Shown: piece by piece, positions 1 through 64,000 of the stretch
Position numbering within the stretch: the stretch's first letter is position 1
Layout of the letters: every line of letters starts with the position of its first letter
Source: Deltaproteobacteria bacterium
GTDB lineage: Bacteria > Desulfobacterota > Desulfobacteria > Desulfobacterales > JAHEIW01
Assembly (NCBI GenBank): GCA_024639185.1
Contig: JAHEIW010000004.1
Location: forward strand, 29,999 to 93,998
Direction of reading: 5' to 3'
Length of the DNA stretch: 64,000 bases
Translations under genes and position numbers: made by a program
Notes under the pieces: generated by a model
The model's database searches: none
The model's input: only the letters and a program-made list of their open reading frames with translations
Told to the model about the DNA's origin: nothing

Positions 1-3
1 TGC

Positions 4-1011
4 ATGCCCCGTAAAGCTCGCATAGATGCTCCTGGTGCATTGCATCATATCATCGTTCGCGGAATCGAAAAGCGCAATATTTTTAAAGATAATACCGATC
101 GGAAACGCTTTGTAAAACGCCTGGGTGATATATTAAGCGAAAGCCAAACCCCCTGTTACGCCTGGGCCCTGATCCCCAATCATTTCCATCTGCTTTTAAA
201 AACCGGTCTCACCCCGATTGCCACCCTCATGAGAAGACTGCTGACCGGCCATGCCGTGAATTTTAACCGCCGGCACAATCGATCCGGGCACCTTTTTCAA
301 AACCGTTATAAGTCGATATTGTGCCAGGAAGATAGTTATTTGCTGGAGTTGGTGCGCTATATACATTTAAATCCCTTACGAGCAAATCAAGTATCTGGCG
401 TAAAAGAATTGGAGCGGTATCCTTTCAGCGGCCATTCTGTGCTAATGGGTCGCTCTCAAAATGACTGGCAGGCAGTGGGTGAAACATTAAAGCTATTTGG
501 TAAAAAGGTGGCGAAGGCCCGCAGGCGATATCGCAAGTTTGTAAAAAAAGGCGTACATCAGGGCCGGCGACCCGAGTTGGTAGGTGGTGGTCTGATCCGA
601 AGTGTTGGCGGGTGGCACGCGTTTAAGGCGCTTGATCGGACAGATGGGCACCAAAAAAGTGATGAGCGGATATTGGGTGATAGTGACTTTGTCGAAGAAG
701 TGCTAAAAAAGGCCGCGGAAAAGCGTGAACGCCACTACCAGCTGGAAGCTGAAGGCTTCACTGTTGATCAAGTAGCCAAAAGGGTGGCTTCAATACTGGA
801 CATCAAAAGGCAACACGTATGGAAAAAGGGAAAGCACCCGCAAATTGTAAAAGCGCGCAGCCTGTTATGTTACTGGGCGGTAAGTGAGCTCGGCATGACC
901 ACCACTGAGCTTGCCAGGCGAATCGGAATCACCCAATCGGCAATCAGCCAGAGCGTAAAAAGGGGTGAGATCATTGCCATGCATAATGGATTTAAATTAA
1001 AAGAATCATAG
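4..1011 (+). CDS. REP-associated (RAYT-like) Y1/IS200-type transposase with C-terminal helix-turn-helix region
   Basis: Protein starts MPRKARIDAPGALHHIIVRGIEKRNIF; NHFHLLL motif (HUH) and YIHLNPLRA typical of TnpA_REP proteins; C-terminus LARRIGITQSAISQSVKRG looks like HTH. Confidence 0.9.
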   Translation: MPRKARIDAPGALHHIIVRGIEKRNIFKDNTDRKRFVKRLGDILSESQTPCYAWALIPNHFHLLLKTGLTPIATLMRRLLTGHAVNFNRRHNRSGHLFQNRYKSILCQEDSYLLELVRYIHLNPLRANQVSGVKELERYPFSGHSVLMGRSQNDWQAVGETLKLFGKKVAKARRRYRKFVKKGVHQGRRPELVGGGLIRSVGGWHAFKALDRTDGHQKSDERILGDSDFVEEVLKKAAEKRERHYQLEAEGFTVDQVAKRVASILDIKRQHVWKKGKHPQIVKARSLLCYWAVSELGMTTTELARRIGITQSAISQSVKRGEIIAMHNGFKLKES

Positions 1012-1045
1012 AAATTTATAATTTAATGGGCGTCCCTTTAAAATC
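1011..1045. repeat. Direct repeat copy 1 just after the transposase stop (gaaatttataatttaatgggcgtccctttaaaat)
   Basis: Near-identical sequence gaaacttataatataatgggcgtccctctaat at 2227-2258. Confidence 0.7.
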
Positions 1046-1073
1046 GAATAAAAATTTTGTGATGCATCGGATA

Positions 1074-1457
1074 TTAGGTTCTTTGAGGGGTTGGGCTATC
1101 ATGATTTAAGCTGAATCTGCGCTCTGCCCATCTTTTTCTTGCTGTTTTGCGTCTGCGGTCTATGCCTTTCCTGCGGTCCTTGCCCGATCTGTTTTCCGGA
1201 AAATATGTTCTAAATGTATACTTGCGCCGATCTGCTCCCGAGCGAGTTCCGCCATTGTCTTTCAGCGTGCTTCTTTTTTTGCCCAGAGTTATGGATTCTC
1301 TGTCAAAAGTGGCCAAAATGCCCTTCAACCTGTTTCGGAATGTTTTGATATACTTTTTTTCATGTTTTGCGAAAACGTAACCACAATATTGGCAGCTATA
1401 TAATTCTTTCTGAGGCAAATTGCATCGCGGGCATTTTTTTAATTTTGTAGGTTTCAT
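1074..1457 (-). CDS. Small zinc-ribbon protein
   Basis: N-terminal CPRCNLPQKELYSCQYCGY (two CxxC pairs), basic C-terminus. Confidence 0.55.
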   Translation of the reverse strand: MKPTKLKKCPRCNLPQKELYSCQYCGYVFAKHEKKYIKTFRNRLKGILATFDRESITLGKKRSTLKDNGGTRSGADRRKYTFRTYFPENRSGKDRRKGIDRRRKTARKRWAERRFSLNHDSPTPQRT

Positions 1458-2226
1458 TTTAAAGAAGCTGTAAGAATTTTTCTTATCAAGGCCATTACCG
1501 TGCTAATGGAACACAGGGCTTTATGATTTTTTCGCTCTATCGCTGGTGTGCTGGTATGTTGGGCAGGCGTTATTCAGAAGAAGATAGACTGCCCAGGGCA
1601 GCTTAAACAAGACTTTTTTGCTTGCGCACTCAGATTAGAAGCACCTGCGAAAGCATTCTGCGCCACTGGGGTATCTGTCACTCCTCTATCAGCGCGATAA
1701 TAGAACGACAGCAGTTATTACAAAAGACAACATGATCAGAATAAAAACTTTTTTTAGAGCCTCAAGTATCCCTTTATCATCCTGAGCTGCTTCTTTTGGC
1801 AATGCGTAGCGGTAATATCTGAAGCTTTTCATGTCCCCTCCATGCTCAAAAGGGTTAATGTTATATACTCCAAATTCACCTCAAAAACTGTGAGAACATC
1901 CTCGTGCGTTCATTTTACAACAAAATTGAACGATAATATAAGAATTAAATAGAAGAAAATAAAATAATTGTCAAACAAAAAACTAAAAAAATATATAATA
2001 AAAATATATAGTTATAAAGTCATGAGGTTTTGTTTCTTTCCACAGATAAAGAAATTCAATTGAAAATACTTAATCCTGAGTTCAGGTGATATTATAGCGC
2101 AGCCAAACGCAGCCTTATGTCTGTCCGAAAGTTTCCTTTCAATTGCATTTTTACCATCCCTCATTCGCCAAAGGTAATACGGTTAAGCCACTTCCAAAGA
2201 AAAGGGTTTGTACCCAGATAAAACTA

Positions 2227-2259
2227 GAAACTTATAATATAATGGGCGTCCCTCTAATT
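2227..2259. repeat. Direct repeat copy 2 of the transposase-adjacent sequence
   Basis: Matches 1011-1045 with few mismatches. Confidence 0.65.
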
Positions 2260-2347
2260 GAAGGCATTTTTTTTGCGGTAAGCCGATAGATATGCGATCA
2301 TAACTGTAGGATGTTTTAATGGGGTGCAGAAAAAACGGTGAAGAAAT

Positions 2348-3097
2348 ATGAAAAAACCCAGTTTCAAAAGAATTGTTTTGATCATCTGGCTGATGCTTAT
2401 TTTACCGGTTTTTGCCACCTGGATTCTGATTGCCCAACCCGGCATTACAAAAAACAGCCCTTCCAAACTGACCCTGGATAGCGCCCGATTGAAAGCGCAT
2501 GTGGTCAAATTATCAGAAGGTTATGTCCCGAGGAGTTATAAAAACACCGCTAATCTTGACCGCTGTGCCGAATATATCCGGGCGCATTTCCAGAAGGCCG
2601 GCGCCGATACCGCCACGCAGGAATTTACAGTTCGGGGAAAAAGGTATCAAAATGTTAAAGTAAAATGCATGATTGCACTGGAAATGATCGGGTATTTTAG
2701 CAGCGAACCCGGCAGCCAGTTGTACCCCATTCCGGTGCTGAAGATATTCTATCCGGGCAAAGGGAACTCCATTGCCGTTATCGGGCGCCTGGATCAAAGA
2801 AAAATCGTCAGAAAAATCAAGCGACTCATGCAAGGCGCCACCGACCTGCCGGTCTATTCGGTTAATGCACCTTTACTTGTTACCGGCATCGATTATTCCG
2901 ACCACAGAAGCTATTGGCAGCACGGTAATGATGCGGTGATGATCACAGACACGGCTTTTTACCGAAACCTGGAATACCACACCCCCAATGATACGGCCGA
3001 AAGACTGAACTACGAATTGATGGCCAAAACAGTCATTCAGGTCTTTGAAGCCGTCAAGGGGTTGGCCGAAGAAGAATTACCAGATGCCCGGAATTAA
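2348..3097 (+). CDS. M28-family metallopeptidase-like protein, internally truncated (metal-binding core missing)
   Basis: N-terminal (LKAHVVKLSEGYVPRSYKNTANLDRCAEYIRAHFQKAG) and C-terminal (SDHRSYWQHGNDAVMITDTAFYRNLEYHTPNDTAERL) parts match M28-type peptidases; the central HxD/DDN/EE segment is absent. Confidence 0.7.
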   Translation: MKKPSFKRIVLIIWLMLILPVFATWILIAQPGITKNSPSKLTLDSARLKAHVVKLSEGYVPRSYKNTANLDRCAEYIRAHFQKAGADTATQEFTVRGKRYQNVKVKCMIALEMIGYFSSEPGSQLYPIPVLKIFYPGKGNSIAVIGRLDQRKIVRKIKRLMQGATDLPVYSVNAPLLVTGIDYSDHRSYWQHGNDAVMITDTAFYRNLEYHTPNDTAERLNYELMAKTVIQVFEAVKGLAEEELPDARN

Positions 3098-3802
3098 GCG
3101 GTATTCAACCTGTTGCATGTATTCCCGGTAACCGTCTAAATCCCTTTCCAGTACTTTTTCCTCATTGAATATTCTGGGCACCAAAACAAAGATCATCAGC
3201 ACCGCAGGAATTAAGGCCCAATAGGAGCCCAGTGCCAGGGGGGTAACGAGAAACATCAATGCGACGCCCAGATACATTGGGTGTCGAACGACTGCGTACG
3301 GACCGCTGCTGATGACTTTCTGATCCTTTTCCACCTCGATGACGCGCGAGGCATAGCTGTTTTCTTTTAAGACCAGAAAAACAAAACCATAACCCAGCAA
3401 CACCATCACATCGGCCATGATAACCAAGATGACAGGCACACGCGACCATCCAAATCGCTGGTCAAAGCCCGGCAGCAAAAAGGTGAAAATAAAGCACACC
3501 GACATGATACCGATAATCCATTTTTGCTCCGTTTCCTTTTCTTTCGACCGCATTCGCCGTTCCAGAAGTTCGGGATCGTTTTTGAGAAAGTAAATTAGAA
3601 AAGCAAGCATGGAAACAAGGATGAGGGCCAGATATACCCATGCTTGCCAGAAAGCGAAACTTCTGGCCGGCAGGAAGAAAATCGCTAACATAACAATCAT
3701 AAATAGGAGCATCCGTATGAAAACCATTATAATCAATTTGCCCCGCGGCAGGTGATTGTCGCTCATTGCGTCCCCTTTACATTGAGAATATTCAATTGTC
3801 AT
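3077..3802 (-). CDS. Isoprenylcysteine carboxyl methyltransferase (ICMT/PEMT-like) family membrane protein
   Basis: Multi-TM protein with GPYAVVRHPMYLGVALMFLVTPLALGSYWAL...EEKVLERDLDGYREYMQQVEYRLIPGIW. 3' end overlaps the convergent M28-like gene by 21 bp. Confidence 0.85.
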   Translation of the reverse strand: MTIEYSQCKGDAMSDNHLPRGKLIIMVFIRMLLFMIVMLAIFFLPARSFAFWQAWVYLALILVSMLAFLIYFLKNDPELLERRMRSKEKETEQKWIIGIMSVCFIFTFLLPGFDQRFGWSRVPVILVIMADVMVLLGYGFVFLVLKENSYASRVIEVEKDQKVISSGPYAVVRHPMYLGVALMFLVTPLALGSYWALIPAVLMIFVLVPRIFNEEKVLERDLDGYREYMQQVEYRLIPGIW

Positions 3803-4031
3803 GCAGCAGCGTGACAGCGAAGAATATCACAGCCTCTCCAAATTTTAAAACAAAAAGCAGCAGGTCTTAAAATGCTGCCAGCAGATTGGCTGACGAGCTT
3901 CTTTTTTTTCTTAATTTTTTTAAGAATGTCTTTCATAAAACCGATAATATCTTTGGGCACTTTTCTAAAGAGATCTCGATAAGGAAAAATCGGATTTTGC
4001 CTTAAGAGCCCAACCCAGAAAAGTAAATGTT

Positions 4032-4433
4032 ATGGAAGATAAAGAAAAACCAAAATCAAAAGCCGGTACCATTATCGGAATCGGGTTCATGGCATTCGTC
4101 CTGTTCTTTCTGGCGTCTATGTGGATACCGGGCCTAACTGGATACCGGTCCAAACAATTCTGTCAAAATGCCAGATCGGATGCCAACAACATTATGGCAG
4201 CCATAGCCGACTATTTTTCTGTTGCAGAACACACTGATATTGCACGAAGCGATATCGAGAAGCTGGTGGCCATCGACAATCCCTGGACGTTTATTCGCAA
4301 AGGCGATGAAATTTATATTAGTGTAACTGACGCCAAGAAGAACTGCCCGGTTGAGTATCAACATAGCCTTCCGGAATGGGACAGATGGGTGTATACAAAG
4401 GTTATGCCATATACCGACCCGGCCGATAGGTGA
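4032..4433 (+). CDS. Hypothetical protein, single N-terminal TM, pilin-like layout
   Basis: MEDKEKPKSKAGTIIGIGFMAFVLFFLASMWIPGLTGYRSKQFCQNARSDANNIMAAIADYF. Confidence 0.5.
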   Translation: MEDKEKPKSKAGTIIGIGFMAFVLFFLASMWIPGLTGYRSKQFCQNARSDANNIMAAIADYFSVAEHTDIARSDIEKLVAIDNPWTFIRKGDEIYISVTDAKKNCPVEYQHSLPEWDRWVYTKVMPYTDPADR

Positions 4434-4522
4434 TGTGGCACAACGGACAGGCGATACACAAGGATAAAATTAAATTTAAAACCGATTTTCTTGCGAGATG
4501 AATTTCCCAATAAAAGCAGGAT

Positions 4523-5005
4523 TTACCGGCCCTGATTCCCTCTTGTTACCGCTCCTATGGGCGCTAGATTAACGATGCGGCCGTTTTCAGCCACATCCAC
4601 TGCCGCGGCCCGAATGGCTGAATACCAGACGCCGACTTCGCGGCCTGTGCTGTCGATAATCGTGAATCCCCAGGGTTGTACGCTATTGCCCATGCCCTGA
4701 AGTGACACGCGATCAATCAAGGTTCGGAAATCCTTTGATTGCGTATCAATTTCAACCCACAGCGGTGAATCCAGCACAAAATCTTTATGTATACCAGCGA
4801 CCACAAGAGGTCGGCTATGGGAGCCTCTGTAATAATAGGTGTGGTTCGGCAGGACCCGGTGGTTTTGAAAAGCCCGGGCAACGTCAGGATTTGAGGTCAG
4901 TCTGCCATAATTTGAAGCGACACATCCTAAAAGGGCTGCCAGAAGTAACACCCATAAACTGAGCGTCTGCCACAATTTGCCTCGACTCGTTTTTAATACG
5001 GTCAT
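4523..5005 (-). CDS. Putative lipoprotein of unknown function
   Basis: Internal start MTVLKTSRGKLWQTLSLWVLLLAALLGC gives a lipobox-like signal peptide; the longer ORF start at 5149 is less plausible. Confidence 0.55.
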   Translation of the reverse strand: MTVLKTSRGKLWQTLSLWVLLLAALLGCVASNYGRLTSNPDVARAFQNHRVLPNHTYYYRGSHSRPLVVAGIHKDFVLDSPLWVEIDTQSKDFRTLIDRVSLQGMGNSVQPWGFTIIDSTGREVGVWYSAIRAAAVDVAENGRIVNLAPIGAVTRGNQGR

Positions 5006-5107
5006 AACCAATACTTTTCTTGATACAGGGTTGATATTTGTAATTGAAGGATATGAAAACATCATCATGGTAAATGATTTCGTCAAGTCAATCTTAAGAG
5101 CTACTAA

Positions 5108-5160
5108 TAAAAAAGGGTCCTGCCTGACATCCATCGGAATTTCAAGCAAGACCCTTTTAC
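5108..5160. terminator. Hairpin with A/T flanks, putative intrinsic terminator
   Basis: aaaaaagggtcctgc ... gcaagaccctttta inverted repeat. Confidence 0.45.
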
Positions 5161-5201
5161 GTTTTTACAGATAAGAACAGCCAAGTCATTCAGGCTTTTT
5201 A

Positions 5202-5516
5202 TTAATTCATCAATCCTTTTTCAGCTGCTAAATGTGCAATTTCCTCAACAGACATGCAATTGAGTTTTTCAACCGGTACACCCAGTTCGGCGGCGGCAGC
5301 CTGCTTTAATTCATCGGCTTCCGGTGTGTTTAAAAAATCGACCGCATCGCTCTTTGAAGCATTCGATTTGTTTTCAGTATCTGGTGATTTAGCCTTCGCT
5401 GCGGCGCCGCTGTGTTTTTTCGAATACCAAAGCAATACGTTTAACGCCACCACCACAATGCCCAGTATGAGTAAAAAAAGTTTCATTTTATGATTCCTCA
5501 AGTAACTTATTGGCAT
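5202..5516 (-). CDS. Small membrane-anchored hypothetical protein
   Basis: N-terminal TM (MKLFLLILGIVVVALNVLLWYSKKHS) then acidic/Ala-rich region. Confidence 0.5.
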   Translation of the reverse strand: MPISYLRNHKMKLFLLILGIVVVALNVLLWYSKKHSGAAAKAKSPDTENKSNASKSDAVDFLNTPEADELKQAAAAELGVPVEKLNCMSVEEIAHLAAEKGLMN

Positions 5517-5702
5517 TTACCGAGAATACTTTAGAATTGCAAAAAGCGACCAAACAACAGTGCCAGGCGAGAGAATGCGCATACGTTGTTTTTTTTCACA
5601 CTGGAGCTCAGCGAAGGAATCCGGTAAGGGACTTTATTTAATCGCTTATTTATGTTATAATATTGGTTAGTTTGTGAGAGTCTTGATTAGATGTACATCC
5701 TT

Positions 5703-5742
5703 AAAAAAGGGGGGCAGTTTACAGTCGGTGCCCCCTTTTTTT
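5703..5742. terminator. Strong intrinsic terminator (bidirectional-looking)
   Basis: aaaaaaggggggcagtttacagtcggtgcccccttttttt: A-run, GC stem, T-run. Confidence 0.75.
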
Positions 5743-6073
5743 CAGGCCGTCGCAAACCGATATGCTTTCAGAAGGGTTGACACCTTGAACAATTTGGCTT
5801 TCATCGGCTTCAGCTTAATCGGATTTGTGATCATTTTTCTTTTGTTCCGGGTTCTGCCCCGGCTAAGAGCAAAAAAAAGTGATCGTTCAAGTGCGCAACA
5901 TACCTCCCGTTCGACCCACCAACAGACGACCGGCCCGAAAAAAGTCTACAAGATATAGTGCGGATTACTTCAGGCTAAAATGTCGTCGAGGTCATCGGCG
6001 CGCTGTTTGTATTGCAACGGTCAGCCGATCTTCTCGTAAAATATGCCGGCTGAAAAAAAGCCCGCCGATTCAG

Positions 6074-6463
6074 CTAAACTAGCGCTCCAAGCATTATCAG
6101 CACAGCCGATATAAGGAAAATCACCGGGCAGAGTTTGTATGGAAGAAAACCGATTTTAAATCCTGTGCGAAATGAAATCAGGGCCAGCGCAATGAGAACC
6201 ACAGCTGAACTAACATGCACTGCCAATGAAACTGCGCTGGTAGGTTCAATGGCAGCCACTATTGCATTGATGGAACCCATGAAGATAAGTGCGACACCCT
6301 CAACAAGCCATTCCATGGTAATGATTCGCTTATTATCAACGGATATATCCCCAAATCCCGCGACTACCGATTTCGTTGGAAACAGATGGGCGATTCCCCA
6401 AAAGGCAATAAATGCCGAACCTGCGTAAAGCATCACCTGGTCAAGCATAGATGACCTCCCCAT
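6074..6463 (-). CDS. Small multi-TM hypothetical membrane protein
   Basis: 129 aa, about four hydrophobic segments. Confidence 0.55.
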   Translation of the reverse strand: MGRSSMLDQVMLYAGSAFIAFWGIAHLFPTKSVVAGFGDISVDNKRIITMEWLVEGVALIFMGSINAIVAAIEPTSAVSLAVHVSSAVVLIALALISFRTGFKIGFLPYKLCPVIFLISAVLIMLGALV

Positions 6464-6554
6464 GTTGCATTAATTTGAAAAAATGAGAACAGCTGAAATC
6501 AAATACTAGCGGATAGAATCATCTGTTGCCACCGCCTTTTGCGTGAAGTCAATT

Positions 6555-7637
6555 TTAACGGTATTCTGTCGCTATTTCATCATCGACGCCGAAAAGGTAC
6601 GAAATGAGTGCAGCCCGCATCCACATCCCATTGCGCTCCTGTTTCCAGTAAACAGCGCGCGGGTCTTTATCAACCTCGACGTCTATTTCATAGCGGCGCG
6701 GCAGCGGGTGCATGATGATGCAGTGGGATTGGATGACTGAGAGATGCTCTTTGGTGAAATGAAATTGCGGGTAAACATCGGTTTCTTCCGCCGGGGCTTC
6801 AGCATATTCTTTTTGAATGCGGGTCATGTAGATGGCATCCACATGCTGCATGACACTGGCAAAATCATCCGTTTCGTGAAATTCGATGTTATGTTTATTG
6901 AGAAAGCTTTTTATATCGTCTTTCATGCGAAAGACCTCCGGGGCAACAAAATACAGCGTGACATCTTTATAATTTCGCATCAGATAGCTAAGCGAGCGCA
7001 CCGTGCGGCCGCGTTTTAAATCTCCGACCATGGCAATTTTTTTGCCGTCCATCCCGCCGATATTGCGAAACGAGCGCTCCAGGGTATAGATATCCAGCAG
7101 GGCCTGGGTGGGGTGTTGATCGGGTCCTGAACCCCCGTTGATAATGGCTACCGGCAGTTTGTTTTGATTCAGCAGCCAGGCGGTTTTTTCGGCAAATCCG
7201 GCCTCAGGATGCCGGATAATAATCAAGTTTACGTAACTGGCAAAGGTGCGGATGGTGTCCTCCTGGGATTCGCCTTTAACCTCCGAGCTGGTGGAAGTGC
7301 CGCGAATTTCAGAAATTTTCATCCCCAGGATGTGGCAGGCATTCAGAAAGGATATAAAGGTGCGGGTGGAGGGCTGCACAAAATAAAGCATGGCGCGCTT
7401 GTGTGAAAGCAGGCCGCTTAACTTGCGAGCGCCCATTTTGGTCAAGGCCATGCGACGGATCTGGGTAGCCAGCTGGCACATATTATTCAGGAAATCCCTG
7501 TCAAACTGCTGTGAAAATAATATATCCAGCATGCGCCCTTTACGAATAAAGAAATCGAGCTTTTCACTTTTTTTGATTTTATAAAAGTCTTCCCAGCCTT
7601 TGTAATTTTGGATCGTGACTTCTTTTGGCTCGTCCAT
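6555..7637 (-). CDS. pyrB: Aspartate carbamoyltransferase-type (ATCase/OTCase family) protein
   Basis: FVQPSTRTFISF (carbamoyl-phosphate STRT motif), GGSGPDQHPTQALLDIYTL, MHPLPRRYEIDVEVDKDPRAVYWKQ. Confidence 0.85.
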   Translation of the reverse strand: MDEPKEVTIQNYKGWEDFYKIKKSEKLDFFIRKGRMLDILFSQQFDRDFLNNMCQLATQIRRMALTKMGARKLSGLLSHKRAMLYFVQPSTRTFISFLNACHILGMKISEIRGTSTSSEVKGESQEDTIRTFASYVNLIIIRHPEAGFAEKTAWLLNQNKLPVAIINGGSGPDQHPTQALLDIYTLERSFRNIGGMDGKKIAMVGDLKRGRTVRSLSYLMRNYKDVTLYFVAPEVFRMKDDIKSFLNKHNIEFHETDDFASVMQHVDAIYMTRIQKEYAEAPAEETDVYPQFHFTKEHLSVIQSHCIIMHPLPRRYEIDVEVDKDPRAVYWKQERNGMWMRAALISYLFGVDDEIATEYR

Positions 7638-7909
7638 CGAGCTTGCCCTTTCAGCCCATTAAGTTAACTTTAACTAAAAGAATAAAAGGTTAAATTAAAT
7701 CCGTTTATCATAATGTTGCGCTTAACAATAACAGACCTGGCCCGGACTTTACAACCCCTGGATTTATTATTTAAACGGCAAAATGAATTTATTTTATTGC
7801 TCCTGGAAGCAATTTTATCTATCACTGAAAACTTGCAACGGATCAAAAGCAACGAACACGGATTATGCAGGTACTGTAACCCCTTTAACCCTATCTGCCG
7901 GATCACAGC

Positions 7910-9265
7910 GTGAAGATCGCAGACAACCAGCAAAATGATCATCCTTTTGTAAAGTCACCCCATAAGACCCTGCTATCCATGTCTTTGCCGGTGCTGTTGT
8001 CGCTGGTGGCAGAGCCTATAACGGGTCTGGTGGATACCGCTTTTGTCGCACGCCTGGGCGCTGAATCCCTGGCGGCCCTGGGCGCGGGTACAGTCGCGCT
8101 TTCAAGCATTTTCTGGGCCTTTAATTTCTTAGGTATCGGGACGCAGACCGAAGTGGCCCAGGCTTATGGCCGCAAGGAAATCAAAAGGACCGCTGAAATC
8201 GGCGGTCTGGCAATTGCCCTGAGCGCTGCCATTGGCGCCCTGATGATACTCGGCGGCCTGCCGCTGGTATCTTATATATCCTCTCTCATGGGCGCCGAGT
8301 CCGCAGTCCATGATCTTGCTTCTCAATACATTCAGGTGCGCTTGTTTGGCGCGCCGGCAGTCCTGGTCACCCTGGCGGTCTTTGGTATCCTCAGGGGCTT
8401 GCAGGACATGCGCACACCGCTCTGGGTGGCGGTTAGCATCAATCTGTTAAATATTATTTTAGATCCGTTGCTCATCTTTGGTTACGGACCCTTTCCGCGA
8501 CTGGGCATTTTCGGTGCCGGTCTGGCCAGCGTCTTCAGCCAGTGGCTGGGCGCCGTGTGGGCCACAACGGTGGTTTTGCGCCGACTGGGAATGCCTAAAC
8601 GCTTTCAGATGAGAGATATTTTAAAACTGTTTCAAATCGGACGCGACCTGTTTATCCGCACGGGTTTGCTGACGGCATTTTTTATATTTAGCACCCGGGC
8701 TGCTACCCGCAGCGGTGCGGATGCCGGTGCCGCCCACCAGGCCATACGGCAGGTCTGGGTGTTTACCGCGCTTTTCCTGGATGCCTATGCCATCACCGGG
8801 CAAAGCCTGATTGGTTTTTTTATGGGCCCCGGTCGACTGGAGCAGGCGCGCCGTATCGCCCGGCTGGTTTGCGGTTGGAGCGCTGCCACCGGTGCTGTAT
8901 TAAGTGCGGCCATGTGGCTGGGTCAGGATTTAGTGGTCCGGCTGTTGCTCCCACCGTCGGCGATACCTATTTTCTTTTCGGCCTGGTGGTTGGCAGTGAT
9001 TACACAACCGATCAATGCCCTGGCCTTTGCCACCGACGGCATTCACTGGGGCACCGGTGATTTTGGCTTCCTGCGCAATATTATGATTTCAGCCACTGCC
9101 TTTGGCGGCATTGCGATTTATTTGCTCGATGAAACCGCACCCGGAGCCCTGACCTGGATTTGGTACATCACGGCTGCCTGGATCACCATACGGGCGGTAT
9201 TTGGGGTGGTGCGGATATGGCCGGGAATCGGTCACACGCCGCTCAAAGAGCGGAATGAAGTTTAA
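7910..9265 (+). CDS. MATE family efflux transporter
   Basis: 12-TM type protein; LSMSLPVLLSLVAEPITGLVDTAFVARLGAESLAALGAG is MATE-like (DinF branch). Confidence 0.9.
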   Translation: MKIADNQQNDHPFVKSPHKTLLSMSLPVLLSLVAEPITGLVDTAFVARLGAESLAALGAGTVALSSIFWAFNFLGIGTQTEVAQAYGRKEIKRTAEIGGLAIALSAAIGALMILGGLPLVSYISSLMGAESAVHDLASQYIQVRLFGAPAVLVTLAVFGILRGLQDMRTPLWVAVSINLLNIILDPLLIFGYGPFPRLGIFGAGLASVFSQWLGAVWATTVVLRRLGMPKRFQMRDILKLFQIGRDLFIRTGLLTAFFIFSTRAATRSGADAGAAHQAIRQVWVFTALFLDAYAITGQSLIGFFMGPGRLEQARRIARLVCGWSAATGAVLSAAMWLGQDLVVRLLLPPSAIPIFFSAWWLAVITQPINALAFATDGIHWGTGDFGFLRNIMISATAFGGIAIYLLDETAPGALTWIWYITAAWITIRAVFGVVRIWPGIGHTPLKERNEV

Positions 9266-9378
9266 ATCTTCTCGCAAAGTCGCCAGGGGTTTTTAATGTA
9301 TGATTCTTTGCGACTTAGCGGCTTTGCGTGAGTCATATCATAAAAATCAACTGGTTCCGAAATTCCAAGGAGGAATTT

Positions 9379-9843
9379 GTGCAAAAATATACGGCCTGTT
9401 ACTGGTCTGAAATTGGTCCTTTTGAAATCGTTGGGACACATAAAGGCCTGTTTACGATCACCTTTAATAAAAACCCATTAGTGACGGATCACAACTTGCC
9501 GGCCAGCATGACCGAATGTCTGCGGCAACTGGAAGAATACTTCAAAGGCCAGCGTCAAAAATTCGATGTGCCGCTCGTGCTGGAAGGAACCGATTTTCAA
9601 AAAGCCGTCTGGCGACAGCTGCAAAAGATTCCCTTTGGCCAGACCGCCTCCTATGGCGATGTGGCCCGCGCCATTGACCGTCCCAGGGCCTATCGAGCCG
9701 TGGGAAATGCCAACAACAAAAACCCGGTGCCCCTGATTATTCCCTGTCATCGCGTGATCGGCAGCGACGGCAAACTGGCCGGATTCGGCGGCGGTATCTG
9801 GCGCAAGCAGTGGTTGCTGGATCATGAAAAAAGTCTGCTTTAA
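9379..9843 (+). CDS. ogt: Methylated-DNA--protein-cysteine methyltransferase
   Basis: Active-site PCHRVIGSDGKLAGFGGG; GTG start at 9379 is preceded by aaggagg, better than the ORF-track start at 9328. Confidence 0.9.
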   Translation: MQKYTACYWSEIGPFEIVGTHKGLFTITFNKNPLVTDHNLPASMTECLRQLEEYFKGQRQKFDVPLVLEGTDFQKAVWRQLQKIPFGQTASYGDVARAIDRPRAYRAVGNANNKNPVPLIIPCHRVIGSDGKLAGFGGGIWRKQWLLDHEKSLL

Positions 9844-10057
9844 GAGCGTGTATTCGAAAATATTCTATTGCCTGGATCAGGGCAGAGTGTTAAACCCAAA
9901 AGCAGGAGGGCTCCTGGATTCTGTTTGCGTCACCCGATAAATACTGAATTATTCCAAGCCGAATGATGCTTTGGCTGTACCCGTCCTGCGTCTGATATTT
10001 TTGAAAATTATCGGCGGCTCCCGGTCGCAAACCATAAACGCAATTTGCGGGTTACCC

Positions 10058-10732
10058 ATGATTCGACTCACAAATTTGCATAAATCCTACACCATGGGCC
10101 GTAATCAGCTGCATGTATTAAAGGGCATTGATTTGCACGTTGCCGAAGGCGAGCTGGTATCGGTGATGGGATCCTCCGGATCCGGAAAATCCACCTTGCT
10201 AAATGTCATCGGACTGCTCGACACTTACGATTCAGGTCAATACCAGCTGAACAATCAACCCATTCAAAACATGACCGAATCCCGGGCCGCGCAATTGCGC
10301 AACCGATTTTTCGGTTTTGTTTTTCAATCCTTTAATTTAATTCCGTTTAAAAATGCGCAGGAAAACGTGGCGCTGCCGCTTTACTACCAGAAAATGGGCC
10401 GCAAAAAGCGCCTGCGGATGGCCATGGAGTATCTGGATAAAATGGGCATACGCGAGTGGGCCGATCATTTGCCGGGAGAATTATCCGGCGGCCAGCAGCA
10501 GCGATGTGCCATCGCCCGTGCCATGGTCACCAATCCTAAAGTCATTTTAGCCGACGAGCCCACCGGTGCGCTGGACACCGATACATCTTACGAAATGATG
10601 GCATTGATGAAAAACATCAATCAAGAAGGCGTTACCATTATTATTGTTACCCACGAGCATGATATTTCAGACCGCACCGATCGGGTGATCCGGTTAAAAG
10701 ACGGTGTGATTGAAAATCATCAAAAACCCTGA
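10058..10732 (+). CDS. ABC transporter ATP-binding protein (MacB/LolD-like)
   Basis: Walker [26 protein letters not shown] signature, Walker [16 protein letters not shown] at 10058. Confidence 0.92.
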
Positions 10733-10743
10733 GTGCTAAAACG

Positions 10744-11979
10744 ATGCTGCATTTTATTGACCGACTCCAGGAGATTTACAGCACCATTCAGAAAAACAAG
10801 CTGCGAACGGTGTTAACCGGATTCAGCGTCGCCTGGGGCATTTTCATGCTCGTTTTGCTGCTGGGGTCCGGCACCGGTATCGAAAACGGAGTTAAAAACG
10901 AGTTTCGCAATGTGGCCACCAACAGTATCTGGGTTCATCCCGGGCAAACCAGCAAACCGTATAAAGGTCTTCAGCCAGGGCGGCAGATTGAATTTACCAA
11001 TGCGGACTATGATGAGATCAAAGCCAACCTGGATGGGATTGAGCACCTTACGGCACGCTATTATCTGTGGAATACAAACCAGATCACCTACAAACAAGAA
11101 TACGGCGCCTTCAATATCATCGCTTTTCATCCGGATCACAAATTTCTGGAAAATACGATTTTAAGACAAGGCCGGCTGATTAATGAATTGGATATCAGGC
11201 GGACCCGCAAAGTCGCCACCATCGGAACCCTGGTCAAAGAGCAACTGTTTAAGGATGAGCCCGCCGTTGGCAAATTTATCACCATCAATGGTGTGCCCTT
11301 TAAGGTCGTCGGGATTCATTTCGATGACGGCCGTGAAATGCATTTGCGGCTGATTTATCTGCCGGTGTCTACGGCCCAGAAGGTATTTGGCGGCGGCAAT
11401 AAAATCCATGCGTACATGTTTACGGTCGGCACTGCCAGCGTCGAACAGGGCCAGACCATGGAAAAAGCGGTGCGCACCAAAATGGCCCAGCGGCACAACT
11501 TCTCTGCGGATGATCCCAAAGCACTCCGAGTATTTAATACCGTCGAACGTTTTCAGAAATTTGTGAATCTGTTTGGCGGCATTCGTATTTTTATCTGGAT
11601 AATCGGCATCGGGACGATTGTTGCCGGAATCGTCGGCATCAGCAACATCATGCTCATATCCGTTAAAGAACGAACAAGGGAGATTGGCATTCGCAAAGCG
11701 CTGGGTGCGACGCCGGGCTCCATTCTGGGAATGATTTTAACCGAATCGGTGCTGATCACGGCGGTGGCCGGATATATCGGCCTGGTGGCCGGGGTGGCGG
11801 TTGTCGAGCTGGCTGCCGCCTATCTTCCCAAGCTGGATTTGTTTCAGCATCCGGAAGTTGACTTCCGGGTTGCCATAGGAGCGCTGGTGTTGCTGGTGAT
11901 GTCGGGAACGATCGCCGGATTCGTTCCGGCTCGCAGGGCTGCGTCTATACTACCAGTCGAAGCCCTAAGAGATGAGTAA
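10744..11979 (+). CDS. MacB-like ABC transporter permease (FtsX domain)
   Basis: N-terminal TM plus periplasmic domain plus C-terminal FtsX region GISNIMLISVKERTREIGIRKALGATPGSILGMILTES. Confidence 0.9.
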   Translation: MLHFIDRLQEIYSTIQKNKLRTVLTGFSVAWGIFMLVLLLGSGTGIENGVKNEFRNVATNSIWVHPGQTSKPYKGLQPGRQIEFTNADYDEIKANLDGIEHLTARYYLWNTNQITYKQEYGAFNIIAFHPDHKFLENTILRQGRLINELDIRRTRKVATIGTLVKEQLFKDEPAVGKFITINGVPFKVVGIHFDDGREMHLRLIYLPVSTAQKVFGGGNKIHAYMFTVGTASVEQGQTMEKAVRTKMAQRHNFSADDPKALRVFNTVERFQKFVNLFGGIRIFIWIIGIGTIVAGIVGISNIMLISVKERTREIGIRKALGATPGSILGMILTESVLITAVAGYIGLVAGVAVVELAAAYLPKLDLFQHPEVDFRVAIGALVLLVMSGTIAGFVPARRAASILPVEALRDE

Positions 11980-12123
11980 AAACTGGTTTAAAACAGTCAT
12001 GTCTTGCCCGATAGCATTGTTAAAATCCGCTTCAAAATACTCGCGTACTAGCGTGTACGCTCCACTTTTAAAGCGAATTTCGCCTCGCTCTCGAACAAGA
12101 TCTAACAATTTTAATCCAGTTTT
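11979..12123. repeat. Palindromic repeat family, copy A (~145 bp)
   Basis: Outer arms AAAACTGGTTTAAAA / TTTTAATCCAGTTTT; core CGCTTCAAAATACTCGCGTACTAGCGTGTACGCTCCACTTTTAAAGCG. Starts at the permease stop codon. Confidence 0.8.
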
Positions 12124-12175
12124 ACCCATTTAACAATTAAGGTTTGGCCGATTCTAAAACGATAAAAAGTTGCGC

Positions 12176-12255
12176 TCGTTGGGCCAGTTGAGCCGGTATA
12201 AAGAGTAATACTAAATGATATTTAGCTACACGGGCCAACGGGCTCAACCGGCAAA
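12176..12255. repeat. Second long-stem hairpin between the two permease genes
   Basis: gccagttgagcc (12183-12194) pairs with ggctcaaccggc (12241-12252) with one G-U; nested ctaaat/atttag. Confidence 0.55.
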
Positions 12256-12291
12256 CGGGCACAAAACATTTTACGTACAGCGGAAAATGAG

Positions 12292-13560
12292 ATGATATTT
12301 GATCGCGATAGCTGGCATGAAATATTCAGCACCCTGAAGAAAAACAAACTGCGATCGTTTATGACGGCATTCGGGGTCTTCTGGGGCATTTTCATGCTGA
12401 TCGTCATGCTGGGCGCCGGAAATGGGCTCCACAACGGCGCCATGAATGAGTTTAACCGCTTGGCCAGCAACAGCGTTTTTGTCTGGACCCGGACAACGAC
12501 TATTCCTTACAAAGGCTTTCCCCGCGGGCGCAAATTCTATTTTAACAATGACGACATCAAAGCCCTGCGGCAGCAAATCCCTATGATCGAACACATCGCG
12601 CCGCGCAATCAACTGGGCGGGCACCGCGGAGTCGCCAATGTAACCCGGGAGCTGAAAGACGGTGCTTTTGCCATTAACGGTGATTACCCGGAAATCATTC
12701 ACATCAAACTGATGGATATTGCAGCCGGACGATTTCTCAATCACCTGGACTTAAATGAAAAACGCAAAGTTGCGGTCATCGGTTCGCGGGTCGTTGAAGT
12801 TTTGTTTGAGCCCGCCGAGGACCCCATCGGGCAGAATATCGAGGTCAAAGGCGTTTATTTTAAGGTCATCGGTGTTTTTAAATCCAAAGGGGAAGGCGAT
12901 GAGGCTGATGAAGACATGCAGACCGTTTTCATACCGTTTACAACCTTCCAGCAGGTATTTAATTACGGCAACCGTGTCAGCTGGTTTTCGCTGACCTCGA
13001 CAAAGGGTGTGGCGGCATCTGAGGTCGAGCGCCGGGCCGTGGCCCTGCTGGCCGAACGGCACCAGGTATCGCCTGACGATGCCCCGGCATTTGGCCGCTA
13101 CAATACCGAAAGAGAATTCAATCAAATGCTAGACCTGTTTAGTGGGATTAATTTTTTAACTTGGTTTGTGGGCATTTTCACCTTAATCGCCGGTGTGATC
13201 GGCGTCAGCAATATTATGCTGATTGTGGTTAAAGAACGCACCAAAGAAATCGGTATTAGGCGGGCCATCGGTGCCACCCCCATTGGGATCGTGGGGCAAA
13301 TCGTGCTCGAATCCATTTTACTGACCACCGTTGCCGGGTATTTTGGCCTGGTAGCGGCGGTGGGTGCGGTTGAATTTGTTGCCAAAGCTTTACAGAAAAG
13401 CGGATCGCGGGCTGAATTTTTTAAAAATCCGGAAGTCGACTTGACCATTGCCGTGATCGCACTGGGTATTCTCATCTTATCCGGGGCGCTGGCAGGCTTG
13501 ATTCCCGGTAAGCGTGCGATTGGGATTAGACCGGTTGAAGCGATTAGAGTAGAACAATAA
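12292..13560 (+). CDS. MacB-like ABC transporter permease (second, paralogous)
   Basis: Parallel architecture to 10744-11979: GVSNIMLIVVKERTKEIGIRRAIGATPIGIVGQIVLES. Confidence 0.9.
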   Translation: MIFDRDSWHEIFSTLKKNKLRSFMTAFGVFWGIFMLIVMLGAGNGLHNGAMNEFNRLASNSVFVWTRTTTIPYKGFPRGRKFYFNNDDIKALRQQIPMIEHIAPRNQLGGHRGVANVTRELKDGAFAINGDYPEIIHIKLMDIAAGRFLNHLDLNEKRKVAVIGSRVVEVLFEPAEDPIGQNIEVKGVYFKVIGVFKSKGEGDEADEDMQTVFIPFTTFQQVFNYGNRVSWFSLTSTKGVAASEVERRAVALLAERHQVSPDDAPAFGRYNTEREFNQMLDLFSGINFLTWFVGIFTLIAGVIGVSNIMLIVVKERTKEIGIRRAIGATPIGIVGQIVLESILLTTVAGYFGLVAAVGAVEFVAKALQKSGSRAEFFKNPEVDLTIAVIALGILILSGALAGLIPGKRAIGIRPVEAIRVEQ

Positions 13561-13578
13561 ACGGCGGAAAACAGGACC

Positions 13579-14673
13579 ATGAAAACACTGCTTAAGATTA
13601 TAGTCGGATTGGTTATTCTGGCGGTTTTTGCCGGAACACTGGCATTTTTGTACAACAAGTCCCGCAAAAAGACCGTTTTTTTTAAAACGGCAACGCCGCT
13701 GATGACCACTATCATCAAAAAGGCGGTGGCCACCGGCTCGATTGTGCCCCGCAAGGAAATCGAGATCAAACCCCAGGTCTCCGGAGTGGTTAAAAAAATC
13801 CACGTTGAGGCCGGCGACCGGGTCAAAGAGGGTGATTTGCTCGCCAAAGTTGAGATTATTCCCAACCTGGTGAATTTAAATAAAGCCGAATCGCGCCTCA
13901 AGATCGCCCGAATCCAACTGGCGGATACCCAAAGATCATGCGACCGCCGCCGCAAACTGTTTAAAAAAGGAATTATTGCCGAGTCTGAATTGCAGCAATA
14001 TGAAGTGGCCTACGACAGCGCCCGAGAAGAACTGGTCGCCGCCGAAACCAATCTGGAGTTGGTCAAGGAAGGCATTGCCAAAACCATGGGAACGACCACC
14101 AATACCCTCATTCGATCCACCATTGATGGCATGGTGCTGGATGTACCGGTGGAAGTCGGCAAATTTGTCATCGAAACCAACAATTTTAATGCGGGCACCA
14201 CCATTGCCTCGGTGGCTGACATGGGTGAGATGATTTTCGAGGGTCAGGTCGATGAATCCGAAGTGGGCAAAATCAAGCCGGGCATGGATTTGATCCTGAC
14301 AGTCGGCGCCATTGAACAAGAAGCCTTTGATGCAACACTGGAATATATCTCACCCAAGGGGGTGGAGGAAAAAGGTGCTATTCAATTTGAAGTCAGGGCC
14401 AATGTAAAGCTCAAAAAATCACATTTTTTAAGAGCGGGCTACAGCGCCAATGCCGATATTGTGCTGGATCGCAGGGATAATGTACTGGCCATCAATGAAA
14501 GCCTGTTGCAGTTTGACGGCGACAGGCCCTTTGTGGAAGTGGCCAGCGGGCGGCAGCAGTTTGAAAAACGCCGCATTCAAACCGGGCTGTCTGACGGCAT
14601 CAACATCGAGATTATCTCCGGATTAGAAAAAGCCGATAAAATCAAGATCTGGGATAAACCCATAAAAAAATAA
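13579..14673 (+). CDS. Periplasmic adaptor (HlyD/MacA-like) subunit
   Basis: Signal anchor; VATGSIVPRKEIEIKPQVSGVVKKIHVEAGDRVKEGDLLAKVE barrel-sandwich motif. Confidence 0.9.
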   Translation: MKTLLKIIVGLVILAVFAGTLAFLYNKSRKKTVFFKTATPLMTTIIKKAVATGSIVPRKEIEIKPQVSGVVKKIHVEAGDRVKEGDLLAKVEIIPNLVNLNKAESRLKIARIQLADTQRSCDRRRKLFKKGIIAESELQQYEVAYDSAREELVAAETNLELVKEGIAKTMGTTTNTLIRSTIDGMVLDVPVEVGKFVIETNNFNAGTTIASVADMGEMIFEGQVDESEVGKIKPGMDLILTVGAIEQEAFDATLEYISPKGVEEKGAIQFEVRANVKLKKSHFLRAGYSANADIVLDRRDNVLAINESLLQFDGDRPFVEVASGRQQFEKRRIQTGLSDGINIEIISGLEKADKIKIWDKPIKK

Positions 14674-14879
14674 ACCCACTCCGCAGACATTTATCGTCTT
14701 TTCTGCGAGCGTATTATTGGCATTTATTGCCGATTGAAATGACAATATTTGTAATTTTCCCGCCTTTTGATTTTTCTGAAGATCTTTATCCTTTCGTAAT
14801 CACACAATAAAATTAAAGTTTAGCTTGATGGTATAATTTTTGCTCCTAATTCATGTCAGCTTTGTTTTCGAGGTGAATT

Positions 14880-15113
14880 ATGAATAAAAATAGATTGCTG
14901 GGTATCGGTCTGACATTTCTGATAATTGCGTTTATTTTTATTCAACCCGCCTATGTCGGTCCGGGCAGTAAAATTGCCAAGGCCGTCCTGTCCTCATTCT
15001 GGGGCCTGCTTTTTTCAATCGTATTTACCTTCACGTGCTTGCCTCTGTCCATATACCAGTATATTATCGGCACACGGCAAGAGCAGCAGCTGCTGAAAAA
15101 CCTGCGCAATTAA
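14880..15113 (+). CDS. Small two-TM hypothetical protein
   Basis: 77 aa, two hydrophobic helices, ATG preceded by gaggtgaatt. Confidence 0.5.
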   Translation: MNKNRLLGIGLTFLIIAFIFIQPAYVGPGSKIAKAVLSSFWGLLFSIVFTFTCLPLSIYQYIIGTRQEQQLLKNLRN

Positions 15114-15130
15114 ATAAAACAAAAAAATTG

Positions 15131-15174
15131 TTGACAAAAGATTTATTTGTTTTATAATTCGAAATATGTCGAAT
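15131..15174 (+). promoter_or_regulatory. arsR promoter with overlapping operator
   Basis: TTGACA (15131-15136), 16-nt spacer, TATAAT (15153-15158), palindrome TTCGA-N6-TCGAA (15158-15173) overlapping the arsR ATG at 15166. Confidence 0.75.
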
Positions 15175-15480
15175 AATGAAAAAAAGTTCAAGCGCTACGC
15201 CGCCATTTTCAAGGCGCTGTCCAATCCCAACCGCCTGAAAATTTTCTTTAGTCTGGCCACCTGCTGTAAACCGGGCACCATCGGTATATTTGAACCTGAC
15301 AACACCGCCTGCGTGGGTGATATCGGTAAGGACCTGGATATCGTTCCATCTACGGTTTCGCATCATATCAAAGAGTTACGACTGGCTGGATTAATTAAAA
15401 CCCAGCGCAAGGGGCAGAACATAGAGTGCTGGGTAGATCCAGAAATACTGGAGGAGCTGAAATATTTTTTTTCGTTTTAG
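15166..15480 (+). CDS. arsR: ArsR-family metalloregulator
   Basis: ArsR-type winged helix FKALSNPNRLKIFFSL...DLDIVPSTVSHHIKELRLAGLIKTQRKGQ with cysteines CCKPG and ACVGD. Confidence 0.88.
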   Translation: MSNNEKKFKRYAAIFKALSNPNRLKIFFSLATCCKPGTIGIFEPDNTACVGDIGKDLDIVPSTVSHHIKELRLAGLIKTQRKGQNIECWVDPEILEELKYFFSF

Positions 15481-15509
15481 CCGCGAGTGCTATTTTTTTG
15501 GGACAAATA

Positions 15510-15525
15510 TTCGATAGTTGTCGAA
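15510..15525 (+). promoter_or_regulatory. Second ArsR-type operator, upstream of arsM
   Basis: TTCGA-TAGTTG-TCGAA, same half-sites and spacing as 15158-15173. Confidence 0.7.
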
Positions 15526-15551
15526 ATACAAAAACATGGAGGGTAATGTAA

Positions 15552-16355
15552 ATGGAAACAAAAAATTCAGACCAAATTCGCCAGGCAGTCAGAAGCCGAT
15601 ACGGTGAAATTGCCAAACAAAAAGGGTCCGGTTGCGGCTGCAGCACTCAATCATCCTGCTGCGGATCGGCCCCGGTATCCATTGAAACCATGTCGCAGGC
15701 TTTCGGGTATACCAAAGAGCAGCTGGACAGTGTTCCCGAAGGCGCCAACATGGGACTGGGCTGCGGCAATCCCCAGGCAATAGCTTCATTGAAGGAAGGC
15801 GAGACGGTATTGGACCTGGGCAGCGGCGGTGGCTTCGATTGTTTTTTGGCGGCCAAATCGGTGGGGAAATCCGGCCGTATTATTGGTGTGGACATGACGG
15901 CCGACATGGTCAGCAAGGCGCGCCAAAATGCCGAAAAACTGGGCGCTGATAATGTTGAGTTCCGGCTGGGTGAGATTGAGCACCTGCCGGTATCCGATGC
16001 CAGTGTAGATGTGATTATCTCCAACTGCGTCATCAATCTTTCTCCTGATAAAATGAATGTCTTCCGGGAAGCCTTGCGGGTGCTCAAACCCGGTGGGCGC
16101 CTGGCGGTTCTGGATGTGGTGGCCCTGCAAACCCTGCCGCTTGAAATCAAAAACGATATAGCGCTGATATCCGGTTGCGTCGGGGGCACCGCAGAAATCG
16201 AAGTTATCAAAACGTTGCTCACCGAAGCCGGCTTTGAAGATATCAAGATACAACCCAAGGCTGAGAGCCGTGACAGTATCCGGGAGTGGTTTCCGGGAAA
16301 GAATCTGGAAGAATATGTGGCCTCGGCCACGATTGAGGCAAAAAGACCGCTATAA
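15552..16355 (+). CDS. arsM: Arsenite S-adenosylmethionine methyltransferase
   Basis: GEIAKQKGSGCGCSTQSSCCG, NMGLGCGNPQAIASLKEGETVLDLGSGGGFDCFLAA, NCVINLSPDK. Confidence 0.93.
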   Translation: METKNSDQIRQAVRSRYGEIAKQKGSGCGCSTQSSCCGSAPVSIETMSQAFGYTKEQLDSVPEGANMGLGCGNPQAIASLKEGETVLDLGSGGGFDCFLAAKSVGKSGRIIGVDMTADMVSKARQNAEKLGADNVEFRLGEIEHLPVSDASVDVIISNCVINLSPDKMNVFREALRVLKPGGRLAVLDVVALQTLPLEIKNDIALISGCVGGTAEIEVIKTLLTEAGFEDIKIQPKAESRDSIREWFPGKNLEEYVASATIEAKRPL

Positions 16356-16357
16356 GT

Positions 16358-16468
16358 CTCACGCAAACCCGCCCGCCTCGCCTGCCCTCGGCCATGAGCT
16401 CAGGGTCGAATGACTCGGGCCGAATGGAGCGGCTCGCGATGGCGGGCGTGGGACGCAAAGTCGCAAAG
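16358..16468. repeat. CGCAAAG-type repeat interrupted by a GC-rich palindromic insert
   Basis: ctcacgcaaa | cccgcccgcc...ggcgggcgtggg | acgcaaagtcgcaaag. Confidence 0.5.
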
Positions 16469-16502
16469 AAAAGCTAAATAAAAAGGTTTAGGAGAATAGA
16501 AA

Positions 16503-17045
16503 TTGAATACAATAAAAGTGTCTCCGGAAATTATGTTGCCGGAAGGAGATGAGTGGATAGCGCGTGTCAGGGAAAAAGCCTTTGAAAATATGAAACGCTA
16601 TGACGGCTGTGCGCAGGTGATTGTAGATGCCTTCATGCAGGAATGGGGCATACACGATCCCCTGGTAACGCGATCCGCCACCGCCTTTTTAGGCGGCATG
16701 CTGTCCTCCTATACCTGTGGTGTGCACGTGGCGGGTTTGATGGTCCTGGGGATGATAATCGGTCGCGAAAACATCGAAGAAGGCCTGGACGGGGTTTTTC
16801 CCATCGCCATTCCAGGGCAGGAACTCGTCGGGCGGCTGAATGCTAAAATCGGCAGCCATTCCTGTAAAGAGTTGACCGGTGTAGATTTTACAGATCTTGA
16901 CGCTGCGCTGGCGTTTCATGCATCAAAGGAGCATGAACGCTGCTTTACCCGCGTGGCCGACGGCGCAGAACAAATCGCGCTGTTTATCAAAGAGCTCGAC
17001 CAAAAAGGTGAGTTGTTCAGTTCGAATAATTTTTCATTGGAGTAA
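16503..17045 (+). CDS. C_GCAxxG_C_C family protein-like
   Basis: DGCAQVIVDAF ... TAFLGGMLSSYTCGVHVAGLMVLGMIIGRE resembles the C-GCAxxG-C-C family; TTG or nearby start. Confidence 0.6.
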   Translation: MNTIKVSPEIMLPEGDEWIARVREKAFENMKRYDGCAQVIVDAFMQEWGIHDPLVTRSATAFLGGMLSSYTCGVHVAGLMVLGMIIGRENIEEGLDGVFPIAIPGQELVGRLNAKIGSHSCKELTGVDFTDLDAALAFHASKEHERCFTRVADGAEQIALFIKELDQKGELFSSNNFSLE

Positions 17046-17163
17046 TGGAGTAATTGGATAAGCGATTGCGGATTGCAGATTGTAATATCAGACGTAATGC
17101 ATTTTTAAAACCCGAAATCTTGTTAGCTCAAGCACTATAACCATTTTAAGGAGGTACCAGCAA

Positions 17164-17499
17164 ATGAAATCCTTTACCAAAGGTTTGGAAACAGAAACCC
17201 AATTACTCGTTGCTATAGGCGCGGCGGTGGCTTCGGGCTGCATTCCCTGTCTGGAAAGCATTACCGGAATGGCTCGTGCTGAAAATATCGATGAAAAAAA
17301 GATGCGGGCGGCTGCCATTATCGGCCAGTTCGTCAAAGACCAGCCGGCGGGTCATATGAAGGCCAAATCAGATGAGCTTTTGGGAACTCATCTCCAGTCG
17401 GCGTCAAATCAAGTCGAGTGCCCGGCGGAATCAAAGAAGACACCAGCGGCACCTAATGAAGACAGCAATGATGCCGGAAGGGCATGCAATTGCTCATAA
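17164..17499 (+). CDS. Carboxymuconolactone decarboxylase/AhpD-like protein with Cys-rich tail
   Basis: LLVAIGAAVASGCIPCLESITGMARAENIDEKKMRAAAIIGQFVK; C-terminus ends ACNCS. Confidence 0.75.
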   Translation: MKSFTKGLETETQLLVAIGAAVASGCIPCLESITGMARAENIDEKKMRAAAIIGQFVKDQPAGHMKAKSDELLGTHLQSASNQVECPAESKKTPAAPNEDSNDAGRACNCS

Positions 17500-17565
17500 C
17501 CATGCCCCATAGGCTATACGGATAAAGCTGAGTGGACCTCTGCTTTTAAAAATTCTGCGTTTGAA

Positions 17566-17808
17566 TTAACCCACAATGCGCAAAGCCAGATAGGGCACCA
17601 GGTTGAGCATGACAACCGCTGTTTTAAAAATGGCCATGCCGCTGTAATGAATGGCATCAAACTTTTCAACAGAGATCTTAAACCATTTACTGTGAAGACC
17701 ATACATCCAATCGTGGGCACCGATAAAAAAGAAAAGCCACAAAAGCAATAACCCCCAGTTTATAACGGTACACCAAGCCAGCATGCCACGCACTACTTCT
17801 AGTGTCAT
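17566..17808 (-). CDS. Small two/three-TM hypothetical protein (DUF6868-like)
   Basis: MTLEVVRGMLAWCTVINWGLLLLWLFFFIGAHDWMYGLHSKWF; start at 17808 preceded by aggagaa. Confidence 0.6.
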   Translation of the reverse strand: MTLEVVRGMLAWCTVINWGLLLLWLFFFIGAHDWMYGLHSKWFKISVEKFDAIHYSGMAIFKTAVVMLNLVPYLALRIVG

Positions 17809-18090
17809 TTTTCTTCTCCTTTGGTTCAGAAATTTCAGCCTTAAAGACATTTATGTTGTTTTAAACCCAAAACGCAAATGATTATTTCTGATCAAGCAAC
17901 AAGATGGCCATCATACCTGCTAAATGCCCCAGATAGGGGTTATTTCCCGCATTAATCGCAGCCTTAATTTTTTTGCCTATAATCAATAAACCATTTAATA
18001 TCAATATATTATAGAATTCATTCATCCAATTTCCCACGCTGGCAGGAAACTTGCGTCGGTTATAACCGAAACTTAAACAGGAAAAAACAA

Positions 18091-18705
18091 ATGTCGCGTT
18101 ATATTGAAAGAAGAGCTGGAGCGCGCGTTGCGTTTAAGTCTCCGCTTAAATTAAAAAATTTAAAAAGCGGCACATTTAGCAATGCCCGTATGGTGAACTA
18201 TTGCGATAATGGTTTGTATTTTGAGTCCAACAGTATCCTGGCAGAGGACACCGAGATCATCCTGGGGATCGAAAATTCACCCTATTCAAATGGTTCGGAT
18301 GTCATTGACGTGTATCGGGCGAGAATCCTGTGGCGGAAACGTGTTCAATCCAATTTTTACAATTACGGCTATGGCGCCCAATTATTAGCGGATTCGAGTG
18401 AAAATATGGACGTCAACGGTGGCCGGAATATGAGAAAACACCCCAGATGGACCTGTAACCAAGCGGTCTGTTTTCTTTCGCACAATCAACAGCATCAGGG
18501 TGTCGTGAAAAATGTTTGCCCCAACGGCCTTTTTATTGAAACCCCTGAGGCCCTGTCTGTGGGTCAAACCATAGAATTGAAGCTACCAGACCACAAAACG
18601 GATTCGATGAAGTTGCTGATCGGTGAAATCGTGCGGACAGGCCCGGGTGGTGTTGGCATCCGAGTAAGCAAAATTTGTGATGCAAATGGGCAAAAGTCCA
18701 CTTGA
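18091..18705 (+). CDS. Protein with two PilZ-like domains
   Basis: ERRAGARVAFKSPL...DNGLYFES and RKHPRWTCNQAVCFLS...CPNGLFIETPEALSVGQTIELKL. Confidence 0.75.
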   Translation: MSRYIERRAGARVAFKSPLKLKNLKSGTFSNARMVNYCDNGLYFESNSILAEDTEIILGIENSPYSNGSDVIDVYRARILWRKRVQSNFYNYGYGAQLLADSSENMDVNGGRNMRKHPRWTCNQAVCFLSHNQQHQGVVKNVCPNGLFIETPEALSVGQTIELKLPDHKTDSMKLLIGEIVRTGPGGVGIRVSKICDANGQKST

Positions 18706-18748
18706 GCGCCTCAGCAAGTTAATCTGCTGCTATTGCCCGGCTGGAATT

Positions 18749-20365
18749 TTAGGGTTTCTTAATTTTTATGATAACCAGGGTAATATCGTCCTCTGTTTTT
18801 TGACCTTCGGTGAATTGATTGATTTCATTGAAAACGGCATTGAGGATATCATCGGCTCCTGCTGTAGCGGTTTGGCGAATGATCTCTTTAAAGCGCTGTT
18901 TACCGAACATTGCGCCCTTTTTATTAAACGCTTCCCAGATGCCGTCGGTACCGATGGCGATGATCTGTCCGTTTGTGAGGCCCTCGTGGCGGTTTTCAAT
19001 GTATTTAAAAGCGTCATTGACCCCCAGCGCCACACCCGTGCCTTTTAATTCCTCGAATGTGTCCTGCCGCGGATCGTATAAAAGGGCCGGATCATGACCG
19101 GCGCGCACCCAAACGATGCGGTCTTTTTGCGGATCTACAGTTAAATAAAAAAGGGTCATAAAGCGACCGGACTCCAGCACATCATGGGTCAGGTGACTGT
19201 TCATAGCGCTGACGATTTCTGATATAGTGCCGGGCTGAGAGGCACGCATGCGCAAAAACGCCCGGGCTGAAGTCATCAGCAGGGCGGAGTCCACACCATG
19301 GCCGGTGATGTCACCCACCACGACACTGAAGGGGCCGTCAGGGTTTTCGCGCCGCCACAGAAAATCAAAATAATCCCCGCCGATTTCATCACAGGATACA
19401 TTGCGGCCGGCCACATCCAGGCCATGCACATCCGGTTTGCTCTGGGGCAACAGGCTTTTTTGAACCTCGCCGGCCAGTGCCAGAGCTTTTTTATGCTCGG
19501 TCATATCCGTGACAAACGCCATGTTGCCGATGACTTCTCCCTGATCGCCTCGCAGGGTGCTTCCATGAACTAACATTGGCACATGGCGGCCGTCTTTGGC
19601 CACCACAGTCCCCTCGAATTGCCGATATTCCTTGGCCAGAATTTCCTCCCGGTTGGCCTGCATAAATTGCCTGAACTCTTCGGAGGCTAAATCCATAGGG
19701 GTTTTACCCAGGATTTCTTCCCGCGAGAAACCGAGCATGCGACAATAGGCCTCGTTGACGTCGATAATGGTCAAATCCTCGTCCATGAGGATAAAGCCCT
19801 CCCCGGCGGTTTCCACAATGCGGCGAAACTTTTCTTCACTTTTGCGCACTTCGTCTTCGGCCAGCTTGCGGCTGGTGATATCCACCAGCAGGCCCTGGTT
19901 AAATATTTTGTTGCCTTCTTCATCACGTACCACCGAGGTCTGGTCTTCTACCCAGCGGATCTGGCCGTCTTTGGTCATTGTCCGGTAAAACTGAGTATAT
20001 TCTTCCGCATCTTCTTCTGCGTACTGCTGAATTTCTTCAGCGACGCGATCCATGTCGTCGGGATGGACGATTTCTCGGAAAAGAATTTTTTCCTCGACAA
20101 AGTCACTGGGGGTATATCCCATCTGCCGGATGTTATCGGAAACATATACCAGACGGGGTTTTTCGCCGGCCATCCGGCGAAACAGGACGACCGGGCTGTT
20201 ATCGATGATCACCTTTGCCAGCCGAAGTTCTTCTTCGGCGCTGTTATGCAATTTGCATTCTTTTTCATACGAATTCGTTTGCTCCTCTATATTCTTTTTA
20301 AGAGCCTTTAATTCCCTGATGAGTTCGTCTTTGGTTTTGTCTTGGTCGGATGTCATGTTTCTCAA
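18749..20365 (-). CDS. PAS-PAS SpoIIE/PP2C-type protein phosphatase
   Basis: Two PAS segments (VIIDNSPVVLFRR; IVETAGEGFILMDEDLTIIDVNEAYCRMLGFSREEILGK) then IGGDYFDFLW...VVVGDITGHGVDSALLM...ILVGTDGIWEAF-like region. Confidence 0.88.
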   Translation of the reverse strand: MRNMTSDQDKTKDELIRELKALKKNIEEQTNSYEKECKLHNSAEEELRLAKVIIDNSPVVLFRRMAGEKPRLVYVSDNIRQMGYTPSDFVEEKILFREIVHPDDMDRVAEEIQQYAEEDAEEYTQFYRTMTKDGQIRWVEDQTSVVRDEEGNKIFNQGLLVDITSRKLAEDEVRKSEEKFRRIVETAGEGFILMDEDLTIIDVNEAYCRMLGFSREEILGKTPMDLASEEFRQFMQANREEILAKEYRQFEGTVVAKDGRHVPMLVHGSTLRGDQGEVIGNMAFVTDMTEHKKALALAGEVQKSLLPQSKPDVHGLDVAGRNVSCDEIGGDYFDFLWRRENPDGPFSVVVGDITGHGVDSALLMTSARAFLRMRASQPGTISEIVSAMNSHLTHDVLESGRFMTLFYLTVDPQKDRIVWVRAGHDPALLYDPRQDTFEELKGTGVALGVNDAFKYIENRHEGLTNGQIIAIGTDGIWEAFNKKGAMFGKQRFKEIIRQTATAGADDILNAVFNEINQFTEGQKTEDDITLVIIKIKKP

Positions 20366-20522
20366 CCCTTCGATTTATAAGATATAAGTGCTTTAAAACT
20401 ATGACCTGCACCTAAGAGCGTCAAGCGTCAAAAAGAAAGTGAAGATGATTACATGTGGATTAAAACACTAAGGATAAAAGACCGAAAAAATATTAGTTCA
20501 GTACTGCTTTAATATCCTCTTT

Positions 20523-20834
20523 TCAATAATACTTCCGCCATACCGTCAAAGCCGCCATGCCACATCTTAGCCTTGCGATGCCGGTACTCAGAGCGGCACT
20601 AATGGTCAGCTTAAAAATACTGTCCTCTGAAAAGCCGTCAGCGCGCAAAGCATCAACATCCGTATCGGTGACTTTGTATGCATGCAGGGCAATTTTGTCC
20701 ACATAGGTCTCAAGCACCTCAAGCAATCGCAGGTCATTTGCCGAAAACCGTCCGAAATGACCAGCAACCTTTTGCTTCACCGCCTGGCGAAGCTGGCTAT
20801 CGCTGTGACCAGGGCTGTTGTAAACGTTATCCAA
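20523..20834 (-). CDS. AhpD/CMD-fold-like small protein lacking CxxC
   Basis: DLRLLEVLETYVDKIALHAYKVTDTDVDALRADGFSEDSIFKLTISAALSTGIARLRCGMAAL. Confidence 0.5.
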   Translation of the reverse strand: MDNVYNSPGHSDSQLRQAVKQKVAGHFGRFSANDLRLLEVLETYVDKIALHAYKVTDTDVDALRADGFSEDSIFKLTISAALSTGIARLRCGMAALTVWRKYY

Positions 20835-21044
20835 TAGATACTCCTTAAAATTGAGTGGTTTTGGGTTCTCTCACTCACATATAATTTTAAAACGCTTCAG
20901 CAATGGTTCCTGATTTTCATTTTAGTATGGATATGCGGGGGCACTTTTACAATCCCTGCAAAGTAAATTTTAAAGACGACCGGTCTAATTGTCGACATCA
21001 TCGGCGAAACTCAATATTATGGATTTTAGGTTCAAATTACAGGT

Positions 21045-21626
21045 TCATTTTTTTAAAATATGATCAAAGATAAAGTTGCGATGATTTTTCAGGGGTGTCA
21101 GGCTTTTGGATAGTTTCATCTGGATAATGGCACCGTGCCAGCCGGCGACAATAAAGCTGGCAGTGTCTTTTATATTTAAACTTTTGGGTATTTTACCGTC
21201 TTGCTGAGCTGCTGCCAGAACCTGAGTATGCGCATCGATCATCATATCGATTGATTCTTTGAGTTTTGTGCGAAATTCAGGGCTTAAATCGCCCATTTCC
21301 TGGGCCAAATTGCCTATCGGGCAGCCACCGGAATAGTTTTGGGATTCAAAATGTTCCATGAAAACCGTTAAAAATTGATAAATCCGGTTCAACGGCGATA
21401 TGGCGGTGTCAGCGAGTGTTTTGCTGGCAATTTGTGTGAAGTGGTCTGAAAAATAAGCTACAATTGCCAGCCCAAAATCGCTTTTATTCTTGAAATAATT
21501 ATAAAAAGATCCCTTGGGCACACCGGCGGAGGTCAGTATTTCCTGAATACCAGTGTGGTTGAATCCTTTACGATGGATAATGCCAGCGCCGGTCTCTATG
21601 ATCCGGTCTCTGGTATTTAAAGACAT
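21045..21626 (-). CDS. TetR/AcrR family transcriptional regulator
   Basis: TRDRIIETGAGIIHRKGFNHTGIQEILTSAGVPKGSFYNYFKNKSDFGLAIV. Confidence 0.92.
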   Translation of the reverse strand: MSLNTRDRIIETGAGIIHRKGFNHTGIQEILTSAGVPKGSFYNYFKNKSDFGLAIVAYFSDHFTQIASKTLADTAISPLNRIYQFLTVFMEHFESQNYSGGCPIGNLAQEMGDLSPEFRTKLKESIDMMIDAHTQVLAAAQQDGKIPKSLNIKDTASFIVAGWHGAIIQMKLSKSLTPLKNHRNFIFDHILKK

Positions 21627-21927
21627 TTAGTCATCTCCCTTAACAAATAGCTCAAAATATATTTGTTGCTTATAAAATAGACCGGTCGTCTTGTGATGTC
21701 AAGCATTTTATCCGATTGTAAATATGATTGGTCAGCTGAATCGGGTTCAGACGGAACGGAAATTTGGGGAAAATATACCTAAATCTAAACTGCGATTTGG
21801 GATCAATGATGCCGTGAGTGTGGGATAAATCGACATATTAGAAACGGCGATTTTCCTAAAAAGACTGACATCATACGTTTTACATACCACTGGCAGACTT
21901 ATTTGCCCACGAATGGTAAACGATCGG

Positions 21928-22332
21928 CTACTTACCTGTCCAGCGCAGCCAGATGGCTGCTGCCCAGCCCCAGATGGCGTTAAAAATTACAACAAAAATT
22001 GGTGTGAGCATGCCCAGCTCAAGACCCATCGCGCCTTTTTTGGCTTTCAGCGGAAAAACCACAAATAGCTGAACCAGGGTTGGGCCCAGACTGTAAATAA
22101 ACCCCCGGGACCAGATGCTTGCCTGCATCATCGGCAGCAAAAAAAGGACCCCCCAGATTCCGCCCCATACCAGTCGCGGATACAGCCAAGCAGCCGTTAG
22201 CTTGGGCGCTATTTTAACACCCGCTGCCGCAGTGATGCCCAACTCTCCGAAAGCCCAAACCGCCAGACTGTTGAGCAGACCCCCCAGTACACCCGCGGCA
22301 AACACCAGACTTATTTTTCGAGCCATATTCAT
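21928..22332 (-). CDS. Hypothetical multi-TM membrane protein
   Basis: MNMARKISLVFAAGVLGGLLNSLAVWAFGELGITAAAGVKIAP; about four TM helices. Confidence 0.55.
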   Translation of the reverse strand: MNMARKISLVFAAGVLGGLLNSLAVWAFGELGITAAAGVKIAPKLTAAWLYPRLVWGGIWGVLFLLPMMQASIWSRGFIYSLGPTLVQLFVVFPLKAKKGAMGLELGMLTPIFVVIFNAIWGWAAAIWLRWTGK

Positions 22333-22496
22333 TTCGATATCCCCCTCTCCCAAACTCTGTTTCATTCAAATTAATCATCTTTGCAGAAAAGTCCAAAATG
22401 GGTGGCTTTAAATGGGTTTCGATGAATACAAAATTGAAATAAAGAAGGAAGGCAAATGAGGCGTCATGTTTGGTTTGCCGATATGAAGCCTACCTG

Positions 22497-23546
22497 TCAG
22501 TCACTGGCGTTCAGGATTTGCTCCAGTTCGTCAACATCCAGATAACCTGGATCGATGGCTTCATCCTGCCCGACGCGATAAAGATCATATAAGCTTTCAG
22601 ACAGCTCCCGGTTAAAATAATCCAATTCACCAAATGCGGAAGGGCCTAAAGTGATGGCAGATTGCCGGGCCAGGCTATCCGAATAATCCATCAGCTTTTT
22701 ACTGAAAAGGGCATAAAAATTGTAATTATATTTGCTGAGAAGTGAGGTTTCGGTGTTATCTTCTGGTAGTTCATAGAGTTGCTGAATGGGCCTGGTAAAC
22801 TCATAACCAATTCGATCCAGCACTTCCACTGCCTCCTGTTCATAAATTCCGGCACTCAGAGCGCTCATGGCCTGTTGCAGTGCATCGACCAGGGCTGATT
22901 CGCGGGTAAAAGGGGCAAGCTTAAATTTTAGGTCATACAGCTCATACGGCTGTCGGGCGTGTACTTGTTTTTTTTGAAATTTGATTTCATCGTGGAACAC
23001 GCGCACATCCCGGATGAGCCGTTTATGCAGCTTTAAAGCGCTTTCCAATTCCAGAAAATATTTCAGATTCTCTTCATCTTCTAAGTTCAGATTCTGACTG
23101 CCAAAGACTTCTGGTTCGACCGTACTCTCCAAAATATTTTCGTATTTATTTTGCTGATATTGATCCCAGCGATTCTTTTCGCCGCGCATTTGACGATACA
23201 GCTGGCGGATTTCGATGCGCTCCTTTGCCAGGTCTGCGGGAAGATCAAAAGATGGCATGGATTGCATCCGGTCACAGTTGCCGGATGCATCTTTAAGCGC
23301 TATAAAATTATCCTCATAGACATCTAAAGCCGTCTTCATGCGCCTATTCTGATTTTTGAGATGCACAATTTTACGCTTTAAGCGTTGATTCTCGGTTTTG
23401 AGTTCTGTATTTTGCGCAATTAATTCCGGTTTGATGAGATGCCAGGCCTTATCTCTTATTCCCCAGACGTTGAAAAGAAACATAAATATTGCGATCAGGG
23501 CTGCAATTAAAGTAGATAAACCCCATAATTTCGATTTTTTTGACAT
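22497..23546 (-). CDS. Membrane-anchored coiled-coil hypothetical protein
   Basis: N-terminal TM, then ELKTENQRLKRKIVHLKNQNRRMKT coiled coil. Confidence 0.6.
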   Translation of the reverse strand: MSKKSKLWGLSTLIAALIAIFMFLFNVWGIRDKAWHLIKPELIAQNTELKTENQRLKRKIVHLKNQNRRMKTALDVYEDNFIALKDASGNCDRMQSMPSFDLPADLAKERIEIRQLYRQMRGEKNRWDQYQQNKYENILESTVEPEVFGSQNLNLEDEENLKYFLELESALKLHKRLIRDVRVFHDEIKFQKKQVHARQPYELYDLKFKLAPFTRESALVDALQQAMSALSAGIYEQEAVEVLDRIGYEFTRPIQQLYELPEDNTETSLLSKYNYNFYALFSKKLMDYSDSLARQSAITLGPSAFGELDYFNRELSESLYDLYRVGQDEAIDPGYLDVDELEQILNASD

Positions 23547-23697
23547 GTTGACACCTCTTTTATTTATTCAACATATCAGAGGACGTCGTCGGGAGCGTGT
23601 GAGGAAAATGAACTGCGATTATGAATTGAGATCCGGTTGAGATTGAAGCTGATTTTATATAGCATAAAACGCTGTTAAATGTAAAATCAATCCTTAC

Positions 23698-24618
23698 TTG
23701 CATATGATTATTCCAAAACGATTCCAATCTGAAAAACAATTCGTCAATCCGGTTGCCGGCGCCTATCTGGGCTTGATCATCACGATGATTGTTTGGGGAT
23801 TTGTCCCGGTTTTTCTGAAAAAATTGCTGGTCGTGCTGACGCCCATCGAGCTTTCCTTTACCCGATTTTTGCTTTCGGGTTTGGTTTTGTTGCTGTGGGT
23901 GCTGCTGCGGCAACGCCCTGCGCTGAGGCGGATTCTGCAGCAGGATTTCAAACTGCTTTTGTTGTGCACCATCTTCGGCCCGCTGGCGGCCATGGTTTGC
24001 TTCAACTTCGGTATTTTGCATGTCACCATCGGCACCGCTGCCATGTTTGCGGCCATCGAACCGCTGTTTACCTATCTTCTGGCAGTGCTCGTCGGGCAGG
24101 AGACCTGGCGGGCCAACCGTCTGCTAAGTATCGTGCTGGCCCTGCTCGGCATTGTCCTGGTGATCCTGGCGCGCGAAACATTCGGCGTGGCCTACTGGGT
24201 GAGCCTGCTGCTGGTGATGCTGACGCCCATTATATGGGCGGTCAACAACATTATTACCAAAGACATCGTCAAGCGCCATTCTCCGATCGCGATGACAGCC
24301 GTTTCTTTTGTGCTCAGCTCCCTGTTTTTGGCGCCCACACTTTCTGCAAATTACATCCAAACCCTACTTTACATGGGCCTTCACATGTGGCTGGCCCTGA
24401 TTTACTGCATTCTGAGCACCATTTTTGGTTTCAGCATCTGGTATTGGAGCCTGTGCCACCTGCCGCCATCAACGGTGGCCGTGTCCATGTACCTGATACC
24501 GGTTATTTCCGTTGGCGCCGGCAGGGTCTTCTTAAATGAACCCCTATCCCTATTGAAGATTTCAGGCATCGCAACCGTGATGCTGGGTCTTTACCTGGTA
24601 AATGTGCGTTATAAATAG
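23698..24618 (+). CDS. DMT superfamily (EamA) transporter
   Basis: 10-TM protein with two EamA halves. Confidence 0.88.
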   Translation: MHMIIPKRFQSEKQFVNPVAGAYLGLIITMIVWGFVPVFLKKLLVVLTPIELSFTRFLLSGLVLLLWVLLRQRPALRRILQQDFKLLLLCTIFGPLAAMVCFNFGILHVTIGTAAMFAAIEPLFTYLLAVLVGQETWRANRLLSIVLALLGIVLVILARETFGVAYWVSLLLVMLTPIIWAVNNIITKDIVKRHSPIAMTAVSFVLSSLFLAPTLSANYIQTLLYMGLHMWLALIYCILSTIFGFSIWYWSLCHLPPSTVAVSMYLIPVISVGAGRVFLNEPLSLLKISGIATVMLGLYLVNVRYK

Positions 24619-24825
24619 CCGCGGGCCCAAATTGTGCGCAGATCCTCTTTTTCGTTTGACAGAACCCTTCATTTTTTCTATTTTCTTAAAGTTACGAATC
24701 CGATGTTGTTCTTTAATTGATAACGGTTCAAGGACGGTTAAACTGCCGCACGAGAAACACGGTCACGCAAAGCGGGTTTCAATGCAAGCTGCAGTAAGTT
24801 TAGCCCACATCAAAAAGGAGGAAAT

Positions 24826-25617
24826 ATGAAAAAACTTCTTGTTGTATTTGCCCTGATTGCACTGGTATTTGCAGCCGGCACCATCCAGGCCAAAGACTGG
24901 AAGATGGTGCGCATCGGCGTGGAAGGGGCTTACCCGCCGTTCAGCTACACGACGGCCGACGGCAAATTGGAAGGATTTGACATTGACATCGCTATGGCGC
25001 TGTGTAAAGCCATGGGCGCCGAATGCAAACTGGTGGCCCAGGACTGGGACGGGATCATTCCCGCGTTGATGGCGCGCAAATACGATGCTATCATCGCCTC
25101 CATGTCCATCACCGAGGAGCGCAAGAAAAAAGTCGCTTTCACCAACAAATATTATCAGACCCCTGCCAAGTTTATTGCCAAAAAAGGCAGCATTAAAGGA
25201 TTTACGCGCGAACAAGTGGCGGAGGCAACCACCGGCAAGACAATCGGCGTCCAGCGCGCCACCATCCATGATAATTTCATCAGCGAACAAGGTGCACCGG
25301 ATGCGAAGATCAAACGGTATGCCACCCAGGACGAGGCCTATATGGACCTGGCGGCCGGGCGCATCGACATGTTGCTGGCCGACAGCGTCGCGATTGACGA
25401 GGGCTTTCTCAAAAAGCCCGAGGGCAAGGCTTTTGGATTTGTCGGGCCCGATCTGACGGAAGTGAAATATTTTGGTGTGGGCGCTGGGATTGCCTGTCGC
25501 AAGAAAGACAAGGATCTGGTGGAACTGTTTAATAAAGCCATCGATCAGATCCGGGCCGATGGCACCTATAAGAAGATTCAGGATAAATACTTTGATTTTA
25601 ATGTCTACGGCGAGTAA
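24826..25617 (+). CDS. Amino-acid ABC transporter substrate-binding protein (family 3)
   Basis: VRIGVEGAYPPFSYTTADGKLEGFDIDIAMALCKAMGAECKLVAQDWDGIIPALMARKYDAIIASMSITEERKKKVAFT. Confidence 0.93.
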   Translation: MKKLLVVFALIALVFAAGTIQAKDWKMVRIGVEGAYPPFSYTTADGKLEGFDIDIAMALCKAMGAECKLVAQDWDGIIPALMARKYDAIIASMSITEERKKKVAFTNKYYQTPAKFIAKKGSIKGFTREQVAEATTGKTIGVQRATIHDNFISEQGAPDAKIKRYATQDEAYMDLAAGRIDMLLADSVAIDEGFLKKPEGKAFGFVGPDLTEVKYFGVGAGIACRKKDKDLVELFNKAIDQIRADGTYKKIQDKYFDFNVYGE

Positions 25618-25643
25618 GCTGAGCTACTCATCTGGCATTTTTT

Positions 25644-25680
25644 ATAATGGGGGAGTTTTACTCCCCCATTATTTTTTACC
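25644..25680 (+). terminator. Intrinsic terminator
   Basis: ataatgggggagt-ttt-actcccccattat followed by tttttt. Confidence 0.85.
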
Positions 25681-25817
25681 TGAATCTTGTATGAAAATTA
25701 AAGAGAAGTCGATATTGTCATAAATGACAGCGATTTAGGCAAATTATAGAAGTACAACAAAATACCGATCAGTTAAAATGGATGATAATCATTTTATCTC
25801 ATTTTATCTCATTAATT

Positions 25818-25929
25818 TTCACCCGATGGGCGAGCCGGAGGCTTTCATCTGCTGCGTTATTAAGGACGAAGCATAGTTCACTATAGCCTCGCCCTTAAAT
25901 GCCTTGCACATGAAAGCCTCCAACCCGTG
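25818..25929. repeat. Inverted-repeat partner, left copy (~112 bp, itself palindromic)
   Basis: Near-perfect reverse complement of 28289-28400. Confidence 0.85.
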
Positions 25930-25975
25930 CAAAATTCAGGCAATAAAACGAACACAGCGCCGGAGCACAATAGCC

Positions 25976-27118
25976 ATGATAACCAAAACCATCAAACAGT
26001 ACACCCTGCCGAATGCCAGTCTGGGAAATGCGCGCTCACTAAAGATCATCCATTACGGCGATCAAAGCGCCGACCGCAAGGCCTATGTGCAGGCCGGCCT
26101 GCATGCCGATGAAGCGCCCGGCTTTGTCGTCATGCATCATCTGATCGATTTGTTGGATCAGGCCGATGCTGAAAACAAGATCGAGGGTCACGTTGTGCTC
26201 GTTCCGGTGGCCAATCCCATCGGGGTCAGCCAATGGCGCGATGAAGCCCTGCAGGGCCGCTTTGATTTTTTCAATAACACCAATTTTAACCGCCAGTATC
26301 CTGACATGACAGACCAGATTGCCGAGCAGGTCAAAGACCGGCTGGGAAGCTCAGCGAAGGAGAATGTGGCCCTGATCCGCAAGGCCACCGGCGAGATCCT
26401 GGGGTCCATTTCCCCGCCGGATGAGGCGGCTGCGCTGAAACACCAGCTGCTGTTGCTGTCATTTGATGCCGATGTCGTGCTGGACCTGCATTGCGACTAC
26501 CAGGCCCTCATGCACGTTTATTTAGGCACGCCGCTGTGGCCCGATGCCAAGGATCTATGCGCTCAGCTGGGCGCCGAAGTGACATTGCTGGCCGCAGATT
26601 CCGGCGTGACGCCTTATGACGAGGCCTGCAGCCGCATCTGGTGGCAGCTGGCCAAAAAATTCCCCGATCACCCGATTCCATCGGCCTGCCTGGCAGCCAC
26701 GGTCGAGCTGCGCGGCATGGCCGATGTCTCCCATGCGCAGGCGCAGCAGGATGCCCAAAATATCCTCTGGTTTTTGCAAAGAAGAGGGTTTGTCAAAGGA
26801 GCGGCGCCCGAGGTGCCGCCACTGAAAAATGAAGCAACGCCGTTGAGAGCCGTTGAGCATCTGAAGGCCACGGCCCCGGGTGTGGTGGTTTTTTTAAAAG
26901 CCCCGGGGGACCGGGTTGACAAGGGTGAAGTGATTGCCGAGATCGTCAATCCACTGGCAGACGGGCCGCAAGACCGCATCACGCCGGTGAAAAGCGCTGT
27001 CAGCGGCATCGTTTTTTCCATCAATACCGACCGCTATGCCCGGCCCGGGCGCATCCTAGCCAAGATCGCCGGTAAGGATCCGATCAAAGAGAAAGGTGAG
27101 GATTTGCTTTCTCCTTAG
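25976..27118 (+). CDS. Succinylglutamate desuccinylase/aspartoacylase (AstE/AspA, M14-like) family hydrolase
   Basis: VQAGLHADEAPGFVVMHHL (HxxE zinc motif), VLDLHCDYQALMHVY, C-terminal biotinyl-like barrel APGDRVDKGEVIAEIVNP. ATG 25976 preferred over 25904, which lies in the repeat. Confidence 0.85.
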   Translation: MITKTIKQYTLPNASLGNARSLKIIHYGDQSADRKAYVQAGLHADEAPGFVVMHHLIDLLDQADAENKIEGHVVLVPVANPIGVSQWRDEALQGRFDFFNNTNFNRQYPDMTDQIAEQVKDRLGSSAKENVALIRKATGEILGSISPPDEAAALKHQLLLLSFDADVVLDLHCDYQALMHVYLGTPLWPDAKDLCAQLGAEVTLLAADSGVTPYDEACSRIWWQLAKKFPDHPIPSACLAATVELRGMADVSHAQAQQDAQNILWFLQRRGFVKGAAPEVPPLKNEATPLRAVEHLKATAPGVVVFLKAPGDRVDKGEVIAEIVNPLADGPQDRITPVKSAVSGIVFSINTDRYARPGRILAKIAGKDPIKEKGEDLLSP

Positions 27119-27420
27119 ATGCATCTTTTGAAAAGCATCGGCTGATTGATATTTGAAGAGACAAGGCGTTTTCACAATTCGGAAAGCTACATAAATCATC
27201 AGTCCCGCTCAGGGCGGAATGCAAACTCATGCACAAGGGGGCGTATCGATAGAACAGAGCCCGTTTATCATATAATGAGTTACCTCTAAATTCAGTTTCA
27301 CTCCGCTAAAAAGCGCTGTGACGATCTGCTGTTCTTTCGCAACGCTCCCTAATGCATTCGAACAGTGCATCCCGCTATAAGCGGAACTGATAATTCATTC
27401 CGCTCAGCTCTGATACATCT

Positions 27421-27443
27421 GGTGGGAGCGGCATCTTGCCGCG
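27421..27443. repeat. REP-like element (GTGG + GAGCGGC-atctt-GCCGC hairpin)
   Basis: ggtgggagcggcatcttgccgcg. Confidence 0.5.
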
Positions 27444-27574
27444 AAAAATGAGCATTACAATGCGCGGAATAACGCAGCCATTGGAGCCTTTTGAGCCCCT
27501 TAATCGTCTTTCAATTAGATGCGAAATCCCGCTTCATCCTCATCGAGCGGGGAGATGAGGTTTTGAAACCACTG

Positions 27575-28267
27575 CTAGCTTTCGCGCGGGCGAAGATAAG
27601 CATGCCAGTGGTGTTCGGCCTTTTTGAATCCCCAGACGATCATAAAGGTGATGGCCAGGTAAAAAATACCGGCGGCGATAAAGGATTCAAAGGGCACAAA
27701 ATTGCGGGCGTTGACAATTTTGGCCGCACCGAACAGGTCGACAATGGTGATCAGCCCCGCCAAGGAGCTGCCGTGCAGCATGAAGATGACCTCGTTGCCG
27801 TAGGCGGGCAGAGCCCTTCTGAAGGTGCTGGGCAATATAATGCGGCGGTAAATTTGGGCATTGGACATACCACACGACTTGGCCGCTTCGACTTCTCCAT
27901 AAGGGGTCTGCTCGATGGTGCCCCGCAGGATCTCGCCCGTATAGGCGGCGGTGTTGAGCGCAAAGGCTACCAGGGCGCAGGTCCAGGCCTGCTGGAAGAT
28001 GACCCATAAAAAACTCTCGCGCACCGCTTCAAACTGCCCCATGCCGTGGTAAATCATAAACATCTGCACCAGCAGCGGCGTGCCCCGGAAAAAATAAATA
28101 TAGGCTTTGGGCAGTGCGCTGATCCATTTACTTTTTGATGACGCCAGCAAGGCAATCGGTATCGCCAGGAGCAGCCCCACCACCAGCGAGGCAAAAACCA
28201 GAACAATGGTAGTTCGCAGCCCCTGCAGATACAGCGGCAAATTATCTATGATGACCTGAACATCCAT
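27575..28267 (-). CDS. Amino-acid ABC transporter permease (HisM/GlnP type)
   Basis: GLRTTIVLVFASLVVGLLLAIPIAL...YIYFFRGTPLLVQMFMIYHGM...EAAKSCGMSNAQIYRRIILP. Confidence 0.9.
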   Translation of the reverse strand: MDVQVIIDNLPLYLQGLRTTIVLVFASLVVGLLLAIPIALLASSKSKWISALPKAYIYFFRGTPLLVQMFMIYHGMGQFEAVRESFLWVIFQQAWTCALVAFALNTAAYTGEILRGTIEQTPYGEVEAAKSCGMSNAQIYRRIILPSTFRRALPAYGNEVIFMLHGSSLAGLITIVDLFGAAKIVNARNFVPFESFIAAGIFYLAITFMIVWGFKKAEHHWHAYLRPRES

Positions 28268-28288
28268 AAAACGTTGACCCGCACTTTT

Positions 28289-28400
28289 CACGAGTCTGAG
28301 GCTTTCATATGCAAGGCATTTAAGGGCGAGGCTATAGTGAACTATGCCTCGACCTTAGTAACGCAGCAGATGAAAGCCTCCGGCTCGCCCGAAGGGTGAA
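28289..28400. repeat. Inverted-repeat partner, right copy (~112 bp)
   Basis: Near-perfect reverse complement of 25818-25929. Confidence 0.85.
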
Positions 28401-28524
28401 TATTTTTGGGCCCTTGGTTTTTAAATTATAGGTGCCACTACTATCGGTGCTTGACTACCACGATTTTGTACAACCCGCACATATTATAATTTTCTTGAAA
28501 AAAAATATTCATGAAATGTGCGGG

Positions 28525-29211
28525 TTAAGCTTTGCGCACCCCAACACTGTACTTTTTATCCAGCCATCGCATACCGACATCGGAAAAGCCCGTAATAACC
28601 AGAAACAAAAAAGCCACCACGCAATAAAAGGTAAACGGTTTACGGGTGGAGCCGCCGGCCAGACCGGCGTTGTAAACCATATCCTGCAGGCCGATCACCG
28701 AAACCAGTGCGGTGGTCTTGACCATCACCAGCCAGTTATTGCCGATTCCCGGCAGGGCATGCCGCACCATGGCCGGCATGGTAATCCGGAAAAAAACCTG
28801 TATTGGCGTCATGCCGAAGGCATAGCCGGCCTCGATTTCTCCGCGGGCGACGGCCAATATCCCGCCCCGAAAGGACTCCGCGAAATAGGCACCGAAAATA
28901 AAACCGATGGTGAGGACACCCGCAATAAAAGGATCTACATCGATATAATCCCAGCCCAGTTTTTCACCGATATTGTTGACCAGAATCTGGCCGCCAAAAA
29001 AGATGAGGGTCATCAAGACCAGATCGGGTATGCCCCTGATGACGGTGGTATAGGCGCCCGCGATGGTCTTGGCAATGCGGGATTTGGAAAGCTTGGCCAC
29101 CGCGCCGATCAATCCGAGCAAAATCGCAATCAGAAGGGACGCCAAGGCCACTTCGACGGTCAGCAGCATTCCTTTCAGAATCAGCGGAAAATAGGCAACG
29201 ACCTGAGACAT
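28525..29211 (-). CDS. Amino-acid ABC transporter permease (HisQ type)
   Basis: GMLLTVEVALASLLIAILLGLIGAVAKL...YTTVIRGIPDLVLMTLIFFGGQ...EAGYAFGMTPIQVFFRITMPAMVRHALPGIGN. Confidence 0.9.
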   Translation of the reverse strand: MSQVVAYFPLILKGMLLTVEVALASLLIAILLGLIGAVAKLSKSRIAKTIAGAYTTVIRGIPDLVLMTLIFFGGQILVNNIGEKLGWDYIDVDPFIAGVLTIGFIFGAYFAESFRGGILAVARGEIEAGYAFGMTPIQVFFRITMPAMVRHALPGIGNNWLVMVKTTALVSVIGLQDMVYNAGLAGGSTRKPFTFYCVVAFLFLVITGFSDVGMRWLDKKYSVGVRKA

Positions 29212-29272
29212 ACAGCTTTCCTGTAGTTAGAATGAATAAGCGAATTCAGTCAGAGTTCTATTGTCAAAACCG

Positions 29273-30172
29273 CTATTGCGGTGCTGAAGTATCGAAGGTA
29301 AACCACTCGATGGCCAGTTTTTTTATGGTTCCGTCACGCAGCGCTGCGTCAATGGCCTTTGAAAACTTATCGGCCAGCGCCTGATCCGTTTTGCGGACGG
29401 CCACGCCGATACCGCTGCCAAAAGGCCCGCCGGTCATCCGGGGGCCGGCGATCGTATACTCCTTGCCCTGTTCGGATTTAAGCACCGGCATCCAGTAGGC
29501 CATCCCCCCGACCAGCGCATCCAGACGGCCCTGGTATAGCTCGAGGTCAACGGTGTGCTGAAAGTCATAGATGCGAATTTCTGAATGCTCGCCCAGATAG
29601 GCATCGGCAAATTTTTGGAAGATCGTTGCGACCTGCACCCCGATGACTTTACCTCTAAAGGCGTTGAGAAGGGCATCCAGGGCATCCTGCTCGGCAGGGC
29701 TGAGATCGTCCAGGGTCAAATGCTCGACCTCTGATTTAAAGTTGGCCAGGGGGTTGTCTTTGCGCACCACAAAAATATTGGGCGTATCGGCATAGCTGCG
29801 TGAGAATGCGACCTTTTCTTTACGCGGTTCGGTGATCGACATGGCCGCTATGATGGCGTCATACTTGCCCTTATTGAGACCCTCGATGATGCCGCGCCAT
29901 TTCTGGGTAACGACTTCGCATTCGGCATTCATGCGCCCGCACAGATCTTTGATCAGCTCGATTTCAAACCCGACCAGTTTACCGGATTTATCAAAATAAT
30001 TCCAGGGCGGGTAGGCCCCCTCTGTTGCAATTTTAATTTGCTTCCAATCAGCGGCGACAGCCGGGGCCGTCAGTAGTACGGAGATCAGCACGGCCATCGA
30101 CAAAACGCTTAGTTTGCGCATCTGTTTTATTAACTTGGCGTTGCGATATGGGGTTATTTTTACAGGGTCCAT
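29273..30172 (-). CDS. Amino-acid ABC transporter substrate-binding protein (second)
   Basis: IKIATEGAYPPWNYFDKSGKLVGFEIELIKDLCGRMNAECEVVTQKWRGIIEGLNKGKYDAIIAAMSITEPRKEKVAFS. Start may be 30121. Confidence 0.92.
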   Translation of the reverse strand: MDPVKITPYRNAKLIKQMRKLSVLSMAVLISVLLTAPAVAADWKQIKIATEGAYPPWNYFDKSGKLVGFEIELIKDLCGRMNAECEVVTQKWRGIIEGLNKGKYDAIIAAMSITEPRKEKVAFSRSYADTPNIFVVRKDNPLANFKSEVEHLTLDDLSPAEQDALDALLNAFRGKVIGVQVATIFQKFADAYLGEHSEIRIYDFQHTVDLELYQGRLDALVGGMAYWMPVLKSEQGKEYTIAGPRMTGGPFGSGIGVAVRKTDQALADKFSKAIDAALRDGTIKKLAIEWFTFDTSAPQ

Positions 30173-30217
30173 TTTTCCACAGAAATGGTTTCTAAAATTG
30201 GTAAAATTGGCGCAGCA

Positions 30218-30994
30218 TTAAAAAGCGCCGACCAAAAATTCTCGGAAGCGATCCGACTTCGGATGTTCGAATACCTGCTTCGGGGGTCCATTTTCCACTA
30301 CCAGCCCCTCGTCTAAAAAGATGACCCGACTGGACACGTCACGCGCAAATCCCATTTCATGGGTAACCACCAGCATGGTGCGACCTTCTTCGGCTAAATC
30401 TCGCATGACTTTCAACACTTCACCCACCAGCTCCGGATCCAGGGCGGAGGTCGGCTCATCAAAGAGCAGCATATCCGGCTCCATGGCCAGGGCCCGTGCA
30501 ATGGCCGCGCGTTGCATCTGGCCGCCCGACATATGCGCCGGGTAGTAGTTGCGATGTTCATACAGACCGACGCGCTGCAATAATTTTTCAGCCCGTTCTT
30601 TTGCATCGGCTTTGGAAATTTTTAATACATTGACGGGTGCTTCCATCACATTTTGGATAACCGTCATGTGGGCCCAGAGATTAAACTGCTGGAAAACCAT
30701 CGCCAGTTTGGAGCGGATGCGTTCAACCTGTTTGCGGTCGGCAGCCTTGCGCTCACCCGAGCGCATCTCCTGCATCTTAATGAGTTCGCCCTTGACGAAA
30801 ACTTTTCCCGCGGTGGGGGTTTCCAGAAGATTAATGCAGCGCAGCAACGTGCTTTTGCCGGAACCGCTGCTGCCCAGTATGGATATGACGTCTTGCTCGT
30901 AGGCTTCTATGGATATGCCTCTCAGCACTTTGATGGTGCCGAAGCTTTTATGGATGTCTTCGACTTTTAGCGCGGGTGCGGCCATTCTGTTCAT
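30218..30994 (-). CDS. Amino-acid ABC transporter ATP-binding protein (HisP/GlnQ type)
   Basis: Walker [50 protein letters not shown]. Confidence 0.93.
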
Positions 30995-31295
30995 ATCCTT
31001 TCCGCCGGCTTCATGTTCGCCTGTTGCAGCCGACCGGCTTCTTTCGGACGTGGTCCTTTGAATTTAACATCCGCCTTCTATTGGTGGGTCGGGAAGAAAG
31101 ATCCGGGGTAAGCTTGCCCATAATGCCCCTCGAAGCAATTTCCCGATAGGATCGTGCAGTTTTCTTATAAAAATGTTTATAAAAATAAAAATTTAAATGC
31201 AAGTCATATTATGACTTTTATTTAATTTAATACACGGATGGGTGAAATTTGAAACATAATACGTCGGTCACGGGCATAACCGATTATGGTAAGCC

Positions 31296-31328
31296 AAAAA
31301 AAACATCCCACCTGATCCTGGTGGAATG
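31296..31328 (-). terminator. Intrinsic terminator for the minus-strand KH-protein gene
   Basis: On the minus strand: cattccaccaggatcaggtgggatg followed by tttttttt. Confidence 0.7.
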
Positions 31329-31440
31329 CCTTCATTGTTATGCCAATCAGAAGTCTTATTTGACGATTATAAACTGAGCCGCCTCACCGACAAGGAAATC
31401 CTCTATGTTCCCTGGCACAGCACTAGTGGATCAGAGGTGA

Positions 31441-31671
31441 TCATTCTAAAATTTCTAAAATGACGCGTTTTTTGGCTTTACCGGAAGCAGCATTCAGTAC
31501 CGTTCGAATCGCCTGGGCAGTCCTGCCATGCTTGCCGATAATCTTGCCCATGTCTTCTTTTGCGACTTTAAGCTCCAATATCAACGCCTGCCCACCTTCG
31601 ACTTCAGTGACCACTACCTGTTCCGGGTTGTCAACAAGTGCGCGCGCAATTTCGCTTATCAATTCTTTCAT
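31441..31671 (-). CDS. khpA: KH-domain RNA-binding protein
   Basis: 76 aa, [40 protein letters not shown] (GxxG KH loop). Confidence 0.92.
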
Positions 31672-31933
31672 GGCTCCGGGTCCTTTGTTAGCGGTTTCAT
31701 ATGAGCTATCCTGAGCATTGCTGACATTATTTCAGGTTCCATCGTTTATTGAAGACTAACCCACCATACCGAAAGTCCGGAGAGAAGTCAAAACCCTAAT
31801 AAAAAAATGAATGATTATTTTTTTTTGAGCGCAGCGCATTAAATTGGCCCTTTTGCAAAACGATGCCGCTGCATTTAGTGGGTGTTTTCGTAATCGGAAG
31901 TAACATTTGATACGGGTGTTCAGATAAAATCGT

Positions 31934-32004
31934 TTTCAGACGACAGGGAGTTGTCATACATTTTGTCTGAACAAAATCAAAAGGGCGGCTCGTTAGAGTC
32001 GCCC
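31934..32004 (+). ncRNA. Candidate structured leader: nested hairpins upstream of a short ORF
   Basis: TTCAGAC/GTCTGAA, GACA/TGTC, competing ATTTTGT/ACAAAAT, and GGGCGGCTC-gtta-GAGTCGCCC. Confidence 0.4.
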
Positions 32005-32021
32005 GTTAAGGAGGAGAACAG

Positions 32022-32066
32022 ATGAAGGTCTGTAGGCTGCAGAGGCGTCACCTGCTCCAGTATTAA
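32022..32066 (+). CDS. Candidate 14-aa ORF (MKVCRLQRRHLLQY)
   Basis: Strong Shine-Dalgarno aaggaggag, 7-nt spacing, ATG, stop TAA at 32064. Confidence 0.35.
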   Translation: MKVCRLQRRHLLQY

Positions 32067-32121
32067 TAAAATAAGATCGGCAGAAGGGTTGTCAAATTCA
32101 TTGGCTTTTGTTGGTTCAGGG

Positions 32122-35100
32122 TCAGCCGGAAATCAACTTATCCGGTTGCCGACTTCGGTCGTCAACCGTAAGGTCCCGTCTGCCGGATATTTGACGCAAA
32201 TCTTCCACCACCGTATAAAAACAGGGCACCAGAAGCAGCGTAATAACCGTAGCGAAGACAATTCCAAATCCAAGGGAGACGGCCATGGGAATCAAAAAGC
32301 GGGCCTGGCGGGATGTTTCGAAAATCATGGGCGTCAAGCCGCCGAAAGTGGTTAAGGTGGTTAGCATAATGGGCCTAAAACGCTGGATGGCGGATGCGTG
32401 CACGGCTTCCGGCCCATTCATCCCAGCTTGCCGGTTGCGATTGGCATAATTGATGAGCACCAGCGAGTCGTTGATCACCACACCGGATAGGGCCACAACA
32501 CCAAACATGCTCATTATGCTCAGGCTGTAACCCATGATCAAATGCCCGATTACAGCACCCACAATGCCAAAAGGAATGCACAGCATGATGATAATCGGCT
32601 GGATAAAGCTGTTGAACGGCAACGCCAGCATGGCATAAATGACCACCAGGGCCATCATCAGACCGATCATGAGACTGCCCATGCTTTCACGCCGGTCGGC
32701 CTGCCTTCCTTCAAAACTGTATGTCAGACCGGAATATTTTTTTTGCAGGGCCGGCAGGGTGTCGGCTAGCAAGGATTGCAACACCTGATCGGCTTGACTC
32801 CGAGGTCTGACATCTGCTGCTGCGGTCACCACCCGTCGGCCATTGCGGCGATCGATGGTGGTATAAGCCCGGCCGCGCGCCAGGGTTACCGCCTCTTTCA
32901 AGGGCACCTCTGTGCCGGATGGCGTTCGTAAGATCATTTGTTCGAGGTTGTATTCAAATACGCGCTCTTCTTTGGGCAACCGCACCATGACCTTTACTTC
33001 GTTACGACCCCGTTGCTGACGCAGCGCCTCGGCGCCATAAAAGGCGTGGCGAACCTGCCGGGCCACCTCCCGCGAGCGTAAGCCTAAACTGCGGCCCTCC
33101 GGCTTGATCTGAAAATCAATCTGCTGCTTGCCCGGTGAGAAGCCATCGTCAATGTCTGTGACGTTGGGGAAAAACCCCAAGGCAGCGGCCAGCTCCGCGC
33201 TGGCCTTCTCCAATACGCCGATGCGGCGATGACTCAATTCGACGGAAATGGCCGCGCCGCGGCCCGGTCCGCCGGCATCGGATTCGAATTTGAGAAATTC
33301 CAGGCCGGGAAGGTTGCCGACGCGTTGTCGCCACAACTCGGTCAGCTCGGCGGTTGAGATTGGCCGGTCATCCGGCGGGGTCAGGTATACCCGCACGGTG
33401 GATTGATTGCCGTTGATAACTGAAAAAATCCCGCGGACCAGCTGGTCACCGCCGTTGTCCTGGGCCACCTGCTGGGCAGCTTCCACCAGGATCTGCTGAA
33501 CGCGTTCGGTTTTTTGAACCGCGGTGCCGAAGGGCAGTTTGGCCGTTGCCAGCGCATAGTCGGATTCAACCTTGGGAAACAGTTCAAAGCCCATGCGGCC
33601 GCTCTTGACATAGGCGACGGTGATTACCAGCACCGCCACCCCGATGGACAGTGTCAGATAGCGGTTGCGCAAGGCCAGATCAAGAAAAGGCCCGTAGCGA
33701 GTGCGCACCAGACGACCGAAAAATTCGCTAAAGCGTGCCTGCTGTATCATCAGCCACCCGAAAAGCCCACCTGGATTGGGGCGCCGGCGATGGCCTATAT
33801 GGGCCGGCAGGATGAAAAGACTCTCGATGAGCGAGACGGCAAAGACACTGACCACCACGAATGGAATGTGAATAAAGATTTTACCCATAATGCCGGACAC
33901 AAAAAACATGGGTGTAAAGGCGACCATGTTGGTCAGCACGCTAAAGGTGATGGGCATTGCTATTTCACGGGTCCCGCGCACCGCTGCTTCAAACCAGGCC
34001 AGCCCGTTTTGACGGTAATAGTATATATTTTCACCGACCACAATGGCATCGTCAACCACAATTCCCAACGTAACGATAAAGGCAAACATGGAGATAAGGT
34101 TAATGGATGAGCCCACCAGCGGTAAAAATAGAAAAGATCCCAGAATCGAAATGGGTATGCCCAGGCTGACCCAAAAGGCCAGGCGGGTTTCTAAGAAAAT
34201 GGCCAGCAATATGAATACCAATCCCAGCCCCAGGTAGCCATTGCGCAACATCAAATGCATGCGTTGGCGATAAATTTCGGATCTATCATTGCGAGCCTCC
34301 AGGTTCAGGCCGGGGGGTAGAATTTGATCGATGGTCTCCATTTGACGCAGGGCGGCGTCTGAAACTGAAATCGGCGTCTGATCACCGACGCGAAAGACCT
34401 CAATATTAACCGCCGGTTGGCCGTTGTAGGTGGCAAAATTGTCTGTTTCTTCAAAGCCGTCTTTGATCGTCGCGATATCTTCCAGCAGCACCTGGGTGCC
34501 GTCGTTGGCGGTAATAATGGGAATTTTGCCGAATTCTCGACCGTAATCCCGCCGCTCTACGACGCGGACCAGAATGTCGCCGCTTTCGGTTTTAATGGCA
34601 CCGGCGGGCAATTCCACTGCTGCCCGGCGGATTCGGCCGGCCACCTCTTCAAGGGTCAAATTAAAGGCCCGCAGATTTGATTGGGAAATTTCAATGCTGA
34701 TTTCATATTTGCGTACCCCTTCCATCTCCACCTGAGTAATGTCAGGGTCTTGCAGAAGCCGGTCGCGGATATCTTCGGCCACCTCACGCAAAATCCATTC
34801 ATTCTGATTACCGTACAGCACTAATGAAACCACTGATCGGCGACGCTCTGCAATAACCACCTTGGCTTCTTCGGCTTCTTCCGGAAATGAAGTGATACGG
34901 TCCACTTCGTTTTTGATGTCCTGGGCCAGACGCTCGATGTTTTCGCCTTCTATAATTTCAACATTGACTGTACCCAGTCCTTCCTGTGCCTTGGCGGTAA
35001 ACTCTTCGACACCTTCCAGCCCGTTAACGGCTTCTTCTACGGCCAGGATAATACCACGTTCGACCTCTTCCGGACTGGCGCCCGGATAAGGGACGCTGAT

Positions 35101-35268
35101 CGTGACGATATCAAGTTCAAAGTCAGGAAATACTTCTTTTTTGATTTGAAGCGCCCAAAAAAGCCCGCCCACCAAGAATATGGCCATTAGCAGGTTGGCG
35201 GCCACCGAATGACCGGCCATCCAGGCAATGGGTCCGCGGGGCATCGTTTTTTTGGGATCAGTTTTCAT
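32122..35268 (-). CDS. RND efflux permease (AcrB/MdtB-like)
   Basis: 1048 aa; TM4 LISMFAFIVTLGIVVDDAIVVGENIYYY; duplicated RND topology. Confidence 0.95.
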   Translation of the reverse strand: MKTDPKKTMPRGPIAWMAGHSVAANLLMAIFLVGGLFWALQIKKEVFPDFELDIVTISVPYPGASPEEVERGIILAVEEAVNGLEGVEEFTAKAQEGLGTVNVEIIEGENIERLAQDIKNEVDRITSFPEEAEEAKVVIAERRRSVVSLVLYGNQNEWILREVAEDIRDRLLQDPDITQVEMEGVRKYEISIEISQSNLRAFNLTLEEVAGRIRRAAVELPAGAIKTESGDILVRVVERRDYGREFGKIPIITANDGTQVLLEDIATIKDGFEETDNFATYNGQPAVNIEVFRVGDQTPISVSDAALRQMETIDQILPPGLNLEARNDRSEIYRQRMHLMLRNGYLGLGLVFILLAIFLETRLAFWVSLGIPISILGSFLFLPLVGSSINLISMFAFIVTLGIVVDDAIVVGENIYYYRQNGLAWFEAAVRGTREIAMPITFSVLTNMVAFTPMFFVSGIMGKIFIHIPFVVVSVFAVSLIESLFILPAHIGHRRRPNPGGLFGWLMIQQARFSEFFGRLVRTRYGPFLDLALRNRYLTLSIGVAVLVITVAYVKSGRMGFELFPKVESDYALATAKLPFGTAVQKTERVQQILVEAAQQVAQDNGGDQLVRGIFSVINGNQSTVRVYLTPPDDRPISTAELTELWRQRVGNLPGLEFLKFESDAGGPGRGAAISVELSHRRIGVLEKASAELAAALGFFPNVTDIDDGFSPGKQQIDFQIKPEGRSLGLRSREVARQVRHAFYGAEALRQQRGRNEVKVMVRLPKEERVFEYNLEQMILRTPSGTEVPLKEAVTLARGRAYTTIDRRNGRRVVTAAADVRPRSQADQVLQSLLADTLPALQKKYSGLTYSFEGRQADRRESMGSLMIGLMMALVVIYAMLALPFNSFIQPIIIMLCIPFGIVGAVIGHLIMGYSLSIMSMFGVVALSGVVINDSLVLINYANRNRQAGMNGPEAVHASAIQRFRPIMLTTLTTFGGLTPMIFETSRQARFLIPMAVSLGFGIVFATVITLLLVPCFYTVVEDLRQISGRRDLTVDDRSRQPDKLISG

Positions 35269-35313
35269 TTCGATTATTCATGATCGATTTGCAGTGTTCT
35301 GTCGCAGCAGGGC

Positions 35314-36528
35314 TTATTGAGCAATCTGCACTGGCATACCGTCAACCGGCGTAGGCAGCTCTGAAACAATCAAGCGGTCACCGGGCTGGAGGCCGTCTCT
35401 AAACAAAACGGTTTGGGCATCACGCCAGAGGACATCAATATCGCGGATTTTAAGCATGTCTTTACCTGAGGCAACCCAGACGCGGCTGTTTTCGCGCAGC
35501 GCTGTACGGGGAATACGGTATACGTCATCCAATTGTCGCCCCTTGATCTCGAGGCGCACATACTCTCCGATTAAAAGGGGCAGCTGGGTTTTGCCCTTTT
35601 CGTTTAATCCCAAAGGGTCCCTGACTTCAATCAGAACGCGCGCCATACGGCCCTCTTGCTCAAGATCTCCGAGCAATTTAATGACCGTGCCGTCGTGTTC
35701 ATATGCGTTGCGGTGGTAAATACGGACCCTGGAGCCGGTTTCGACGGACTGACGTGGGATGGTGATCCAGTTGAGACGATCTACGGGTATCGAAGCCTGG
35801 ATCCAGTATATATCGATACCGATCAACTCGGCCAGCTGCTCCTGGCCGGACACCTGCGAGCCGAAATCAACAAATTTTTTGCGGACGATGGCGTTAAAAG
35901 GGGCCTTGATCCGGGTTCTGGCCAGATCGAGTTTGGCTTTTTGCAGATCGGCTTTCTCTGCAGCCAGTTTGGCGCGGGCAGCTTCCAGCTGCGGCTCTTT
36001 GGCCACCAATGTTGGAATCTCTGCGTTTTCAGGATTGTCATTGTTCAGTAGCCGCCATTCCTCTACGGCCGCTGCGGCTTCTTCTTCAGCGACTTTTAAA
36101 ACACTTTCCGAGTCCTTTACCCGGGCTTCAGCCAGCGTGACAGCCAGTTCATAATCGAGCGGATCGATGCGCAACACCTCTGATCCTTTTTCTAAAAAGC
36201 CGCCGACGGTAAATTGAGGGTGAAGCGCCACAATTTCGCCCGATACACGCGATTCGAGAACGATCTCTCTGGCCGGCACCACGGTTCCCATGGCCTGAAC
36301 GGCAACCGTATGAATGCCGGGCTGAATCCGGGCCACTTCAACCAGCGGTGCGATTTTGGCTGGTGGCCGCCGGCGCGCTTTGGGCGCTGTCTTGGTAATG
36401 TAAGCGGCACCGATGATGCCGGCTACAATGACCGCCAGCGACAGTCCTATATTTAAAAACAGGCGTCGCCGGCTGCGAGTCCGACGGGTCTGGCTCGTAT
36501 CGTCTGTTGTTTTACTATGTTCATCCAT
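35314..36528 (-). CDS. RND efflux periplasmic adaptor
   Basis: VQAMGTVVPAREIVLESRVSGEIVALHPQFTVGGFLEKGSEVLRID. Confidence 0.93.
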   Translation of the reverse strand: MDEHSKTTDDTSQTRRTRSRRRLFLNIGLSLAVIVAGIIGAAYITKTAPKARRRPPAKIAPLVEVARIQPGIHTVAVQAMGTVVPAREIVLESRVSGEIVALHPQFTVGGFLEKGSEVLRIDPLDYELAVTLAEARVKDSESVLKVAEEEAAAAVEEWRLLNNDNPENAEIPTLVAKEPQLEAARAKLAAEKADLQKAKLDLARTRIKAPFNAIVRKKFVDFGSQVSGQEQLAELIGIDIYWIQASIPVDRLNWITIPRQSVETGSRVRIYHRNAYEHDGTVIKLLGDLEQEGRMARVLIEVRDPLGLNEKGKTQLPLLIGEYVRLEIKGRQLDDVYRIPRTALRENSRVWVASGKDMLKIRDIDVLWRDAQTVLFRDGLQPGDRLIVSELPTPVDGMPVQIAQ

Positions 36529-36739
36529 AATTACAATAAGTTAAGCCTTAAAACCCAAATGGCAATCTTTGCGATCGAACTCATTATAGGGATTGAAACG
36601 GTTGAAGTAAAGGAATTCGTCCTGTTGGCCTTCATTGGACGGCCTTTTCAACATCCGTTGCTCATTTGTGATACGCGCGGGTTGCGCTCCCGTCCGGCAT
36701 CATGTGAGAATGCGGTCCGGGTCGCCGGTCTGAAAAGTT

Positions 36740-36859
36740 TTAGGAAAAAAATCGGGACAAAACAGTGAGCAGCAGCAAACATATCCCGAATAACAGCAAA
36801 GAATGCAATGTTTTGTCCTTCGGCAGGGTCTTTCTTTGATCGTTGCTTCGGCTATTCAT
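36740..36859 (-). CDS. Unannotated 39-aa single-TM small protein MNSRSNDQRKTLPKDKTLHSLLLFGICLLLLTVLSRFFS
   Basis: Continuous ORF on the minus strand, upstream gatgaggtgaaggcc, one hydrophobic helix; immediately upstream of the RND adaptor gene on the same strand. Confidence 0.55.
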   Translation of the reverse strand: MNSRSNDQRKTLPKDKTLHSLLLFGICLLLLTVLSRFFS

Positions 36860-36911
36860 GGCCTTCACCTCATCTATTTTTGTAGTCAGATCCACACCGG
36901 CTTGCGGAGTC

Positions 36912-36947
36912 ATCCGCCCGGAGCCCCTCAGCGGTCTCCGGGCGGAT
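36912..36947. repeat. Perfect 12-bp-stem hairpin downstream of 36962-37462
   Basis: atccgcccggag-cccctcagcggt-ctccgggcggat; no T-run, so not a clear intrinsic terminator. Confidence 0.6.
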
Positions 36948-36961
36948 CTTTGAGGCGGCTG

Positions 36962-37462
36962 CTAGCGGGATTTCCGCATTAACATCCGAGCCTGCTCTTG
37001 GGTAATGGTTCCGTCGGTTACGCCTTTTTCTACCAGCCGGCTCATAATTTCACGGCGCTGGCTGTGTGTTTCCATTTTAGCGAGGATTTCTTTTTCCTGT
37101 TCTGCTGTTATGCTCCCATTGGCAGCCGCCGATTTGACAAGCCGGTTGACTTTGGCCTGCAGGGTCGTGCGAAACGCCTGGCGGTCGATATCCAAATCTT
37201 CCATGACGGTGCGCATTCGCCGGTCCTTGAATTGCGTTTCAATGGCTTCTGCCGATCGGCCCGTCATTTCTGAAAGGGTCTGAACCATCAGGTTTTTTTG
37301 TTGATATTTTGCCAGCAGTATCAGGCCTCCGCCTGAACGGTGACGTTTAAATCCAAAACCCTGGCGGGCACCTTTGGCCGGGTCATCGGCCAGTGACAGT
37401 CCTGAAAAAATGAGTCCCACCACCAGTACACAACTTAAAATGATCGTGTGTTTTGTTTTCAT
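36962..37462 (-). CDS. Secreted small helical protein (Spy/CpxP or DUF2680-like layout)
   Basis: Signal peptide; Arg/Glu-rich helices with repeated ITAEQEKEIL and ITQEQARML motifs. Confidence 0.5.
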   Translation of the reverse strand: MKTKHTIILSCVLVVGLIFSGLSLADDPAKGARQGFGFKRHRSGGGLILLAKYQQKNLMVQTLSEMTGRSAEAIETQFKDRRMRTVMEDLDIDRQAFRTTLQAKVNRLVKSAAANGSITAEQEKEILAKMETHSQRREIMSRLVEKGVTDGTITQEQARMLMRKSR

Positions 37463-37657
37463 GAGAACCTCCTTCAGTTTTGCTGTGTTAGATTGAAATG
37501 TTGCGTTTAACCTGCGCTCAATTTAACAACTAATTGTGAAGCAAATATGAAGAACTGATGAGAAGGTTATGAAGGGCAGGGATTGGGTTTGAAATATACG
37601 CTAAAGTGTATTAGTACCACTGGTGTGTATGATACCCTAAATCCAACTTAGTGCCCG

Positions 37658-39115
37658 ATGATGAAATTTAAACTTTCCTATAAAATTTTTTTCGCCTTTA
37701 CATTGATGTCGCTGCTGGTTGTGACTCTTATGGTCGGCATCATGCGCTTTTATGTTGCCCGCAACTTTGCAGATTATGTCCACAGATCTTTGTTGGAGCG
37801 CTACAGCGAATTTAACAATGCCCTGGTAGCTGAATATCAGGCGCACAACGGGTGGCAGACGCTCAAGGATAACCCGGACCGCTGGGAGGAAATATTACGC
37901 GCCAGTTTGCCCCGAAGAGATATTGCCTCCGGCCGGCGTCCTCCACGAGCGCCCGAAGTGGAAAGCCAAAAATCCGGTATCAATGCTCAGGAGCCGCCGC
38001 CGCCGAAACCTCGCGGGCGAACTGAGCGGTTGGCCCGCCGGCTGGTGCTGTTTGATGACGCCAAACAACATGTGGCCGGGGGCCGCGCCCTTACCACCAT
38101 TGACCGCTACGCCTTGCGCAAAATTACCATCGATGGCCGGGCCATTGGCTGGCTGGGTTTGCATAAACGAGAGCTTATGGCAAATCCACTGGCAGCGGGG
38201 TTTTTAAAGCAACAGTCGCAGATGTTTTACATTATCGGTGGAGCGATATTGGTGCTGGCGGCCATCGTGTCCTTCATTTTGTCCAGACACCTGCTGACGC
38301 CCGTCCACAAACTCACCGCCGGAACCCGGGCTCTGACATCGCGCAAATTCGATACCCGCATCGCAGTCCAGGCCAAAGATGAATTGGGTCAACTGGCCGC
38401 CGATTTTAATACAATGGCCGATACGCTGGAAACATACGAATGCATGCGCGAGCAATGGATTTCCGATATCGCCCATGAGCTCAGGACGCCCCTATCGATT
38501 CTGCTCGGCGAGATCGAAGCGTTGAAGGACGGCGTGCGGGAAGTCAACGATGGCACCCTTGAATCCCTGAATTCCGAAGCCCGGCATCTGAGTAAAATTG
38601 TAAACGATCTGCACGAGCTTTCTCAGGCCGATGCCGGTGCACTTGCCATCAAAAAAGAACGAATTAACCCCGTGGCGGTCTTAGAGGAGACCCTCGGCCA
38701 TTTTGAACAGGGCTTCGTTGAGAATCAAATTGCAATTGCCAAAGATCTGACCCATCAGCCCCCTGTTTCGGTCATTGGGGATGCCGATCGCTTGAAGCAG
38801 CTTTTTTCTAACCTGCTGGAAAACACCCTGCGTTATGCTGATGCGCCCGGCACATTGACCATCGGCCAGAAACTTAGTGCCAATCGATTGGTATTTTACT
38901 TCGAGGATTCCGGGCCGGGTGTGCCTGACGAATCTCTGGAACGCCTGTTTGATCGGCTGTATCGGGTGGATCGGTCGAGAAGCCGCAGCAGGGGCGGAAG
39001 CGGGCTGGGCTTGAGCATCTGTAAAAGTATAGTTTATGCTCTCGATGGCGAAATACGGGCCGTCAACGGGAAGTCAGGCGGGCTTCGAATCGAGGTTGAG
39101 CTACCTCTATCCTAA
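37658..39115 (+). CDS. Sensor histidine kinase (BaeS-like)
   Basis: HAMP region, DIAHELRTPLSILLGEIEALKDGV, NLLENTLRY, GSGLGLSICKSIV. Confidence 0.92.
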   Translation: MMKFKLSYKIFFAFTLMSLLVVTLMVGIMRFYVARNFADYVHRSLLERYSEFNNALVAEYQAHNGWQTLKDNPDRWEEILRASLPRRDIASGRRPPRAPEVESQKSGINAQEPPPPKPRGRTERLARRLVLFDDAKQHVAGGRALTTIDRYALRKITIDGRAIGWLGLHKRELMANPLAAGFLKQQSQMFYIIGGAILVLAAIVSFILSRHLLTPVHKLTAGTRALTSRKFDTRIAVQAKDELGQLAADFNTMADTLETYECMREQWISDIAHELRTPLSILLGEIEALKDGVREVNDGTLESLNSEARHLSKIVNDLHELSQADAGALAIKKERINPVAVLEETLGHFEQGFVENQIAIAKDLTHQPPVSVIGDADRLKQLFSNLLENTLRYADAPGTLTIGQKLSANRLVFYFEDSGPGVPDESLERLFDRLYRVDRSRSRSRGGSGLGLSICKSIVYALDGEIRAVNGKSGGLRIEVELPLS

Positions 39116-39269
39116 AATAGGTCTCAGAAAACAGAGGTCAGAGGTCAGAAGACAGAAGTCAGAGGGCAGATGACCGCTGATAAAAATGGAAGAAAAAGCA
39201 TTCACTCTGACACCTGCTTGTCCTCCGAAGCCTTTATGGCGAAGGAGGGAAACCATTTTGGTGATACCC

Positions 39270-39959
39270 ATGACCCGTAAACACATCCTTGTTGTCGAAG
39301 ACGAAGATAAAATTGCCCGCCTGCTGTGCGATTACCTGAAGGAAGCCGGCTTTCGGACATCTTCCCAGGCCAATGGCAGACGTGTTATCGCCCAGGTTAA
39401 AAGAGAACTGCCGGATTTGATTCTACTGGATATTATGCTGCCGGGTAAAGACGGCATGGCATTATGCCGGGAGATCCGGCAATTTTCCGATGTTCCGATC
39501 ATCATGATCACCGCGCGGGTCGAAGAGATCGACCGACTGTTGGGCCTGGAATTGGGTGCTGACGATTACATCTGCAAACCATTCAGCCCGCGGGAAGTGG
39601 TGGCCCGGGTCAAAGCCATTTTCAGGCGGGTGGGTGCCGCACCCCGGGCAAAGCAGATGGTCGTCGGTGCGATTTCACTGGATGATGAAACCCATCGGGT
39701 AATTGTTGATAAAAAGGCCCTCAACCTGACGCCCAGTGAATTTGGTCTATTAAAAATTATGATGCGCCAGCCCAATCGTGTGTTTTCGCGAAGTGAACTT
39801 ATAAACCGGGTTCAGGGATATGATTTCGAGGGCTACGACCGTACCATCGACACGCATATCAAAAATCTGCGGAAAAAAATTGCGCAAATACTGCCCGACC
39901 AGGAAATTATCAGCACCGTTTACGGTGTGGGTTATAGGTTCAACGAAACCCCCGACTGA
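39270..39959 (+). CDS. OmpR-family response regulator (BaeR-like)
   Basis: ILVVEDEDKIARLLCDYL, LILLDIMLPGKDG, winged-helix LTPSEFGLLKIMMRQPNRVFSRSELINRVQGYDFEGYDRTIDTHIKNLRKKI. Confidence 0.93.
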   Translation: MTRKHILVVEDEDKIARLLCDYLKEAGFRTSSQANGRRVIAQVKRELPDLILLDIMLPGKDGMALCREIRQFSDVPIIMITARVEEIDRLLGLELGADDYICKPFSPREVVARVKAIFRRVGAAPRAKQMVVGAISLDDETHRVIVDKKALNLTPSEFGLLKIMMRQPNRVFSRSELINRVQGYDFEGYDRTIDTHIKNLRKKIAQILPDQEIISTVYGVGYRFNETPD

Positions 39960-40091
39960 TCTTGCACTCGCATGAAAAATATCATAATGAAATAAAAGTG
40001 GATGGTGAAAGGCTCATTTGAACTTTCCGGGCTGTAAAAATTGATTATATCTCATCGGGCCAGTGTTTTGTGCCCTTATAAAGGATCGCCG

Positions 40092-41063
40092 ATGCGAAAC
40101 CTGACGATAGCACTAACCTTTTTGGGCGCTCTTTTTTTCTCGTGTGCCGCCGCTGTTGCCGACGGCCCTGCCGAAAAATCTAACGGCTTCAGCGGCCGGG
40201 TTTCAGCGGGCGCGGGGTATATGACCAGCACCGATCAGCTTAAAACGACCGATGAGAATAGGCGTATCGATTCGCTGAGCGGCGATGCGCAGCGGTACGA
40301 TCGATTTATCCCAATGGCCCTGTTTAACCTGCGCTATACCTTTGCCGAATCCGGCCGGCGGGTCTATTTTGGGACCGCTCCGGAAGCCAGCGGCCGGCCG
40401 AGGCTTTCGCTGGGTTTTGTGCAACCCTTCTCGGATGGCAGTCGGCTGGACCTGTCTGTTTTTACACAGCTGTTCTCAGAAGTCTGGCGCGATCCTTACC
40501 TGACTGACGTCCGCCGCAAAGAAACCCGCCAATACAGATACGGCGCTCGTATCGCCTACCGGCAGATGCTCGGTAGCAAATTTAATCTTTCTTACGCCTT
40601 TTCCCGGGTGGATGTTAATGTAGATGATATCGGAGACCGATTCAGCGAGTTGAAGCGCGACGGCTATTTTCATAGAGCCATACTCGAATATGACTTGCGC
40701 CTGGGTCAGACCCTGTCGTTGAGACCGGATTTTGAGCTGTCTGTCGCTGACATTGACGGTCAGGCCAATGCCTACACCGGGTACCGTTTTGGGCTGGGCC
40801 TGCGCAAATTTTCAAAATCCTACCAGCTGATGCTTAAAGCCGCCGTTGGCCGAAATGATTACGATGATGAGCACCCGATTTTCAGCAAAACCCGCGATGA
40901 TACAAATTATTCTGTGTTCGGGACGTTCACTCGCCCCAATCTTTTCGGGATCGACTATCTTTCTGGCACGTTGATAGCCGGATATCGCTTCCGGGACTCC
41001 AACATCAACTTTTTGAATGCGCAAACGCTTTTCAGCGGCGCTATGATCGGAGTCGAATTTTAA
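40092..41063 (+). CDS. DUF2860-like outer-membrane protein
   Basis: Signal peptide MRNLTIALTFLGALFFSCAAAVADG; beta-rich barrel-like repeats; ATG 40092 after aaggatcgccg. Confidence 0.7.
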   Translation: MRNLTIALTFLGALFFSCAAAVADGPAEKSNGFSGRVSAGAGYMTSTDQLKTTDENRRIDSLSGDAQRYDRFIPMALFNLRYTFAESGRRVYFGTAPEASGRPRLSLGFVQPFSDGSRLDLSVFTQLFSEVWRDPYLTDVRRKETRQYRYGARIAYRQMLGSKFNLSYAFSRVDVNVDDIGDRFSELKRDGYFHRAILEYDLRLGQTLSLRPDFELSVADIDGQANAYTGYRFGLGLRKFSKSYQLMLKAAVGRNDYDDEHPIFSKTRDDTNYSVFGTFTRPNLFGIDYLSGTLIAGYRFRDSNINFLNAQTLFSGAMIGVEF

Positions 41064-41118
41064 GGTACAGGCAACTTCCCATTCGGACTTAAAATTTTAT
41101 TGTCTTCCATCGTTTAAA

Positions 41119-41406
41119 CTGAACCGCACCGGGTTGGGCATCCATGTGCTGATCGGCGACCGCAGCGGAGACTGTGCGAGCATCGAGTTTTTGGACAGTA
41201 AAATGGTGACCCATACCGGGTCGCAGCTGCCGGTCAGGGTCCTGACCAATGACACCTATGCGGCCTCGATGTACCACTAGCAAAACGGTAAGGCGCCGGT
41301 GCTTGATCCGGGCCAATCCATTGGGCGATTTATTCAGGCGGCCGGCATGCTTGATAAGTACGATCCCCTGGCGGACTTTCCAGACAGCATGACGTTCAAC
41401 CTCTGA
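41119..41406 (+). pseudogene. Remnant of a choloylglycine hydrolase/linear amide C-N hydrolase family gene
   Basis: Frame reads LNRTGLGIHVLIGDRSGDCASIEFLDSKMVTHTGSQLPVRVLTNDTYAASMYH*QNGKAPVLDPGQSIGRFIQAAGMLDKYDPLADFPDSMTFNL*; internal TAG, no N-terminal catalytic Cys region. Confidence 0.7.
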
Positions 41407-41448
41407 CCCTAGATATAGGATGCACCCAACAGCGCAACGGAGCAAATT

Positions 41449-41877
41449 ATGAAAGATTCCTTGAAAGCCGGCCTGACGTTTAATTTTCAATACCGGGTTC
41501 CGGAGAACAAAACCGTCCCGTATCTCTACCCTGAAGCACCGGAATTTCAGAAGATGCCTAAAGTTCTGGCGACCGGGTTTATGGTGGGTCTGTTTGAGTG
41601 GACCTGTATCCAGGCCATTAACCCGCATCTAGACTGGCCCGAGGAGCAAACCGTCGGCATCGGGTTGAACCTGAATCACCTGGCAGCCACGCCACCGGGT
41701 TTGACCGTTACGGTAGCGGTGAAACTCAAGGAAGTCGACGGCCGACGGCTGGTTTTTTCGATTGTTGCCGATGACGGTCTCGACAAGATCTCTGAAGGGA
41801 CCCACGAGCGCTTTGTCATCGATGCCGCAAAATTTAACAAGAAGGTCGCCGAAAAAGGTCAAAGGCCGGGCACCTGA
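41449..41877 (+). CDS. Hotdog thioesterase (fluoroacetyl-CoA thioesterase FlK-like family)
   Basis: FMVGLFEWTCIQAINPHL...TVGIGLNLNHLAATPPGLTVTVAVKLKEVDGRRLVFSIVADDG...GTHERFVID. Confidence 0.8.
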   Translation: MKDSLKAGLTFNFQYRVPENKTVPYLYPEAPEFQKMPKVLATGFMVGLFEWTCIQAINPHLDWPEEQTVGIGLNLNHLAATPPGLTVTVAVKLKEVDGRRLVFSIVADDGLDKISEGTHERFVIDAAKFNKKVAEKGQRPGT

Positions 41878-41891
41878 GACCTGGCGCTTTT

Positions 41892-42665
41892 TTAGGACAG
41901 GGGTAGTGTTCTTTTGTAGGCAAAAGGAAACAGGCCTTCTTCACTCAATTTTTCTATTTTCTGAATCGAGTCTTCCAGGTGTTGAATCATTATGGCCTTG
42001 GCCTTAAGGGCATTTTTTTCTTCGATGGCCTGAACCAGCTGTTCGTGTTGTGAGACCACCAGGTCGAACCAGTCATCAATCGTCATGAAGACCTCGTTGC
42101 TCAGATTGGTGTTTCTTTCAATCAGCGACGCCAGACCTTCGTTGACACGCTCCATGATTTTGTTATGCGTGGCGGAAATATACAGATTGTGAAGCATGAT
42201 CTCCCAGTATGAACGCTCCTTTTTTTTATCTTCGGCTTCACCGTTGCCGGACTTCAGCTTTTCAATACAGGCTCTCATTTTCATCAAATCTTCATCCGTA
42301 CGACGGTGGGCTGCCAATTCCGCTGCTGATACGTTCAAAATCCAGCGCATTTCCATAACCTGCGGCAGGAGATCTTCGAGCCAGAAAGGCATAAACTGCA
42401 TGCTATCGGTGAAGTCGCTCAGAAATGGCGTTTGCACGAATATGCCCTGGCGTTCCACCGATTCAAGAACCCCCCAGGCTTCCAGGGTAATAATGGCTTC
42501 ACGCAGCAATGAGCGGCTGACGCCTAACATTTCCGCAAGATCCCGTTCGGCGGGAAGCTTGCTGCCTTTGGTGTACATCTTGGTTTTGATGAGCTCTTTA
42601 AGTTGGGCGATAACCTCGTCTCTTTTCTTTTTCAACGATTTTTCCTCGGCGCTTTTTTTGGTCAA
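41892..42665 (-). CDS. GntR/FadR-family transcriptional regulator (FCD domain)
   Basis: KGSKLPAERDLAEMLGVSRSLLREAIITLEAWGVLESVERQGIFV plus helical effector domain. Confidence 0.92.
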   Translation of the reverse strand: MTKKSAEEKSLKKKRDEVIAQLKELIKTKMYTKGSKLPAERDLAEMLGVSRSLLREAIITLEAWGVLESVERQGIFVQTPFLSDFTDSMQFMPFWLEDLLPQVMEMRWILNVSAAELAAHRRTDEDLMKMRACIEKLKSGNGEAEDKKKERSYWEIMLHNLYISATHNKIMERVNEGLASLIERNTNLSNEVFMTIDDWFDLVVSQHEQLVQAIEEKNALKAKAIMIQHLEDSIQKIEKLSEEGLFPFAYKRTLPLS

Positions 42666-42808
42666 CCAGTGGTTTGAAATAGCATCATTTTCGGGCTTGC
42701 CAATAGTATTGCTTTATTTACAGGTGAGAAATTGGATGATTTGACCGTTATTAGATAATAGGTCTTTATTTTAATATCTTAATAATATTTTCAATGTCAA
42801 GACAGGCG

Positions 42809-42871
42809 AAAATCTACCCATTTAATATTGACAAAACAGCGCAGATTGGGTAGATTTTTTTGGTAGGACCA
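42809..42871 (+). promoter_or_regulatory. GRE promoter with inverted repeat and GntR/FadR-type operator
   Basis: TTGACA (42828-42833)-17 nt-TAGATT (42851-42856); TGGTAGGACCA (42861-42871) fits TNGTNNNACNA; perfect IR AAAATCTACCCA/TGGGTAGATTTT at 42809-42820/42847-42858. Confidence 0.65.
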
Positions 42872-42985
42872 CAGGTCAACCAAAGACGCCTTTTTTTAGC
42901 CCCAGAACCGCCATTGTTGCGCTTTAACGGTTGATCCGAAGATCAAAACAGGTTTTGATGATTTTCACCAGGGAGGGTTTAGCAT

Positions 42986-45382
42986 ATGTCGGACAACATA
43001 AAAGTGGCCCAAAACAATCCGCAATTGACCAGCGAGCGGGTCGCCCGTTTGCGCGCACGCCTGGTCGAAGCTCGCCCGCAGGTTTTTGCCGAAAGGGCGC
43101 TGCTGGTGACCGCAGCGTATCAAAATGCCGAAAACGACCCACCGACAATTTACCGCGCCAAAGCCCTGGATCGAATCCTGCGCAAAAGCGCGATCAGCAT
43201 AAAGGCCGATGAATTGATCGTGGGCTGCAAGGTTCCCGTGGCCAAAGGATCCCCGGTTTATCCTGAATTCAATGTGAAATGGCTTGAAGATGAGCTGGAC
43301 ACCCTGGCCGGCAGGGAAGAAACATCTTTTGACATTGACGCCGAAACGAAAATGGCCCTAAAAGAGCGGGTTATCCCCTATTGGAAAGGGCGAACCGTTT
43401 ATGACCGCATTTTAGAAAAGGCACCGGAGAAGGCATTGGCGGCCGAAGAAGAGGGTCTTTTATTTCATTATTACATCGATCGCAGCATCGGCCATATCTC
43501 GGTTAATTATGAAAAAGTACTCCAACTGGGGTTTTGCGGAATCAAGGCCGAAATTGCCGCCCGGCAGGCGCGGTTGGCTGAAACCCAGGCCGATTTTTCA
43601 CAAAAAAGCGCCTTTTATGATGCCCTCATAATAGTCGCCGACGCGGCGATCGCTTTTTCGCATCGATATGCAGAGTTGGCTTCCGATCTGGCGGCCGACT
43701 GCGCAGATCCGGTTCGCCGCGGGGAGCTGGAGAACATTGCTCTCATTTGCCGGCGTGTGCCGCAACACGGAGCTGAAACCTTGCACGAGGCGCTGCAGTC
43801 CTTCTGGTTTGTCCATCTCATCTTGAATCTTGAAAGCAATTCTTACGCCATTTCCCCCGGCCGCTTTTGCCAGTATGTCTACCCGTTTTATCAGGCCGAC
43901 CTCGAAAGCGGAAAAACCGATGAAGCCGGAGCGCAGGAATTGATCAATTGCCTGTGGATCAAATTTAACGAAATGACAGTGGCCAAAGCCGGTGCTTCCG
44001 CCAAAGCCAGCAACACCTATGTTGATTTTCAAAACCTGAATATCGGCGGCCTCGGGGCCGATGGCCGCGACGGCACCAATGACATCTCTTATTTTTGCCT
44101 TAACGCCCTTGATGCCCTGGCGCTCCCCCAGCCCCAGCTATCGTGTCTGGTCAGTTCCAAAACCGATAAGGATTTTATGATGCGGGCCTGTGAGGTTGTG
44201 CGCAACGGAACCGGCATGCCCGCCATGTTCAATGATGATGTCAAAGTCATCAGTTTGTTATCCAGCGGCAAAACACTGCTGGATGCCCGCAATGGCGGTG
44301 TTAACGGATGTGTCGAGGTCAATGCCCAGGGGTGCGACAACATGGCCTCCACCGGATATGTGAATTTACCCAAATGCCTCGAGCTGGCGCTCAACAACGG
44401 CGTCAGTATGACCAGTGGCAAACAGCTGGGACCGCGGACGGGTAATATCACCGGTTTCAACGCCTTTGAAGATGTGTGGCAGGCCTTTGGCCAACAGCTT
44501 AAAGCGGCGGTGGCCCTGAAGGTCTCCTATGATACGGCCGCCCTAAAAGCCTTTGCCAAACACTGCCCCGTCGTCTTTACATCCCTGGTGATGGACGATT
44601 GCATTGAAAAGGGAAAAGATTTTCATCAGGGCGGCGCGCGCTACAATGCGCCCATGATGTGCGGTGTGGGGCTGGGCACCTTGACGGACTCGCTGGCGGC
44701 CATCCGACAATTTTGTTTTTCGACCGGACAATACACTCTTGCGCAAATTCATGCAGCCCTGTCAGACGATTTTTCGTCCCAGCCACTTTTACAGAAGCAA
44801 CTCTGGAAAAATGGCCCGAAATTCGGCAACAACCATAAACACGTCGACCGGCTGGCAGCCAATAGCGTGAATCTGTTCAGTGACATCCTCGGCGGCCATC
44901 TGAATGCTCACGGCGAAGCGTATCGTGCCAACATGATCCCCACGACAACCCACATTCCCATGGGGCATGCCACGGCGGCGACTCCCGACGGTCGTTTTGC
45001 CGGTGCGCCCCTGTCTGAAGGCGTATCTCCCGTCCAGGGGCAGGATATGTCCGGGCCCACCGGCGTGATTCTATCACTGGTCAAGGTCGACCATGCCCGC
45101 ACGGCGGGCACCCTGCTGAACATGAAATTTACACCGCAAATTTTAGCCTGCCGGGAGCAATTGGAGAAATTTTCCGAACTGATACGGACCTATTTCGACC
45201 TCGGGGGCTACCACATGCAGTTCAACGTGGTTTCCAAAGAAACGCTGCTGGCCGCTCAGAAAGACCCCCGGTCGTATCGTTCTTTGATTGTAAGGGTCGC
45301 CGGCTACAGTGACTATTTTGTTTCGCTGAGCAAAGATTTGCAGGATGAAATCATCATGCGTACCGCCCACGGGGTCGAGTGA
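42986..45382 (+). CDS. Glycyl radical enzyme, substrate unknown (PFL-like/HypD-like branch)
   Basis: Active-site GGVNGCVEVNAQGCDNMASTGYVNLPKCLELALNNGV; glycyl radical motif SLIVRVAGYSDYFVSL near C-terminus. Confidence 0.92.
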   Translation: MSDNIKVAQNNPQLTSERVARLRARLVEARPQVFAERALLVTAAYQNAENDPPTIYRAKALDRILRKSAISIKADELIVGCKVPVAKGSPVYPEFNVKWLEDELDTLAGREETSFDIDAETKMALKERVIPYWKGRTVYDRILEKAPEKALAAEEEGLLFHYYIDRSIGHISVNYEKVLQLGFCGIKAEIAARQARLAETQADFSQKSAFYDALIIVADAAIAFSHRYAELASDLAADCADPVRRGELENIALICRRVPQHGAETLHEALQSFWFVHLILNLESNSYAISPGRFCQYVYPFYQADLESGKTDEAGAQELINCLWIKFNEMTVAKAGASAKASNTYVDFQNLNIGGLGADGRDGTNDISYFCLNALDALALPQPQLSCLVSSKTDKDFMMRACEVVRNGTGMPAMFNDDVKVISLLSSGKTLLDARNGGVNGCVEVNAQGCDNMASTGYVNLPKCLELALNNGVSMTSGKQLGPRTGNITGFNAFEDVWQAFGQQLKAAVALKVSYDTAALKAFAKHCPVVFTSLVMDDCIEKGKDFHQGGARYNAPMMCGVGLGTLTDSLAAIRQFCFSTGQYTLAQIHAALSDDFSSQPLLQKQLWKNGPKFGNNHKHVDRLAANSVNLFSDILGGHLNAHGEAYRANMIPTTTHIPMGHATAATPDGRFAGAPLSEGVSPVQGQDMSGPTGVILSLVKVDHARTAGTLLNMKFTPQILACREQLEKFSELIRTYFDLGGYHMQFNVVSKETLLAAQKDPRSYRSLIVRVAGYSDYFVSLSKDLQDEIIMRTAHGVE

Positions 45383-46320
45383 TGCTGCAAACCGATACAG
45401 CCCTGGTATTTGATATCAAGCATTATGCCATTCATGACGGACCGGGTATCCGGACCACCGTTTTCATGAAAGGTTGCCCCTTAAGATGCCGGTGGTGCGC
45501 CAATCCCGAATCACAAAATGCCCACCCGGAAGTGCTGTACAACCGGGATCATTGCACCCTGTGCCGCGAATGCGAGCAGGCCTGTCCGAATGCCGCCGTT
45601 GAATTTGAGTCCGGCCGGCGCCGGCACTATCCGGAGCGCTGCACCGGATGCGGCCTCTGTGCCCGGGTCTGCCTGTCCGATGCGGTCGTACTGTGCGGTT
45701 ATACGATTGATGTCAAAACGCTCTGGCAGCAGATCAAAGCGGATCGTGCCTTCTGGGACCGCTCCAGCGGCGGCGTCACCCTCTCCGGCGGTGAGCCCTT
45801 GCTCCAACGGGAGTTTGCCCGGGCGTTTCTTTCCCATTGCCAGAGCCGCCGGGTCCATACGGCGATTGAAACCTGCGGTCATGCGGCTGAAGCGCATTTC
45901 GATGCCATGCTTTCGCATGTGGACCTGGTCATCTTTGATTTTAAAATGGAAGACACCGCTGCCCATGCGCGGTACACGGCCGTATCGAACCATCGGATCA
46001 AAACCAATTTATTAAACCTGTTAAAAAGCAACAAAGATGTTCTGGTGCGCTGGCCGCTGATACCCGGTTACAATGATTCTCCGGGCATGATCAAAAAAAC
46101 CGGTGCGTTTCTGGCAAAAGCTCGTACGGGGCTCCCGGTTGAAGTTTTGCCCTATCATGGCCTGGGAGCGAATAAATACGCGCACCTGGGTCGGCCCTAT
46201 GCACTTTCAGAAGTTAAAACGCCCGACGACCTTCAACTGAAAGCGGTGGCCGATTCTCTGCGCGGATTTGATCTGGATCTCAAGCTGGCTTACAGCCAGC
46301 AAACCGAAAAACGGATCTAA
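45379..46320 (+). CDS. Glycyl radical enzyme activating enzyme (radical SAM, two extra 4Fe-4S)
   Basis: HDGPGIRTTVFMKGCPLRCRWCANPES (CxxxCxxC), two CxxCxxCxxxC ferredoxin motifs; overlaps the GRE stop codon. Confidence 0.95.
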   Translation: MMLQTDTALVFDIKHYAIHDGPGIRTTVFMKGCPLRCRWCANPESQNAHPEVLYNRDHCTLCRECEQACPNAAVEFESGRRRHYPERCTGCGLCARVCLSDAVVLCGYTIDVKTLWQQIKADRAFWDRSSGGVTLSGGEPLLQREFARAFLSHCQSRRVHTAIETCGHAAEAHFDAMLSHVDLVIFDFKMEDTAAHARYTAVSNHRIKTNLLNLLKSNKDVLVRWPLIPGYNDSPGMIKKTGAFLAKARTGLPVEVLPYHGLGANKYAHLGRPYALSEVKTPDDLQLKAVADSLRGFDLDLKLAYSQQTEKRI

Positions 46321-46356
46321 CACAGCACCTTAATATTTTCATACCGGGGGGGACAA

Positions 46357-47097
46357 ATGCCTTTAAAAGATAAGACAGCCCTGGTAACCGGTGCCAGAGT
46401 CGGTATCGGCAGGGCCATTGCCGTGCATCTGGCCGATCAGGGTGCCAATATCATCGCCTGTTCACGAACACTTTCGCCGGATGACACCGTTATTGCAGAG
46501 TGCGCCTCCAAAGGATCAAAGGCCCTGGCGGTGGCAGCCGATGTCGCTGCGCTGCAGGATTGCGTGCAAGTCGTAAAAAAAGGGATAGATCGTTTCGGGC
46601 GAATTGATATCCTGGTCAATAATGCCGGCATATATCCTTCAGCACCTTTGCTGGAAATAGACGAGCAGACCTGGGACCGGGTTTTTGCCGTCAATCTTAA
46701 GGGGACCCTGTTTGCCGCCCAGAGCGTGGCCAAACTGGCAATGATTCCTCAAAAAAGCGGTAGAATTATCAATATCAGCTCCTGCGATGGCCGACGGCCG
46801 ACAGCCGGAATCGCCCATTATGCTGCATCCAAGGCCGGTGTTATCAGTCTGACCAAATCGATGGCCCTGGAGCTGGCGCCCCATAACATCACCGCCAATG
46901 CGGTTGCGCCGGGCTGGGTGGAAACCGAAGCCATACTGAAGTCCGATCGCTGGAAAACGGCTGTTGAGGAAATTCCGCTGGGCAGGCTTGCCCGGCCGGA
47001 AGAGATCGCCGGGATGGTCGCCTTTCTAGCAGACGGCAGTGCCGGGTATATTACCGGCGCGACGTTTGATATCAACGGCGGCCTCATTATGGATTAG
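46357..47097 (+). CDS. SDR family oxidoreductase
   Basis: ALVTGARVGIGRAIAVHLA, NNAG, YAASKAGV, C-terminal GYITGATFDINGGLIMD. Confidence 0.92.
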   Translation: MPLKDKTALVTGARVGIGRAIAVHLADQGANIIACSRTLSPDDTVIAECASKGSKALAVAADVAALQDCVQVVKKGIDRFGRIDILVNNAGIYPSAPLLEIDEQTWDRVFAVNLKGTLFAAQSVAKLAMIPQKSGRIINISSCDGRRPTAGIAHYAASKAGVISLTKSMALELAPHNITANAVAPGWVETEAILKSDRWKTAVEEIPLGRLARPEEIAGMVAFLADGSAGYITGATFDINGGLIMD

Positions 47098-47141
47098 AAA
47101 ACATCATACCTGTTGATTGATTTTACGGAAAGAAGGACAAC

Positions 47142-47657
47142 ATGAAGCACATCTCCTTTGCAGCGCTTGCCGATAAAGCGGCTGAATTAAATCAGGCCGG
47201 CGAAAAATGGCATTTTCACATGATCGGCCGCGCCTGCATATTCAGCCGGTTAAAGAACGAATATGAAATCATCATCGAAATCGAATCGACGGGTGAAGAA
47301 TTGGCGTGCCGTTTTTCCGAAAAACCCCTATCGGAAACGCGCCGGATGGCCGAACTGTGCTACGGGCCCGGCTTTTTAAACAATGAAGAGAACTCTGATG
47401 ACACGATTACGACTGATCAGAAGGCGGATCAAAACGAAGCATTCGGTACGATAATGGATCGCGCCCGGGCCAGTTGCGCAGCCGGCACAGCCTGGCACAA
47501 CCATCATCTTTTCCCCGGGTGCATTTTCAATCCTCAAAGAGGAAAACACAGCATTGTTTTTGAAGATGAAAGCAATGGAGAAGCGCTGTATGCATACTAT
47601 GACCATGATCCGGTAAAAGATCTGGCCAAACTGGAAGCGCTTTTTTTCGCTAAATGA
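47142..47657 (+). CDS. Hypothetical protein with internal duplication (WHxH...C motif twice)
   Basis: Half 1 WHFHMIGRACIFSRLKNEYEIIIEIESTGEELACRF; half 2 WHNHHLFPGCIFNPQRGKHSIVFEDESNGEALYAYY. Confidence 0.7.
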   Translation: MKHISFAALADKAAELNQAGEKWHFHMIGRACIFSRLKNEYEIIIEIESTGEELACRFSEKPLSETRRMAELCYGPGFLNNEENSDDTITTDQKADQNEAFGTIMDRARASCAAGTAWHNHHLFPGCIFNPQRGKHSIVFEDESNGEALYAYYDHDPVKDLAKLEALFFAK

Positions 47658-47695
47658 TGACCCCGTCAAAATAGATCCGGGGAGGAGAAATAACA

Positions 47696-48361
47696 TTATT
47701 GCTGCCGGCCGGGTGTCCCCATTGCACTGAATGCGCCAACCAATTCCGGTGGGTTTTTGAAGGCAGCGTGTGCCCCGGCGCGCTCTAATTCATCTTTGGT
47801 TCCGTATCCCCACAGAACGCCAAAACCACTGACGTCATTTTCTTTCGCACCGATCATATCGTGCTCGCGATCACCGATCATCGCCGCCTCAGAAGGCGCC
47901 ATCCTTTCTGTTTGCAGAATATGGGAAATGAGACTTGTCTTATCGCCCCGGGTCCCATCGAGCTCGCATCCATGGATACATTTAAAGTAGCGTAGCAAAT
48001 CAAAGTGAGCGATAATCCGCTTTGCAAATAGGGTGGGTTTTGACGTGGCCACATAGAGTGTATGGCCATCTTTCTGCAGGGCTTGCAGTGCATCAGGAAT
48101 GCCGTCATAGACCTGATTTTCAAATAGCCCGACGGTGCCAAAGCGTTGACGATAAAGCGTAACGGCCTTTTCAATAAGTGCCTGGTCGTCAGAAGCCAGC
48201 AGCTTCGCGAAACTGTCCCGTAATGGGGGGCCGATGCACCAGCGTAAATTCTCCCCGGGCGGCAATGGTTTGCCCAGCTTCTCCAGTGCATACAGGATGC
48301 ATCTGGTAATACCTGCCAGAGGGTCGGTCAGCGTACCATCCAGATCAAATAAGAGATTCAT
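47696..48361 (-). CDS. HAD-superfamily hydrolase (phosphoglycolate phosphatase-like)
   Basis: MNLLFDLDGTLTDPLAGITRCILYALEKLG, ATSKPTLFAKRII, MIGDREHDMIGAKENDV. Confidence 0.9.
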   Translation of the reverse strand: MNLLFDLDGTLTDPLAGITRCILYALEKLGKPLPPGENLRWCIGPPLRDSFAKLLASDDQALIEKAVTLYRQRFGTVGLFENQVYDGIPDALQALQKDGHTLYVATSKPTLFAKRIIAHFDLLRYFKCIHGCELDGTRGDKTSLISHILQTERMAPSEAAMIGDREHDMIGAKENDVSGFGVLWGYGTKDELERAGAHAAFKNPPELVGAFSAMGTPGRQQ

Positions 48362-48405
48362 TGTTTTTCCTGCGAAGTTTCTTTTTTCTGGACATAGCAC
48401 TGTAT

Positions 48406-48466
48406 GTCCAACGACAAAAGCTAAGCGGCGCCGCTTTTTGGCGTCCGCTTCAGCGACTTGTTAGGT
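48406..48466 (-). other. Integron attC recombination site
   Basis: On the minus strand: ACCTAAC (R'') AAGTCGCTGAAGCGGACGCC-aaaaagc-GGCGCCGCTTAGCTTTTGTC GTTGGAC (R'); extra bases only on the L'' side, as in canonical attC. Confidence 0.75.
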
Positions 48467-48509
48467 GAAAAGCTTTTGCCCCCAGGCTGGGAATCAGGGC
48501 CCGCAACTG

Positions 48510-49505
48510 TTACTGGTTGACCGCCGCCATTCCTTCGGGCGAGTATCGATCCCCGAGCACCTGATCAGCCAATTCATTGAGCGTAGCTCGATTCTCCTCT
48601 GTGAGGCGACAGTCAAGTGCTCCCAGGTTGGTCTGGAGATTGGCGAGCTTGGTCGTGCCTGGAATGGCTACAACATGATCCCCGTGGTCCAACACCCAAG
48701 CCAAAGCAACCTGCGCTGCCACGCATCCCTTTTGGGCAGCAATCTCCTTGATCGCCTCCACCAGTTTGAGGTTAGACTCGATGTTTCCCGGCTGAAACCG
48801 AGGCTGCATCTGGGTCCGGAAATCAGTCTCGCTGGTGGGCCGATCGCTGGTTGAGGTGTAGCGGCCGGTCAACATTCCCCTACCTAAGGGCGAGTAGGCT
48901 ACCAAGCTGATGCCAAGCTCCACACATGTGGGGAGTATGTCCTTCTCAATATCCCGGCTAAATATCGAGTACTCGGTCTGAAGGGCAGCAATGGGATGAA
49001 CAGCATGTGCCCGCTCAATCGTCTTGGCTGAAGCCTCTGACAAGCCAACAGCCCTGATCTTGCCCTCTTGAACTAACTTCGCCATCTCGCCGACTGTATC
49101 CTCGATCTGCGTGGCCGGATCAACACGGTGGAGATAATACAGGTCGATCTTCTCGATACCCAGACGCTTAAGACTCTTTTCGCAAGAGTTCCGGACATTG
49201 GCCGGAGAGCCGTCCACCCCCACGAAGGCGCCCGTGGCCGGGTCCCGTTGGGGACCAAACTTGGTCGCCAGAACAATTTGGTCCCAACGTCCGGCGAAAG
49301 CCTTACCCAGTAGTTGCTCGTTGCGTCCTTGGCCGTAGATTTCCGCGGTATCAAAATGAGTGATACCCAGATCTACGGCCCGGTGGAGTAGATTGATGGC
49401 CTCCGACTCTTGCGTCGGTTCCCCGTAAAACTCGGAAAGTCCCATACATCCAAGTCCAATGGCCGATACTGAAATCCCTGATTGCCCAAGATTACGCGAC
49501 AACAT
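48510..49505 (-). CDS. Aldo/keto reductase, probable integron gene cassette
   Basis: MLSRNLGQSGISVSAIGLGCMGLSEFYG...DTAEIYGQGRNEQLLGKAFAGR; start at 49505 preceded by aaaggaggcgtt. Flanked by attC and a core-site boundary at 49556-49564. Confidence 0.92.
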   Translation of the reverse strand: MLSRNLGQSGISVSAIGLGCMGLSEFYGEPTQESEAINLLHRAVDLGITHFDTAEIYGQGRNEQLLGKAFAGRWDQIVLATKFGPQRDPATGAFVGVDGSPANVRNSCEKSLKRLGIEKIDLYYLHRVDPATQIEDTVGEMAKLVQEGKIRAVGLSEASAKTIERAHAVHPIAALQTEYSIFSRDIEKDILPTCVELGISLVAYSPLGRGMLTGRYTSTSDRPTSETDFRTQMQPRFQPGNIESNLKLVEAIKEIAAQKGCVAAQVALAWVLDHGDHVVAIPGTTKLANLQTNLGALDCRLTEENRATLNELADQVLGDRYSPEGMAAVNQ

Positions 49506-49857
49506 AACGCCTCCTTTACCCCTATACATAGACTTGATTCCTATTCCCTCAATTAGCACCTAACGTCAGTGAGTTGCATTTTTGCATGCATACTGGTCAA
49601 ATGATGGAAAAATACGATGATATTATAAAAATGCGTTTTGTTTACTTTCCACACAGAATCCGCAATACAAAAAATTATACAATCGAACGCTGACTTACGC
49701 AACAAACTGTGAACGGTGTTTTTTAGTACGCTGATTTTTCTTCCCGTTCATCATTTGATAAACGCTAAAAAGAAAAATGAGTCTGCATATGATCAGAAAA
49801 TTCGAAGATATTTTAGACATTGCTCAGCATTTATTTTTTCACCTCTTTGCAATTAAC

Positions 49858-50304
49858 TTAGACAAACGTTTCTCCGCTGAATAATTTTTCATAGCGGGCA
49901 TAGTTTTCCAGCAGGCGATCACCAAGCATTGCGGCCAGACGCTGAAAGAAGATCAGGCCATTGGCAGGATCTATTTCTAATAGCTTTCTCAGTTTGCGCC
50001 GGTGAAGTTTGCGGATCGTCGTCGCTGCAACGCATACTGCAGTTGCGGAATACGTCGCGCGGCCCACCAGACTGGACCATCCAAAGGTCTCGCCGGGGCG
50101 ACTGACGATATGGACCACATGACCGGTTTCACCCATCTTCAAATGGACACGGCCGATCAACAGAAGATATGCGTGATCCGCCGGGTCCCCTTTTTCAAAG
50201 AGAATATCGCCCTTCGCATATTCTTCTTTGGCCGAAGCAGCGGTGAGCCCATCCACAAAGTCCTGGCCCACTCCGCGTGTAAGATCTACCTGCTGAATAT
50301 ACAT
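49858..50304 (-). CDS. Cyclic-nucleotide-binding domain protein
   Basis: EYAKGDILFEKGDPADHAYLLLIGRVHLKMGETGHVVHIVSRPGETFGWSSLVGRATYSATAVC; no C-terminal HTH. Confidence 0.85.
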   Translation of the reverse strand: MYIQQVDLTRGVGQDFVDGLTAASAKEEYAKGDILFEKGDPADHAYLLLIGRVHLKMGETGHVVHIVSRPGETFGWSSLVGRATYSATAVCVAATTIRKLHRRKLRKLLEIDPANGLIFFQRLAAMLGDRLLENYARYEKLFSGETFV

Positions 50305-50526
50305 GCGTTGTGCTCCTTTCTGCAGACGCTTTCACACCGGCATTCTGTATGAAAATTACATAGCAATCTAATCCGCTAGACCCATTAGCACGAACTACTT
50401 CCGAGCGTCAATAAAGGGCCTAAACTTTCAAATCCCAAATTTCCTGAAATTATTGAAAAAGAACAAAAGCTGCTTAATTTAACCTCACCGTAAACGATTT
50501 CGCAATGCTTATCGCCGCCAAAAGTA

Positions 50527-51297
50527 ATGATGATGCTGCATTACCTGACAGACAAAAATGTTTTTCAAGTCGTTTTGGCCGTAATCGGACTGTTGAGCTG
50601 TATCGGGTTGCTGAACGGTTGCACCGAGGTGGTTGTGCCCGGGGCGATGGCCGGGGGCGGCGAGTACTATCGCTATACGACCTCGAATATTGCCAAAGAA
50701 ACCCTAATGGGCGATGAGCCAGAGATTACAGCGGCTGCCCGAAAGGCCCTGACACGCATGGACGTGCGGGTGCATTCAGTAACGCCCTATACAGATGAGA
50801 CCGTTATTCTGGCCTCTACACCTGAATTGGCGATTAACATCAAAATTGTTCCGGTGACATCCAAATCCACCCAGGTTATTGTGGATGCCAAAGAAGATCA
50901 CATCATCAAAAAAGACAAAGCAACCGCCGATGCCATCTTAGCCCAGATTCGACAGGCGCTGGCCGATGAGGCTTCCGCTGATAATGTGTTTTCAAAGGTT
51001 TTTGTAAAAAACAATTGTCAACACCGCATTTATGTGGCCGTGCGTTTTTTGACGGCTAAAAGTGAGCCGGAACACTGGGCAACCCGGGGCTGGTTTTCGC
51101 TGAATGCGGGCCAAAAAAAACACATTGCCGATACCCGCAACCGCTTCATTTATTTTTATGCCGAAACACGCTTGAAGGATAAACGGTACTGGGGAGGCAA
51201 TGATTTTTACTGGTTCGAAGGCCAGCGCTTCGGATTTTTCAAAGCGGATTTTGGCCATGAAACCGGTGACATCACCCAATCCTTCGGTTGTGATTAA
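50527..51297 (+). CDS. Lipoprotein with DUF3568-like N-terminus and DUF1036-like C-terminus
   Basis: Lipobox LLNGC; C-terminal VKNNCQHRIYVAVRFLTAKSEPEHWATRGWFSLNAGQKKHIADTRNRFIYFYAETRL. Confidence 0.6.
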   Translation: MMMLHYLTDKNVFQVVLAVIGLLSCIGLLNGCTEVVVPGAMAGGGEYYRYTTSNIAKETLMGDEPEITAAARKALTRMDVRVHSVTPYTDETVILASTPELAINIKIVPVTSKSTQVIVDAKEDHIIKKDKATADAILAQIRQALADEASADNVFSKVFVKNNCQHRIYVAVRFLTAKSEPEHWATRGWFSLNAGQKKHIADTRNRFIYFYAETRLKDKRYWGGNDFYWFEGQRFGFFKADFGHETGDITQSFGCD

Positions 51298-51513
51298 CGT
51301 CTGCTGACGTATTGCCAATGCACCTCCCCCCTTTTATTGCGCGGCAAAATTAAATCTTGACATATGCCACAATGTGGTATATCGCGATCTCAGTAGGTTG
51401 CACCAAGTTGCTAAACAGCTAATTCATCCCGTTTAATTGTACGCTGACCCTGAGCGGTAGTGCGATTAAGATCTTTGAACTCGAATGCGACAGCCGTTAA
51501 ATGGAGGTGAGGC

Positions 51514-51813
51514 ATGGAAGCTGCGACAGACTATCGAAAATGCAAACGGTTTTACCATAATTCCACTATTTTGCTGGAGGATGAGCACAAAGGCTCCTTT
51601 GCCTATGGTAAAATTTGTAATATGAGTGGTGCCGGTATGTTTTTTGTCACAGAATTTGCCTTCCGACCCGGAACGCAGGTTCGATTCAGACTTGGTAACC
51701 CACCTTTTAAATCCTGCCCCAATGAATTTTGCGGAATCGTTAAATGGTGCAAGGACACCGGCGATGAGGACGGCTCTGATTATGCGTTTGGTGTCGGTGT
51801 TGAATTCTGCTAA
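51514..51813 (+). CDS. PilZ-domain protein
   Basis: GKICNMSGAGMFFVTEFAFRPGTQVRFRL ... single small PilZ-like domain. Confidence 0.65.
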   Translation: MEAATDYRKCKRFYHNSTILLEDEHKGSFAYGKICNMSGAGMFFVTEFAFRPGTQVRFRLGNPPFKSCPNEFCGIVKWCKDTGDEDGSDYAFGVGVEFC

Positions 51814-52159
51814 AACCTGTCCAAAGAATGCATCTAACGCCCGAGAGCTGCGTTTTCCAGGATAAATGGATTACACATCTATTTTATAAACGCTAAGGTG
51901 TGCATCACAGGATAAATGGATTACACATCTATTTTATAAACGCTAAGGTGTGCATCACAGGATAAATGGATTACACGTCTATTTTATAAACGCTAAGGTG
52001 TGCATCACAGGATAAATGGATTACACACCTATTTTTATTGTAAATTAAGGTGTGCATCAAACCGATTCAAAATACTCGAATACTAACGTGTATACTCCGT
52101 TTTTGAAATGATTTTGCGCCTTGTCCTCGGACGCTAACTACTATTTTTAGGACAGGTTT
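51812..52159. repeat. Palindromic repeat family, copy B, with internal tandem array
   Basis: Outer arms AAACCTGTCC / GGACAGGTTT; left and right cores match copies C and D. Confidence 0.8.
51859..52058. repeat. 50-bp tandem repeat, about 4 units
   Basis: aggataaatggattacacatctattttataaacgctaaggtgtgcatcac repeated at 51859, 51909, 51959, 52009 (last diverged). Confidence 0.95.
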
Positions 52160-52184
52160 GTGTCATTTTTAAAAATTAAAGATT

Positions 52185-52222
52185 AAAACCCCATTTCCCC
52201 GGTTGGGAAAATGGGGTTTTTT
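52185..52222. terminator. Strong intrinsic terminator
   Basis: aaaaccccatttccccggttgggaaaatggggtttttt. Confidence 0.8.
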
Positions 52223-52478
52223 AGTAAGTGTATTGGAAAGCTGGAAAGAGCTCAATTTGTTCCCGGATTGATTTAGGCGGCAACCTTACATTTTGCCAAA
52301 GCATCCGGGTCTTTCCAACAGATACTGATCGTTGAACCAATTTTCAGGTGCGATGGTTTCTGTATTTCGCACACCATTTTCGTGCACTGGCTGATGAACG
52401 AGCGTCCGGTAACGCGGCTGACCGCTGCAGCCAGCTAATCTTTTTTCCAGCTTGCGTCTTGGACCGGGCGCAGGATGA

Positions 52479-53285
52479 TCATTTAAATTCGATTACCACG
52501 CGGCTGTTTGTTTGGCTGTTTGCCGAGTGTGCACCAGCGTCTACAGCTGAAATTTTTGAAGATTCAACCCCTTTTGCGATCAGATAGTTTTTGACGGTGT
52601 TGGCACGAACTTCCGACACCATCTGATCATAAGATGACGTGCCGGTTGCATCTGAAAACCCGATTACATTAATTTTGGTTTGCGGATTTTTTGCCAGAAA
52701 GAGCGCGACACGATCTAGCCTTTCATATGCTGTGGCGGTCAGATCATTTGAGTTGGCGCTAAAATAGACGATGAAAGGTTTATCGGGATTGATACCTAAA
52801 GCCGACTGGGAAGTCGAAGTCTGAGTCGGGGTACTGGGTTTAACCGCTGCCGGGGCACGAGACGTTCTGCCCGTCGCCTGTTTGTTTACAAAAGGAAATA
52901 CATCAGTATAGCCGGTGATGTCTGTTACTAAAAGAATAACAAAAACCAATAAAACAACGATAAGAAACGTTTCAAAAAAGCCGCTGCCAGCCGGTAGCTG
53001 ATCCATCTGATCTGCGATCTGTTCGAGCTCGGCGTCTGTCAGGCTATTCACCTGGGCTTGAACCGCTGCAGGATCGATTCCCCGGGATTCCAGAACCGCC
53101 TTGATATCCTCTCTGATCAGGTAAATGCTCAATCGATCCCGTATACGCTCTCCACGGTCTAAATGAATTGTTTCCTCGGTGCTGATGATTGCCGCCCATA
53201 CCGATTGATAGGGTCCGGATATCATCAGTATGTGGAACGCCAGCATCCAGACAGCGGGTTTTAATATCTTGCGAATGATGTCCAA
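52479..53285 (-). CDS. OmpA-family C-terminal domain protein
   Basis: IVYFSANSNDLTATAYERLDRVALFLAKNPQTKINVIGFSDATGTSSYDQMVSEVRANTVKNYLIAKGVESSKISAVDAG; two N-terminal hydrophobic segments, one mid-protein TM. Confidence 0.85.
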   Translation of the reverse strand: MDIIRKILKPAVWMLAFHILMISGPYQSVWAAIISTEETIHLDRGERIRDRLSIYLIREDIKAVLESRGIDPAAVQAQVNSLTDAELEQIADQMDQLPAGSGFFETFLIVVLLVFVILLVTDITGYTDVFPFVNKQATGRTSRAPAAVKPSTPTQTSTSQSALGINPDKPFIVYFSANSNDLTATAYERLDRVALFLAKNPQTKINVIGFSDATGTSSYDQMVSEVRANTVKNYLIAKGVESSKISAVDAGAHSANSQTNSRVVIEFK

Positions 53286-53689
53286 ATGAGATCTCCTTTA
53301 GCGCGGGTTGAATTCCAAATATCGAGGCGGCACAACTCTGTAATTCATAGCGCCTCTTTGAAAATGGCATGGCGAGTCAACACGCTTTTATGTTGTCAAT
53401 TTTTTCTGGGGCGGCACCCGATTAGCTGTTTTAAAACCGCCTCTTAATGCCGCCGGCCACCGGAAATCGAGGGGCTCAAAAAGTACAGGCTATCCCAGTC
53501 GCCCAAAATGGAACAACCGAGATAGCCTAGCCATAACACCAAACCGCGAAAAAAGAGGGCAAGCATTATGGATCTAGTATATGGTAGCACTAGTGGTTAA
53601 TGGAAAACAATATATATTATTGCAGGGGTTACATTTTTTTTAAAACCAAAGCCGAAATCAGAACGCCAATTACCTCAGGGCCCCTGCGC

Positions 53690-54259
53690 TTATGCCAGCC
53701 CCGCATCCTCAAACAGCTTTTTCATGCCAGATTTATTCGTAAATATCTCTTCACGGGTCAGGCCTTCCAGTTCATGGGGAAACACCAGCCACTGATCGGT
53801 CTCATGAATATAGTAATCCGGAACGATGTCTGTTAGATTAAATTTGGGCTTAAACCAGGCCGTCGCAACCCGGATGTCCTTTGGCAGATTGCGTCGCATT
53901 TTCGCCGTCAGGGTCTCGATAACAGCCTTGATGCTGTTGCCGGTATCAAAGACATCATCGACGATCAGCAGGCCGTCTTCCCAGTTGGCCTGCCGGATAA
54001 CATACTCGAGTCCATGGACGCGGACTTTTTTGTCTCTTTTTTTGATGCCGTAATAAGAAGAGGTGCGGATAGCGATATGATCGGTTTTAACACCCAGATG
54101 GTCCATTATTTCCTGGACTGCAATCCCTACGGGCGTACCGCCCCGCCAAACGCCGATAATAAAACTGGGTCTGAACCCGCTTTTAAAAATGCGCAGACCC
54201 AGCTCAAATGAATCATTTAACAATTCCTGGGCGGTCAGGTATCGTTTTTCATCAACCAT
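53690..54259 (-). CDS. Phosphoribosyltransferase (hypoxanthine/xanthine PRTase-like)
   Basis: PSFIIGVWRGGTPVGIAVQEIMDHLG ... GLLIVDDVFDTGNSIKAVIETL (PRPP loop). Confidence 0.88.
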   Translation of the reverse strand: MVDEKRYLTAQELLNDSFELGLRIFKSGFRPSFIIGVWRGGTPVGIAVQEIMDHLGVKTDHIAIRTSSYYGIKKRDKKVRVHGLEYVIRQANWEDGLLIVDDVFDTGNSIKAVIETLTAKMRRNLPKDIRVATAWFKPKFNLTDIVPDYYIHETDQWLVFPHELEGLTREEIFTNKSGMKKLFEDAGLA

Positions 54260-54296
54260 AATCAGCTAACGGGGTTCCCTGTCATGAGATCAATTC

Positions 54297-54440
54297 GAAG
54301 CTATCTCAAAAATGCATCTTACGCCCAAGGGCTGCGTTAAAAACCGATTCAAAATGCTCGAATACTGTCGTGTATGCTCCACTTTTGAATCGGTTTTCGC
54401 CTTGCCCTTAGACGTAATCTACTATTTTTGAGACAGCTTC
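54297..54440. repeat. Palindromic repeat family, copy C (144 bp)
   Basis: GAAGCTATCTCAAAAAT ... ATTTTTGAGACAGCTTC, nested AAGGGC...GCCCTT and CCGATTCAAAA/TTTTGAATCGG. Confidence 0.85.
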
Positions 54441-54529
54441 TCGTTATCCTCATTATATTTTTCAATGCCGCTCTTAGTCAAACGAAAAATCGACTTCATC
54501 TGATGATAGCCTTAATTATTAGACGGACC

Positions 54530-55075
54530 TCAAGTGAGTCTTGTAAACGGCTTGCCATGAGTGTTAAGCGACACCTTATCATAGGGCAGCGATTCTCTGG
54601 GATGCCCCGGCTTGACTTCATCCGGGTGGCCGATAGCAATAATGGATACCACCTTCATCCGCGCCGGCAGATTGAGGTGTTCGGCGATATAGCCTTCGGC
54701 CGTCTGGCGGTCATCGTGTTTCCTTTCTCTGATCTGAATCCAGCAACTGCCCAACTCAAGGGATGTAGCCGCCAGATGGATAAAAGCTGACGCAATCGAT
54801 GCGTCCTCGATCCATACATCGGCTATTTGTGGGTCGCCGCAGACGACAATTCCCAGGGTCGCATTTTTTAAAAACGTGGCGCCATGTGGCTTTGCACGGG
54901 ACAGTTTTTGCAGCAGATCGGGTTCGGTCACAACCACAAATTCCCATGAATTTTTACCCATTGATGTCGGGGCGCGCAGCGCCGCCTCTATCAATTGATC
55001 AATCGTTGCCGAATCCACCGGTTTGTCCAGGTATTTTCGAATACTTCTGCGCTTTTTTAAAAGTTCTAAAAACAT
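54530..55075 (-). CDS. Nitroreductase family protein
   Basis: MMFLELLKKRRSIRKYLDKPVDSATIDQLIEAALRAPTSMGKNSWEFVVV. Confidence 0.9.
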   Translation of the reverse strand: MFLELLKKRRSIRKYLDKPVDSATIDQLIEAALRAPTSMGKNSWEFVVVTEPDLLQKLSRAKPHGATFLKNATLGIVVCGDPQIADVWIEDASIASAFIHLAATSLELGSCWIQIRERKHDDRQTAEGYIAEHLNLPARMKVVSIIAIGHPDEVKPGHPRESLPYDKVSLNTHGKPFTRLT

Positions 55076-55088
55076 CATCACCCTCCTT

Positions 55089-55175
55089 AAAAACGATCTC
55101 AAAAATGCATCTAACGCCCAAGGGCTGTGTTCTCCAGGATAAATGGATTACACATCTATTTTTGAGATCGTTTTT
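55089..55175. repeat. Palindromic repeat family, copy D (short form)
   Basis: Arms AAAAACGATCTCAAAAA / TTTTTGAGATCGTTTTT (perfect 17 bp) around one copy of the 50-bp unit core (ccaggataaatggattacacatct). Confidence 0.85.
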
Positions 55176-55303
55176 ACAATTTTGTTTTACTCCGGGTATG
55201 CGAACGAATTTAATTGGTCACCAAAAATTAAGTTAATCACTTGCAGCTACCTCTAAGACTTTGAGGATTTGAATTTGAGCGAAGGCCATGATAAAATTTT
55301 TTT

Positions 55304-56179
55304 ATGGTACAGTCAAAGAAAATAAGACCGATGAAAATTTTAAAAGAAAAAATAAGTTATAGGGTGATATGCGCTTTAGGCGCGATGCTGGTTATTTTGG
55401 TGCTGGCAAGTAGTGCTGCAGCACAGGAAGTGGCGGTTATCAAAGTCCAATACCGGCGCGCAGCTGAGCTGGTGCCAGTTGTTCAAAGCCTGCTTTCAGA
55501 TGACGGCAGCGTTACCGTCAGTCAGCGGGTCAATTCACTGGTCATCGTGGATAGCGCCGAGGCGATCCAACGCGTGTACGACTATGTTGAACGATTTGAC
55601 ACTCGGGTTGAACAGGTCCGCATACGCGTGCGATTTCATAGCGGCCACACCGGAGATCAGGAAGCGCACGCCGTTGGCGGCCGGTATTCCAGCAACGACC
55701 GCCGGGTTGATGCCGGGGGCCGAAAAAAAGAAGGAACGAGCATTAATTTTAGAAGTCGCGCCTACCGGCAAAGCGGCAGCGCCGAGGCTTTTGTGGTTGC
55801 CATGTCCGGCAGCCCGGCTTTTGTTCGCACAGGAAAAGAAATCCCTTATTTGAGCAGTTCGCCTTTTATCAGGCGCCATGCTCCGGGCGGCGCAACGGTC
55901 GAATGGCATAGCGTTGAAAGCGGATTTGAAGTCACACCGACACTCGCTGGCGACAATGTCATCTTAAAAATTGTTCCGCGCATCGCCTATGACGACCGTG
56001 ACGATACGGTTATCCGTTTTTTCGGGGCTCAGACGGAATTGACAGTGCCATTCGGGCAATGGGTGGAGATCGGCGGGGCGGACAACCGGCAAAACGAAAT
56101 TATTCAAGAGATTCTTTCCCAGCGCACCGGCAGGGGGCAGACCACTCATTCGATGTCAATATTGGTAGAACGACCCTAG
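55304..56179 (+). CDS. Short secretin-like protein (N-domain plus secretin-domain-like C-terminus)
   Basis: VAVIKVQYRRAAELVPVVQSLLSDDGSVTVSQRVNSLVIVDSAEAIQRVYDYVERFDT (secretin N-domain); GKEIPYLS...VESGFEVTPTLAGDNVILKIVPRIAY. Confidence 0.7.
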   Translation: MVQSKKIRPMKILKEKISYRVICALGAMLVILVLASSAAAQEVAVIKVQYRRAAELVPVVQSLLSDDGSVTVSQRVNSLVIVDSAEAIQRVYDYVERFDTRVEQVRIRVRFHSGHTGDQEAHAVGGRYSSNDRRVDAGGRKKEGTSINFRSRAYRQSGSAEAFVVAMSGSPAFVRTGKEIPYLSSSPFIRRHAPGGATVEWHSVESGFEVTPTLAGDNVILKIVPRIAYDDRDDTVIRFFGAQTELTVPFGQWVEIGGADNRQNEIIQEILSQRTGRGQTTHSMSILVERP

Positions 56180-56479
56180 CAATTTCTGGCCATAAATGGC
56201 TCATTTCTATACGGAAATTCTATCTTTCAATTTCTAACACTTGAACACCGGCACCTGTTTACACACCATTTTCTCCCATCGAAGTTTTACTGAAGTCCAA
56301 AGCCTTGAAGACCAAGGAGAGGCTAATCTGATTTTACCTTGCACACTGATCCCTGAGGCCTTATAACAAATAACGGTGCTTATTTTATACACTATAAGAT
56401 TTGATCGTCAGGTTAATGTTCTATTGAGCATTTAATCAACACCCTTCCAAGGCATTAAAGGGGGAAAGGAGGGGATTGT

Positions 56480-56833
56480 ATGAAGTCGCTTTTAATATTG
56501 ATAATCGCGGCCGTTTTTCTGGCGCCGGCTACCGCCGGTTCTGCTGATTGTGGCCCGATGACCAGCGGCCATAATCTTCTGGCTTGCATCGAAAGCAGCG
56601 ATCCACAGCTTTACGGCTATGGTCTGGGATTTATCTCAGGTGTCACATTTGCCTACCGTGCAATACATGATGGTGCAGTGAAGCCGGAAAAGATTTGCAT
56701 CCCAAAAGGCGTTAAAATAAAAGAGGTGAAGCTGGTTGTCGAAGACTACCTGTCCAATCATCCCGACAAGCTGGACCAAACACCCTGGGTGCTGGTATCC
56801 GAAGCCATTAGAGAGGCCTTCCGGTGTTACTGA
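56480..56833 (+). CDS. Rap1a/Tai immunity-like domain protein
   Basis: Signal peptide; YGLGFISGVTFAYRA...ICIPKGVKIKEVKLVVEDYLSNHPDKLDQTPWVLVSEAIREAFRC. Confidence 0.6.
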   Translation: MKSLLILIIAAVFLAPATAGSADCGPMTSGHNLLACIESSDPQLYGYGLGFISGVTFAYRAIHDGAVKPEKICIPKGVKIKEVKLVVEDYLSNHPDKLDQTPWVLVSEAIREAFRCY

Positions 56834-57015
56834 AACCCTTGGGTTGTGCCTGAAATCGGTTCGTCAGTTGACACGTTATCTTTTAAAAAGCGGGTAAGCG
56901 ACAAGGCCAGAAGCCGGCGAGTCCGGATAATTGAAAGTCAAAAGGCACAAAGGATTAAGGCTTCGAGCCTTCTGGGATCCCGGCCTCCCGGCAAAAAATA
57001 AAGGGTAAGCGCATT

Positions 57016-57354
57016 ATGGCCAAAATTATTCCCCTCGAAAATGAAGATCAGGACCGCTGGAAACAACACAATACCCATGTGCTCGAGGCGGTTCAAGATA
57101 AGGCACTGAAAGAAATGATCAAGCAGGTCCTGCATTTACATGAAATGGAGCATAGCGGTGAATGGCGCCAGGCACATCATCGGCTTGATTTTTCAAAATC
57201 CACATTCCGGGATTATCTGCAACTTTACGCGCGCTGGTCGATTCCCGAATTTCGAATTCTCGAAGAAGCCGTATTTGAAAACCTCGATGAGCTCAAGCGC
57301 AAGGGGTTATACAGCGTTTTGATTCGGCTTAGAAAAGAGAAAGATGCAAAGTAA
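57016..57354 (+). CDS. Hypothetical protein
   Basis: 112 aa with coding-like composition; no recognised family. Confidence 0.45.
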   Translation: MAKIIPLENEDQDRWKQHNTHVLEAVQDKALKEMIKQVLHLHEMEHSGEWRQAHHRLDFSKSTFRDYLQLYARWSIPEFRILEEAVFENLDELKRKGLYSVLIRLRKEKDAK

Positions 57355-57430
57355 TTAGCCGGGTCTCTGGTTTGTCAATGGTTTAATGCGGCGCAAGAAT
57401 TACCCGTTTGCGCCGGACCGGGAGTAACAA

Positions 57431-57730
57431 ATGATAAAAAAACCTCGTACCGAACTCACCAAGAGGGCTTCCGGCCTGGGTTTTAGACAGGGCTATGAAA
57501 TCGCCAATCGAACCCGGATTGATGAAAGCATCGACCAGGGGGCCTTCGTCGATATGGTTTTAGAAGCGGTGCTGAATTCTCTTGAAACGACGGTTTTTCA
57601 GTCATTATCTGACGAGCTTGATGCGATGAATGATCAATATCCGGCCTTTGACAGCTGGAAAGTCTTCGCCGATGGTGTTGTCAAAGGCGCCGGTGAAAAC
57701 TTTTTGGATCGCACCGCCGATCAGGAATAA
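57431..57730 (+). CDS. Hypothetical protein
   Basis: 99 aa, acidic helical; no recognised family. Confidence 0.45.
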   Translation: MIKKPRTELTKRASGLGFRQGYEIANRTRIDESIDQGAFVDMVLEAVLNSLETTVFQSLSDELDAMNDQYPAFDSWKVFADGVVKGAGENFLDRTADQE

Positions 57731-57847
57731 TGCACCTGCGGAAAAAATGTCTCTCGCGATTCATATCCTACCCCCGGTATCTGAGATGCCGGTCAAAAAG
57801 CCTTACCTTTGAAAGCCGCCTTTCACCGTACAGGAGGCTTTCCGGAT

Positions 57848-60550
57848 TCACCCATGCGTCTTTTCCGAATCACTGCTTGCGCTGCCCCCTGATTGCTGAA
57901 TGAGCTTGGCCACCAGCCCCGTCCAGCCGGTTTGATGGCTGGCACCCAGACCGGCACCATTGTCACCGTGGAAGTATTCGTTGAACAGAATCAAATTTTG
58001 CCAGTGCGGGTCTTTGTCAAAGATGTCCAGACCACCGTATATTGGTCGCTTGCCGTTGCGCTTGCGTAAAAATAACCGAATCAATCGTCGCGAAAGTTCA
58101 GTGGCAACCTGGCCCAGATTCATCATGTTGCCCGACCCGGTGGGGCACTCAACTTTGAGATCATCGCCAAAATAGTGATTAAATTTCTGCAGGGCTTCAA
58201 TCAGCAAATAATTAATCGGAAACCAGATCGGCCCGCGCCAGTTGGAATTGCCACCAAACAGACCACTTTGCGATTCAGCCGGCTGGTAATTAATCGTGTG
58301 GGCGGTGCCATTGACATGGAACGTATACGGATGGTCTTTATGGTATTTGGAAACGGACCGAATGCCAAATTCTGAAAGAAATTCATTTTCATCGAGCAGG
58401 GGCTGAAGAACTTGAATCAGGTGATCGCGATTGACAATTGACAACAGCCGGCGCGAGTGCCTGCCCGGGGCTCTGACGCAGGCGACATGACCGCCGTCTC
58501 TGAGGTAGATGCGGTTCTGGAAAAACCAGTTCATGCGGCGTTTAAATTCCGGTAGCATGTCAACCACATCGAGCTCAAGCGTCTCTACGGCCAGCAGCGG
58601 CATCAGGCCCACCAGCGAGCGCACCTTAAGCGGGACAATGCCACCATCCGGCAGATGCAGGGCGTCATAAAAGAATCCATCTTCTTCATTCCACAGGCTG
58701 ACACCCCGGCGATATTCACCGGTCATGGCGCGCGCAATGCGCAAAAAGTGCTCGAAGAATTTACTGGCACTGTCCTGATAAACGGGGTTATACTGCGCCA
58801 GTTCCAACGCCATCTTGAGCATAACCAGACTGTAAAAACCCATCCAGGCGGTCCCATCGGATTGATCAATACGCCCGCCGGTGGGCAACGGTGCGCTGCG
58901 ATCAAAAACACTGATGTTATCCAATCCCAGAAAACCGCCCTGGAACACATTGTGGCCTTCTACATCTTTTTTGTTGACCCACCAGGTAAAATTGAGCAGC
59001 AACTTGTGATAAATGCTCTCAAGGAAATCTATATCGGCCGTGCCCTCTTGCTTGGCGTCAATTTGATAAACACGCCAGGCCGCCCAGGCATGCACAGGCG
59101 GATTGACGTCGCCAAACTTCCACTCATAGGCCGGTAGCTGCCCGTTGGGATGCATGTACCATTCACGGGCCATCAATGCCAGCTGGCGTTTGGCAAAATC
59201 GGCATCGACCAGGGCCAATGGAAGACAATGAAAGGCCAGATCCCATGCCGCATACCAGGGGTATTCCCATTTATCGGGCATGGAGATGATATCGAAATTG
59301 TAAAGATGCTGCCACTCATGATTGCGCGCGGTATGCCGGGTCGCCGGGACCGACCGAAAACTGGGATCGCCCCTTAGCCATTGCTCCACATTATAATAGT
59401 AGAATTGTTTGGTCCAGAGCATGCCGGCCAGCGCCTGCCGCTGTACTTTTTTTTCGTCTTCGCTCAGTTGCGGCTTTTGAATTGCGGCATAATACTCATC
59501 GGCTTCCAACCGACGCTTTTCAACGATGGCGTCAAAATCATCGAATGCCGACCGCAAGGCTTTATTGCTGAGGCGCAATCGGATGATGTGGTCCTGGCCG
59601 GAAGCCGGCTCTGCACGGTACACGGCTGCCATCTTGGTGCCTTCACGCTCAGGATTGACGGCTCCTTTTTCGCTGTGCACCAGGTAGCGGTGAAATGCAT
59701 CTTTGTTAAATCGATGATTGCCGGGCACATCGGGTAAGCGCTCTGAATTGGTTTCATTTTCGGTAAAAATGAATTCCCGGGCGTCTTCGGCGTAAAAGTA
59801 ATACGCACCGGTGGCTGAATGATCGGCGGCTACCGCCGCTGCACCCGTCGATTTTTTAATGTGCTTGAGTTGCGGCTTTTTTGTGACCTCACCCATGGGG
59901 CCATTTTCATATCCCCAGCTCCAGGTATTGCGAAACCAGAGTGTGGGCAGTACATGGCAGGCGGCTTTTTGCGGTCCCCGATTGGCAACCGTAATCTGGA
60001 TTAAGATATCCTGCTCATCGGCCTTGGCGTATTCAACCAATACATCAAAATAGCGGTTGTCACGAAAGACACCGGTATCCAGCAGCTCATATTCAAAATC
60101 CAGAAAATTACGCCGCCTGTTTTCAGCGACCAGATCGGTATAGGGGTATTTTCCCTGAGGGTACTTATACAGTGCTTTCATGTAGCTGTGGGTCGGCGTG
60201 CTGTCCAGGTAAAAGTAATATTCTTTTACATCTTCGCCGTGGTTGCCCTCGGCGCCGGTCAGGCCGAACAAGCGCTCTTTCAAAATCGAATCTTTGCCGT
60301 TCCACAAGGCAACCGCAAAGCACAGGTATTGGAAACGATCCGATATGCCGGCAATGCCGTCCTCCCCCCAGCGATAGGCCCTGCTGCGGGCATGATCGTG
60401 GGGAAAATATTCCCAGGCGCTGCCGTCGGTGCTGTAGTCTTCGCGCACCGTGCCCCACGAGCGCTCACTCAGGTATGGGCCCCATTTTTTCCAGTTGGCT
60501 TTGCGCTGGCGGTATTCGATCAGGCGCCGGTGTTCTGCAGTGGATTTCAT
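57848..60550 (-). CDS. GH63-like glucosidase
   Basis: 900 aa; [66 protein letters not shown]. Confidence 0.88.
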
Positions 60551-60793
60551 GAAATGTCCTCTACGGGCTGTATGCCAATTTAGTTAACCACTAAGCGGCG
60601 CTTGTCAACCTTTACGAAACAGTCACAATCGTAAGGTTTTAATCGGGCAGACGACAGTGTTGCAAAATCGACCGCCTTCTTTTTTTGACAGCGGTGTTTT
60701 GTCTTCTTATTTTTCAATTACTTATAAATATTGTTTTGCTTTTTTTATCTATCCGCAAGATTGCGGTGACCGGTTTTTCAGAGAGGAACTCCG

Positions 60794-62320
60794 ATGTTAA
60801 ATCCAAGTGAATTTCCCCAGGCGCAGCCTTATGATGAACACAACCAGCGACTCATCGGAAATGTTCACCCCTCTGACTGGGTCAACCCGGAGCCTGACGG
60901 CCGTTACAACATGGTGGTCATCGGGGCCGGTACCGCCGGTCTGATCACCGCCGCCGGCACCGCCGGTCTGGGCGGCAAGGTGGCCTTGATTGAGCGCGGC
61001 CTGATGGGCGGTGATTGTCTGAATGTTGGCTGCGTGCCCTCCAAGGCCCTGATCCGGGCCGCGCGCGCCGCAGCTGATGTGCGGACTGCCGGTCAGTTTG
61101 GCGTGCAGGTGCCCGATGGGGTTAGCGTTGATTTTGCAGCGATCATGGAGCGTTTGCGGCGTCTGCGCGCCGATATTAGTAAGCATGACTCGGCCAGGCG
61201 CTTCAGCGGGCTTGGCATGGATGTCTTTCTGGGATCTGCCAAATTAGTATCACCCGATACGGTTGAAGTCGACGGCAAAGCGCTAAAATTTGCCAGGGCC
61301 TGTATAGCGACCGGCTCGCGTGCGCTGGAGCTGCCGATTCCCGGGCTGAACGATGTTGATGTTCTGACCAATGAAACCGTGTTTTCCCTGACTGAATTGC
61401 CGCAGCGGTTGGGCGTGGTCGGCGCCGGCCCGATCGGCTGCGAGTTAGCGCAATCGTTCGCCCGTTTTGGCAGTCAGGTGATTTTAATCGAAGCCATGCA
61501 TGGTATTATGCCCAATGACGAGCCCCGTGCGGCTGAAGTTGTAAAAAAGGTTATGGAAGCGGATGGCGTCCAGCTGCGATGTTGCGGTAAAAACCTTGAA
61601 GTCCGCAAACAGGCCGACGGCATTCACCTGGTCGTCGATTCCCACGGCACCCATTACGATGAGGTCGTCGACCGGCTCCTGCTGGCCGTTGGGCGCACGC
61701 CAAATGTGGAAGGGTTGAACCTGGAAGCAGCCGGGGTGGCATATGACAAAAAGGGCATTCAGGTCAACGAGCGCCTGCAGACGACAAACCGCCGAATCTA
61801 TGCCGCCGGCGATATATGCTTTCCGTACAAATTTACGCACACCGCCGATGCCACTGCGCGCATTGTCATTCAGAATGCACTGTTTTTCGGCCGCACCAAA
61901 TCAAGCGCCCTGACGGTTCCCTGGTGCACGTATACCGATCCGGAAGTGGCCCATGTGGGTCTTTACCCCCGTGAAGCCGAAGAAAAAGGCATTGCGGTCG
62001 ATACCATCACCATTGAAATGAATACGGTCGATCGCGCCATTCTTGAAGGCGATGATGACGGGTTCCTGGATGTTTATGTGAAAAAAAGCACCGATGAAAT
62101 TCTGGGCGCCACCATGGTCTGTCGGCACGCCGGAGATATGATATCTGAAATTACGGTGGCCATGGCAGCCGGTGCCGGGCTGGGCACCATTGCGCGTGCG
62201 ATCCATCCGTATCCAACTCAGGCCGAAGCCATTAAAAAAGCGGGTGACGCTTACAACCGCACGCGGCTGACGCCCCGGGTGCAAAAGATCTTCAATACAC
62301 TGTTAAAATGGCGACGGTAA
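60794..62320 (+). CDS. FAD-dependent pyridine nucleotide-disulfide oxidoreductase (MerA/Lpd-like)
   Basis: GGDCLNVGCVPSKALIRAARAAADV redox site; VVIGAGTAGLITAAGTAGLGGKVALIE; C-terminal dimerisation region. No N-terminal HMA domain. Confidence 0.9.
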   Translation: MLNPSEFPQAQPYDEHNQRLIGNVHPSDWVNPEPDGRYNMVVIGAGTAGLITAAGTAGLGGKVALIERGLMGGDCLNVGCVPSKALIRAARAAADVRTAGQFGVQVPDGVSVDFAAIMERLRRLRADISKHDSARRFSGLGMDVFLGSAKLVSPDTVEVDGKALKFARACIATGSRALELPIPGLNDVDVLTNETVFSLTELPQRLGVVGAGPIGCELAQSFARFGSQVILIEAMHGIMPNDEPRAAEVVKKVMEADGVQLRCCGKNLEVRKQADGIHLVVDSHGTHYDEVVDRLLLAVGRTPNVEGLNLEAAGVAYDKKGIQVNERLQTTNRRIYAAGDICFPYKFTHTADATARIVIQNALFFGRTKSSALTVPWCTYTDPEVAHVGLYPREAEEKGIAVDTITIEMNTVDRAILEGDDDGFLDVYVKKSTDEILGATMVCRHAGDMISEITVAMAAGAGLGTIARAIHPYPTQAEAIKKAGDAYNRTRLTPRVQKIFNTLLKWRR

Positions 62321-62399
62321 TTTCCAAAAGCGGCGGCGGCACTGACCCCGTGCGCATGCGTTTAAACTAAAGCGCCTAAACCACCAAACGTTATGACTG

Positions 62400-63413
62400 A
62401 TGCCCGTATCTAAATCAAAAGCGATAAAAGGACAGCCCTGTGTATTGGCCGGTGATATCGGCGGCACCAAAACCCGGCTGGGTCTGTTTGTTGCCGGTAA
62501 ACAACGCCCTGTGGCCCGGGCGACTGCGAAATTTTCCAGTCGTCAGTCAGGCAGCCTCGAGGCGATCGTTGATCAAATGTTTGCCCGCTATCCGGCCAGG
62601 ATAAATAAAGCCTGCTTCGGTATTGCCGGACCGGTGATCAACGGTGTATGCCGCACCACCAACCTGCCCTGGGTCGTATCGGAGAAAAAACTGCAAAAGC
62701 GATTTGGCTGGCAGCAGGTGCGGCTGATCAACGATCTGGGCAGCACGGCCATGGCCATTCCGCTGCTCACGCACCGGGAGGTCAAAGCGCTCAACAGCAT
62801 TAAAGTGCACAAAAACCGGAACATCGGTCTGATGGCGCCGGGTACCGGCCTGGGCCTGGCCCTGCTGGTTTTTGTGGATGGCCGCTACCGGCCGGTGGCC
62901 TCCGAGGGCGGGCATGCCGGCTTTGCCCCCGCCGATGAATCTGAAATGGATCTATGGCAATATCTGCAGGCCCGCTTCGGCCACGTCAGTGCCGAACGCG
63001 TGCTGTCGGGCCAGGGGCTGGTCAATATTTATGACTGGCTCAAATCCGGCGAGGACATTACCGAATCGCCTAAAATCCACCAGGCCATGCGTGCGGCCGA
63101 TCCCGCGCGTGTCATTTCCGAAAATGCCATCAACGGCCGCGACCCGCTTTGCCGGGCTGCGCTGCAGCGGTTTTGTCGTATCTTCGGATCTATTGCCGGC
63201 AATCTGGCCCTCACGGGTATGACGACCGGAGGCCTGTACCTGGGCGGCGGGATTCCTCCCAAAATCTTACCCGCACTGGAAGCTGCGGACTTCATGGACG
63301 CATTCATCGCCAAAGGCCGCTTTAAGGCGTTTATGGAAAAAATTGCGGTGCGGGTGGTCCTCAACGACAGGGCCTCTTTGCTGGGTGCCGCCCATTGCGC
63401 GCTGAATCTGTAA
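62400..63413 (+). CDS. glk: Glucokinase
   Basis: VLAGDIGGTKTRLGLF, ACFGIAGPVINGVCRTTNLPWVV, LINDLGSTAMAIPLL, GTGLGLALL, GGLYLGGGIPPKILP. Confidence 0.9.
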   Translation: MPVSKSKAIKGQPCVLAGDIGGTKTRLGLFVAGKQRPVARATAKFSSRQSGSLEAIVDQMFARYPARINKACFGIAGPVINGVCRTTNLPWVVSEKKLQKRFGWQQVRLINDLGSTAMAIPLLTHREVKALNSIKVHKNRNIGLMAPGTGLGLALLVFVDGRYRPVASEGGHAGFAPADESEMDLWQYLQARFGHVSAERVLSGQGLVNIYDWLKSGEDITESPKIHQAMRAADPARVISENAINGRDPLCRAALQRFCRIFGSIAGNLALTGMTTGGLYLGGGIPPKILPALEAADFMDAFIAKGRFKAFMEKIAVRVVLNDRASLLGAAHCALNL

Positions 63414-63649
63414 TTCTTCAGCCCATCCCCTTTACATCATTTCTCCATCAGACAACCTGATTCTTGTCTTTAAATTTGTAATAAATGATACATGCCTGTC
63501 TACTATTATTTACCTCATCGGGTCAGCAAATCTTTCGACAAACATAACTACCTGGAAACATATTGTTTGTTAAAAACGGTCCTCAGCACAATATTTGCAT
63601 ACTCAGAATGTGTTATTAACCCAATGGCCATTTTAGACAAGGAGGTAAA

Positions 63650-64000
63650 ATGAAAAAATTCGGGCTGCTTACTTTTTTATTACTCGGTCTGCCATGCATT
63701 CTGCTGGCACAGGAAAAACCCTTACCCGCGGAAGCCAAAAAGGTAATCGATTACTACTATCAGGGCAAAGGCCTGGGTGCTGTCCTGGTGGAGCACAAAT
63801 TGTGTTCCCAGATTTATGAAGACGGGCCTTATAAATACGAGTGCCAGGAAGGGGTCAGCGGGGGGCAAATCGAAATGGGCCGGGAGGTCTTTTTATGGAT
63901 GAATTTTCTGGTGCCTGCCGGAGATCAACCCGATATCATCATTCATTTCAAACGCAACAACAAAGTTCGCAGCGTCAGCAACCTCGAGCTTCCCGGCTCC
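63650..64000 (+). CDS. Secreted hypothetical protein, truncated by window end
   Basis: ATG at 63650 after aaggagg; MKKFGLLTFLLLGLPCILLAQEKPLPAEAKKVIDYYYQGKGLGAVLVEHKLCSQIYEDGPYKYECQEGVSGGQ; open to 64000, so absent from the ORF track. Confidence 0.75.
   Translation, partial: MKKFGLLTFLLLGLPCILLAQEKPLPAEAKKVIDYYYQGKGLGAVLVEHKLCSQIYEDGPYKYECQEGVSGGQIEMGREVFLWMNFLVPAGDQPDIIIHFKRNNKVRSVSNLELPGS

Follow-up and report, generated by a model that had tools for sequence, protein, structure and literature searches.

A predicted carboxylate-anchored glycyl radical enzyme from a sister lineage of the hydroxyproline dehydratase HypD in Desulfobacterales

Introduction

A stretch of 64,000 nucleotides from a Desulfobacterales bacterium (the window) carries an operon built around a glycyl radical enzyme (GRE), which raises the question of what molecule this enzyme acts on. 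HypD, which is prominent among human gut GREs, dehydrates trans-4-hydroxy-L-proline. The window GRE probably degrades a molecule related to hydroxyproline, as the acid-binding pocket of HypD is kept while one residue that is essential in HypD is gone.

Results

Organization of the GRE operon

The GRE gene (42986–45382, plus strand) is intact, without internal stops, and encodes 798 aa, which score 674 bits against Pfam PFL-like and 111 bits against Gly_radical. The hallmarks of an eliminase-class GRE were found by Pfam, alignment, AF2 modelling, and Foldseek: the radical glycine Gly773 (45302–45304, aligned with HypD Gly765, motif RVAGYSDYF), Cys442, and the barrel fold. By alignment, the Cys loop carries the CXE motif Cys442-Val443-Glu444 (44309–44317), which corresponds to HypD Cys434 and Glu436, and its surroundings, GGVNGCVEVNAQGCDNMAS (residues 437–455), read exactly as the initial annotation had quoted them.

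The next gene (45379–46320, plus strand) encodes a radical-SAM GRE activase with a CX3CX2C motif, two ferredoxin-type (4Fe-4S) Cys motifs, Fer4 and radical-SAM Pfam matches, and a score of 331 bits against NCBIfam PFLE_PFLC (cut-off 174). As its GTG start at 45379 overlaps the GRE stop (GTGA), the translational coupling claimed earlier is plausible. A FabG-like SDR (46357–47097, plus strand; Pfam, NCBIfam), with TGxxxGIG and Ser-Tyr-Lys in its sequence, starts 36 bp after the activase and is presumed to be an oxidoreductase of the GRE substrate or product. Forty-four base pairs further on the same strand lies an ORF for an orphan 171-aa protein (47142–47657) consisting of two tandem repeats of ~70 aa (self-alignment score of 105 vs 46 for the best of 500 shuffles). 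It gave no family match in Pfam or NCBIfam and, in a search of 291 class genomes, turned up in a single sister species only; its description as a novel small protein stands. A single-sequence structure model of it, with a pLDDT of 40, was uninformative.

The SDR and the divergent FadR-type regulator (41892–42665, minus strand) were rightly listed as neighbours in the initial annotation, and its observation that microcompartment genes are lacking agrees with our search of gene-sized ORFs near the operon, none of which was a microcompartment gene. The FlK-like thioesterase gene (41449–41877, PF22636), which had been counted in the gene set, was considered as a pathway enzyme and rejected, being convergent with the FadR-type gene, outside the operon, and missing beside the homologue with 71% identity (L041). 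In the sister species G002, the synteny of the FlK-like gene belongs to colinearity that spans a long region. The flanking genes are ordinary (FlK-like, HAD, aldo-keto reductase, DUF2860, cyclic-nucleotide-binding, PilZ, and OmpA).

Predicted regulation by a FadR-type protein

The divergent regulator has GntR and FCD domains (Pfam) and is LldR-like, as its top NCBIfam match is LldR, albeit far under the LldR cut-off. A sigma-70-like promoter, TTGACA-17-TAGATT, is predicted for the GRE operon at 42828–42856 (plus strand) and is followed, just 3' of the -10 element, by a predicted double palindromic operator, TTGGTAGGACCACAGGTCAACCAA (42860–42883, plus strand). The start of the FadR-type gene has a further palindrome, TTGGTCAACCAG (42658–42669), which may serve in autoregulation.

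The regulator is 94% identical in G002 and 80% identical in L041, and a FadR-type gene is likewise divergent from the GRE in L097. The element TGGTNNGACCA is present at the same place in the GRE promoters of the window, G002, and L041 and twice in that of L097, with a chance occurrence of at most 0.14% of shuffles of each promoter region. The FadR-type regulator presumably binds the palindromes. The recurrence of the element in the three other promoters indicates that conservation of the link between regulator and GRE reaches further than the genus. Outside these regions of the four genomes, TTGGTNNGACCA occurred at background counts, and thus no distant regulon member can be named.

Neighbourhood conservation, which had been put forward as a check on the cluster, holds for the FadR-GRE pair and fails for the SDR and the small protein, which are operon members restricted to the genus and found only in the two sister species. 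The intact motifs, the 92% conservation of the GRE in the sister species, and the conserved operators suggest that the enzyme is functional.

Family placement and distribution

The nearest solved structure by sequence is HypD (646 bits), followed by glycerol and propanediol dehydratases, with weaker matches to other GREs. An AF2 model of the enzyme (pLDDT 89, pTM 0.92) gave HypD (6vxc) as the first-ranked Foldseek match, with a TM score of 0.95 and 40% identity. HypD likewise forms a pair of GRE and activase, but its other neighbours differ. The window enzyme nevertheless falls below the cut-off of the NCBIfam HypD model NF043068 (776.6 bits vs 1100), against which genuine HypDs in relatives score 1225–1448 bits, and it is far under every NCBIfam GRE equivalog cut-off. 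A true HypD (L001, 1225 bits) is encoded elsewhere in the same genome, and so the window GRE should do another job than HypD.

Close relatives are found in few places. A scan of GTDB genomes gave L041 (71% identity), L042 (57%), and L043–L045 (54–55%, Chloroflexota); G002 (92%) and G265 (55%) came from searches of whole genomes. These seven sequences, which come from Desulfobacterales-type MAGs and Chloroflexota, constitute clade A together with the window GRE and share the motif NGCVE...G.[DE].MA[SA][ST]GY. A second set with 45–50% identity, clade B, occurs in Desulfobacterales, Acidobacteriota, and Aminicenantes (L006, L007, L046–L054, L061, and L068) and has lost the CXE glutamate, its motif being NGCV[AS]..C.GKDRMAS[ST]GY. 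One genome (G296) carries both an A enzyme (L041) and a B enzyme (L050), which argues that the two have different jobs. In the plasmid and E. coli collections, only HypD-like or other GREs with less than 41% identity, or nothing, were found.

Trees were built from 64 GREs and, with bootstrapping, from 24 GREs. Clade A (97 in the 64-sequence tree; 99/98 in the 24-sequence tree), clade B (100; 100/100), and a HypD clade that excludes the window GRE (100; 100/100) were all recovered, as was a group of A, B, and HypD (100; 100/99). A and B are sisters with a support of 96 (97/96); because a grouping of A with HypD without B is not rejected by an AU test (p = 0.083), this branching order, A with B and then HypD, is probable and rests on the 97/96 support. 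Phylogeny and family scores thus support a placement of the window GRE outside any characterized family, in a sister group (clade A+B) of HypD. The initial annotation had named, as the finding that would overturn it, clustering within a characterized GRE family with the same pocket residues; what we find is a clade of its own, scores below the cut-offs, and a different residue at HypD position Asp278. A search of the open-access literature returned no paper on clade A or B.

Judged by sequence, clade A is none of the known hydroxyproline or N-methyl-hydroxyproline GREs. The N-methyl-hydroxyproline dehydratases (8iof and 8id1) are, by their structure titles, GREs for hydroxyproline derivatives, but they share 31–33% identity and match less well than HypD by sequence and fold. 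HplG (7vua) likewise acts on a hydroxyproline and is a possible mechanistic model, whereas it is distant in sequence, with 30% identity in the structural alignment, a comparison made by overall match only. The 1,2-propanediol and glycerol dehydratases (9rco, 5i2g, and 1r8w; 36–40% identity) share with clade A a shortened loop at HypD Trp277-Asp278, but the place of the carboxylate-binding Ser of clade A is taken by Phe in them, and the shell genes of a microcompartment are absent near the window GRE.

Conservation of the pocket

Pocket residues were compared in HypD numbering, with roles taken from PMC7077986, in an alignment that included 8 clade A, 10 clade B, and 18 HypD sequences. The carboxylate anchors Ser334, Tyr450, and Thr645 are each kept in all eight clade A enzymes, as are Arg156, His160, Asp339, Phe340, Cys434, and Glu436. 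In the window GRE, the anchors are Ser342 (44009–44011, plus strand) and its partners Tyr458 (44357–44359, plus strand) and Thr653 (44942–44944, plus strand). All three are mostly replaced in the four other GREs compared, and Arg156, His160, and Asp339 are also for the most part missing in the other aligned GREs; Asp339 has been reported as not conserved in other eliminases (PMC7077986).

The opposite end of the pocket differs. At the position of the catalytic Asp278, HypD has Asp in 18/18, clade A has Tyr in 8/8 (Tyr287 in the window GRE, 43844–43846, plus strand), and clade B has His in 10/10. Clade A furthermore has a one-residue deletion at Trp277 and Tyr instead of Phe152. Lys334 of the window GRE, a possible counterpart of HypD Lys326, is one residue off the aligned place, beside an indel. 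The Cys-Val-Glu form of the CXE motif, present in 8/8 clade A sequences, is absent from clade B, where Ala or Ser replaces Glu436 (GCVA/GCVS) and Glu or Asp is found for Asp339. As the anchors are kept and Asp278 is replaced throughout clade A, the pocket, as read from the alignment, is like that of HypD at its carboxylate end and unlike it at its amine/leaving-group end. In HypD, Asp278 is essential, the D278N variant being inactive, and its proposed role is to take a proton from the amine and to donate one to the departing hydroxyl (PMC7077986), so the chemistry at the nitrogen would have to differ from that of HypD. While the substrate was left unassigned by the initial annotation, and the enzyme does lie outside the characterized families, its place in the sister group of HypD with a retained carboxylate pocket makes the substrate less open than that label suggests.

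Genes near related GREs

Genes for hydroxyproline metabolism recur around clade B. In one member (L068), the activase is immediately followed by a proline-racemase-family gene, and a nearby cis-3-hydroxy-L-proline dehydratase scores above the curated cut-off (518 vs 500); another (L061) has a trans-3-hydroxyproline-dehydratase-like gene ~6 kb off. In the clade B neighbourhood set, L036 combines HypD, an aconitase-X type cis-3-hydroxyproline-dehydratase-like gene, a trans-3 type hydroxyproline-dehydratase-like gene, and an ornithine-cyclodeaminase-family reductase within the same 20 kb.

No hydroxyproline genes directly adjoin any clade A GRE, and beyond the FadR-type gene, GRE, and activase, clade A neighbourhoods are not conserved. 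L041 continues into genes for an amidohydrolase, a TRAP transporter, and a 2-hydroxyacid dehydrogenase. In L042, the GRE comes after genes for a small SDR and a molybdenum hydroxylase and is followed by a TRAP transporter and by genes of LarA, RACo, and FtcD type; the LarA is nearest to the malate racemase LarAH6, at 382 bits with a cut-off of 500. Some kb upstream in L045 are Liv-type permeases and redox subunits (Pyr_redox/BFD and Fer2_4) of amino-acid-oxidase type. L097 has another GRE, accompanied by another activase.

Discussion

The explanation we favour, at a probability of roughly 0.4, is that the window GRE eliminates water from an isomer or derivative of 4-hydroxyproline or from a like hydroxylated amino acid. 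It is supported by HypD being the closest solved relative in both sequence and predicted fold, by the grouping of A, B, and HypD, by the invariant pocket residues, by the hydroxyproline genes near clade B, and by the amino-acid-oxidase-type subunits and Liv-type permeases of L045. Against it count the lack of an adjoining hydroxyproline gene in clade A, the non-conserved neighbourhoods, and the loss of Asp278.

To the observed gene set, clade, residue conservation, and shared operators, this explanation adds a substrate class, a reaction, a regulator ligand, and roles for the SDR and the small protein, all of which we infer. A FadR-type repressor would sit on TTGGT-N-ACCA operators until freed by the substrate or product, whereupon the operon of GRE, activase, SDR, and small protein would be made. 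The activase would put a radical on Gly773 that passes to Cys442, whose thiyl radical would take a hydrogen from the substrate. The latter would be held by its carboxylate as in HypD, by Ser342, Tyr458, and Thr653 with Arg166 nearby, and Glu444 and His170 would face its hydroxyl. The base/acid role of Asp278 would be needless for this substrate or done otherwise, and the SDR may reduce or oxidize the resulting carbonyl.

The main rival to a hydroxyproline-like substrate is a hydroxylated carboxylic acid free of nitrogen, such as a 2,3-dihydroxy acid or a cyclic hydroxy acid, which the enzyme would dehydrate; the regulator would then respond to a hydroxy acid, and the oxo acid would be processed by the SDR or by a 2-hydroxyacid dehydrogenase. 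Both the pocket and clade B speak for a hydroxyproline-like compound, while the clade A neighbours leave room for the hydroxy acid: the TRAP transporters, 2-hydroxyacid dehydrogenase, amidohydrolase, and LarA-like gene of L041 and L042 suit such substrates, the transporter and the dehydrogenase being in line with the GRE in L041, and the distant LldR match of the regulator and the resemblance of the loop at Tyr287 to that of glycerol/diol dehydratases agree with them. The L042 LarA and TRAP genes may belong to other operons, however, and Asp339, which serves both amine and carboxylate in HypD, is kept throughout clade A, whose sister clade sits among hydroxyproline genes; we regard a nitrogen-free substrate as rather unlikely. 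We are similarly doubtful of a ring-opening C-N lyase as in HplG, in which the thiyl radical would take a hydrogen at the hydroxyl-bearing carbon, Glu444 would take the hydroxyl proton, and the ring C-N bond would break to give an amino-keto acid for the SDR to reduce. A C-N-cleaving hydroxyproline GRE does exist (7vua by structure title; HplG as hydroxyproline lyase, PMC11528403), the loss of the proposed amine deprotonator with retention of Glu436 fits an ordinary CXE-base mechanism, and the SDR suits a ketone, but HplG is a distant match (402 bits vs 646 for HypD), so that this activity would have arisen separately.

A divergent HypD, an in-genome duplicate of relaxed sequence that still dehydrates trans-4-hydroxy-L-proline, would explain why HypD is the nearest characterized relative and why most pocket residues are the same. 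The absence of the essential Asp278 from all of clade A, the sub-cut-off NF043068 score (777), and the bona fide HypD in the same genome make this highly improbable. What these four readings leave falls to something else.

Beyond the substrate of a single enzyme, it is quite possible, though we put it forward tentatively, that clades A and B represent two new GRE activities descended from the HypD line. Clade A would be an eliminase that anchors the carboxylate and has novel chemistry at the nitrogen or the leaving group, and clade B would have the HypD pocket but a reaction that, given the absent CXE glutamate, is not a standard CXE-type elimination. The mechanistic reading of HypD rests on Asp278 and Glu436, and here two natural sister lineages keep the carboxylate pocket, A without Asp278 and B without both residues. 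Their substrates, once found, would directly test the HypD mechanism, and would add an anaerobic route for some amino or carboxylic acid that carries a hydroxyl group, in bacteria from sediment and groundwater (Chloroflexota and relatives of the Desulfobacterales).

Clade B, the sister clade of GREs (L006, L007, L046-L054, L061, L062 and L068), keeps the HypD-type carboxylate anchors, and the glutamate of the CXE motif is missing from its members, which carry GCVA or GCVS instead. Judging from these sequences, the clade B reaction would not be able to follow the standard CXE mechanism. Hydroxyproline, proline-racemase or Liv transporter genes are often close by.

The source genome encodes a third GRE, which is CutC-like (contig C347; L002:1084-3510 and L039:573-10023) and has GCVVP where GCVEP is expected, as does a relative in Peptoclostridium acidaminophilum (L102). 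Judged by eye, the surroundings of the third GRE appear to include an MttB-type trimethylamine methyltransferase gene and one for a corrinoid protein.

Within the window, the 171-aa orphan protein (47142-47657) is an internal tandem duplication with a W-H-x-H ... C-I-F motif in each half; it matched no family and was seen in two sister species only. Upstream of the FlK-like gene lies a gene for a DUF2860 protein (40041-41063), probably located in the outer membrane, which is conserved in the sister-species genome G002. The stretch 24826-30994, some 12 kb away from the GRE, contains an AstE/AspA-type deacylase gene set among those of an amino-acid ABC transporter (family-3 binding protein, permeases and ATPase).

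Among clade A loci, the genes that adjoin the GRE in L042 (9400-16187) encode a LarA-like racemase, for which LarAH6, a malate racemase, is the nearest match, along with two activators of the RACo type and a fusion protein that is FtcD-cyclodeaminase-like. At L097 (8807-15538), a second GRE that differs from the first (TNCIEPDIPG) and two tandem activases come after the clade A GRE, an arrangement that suggests one pathway with two radical steps.
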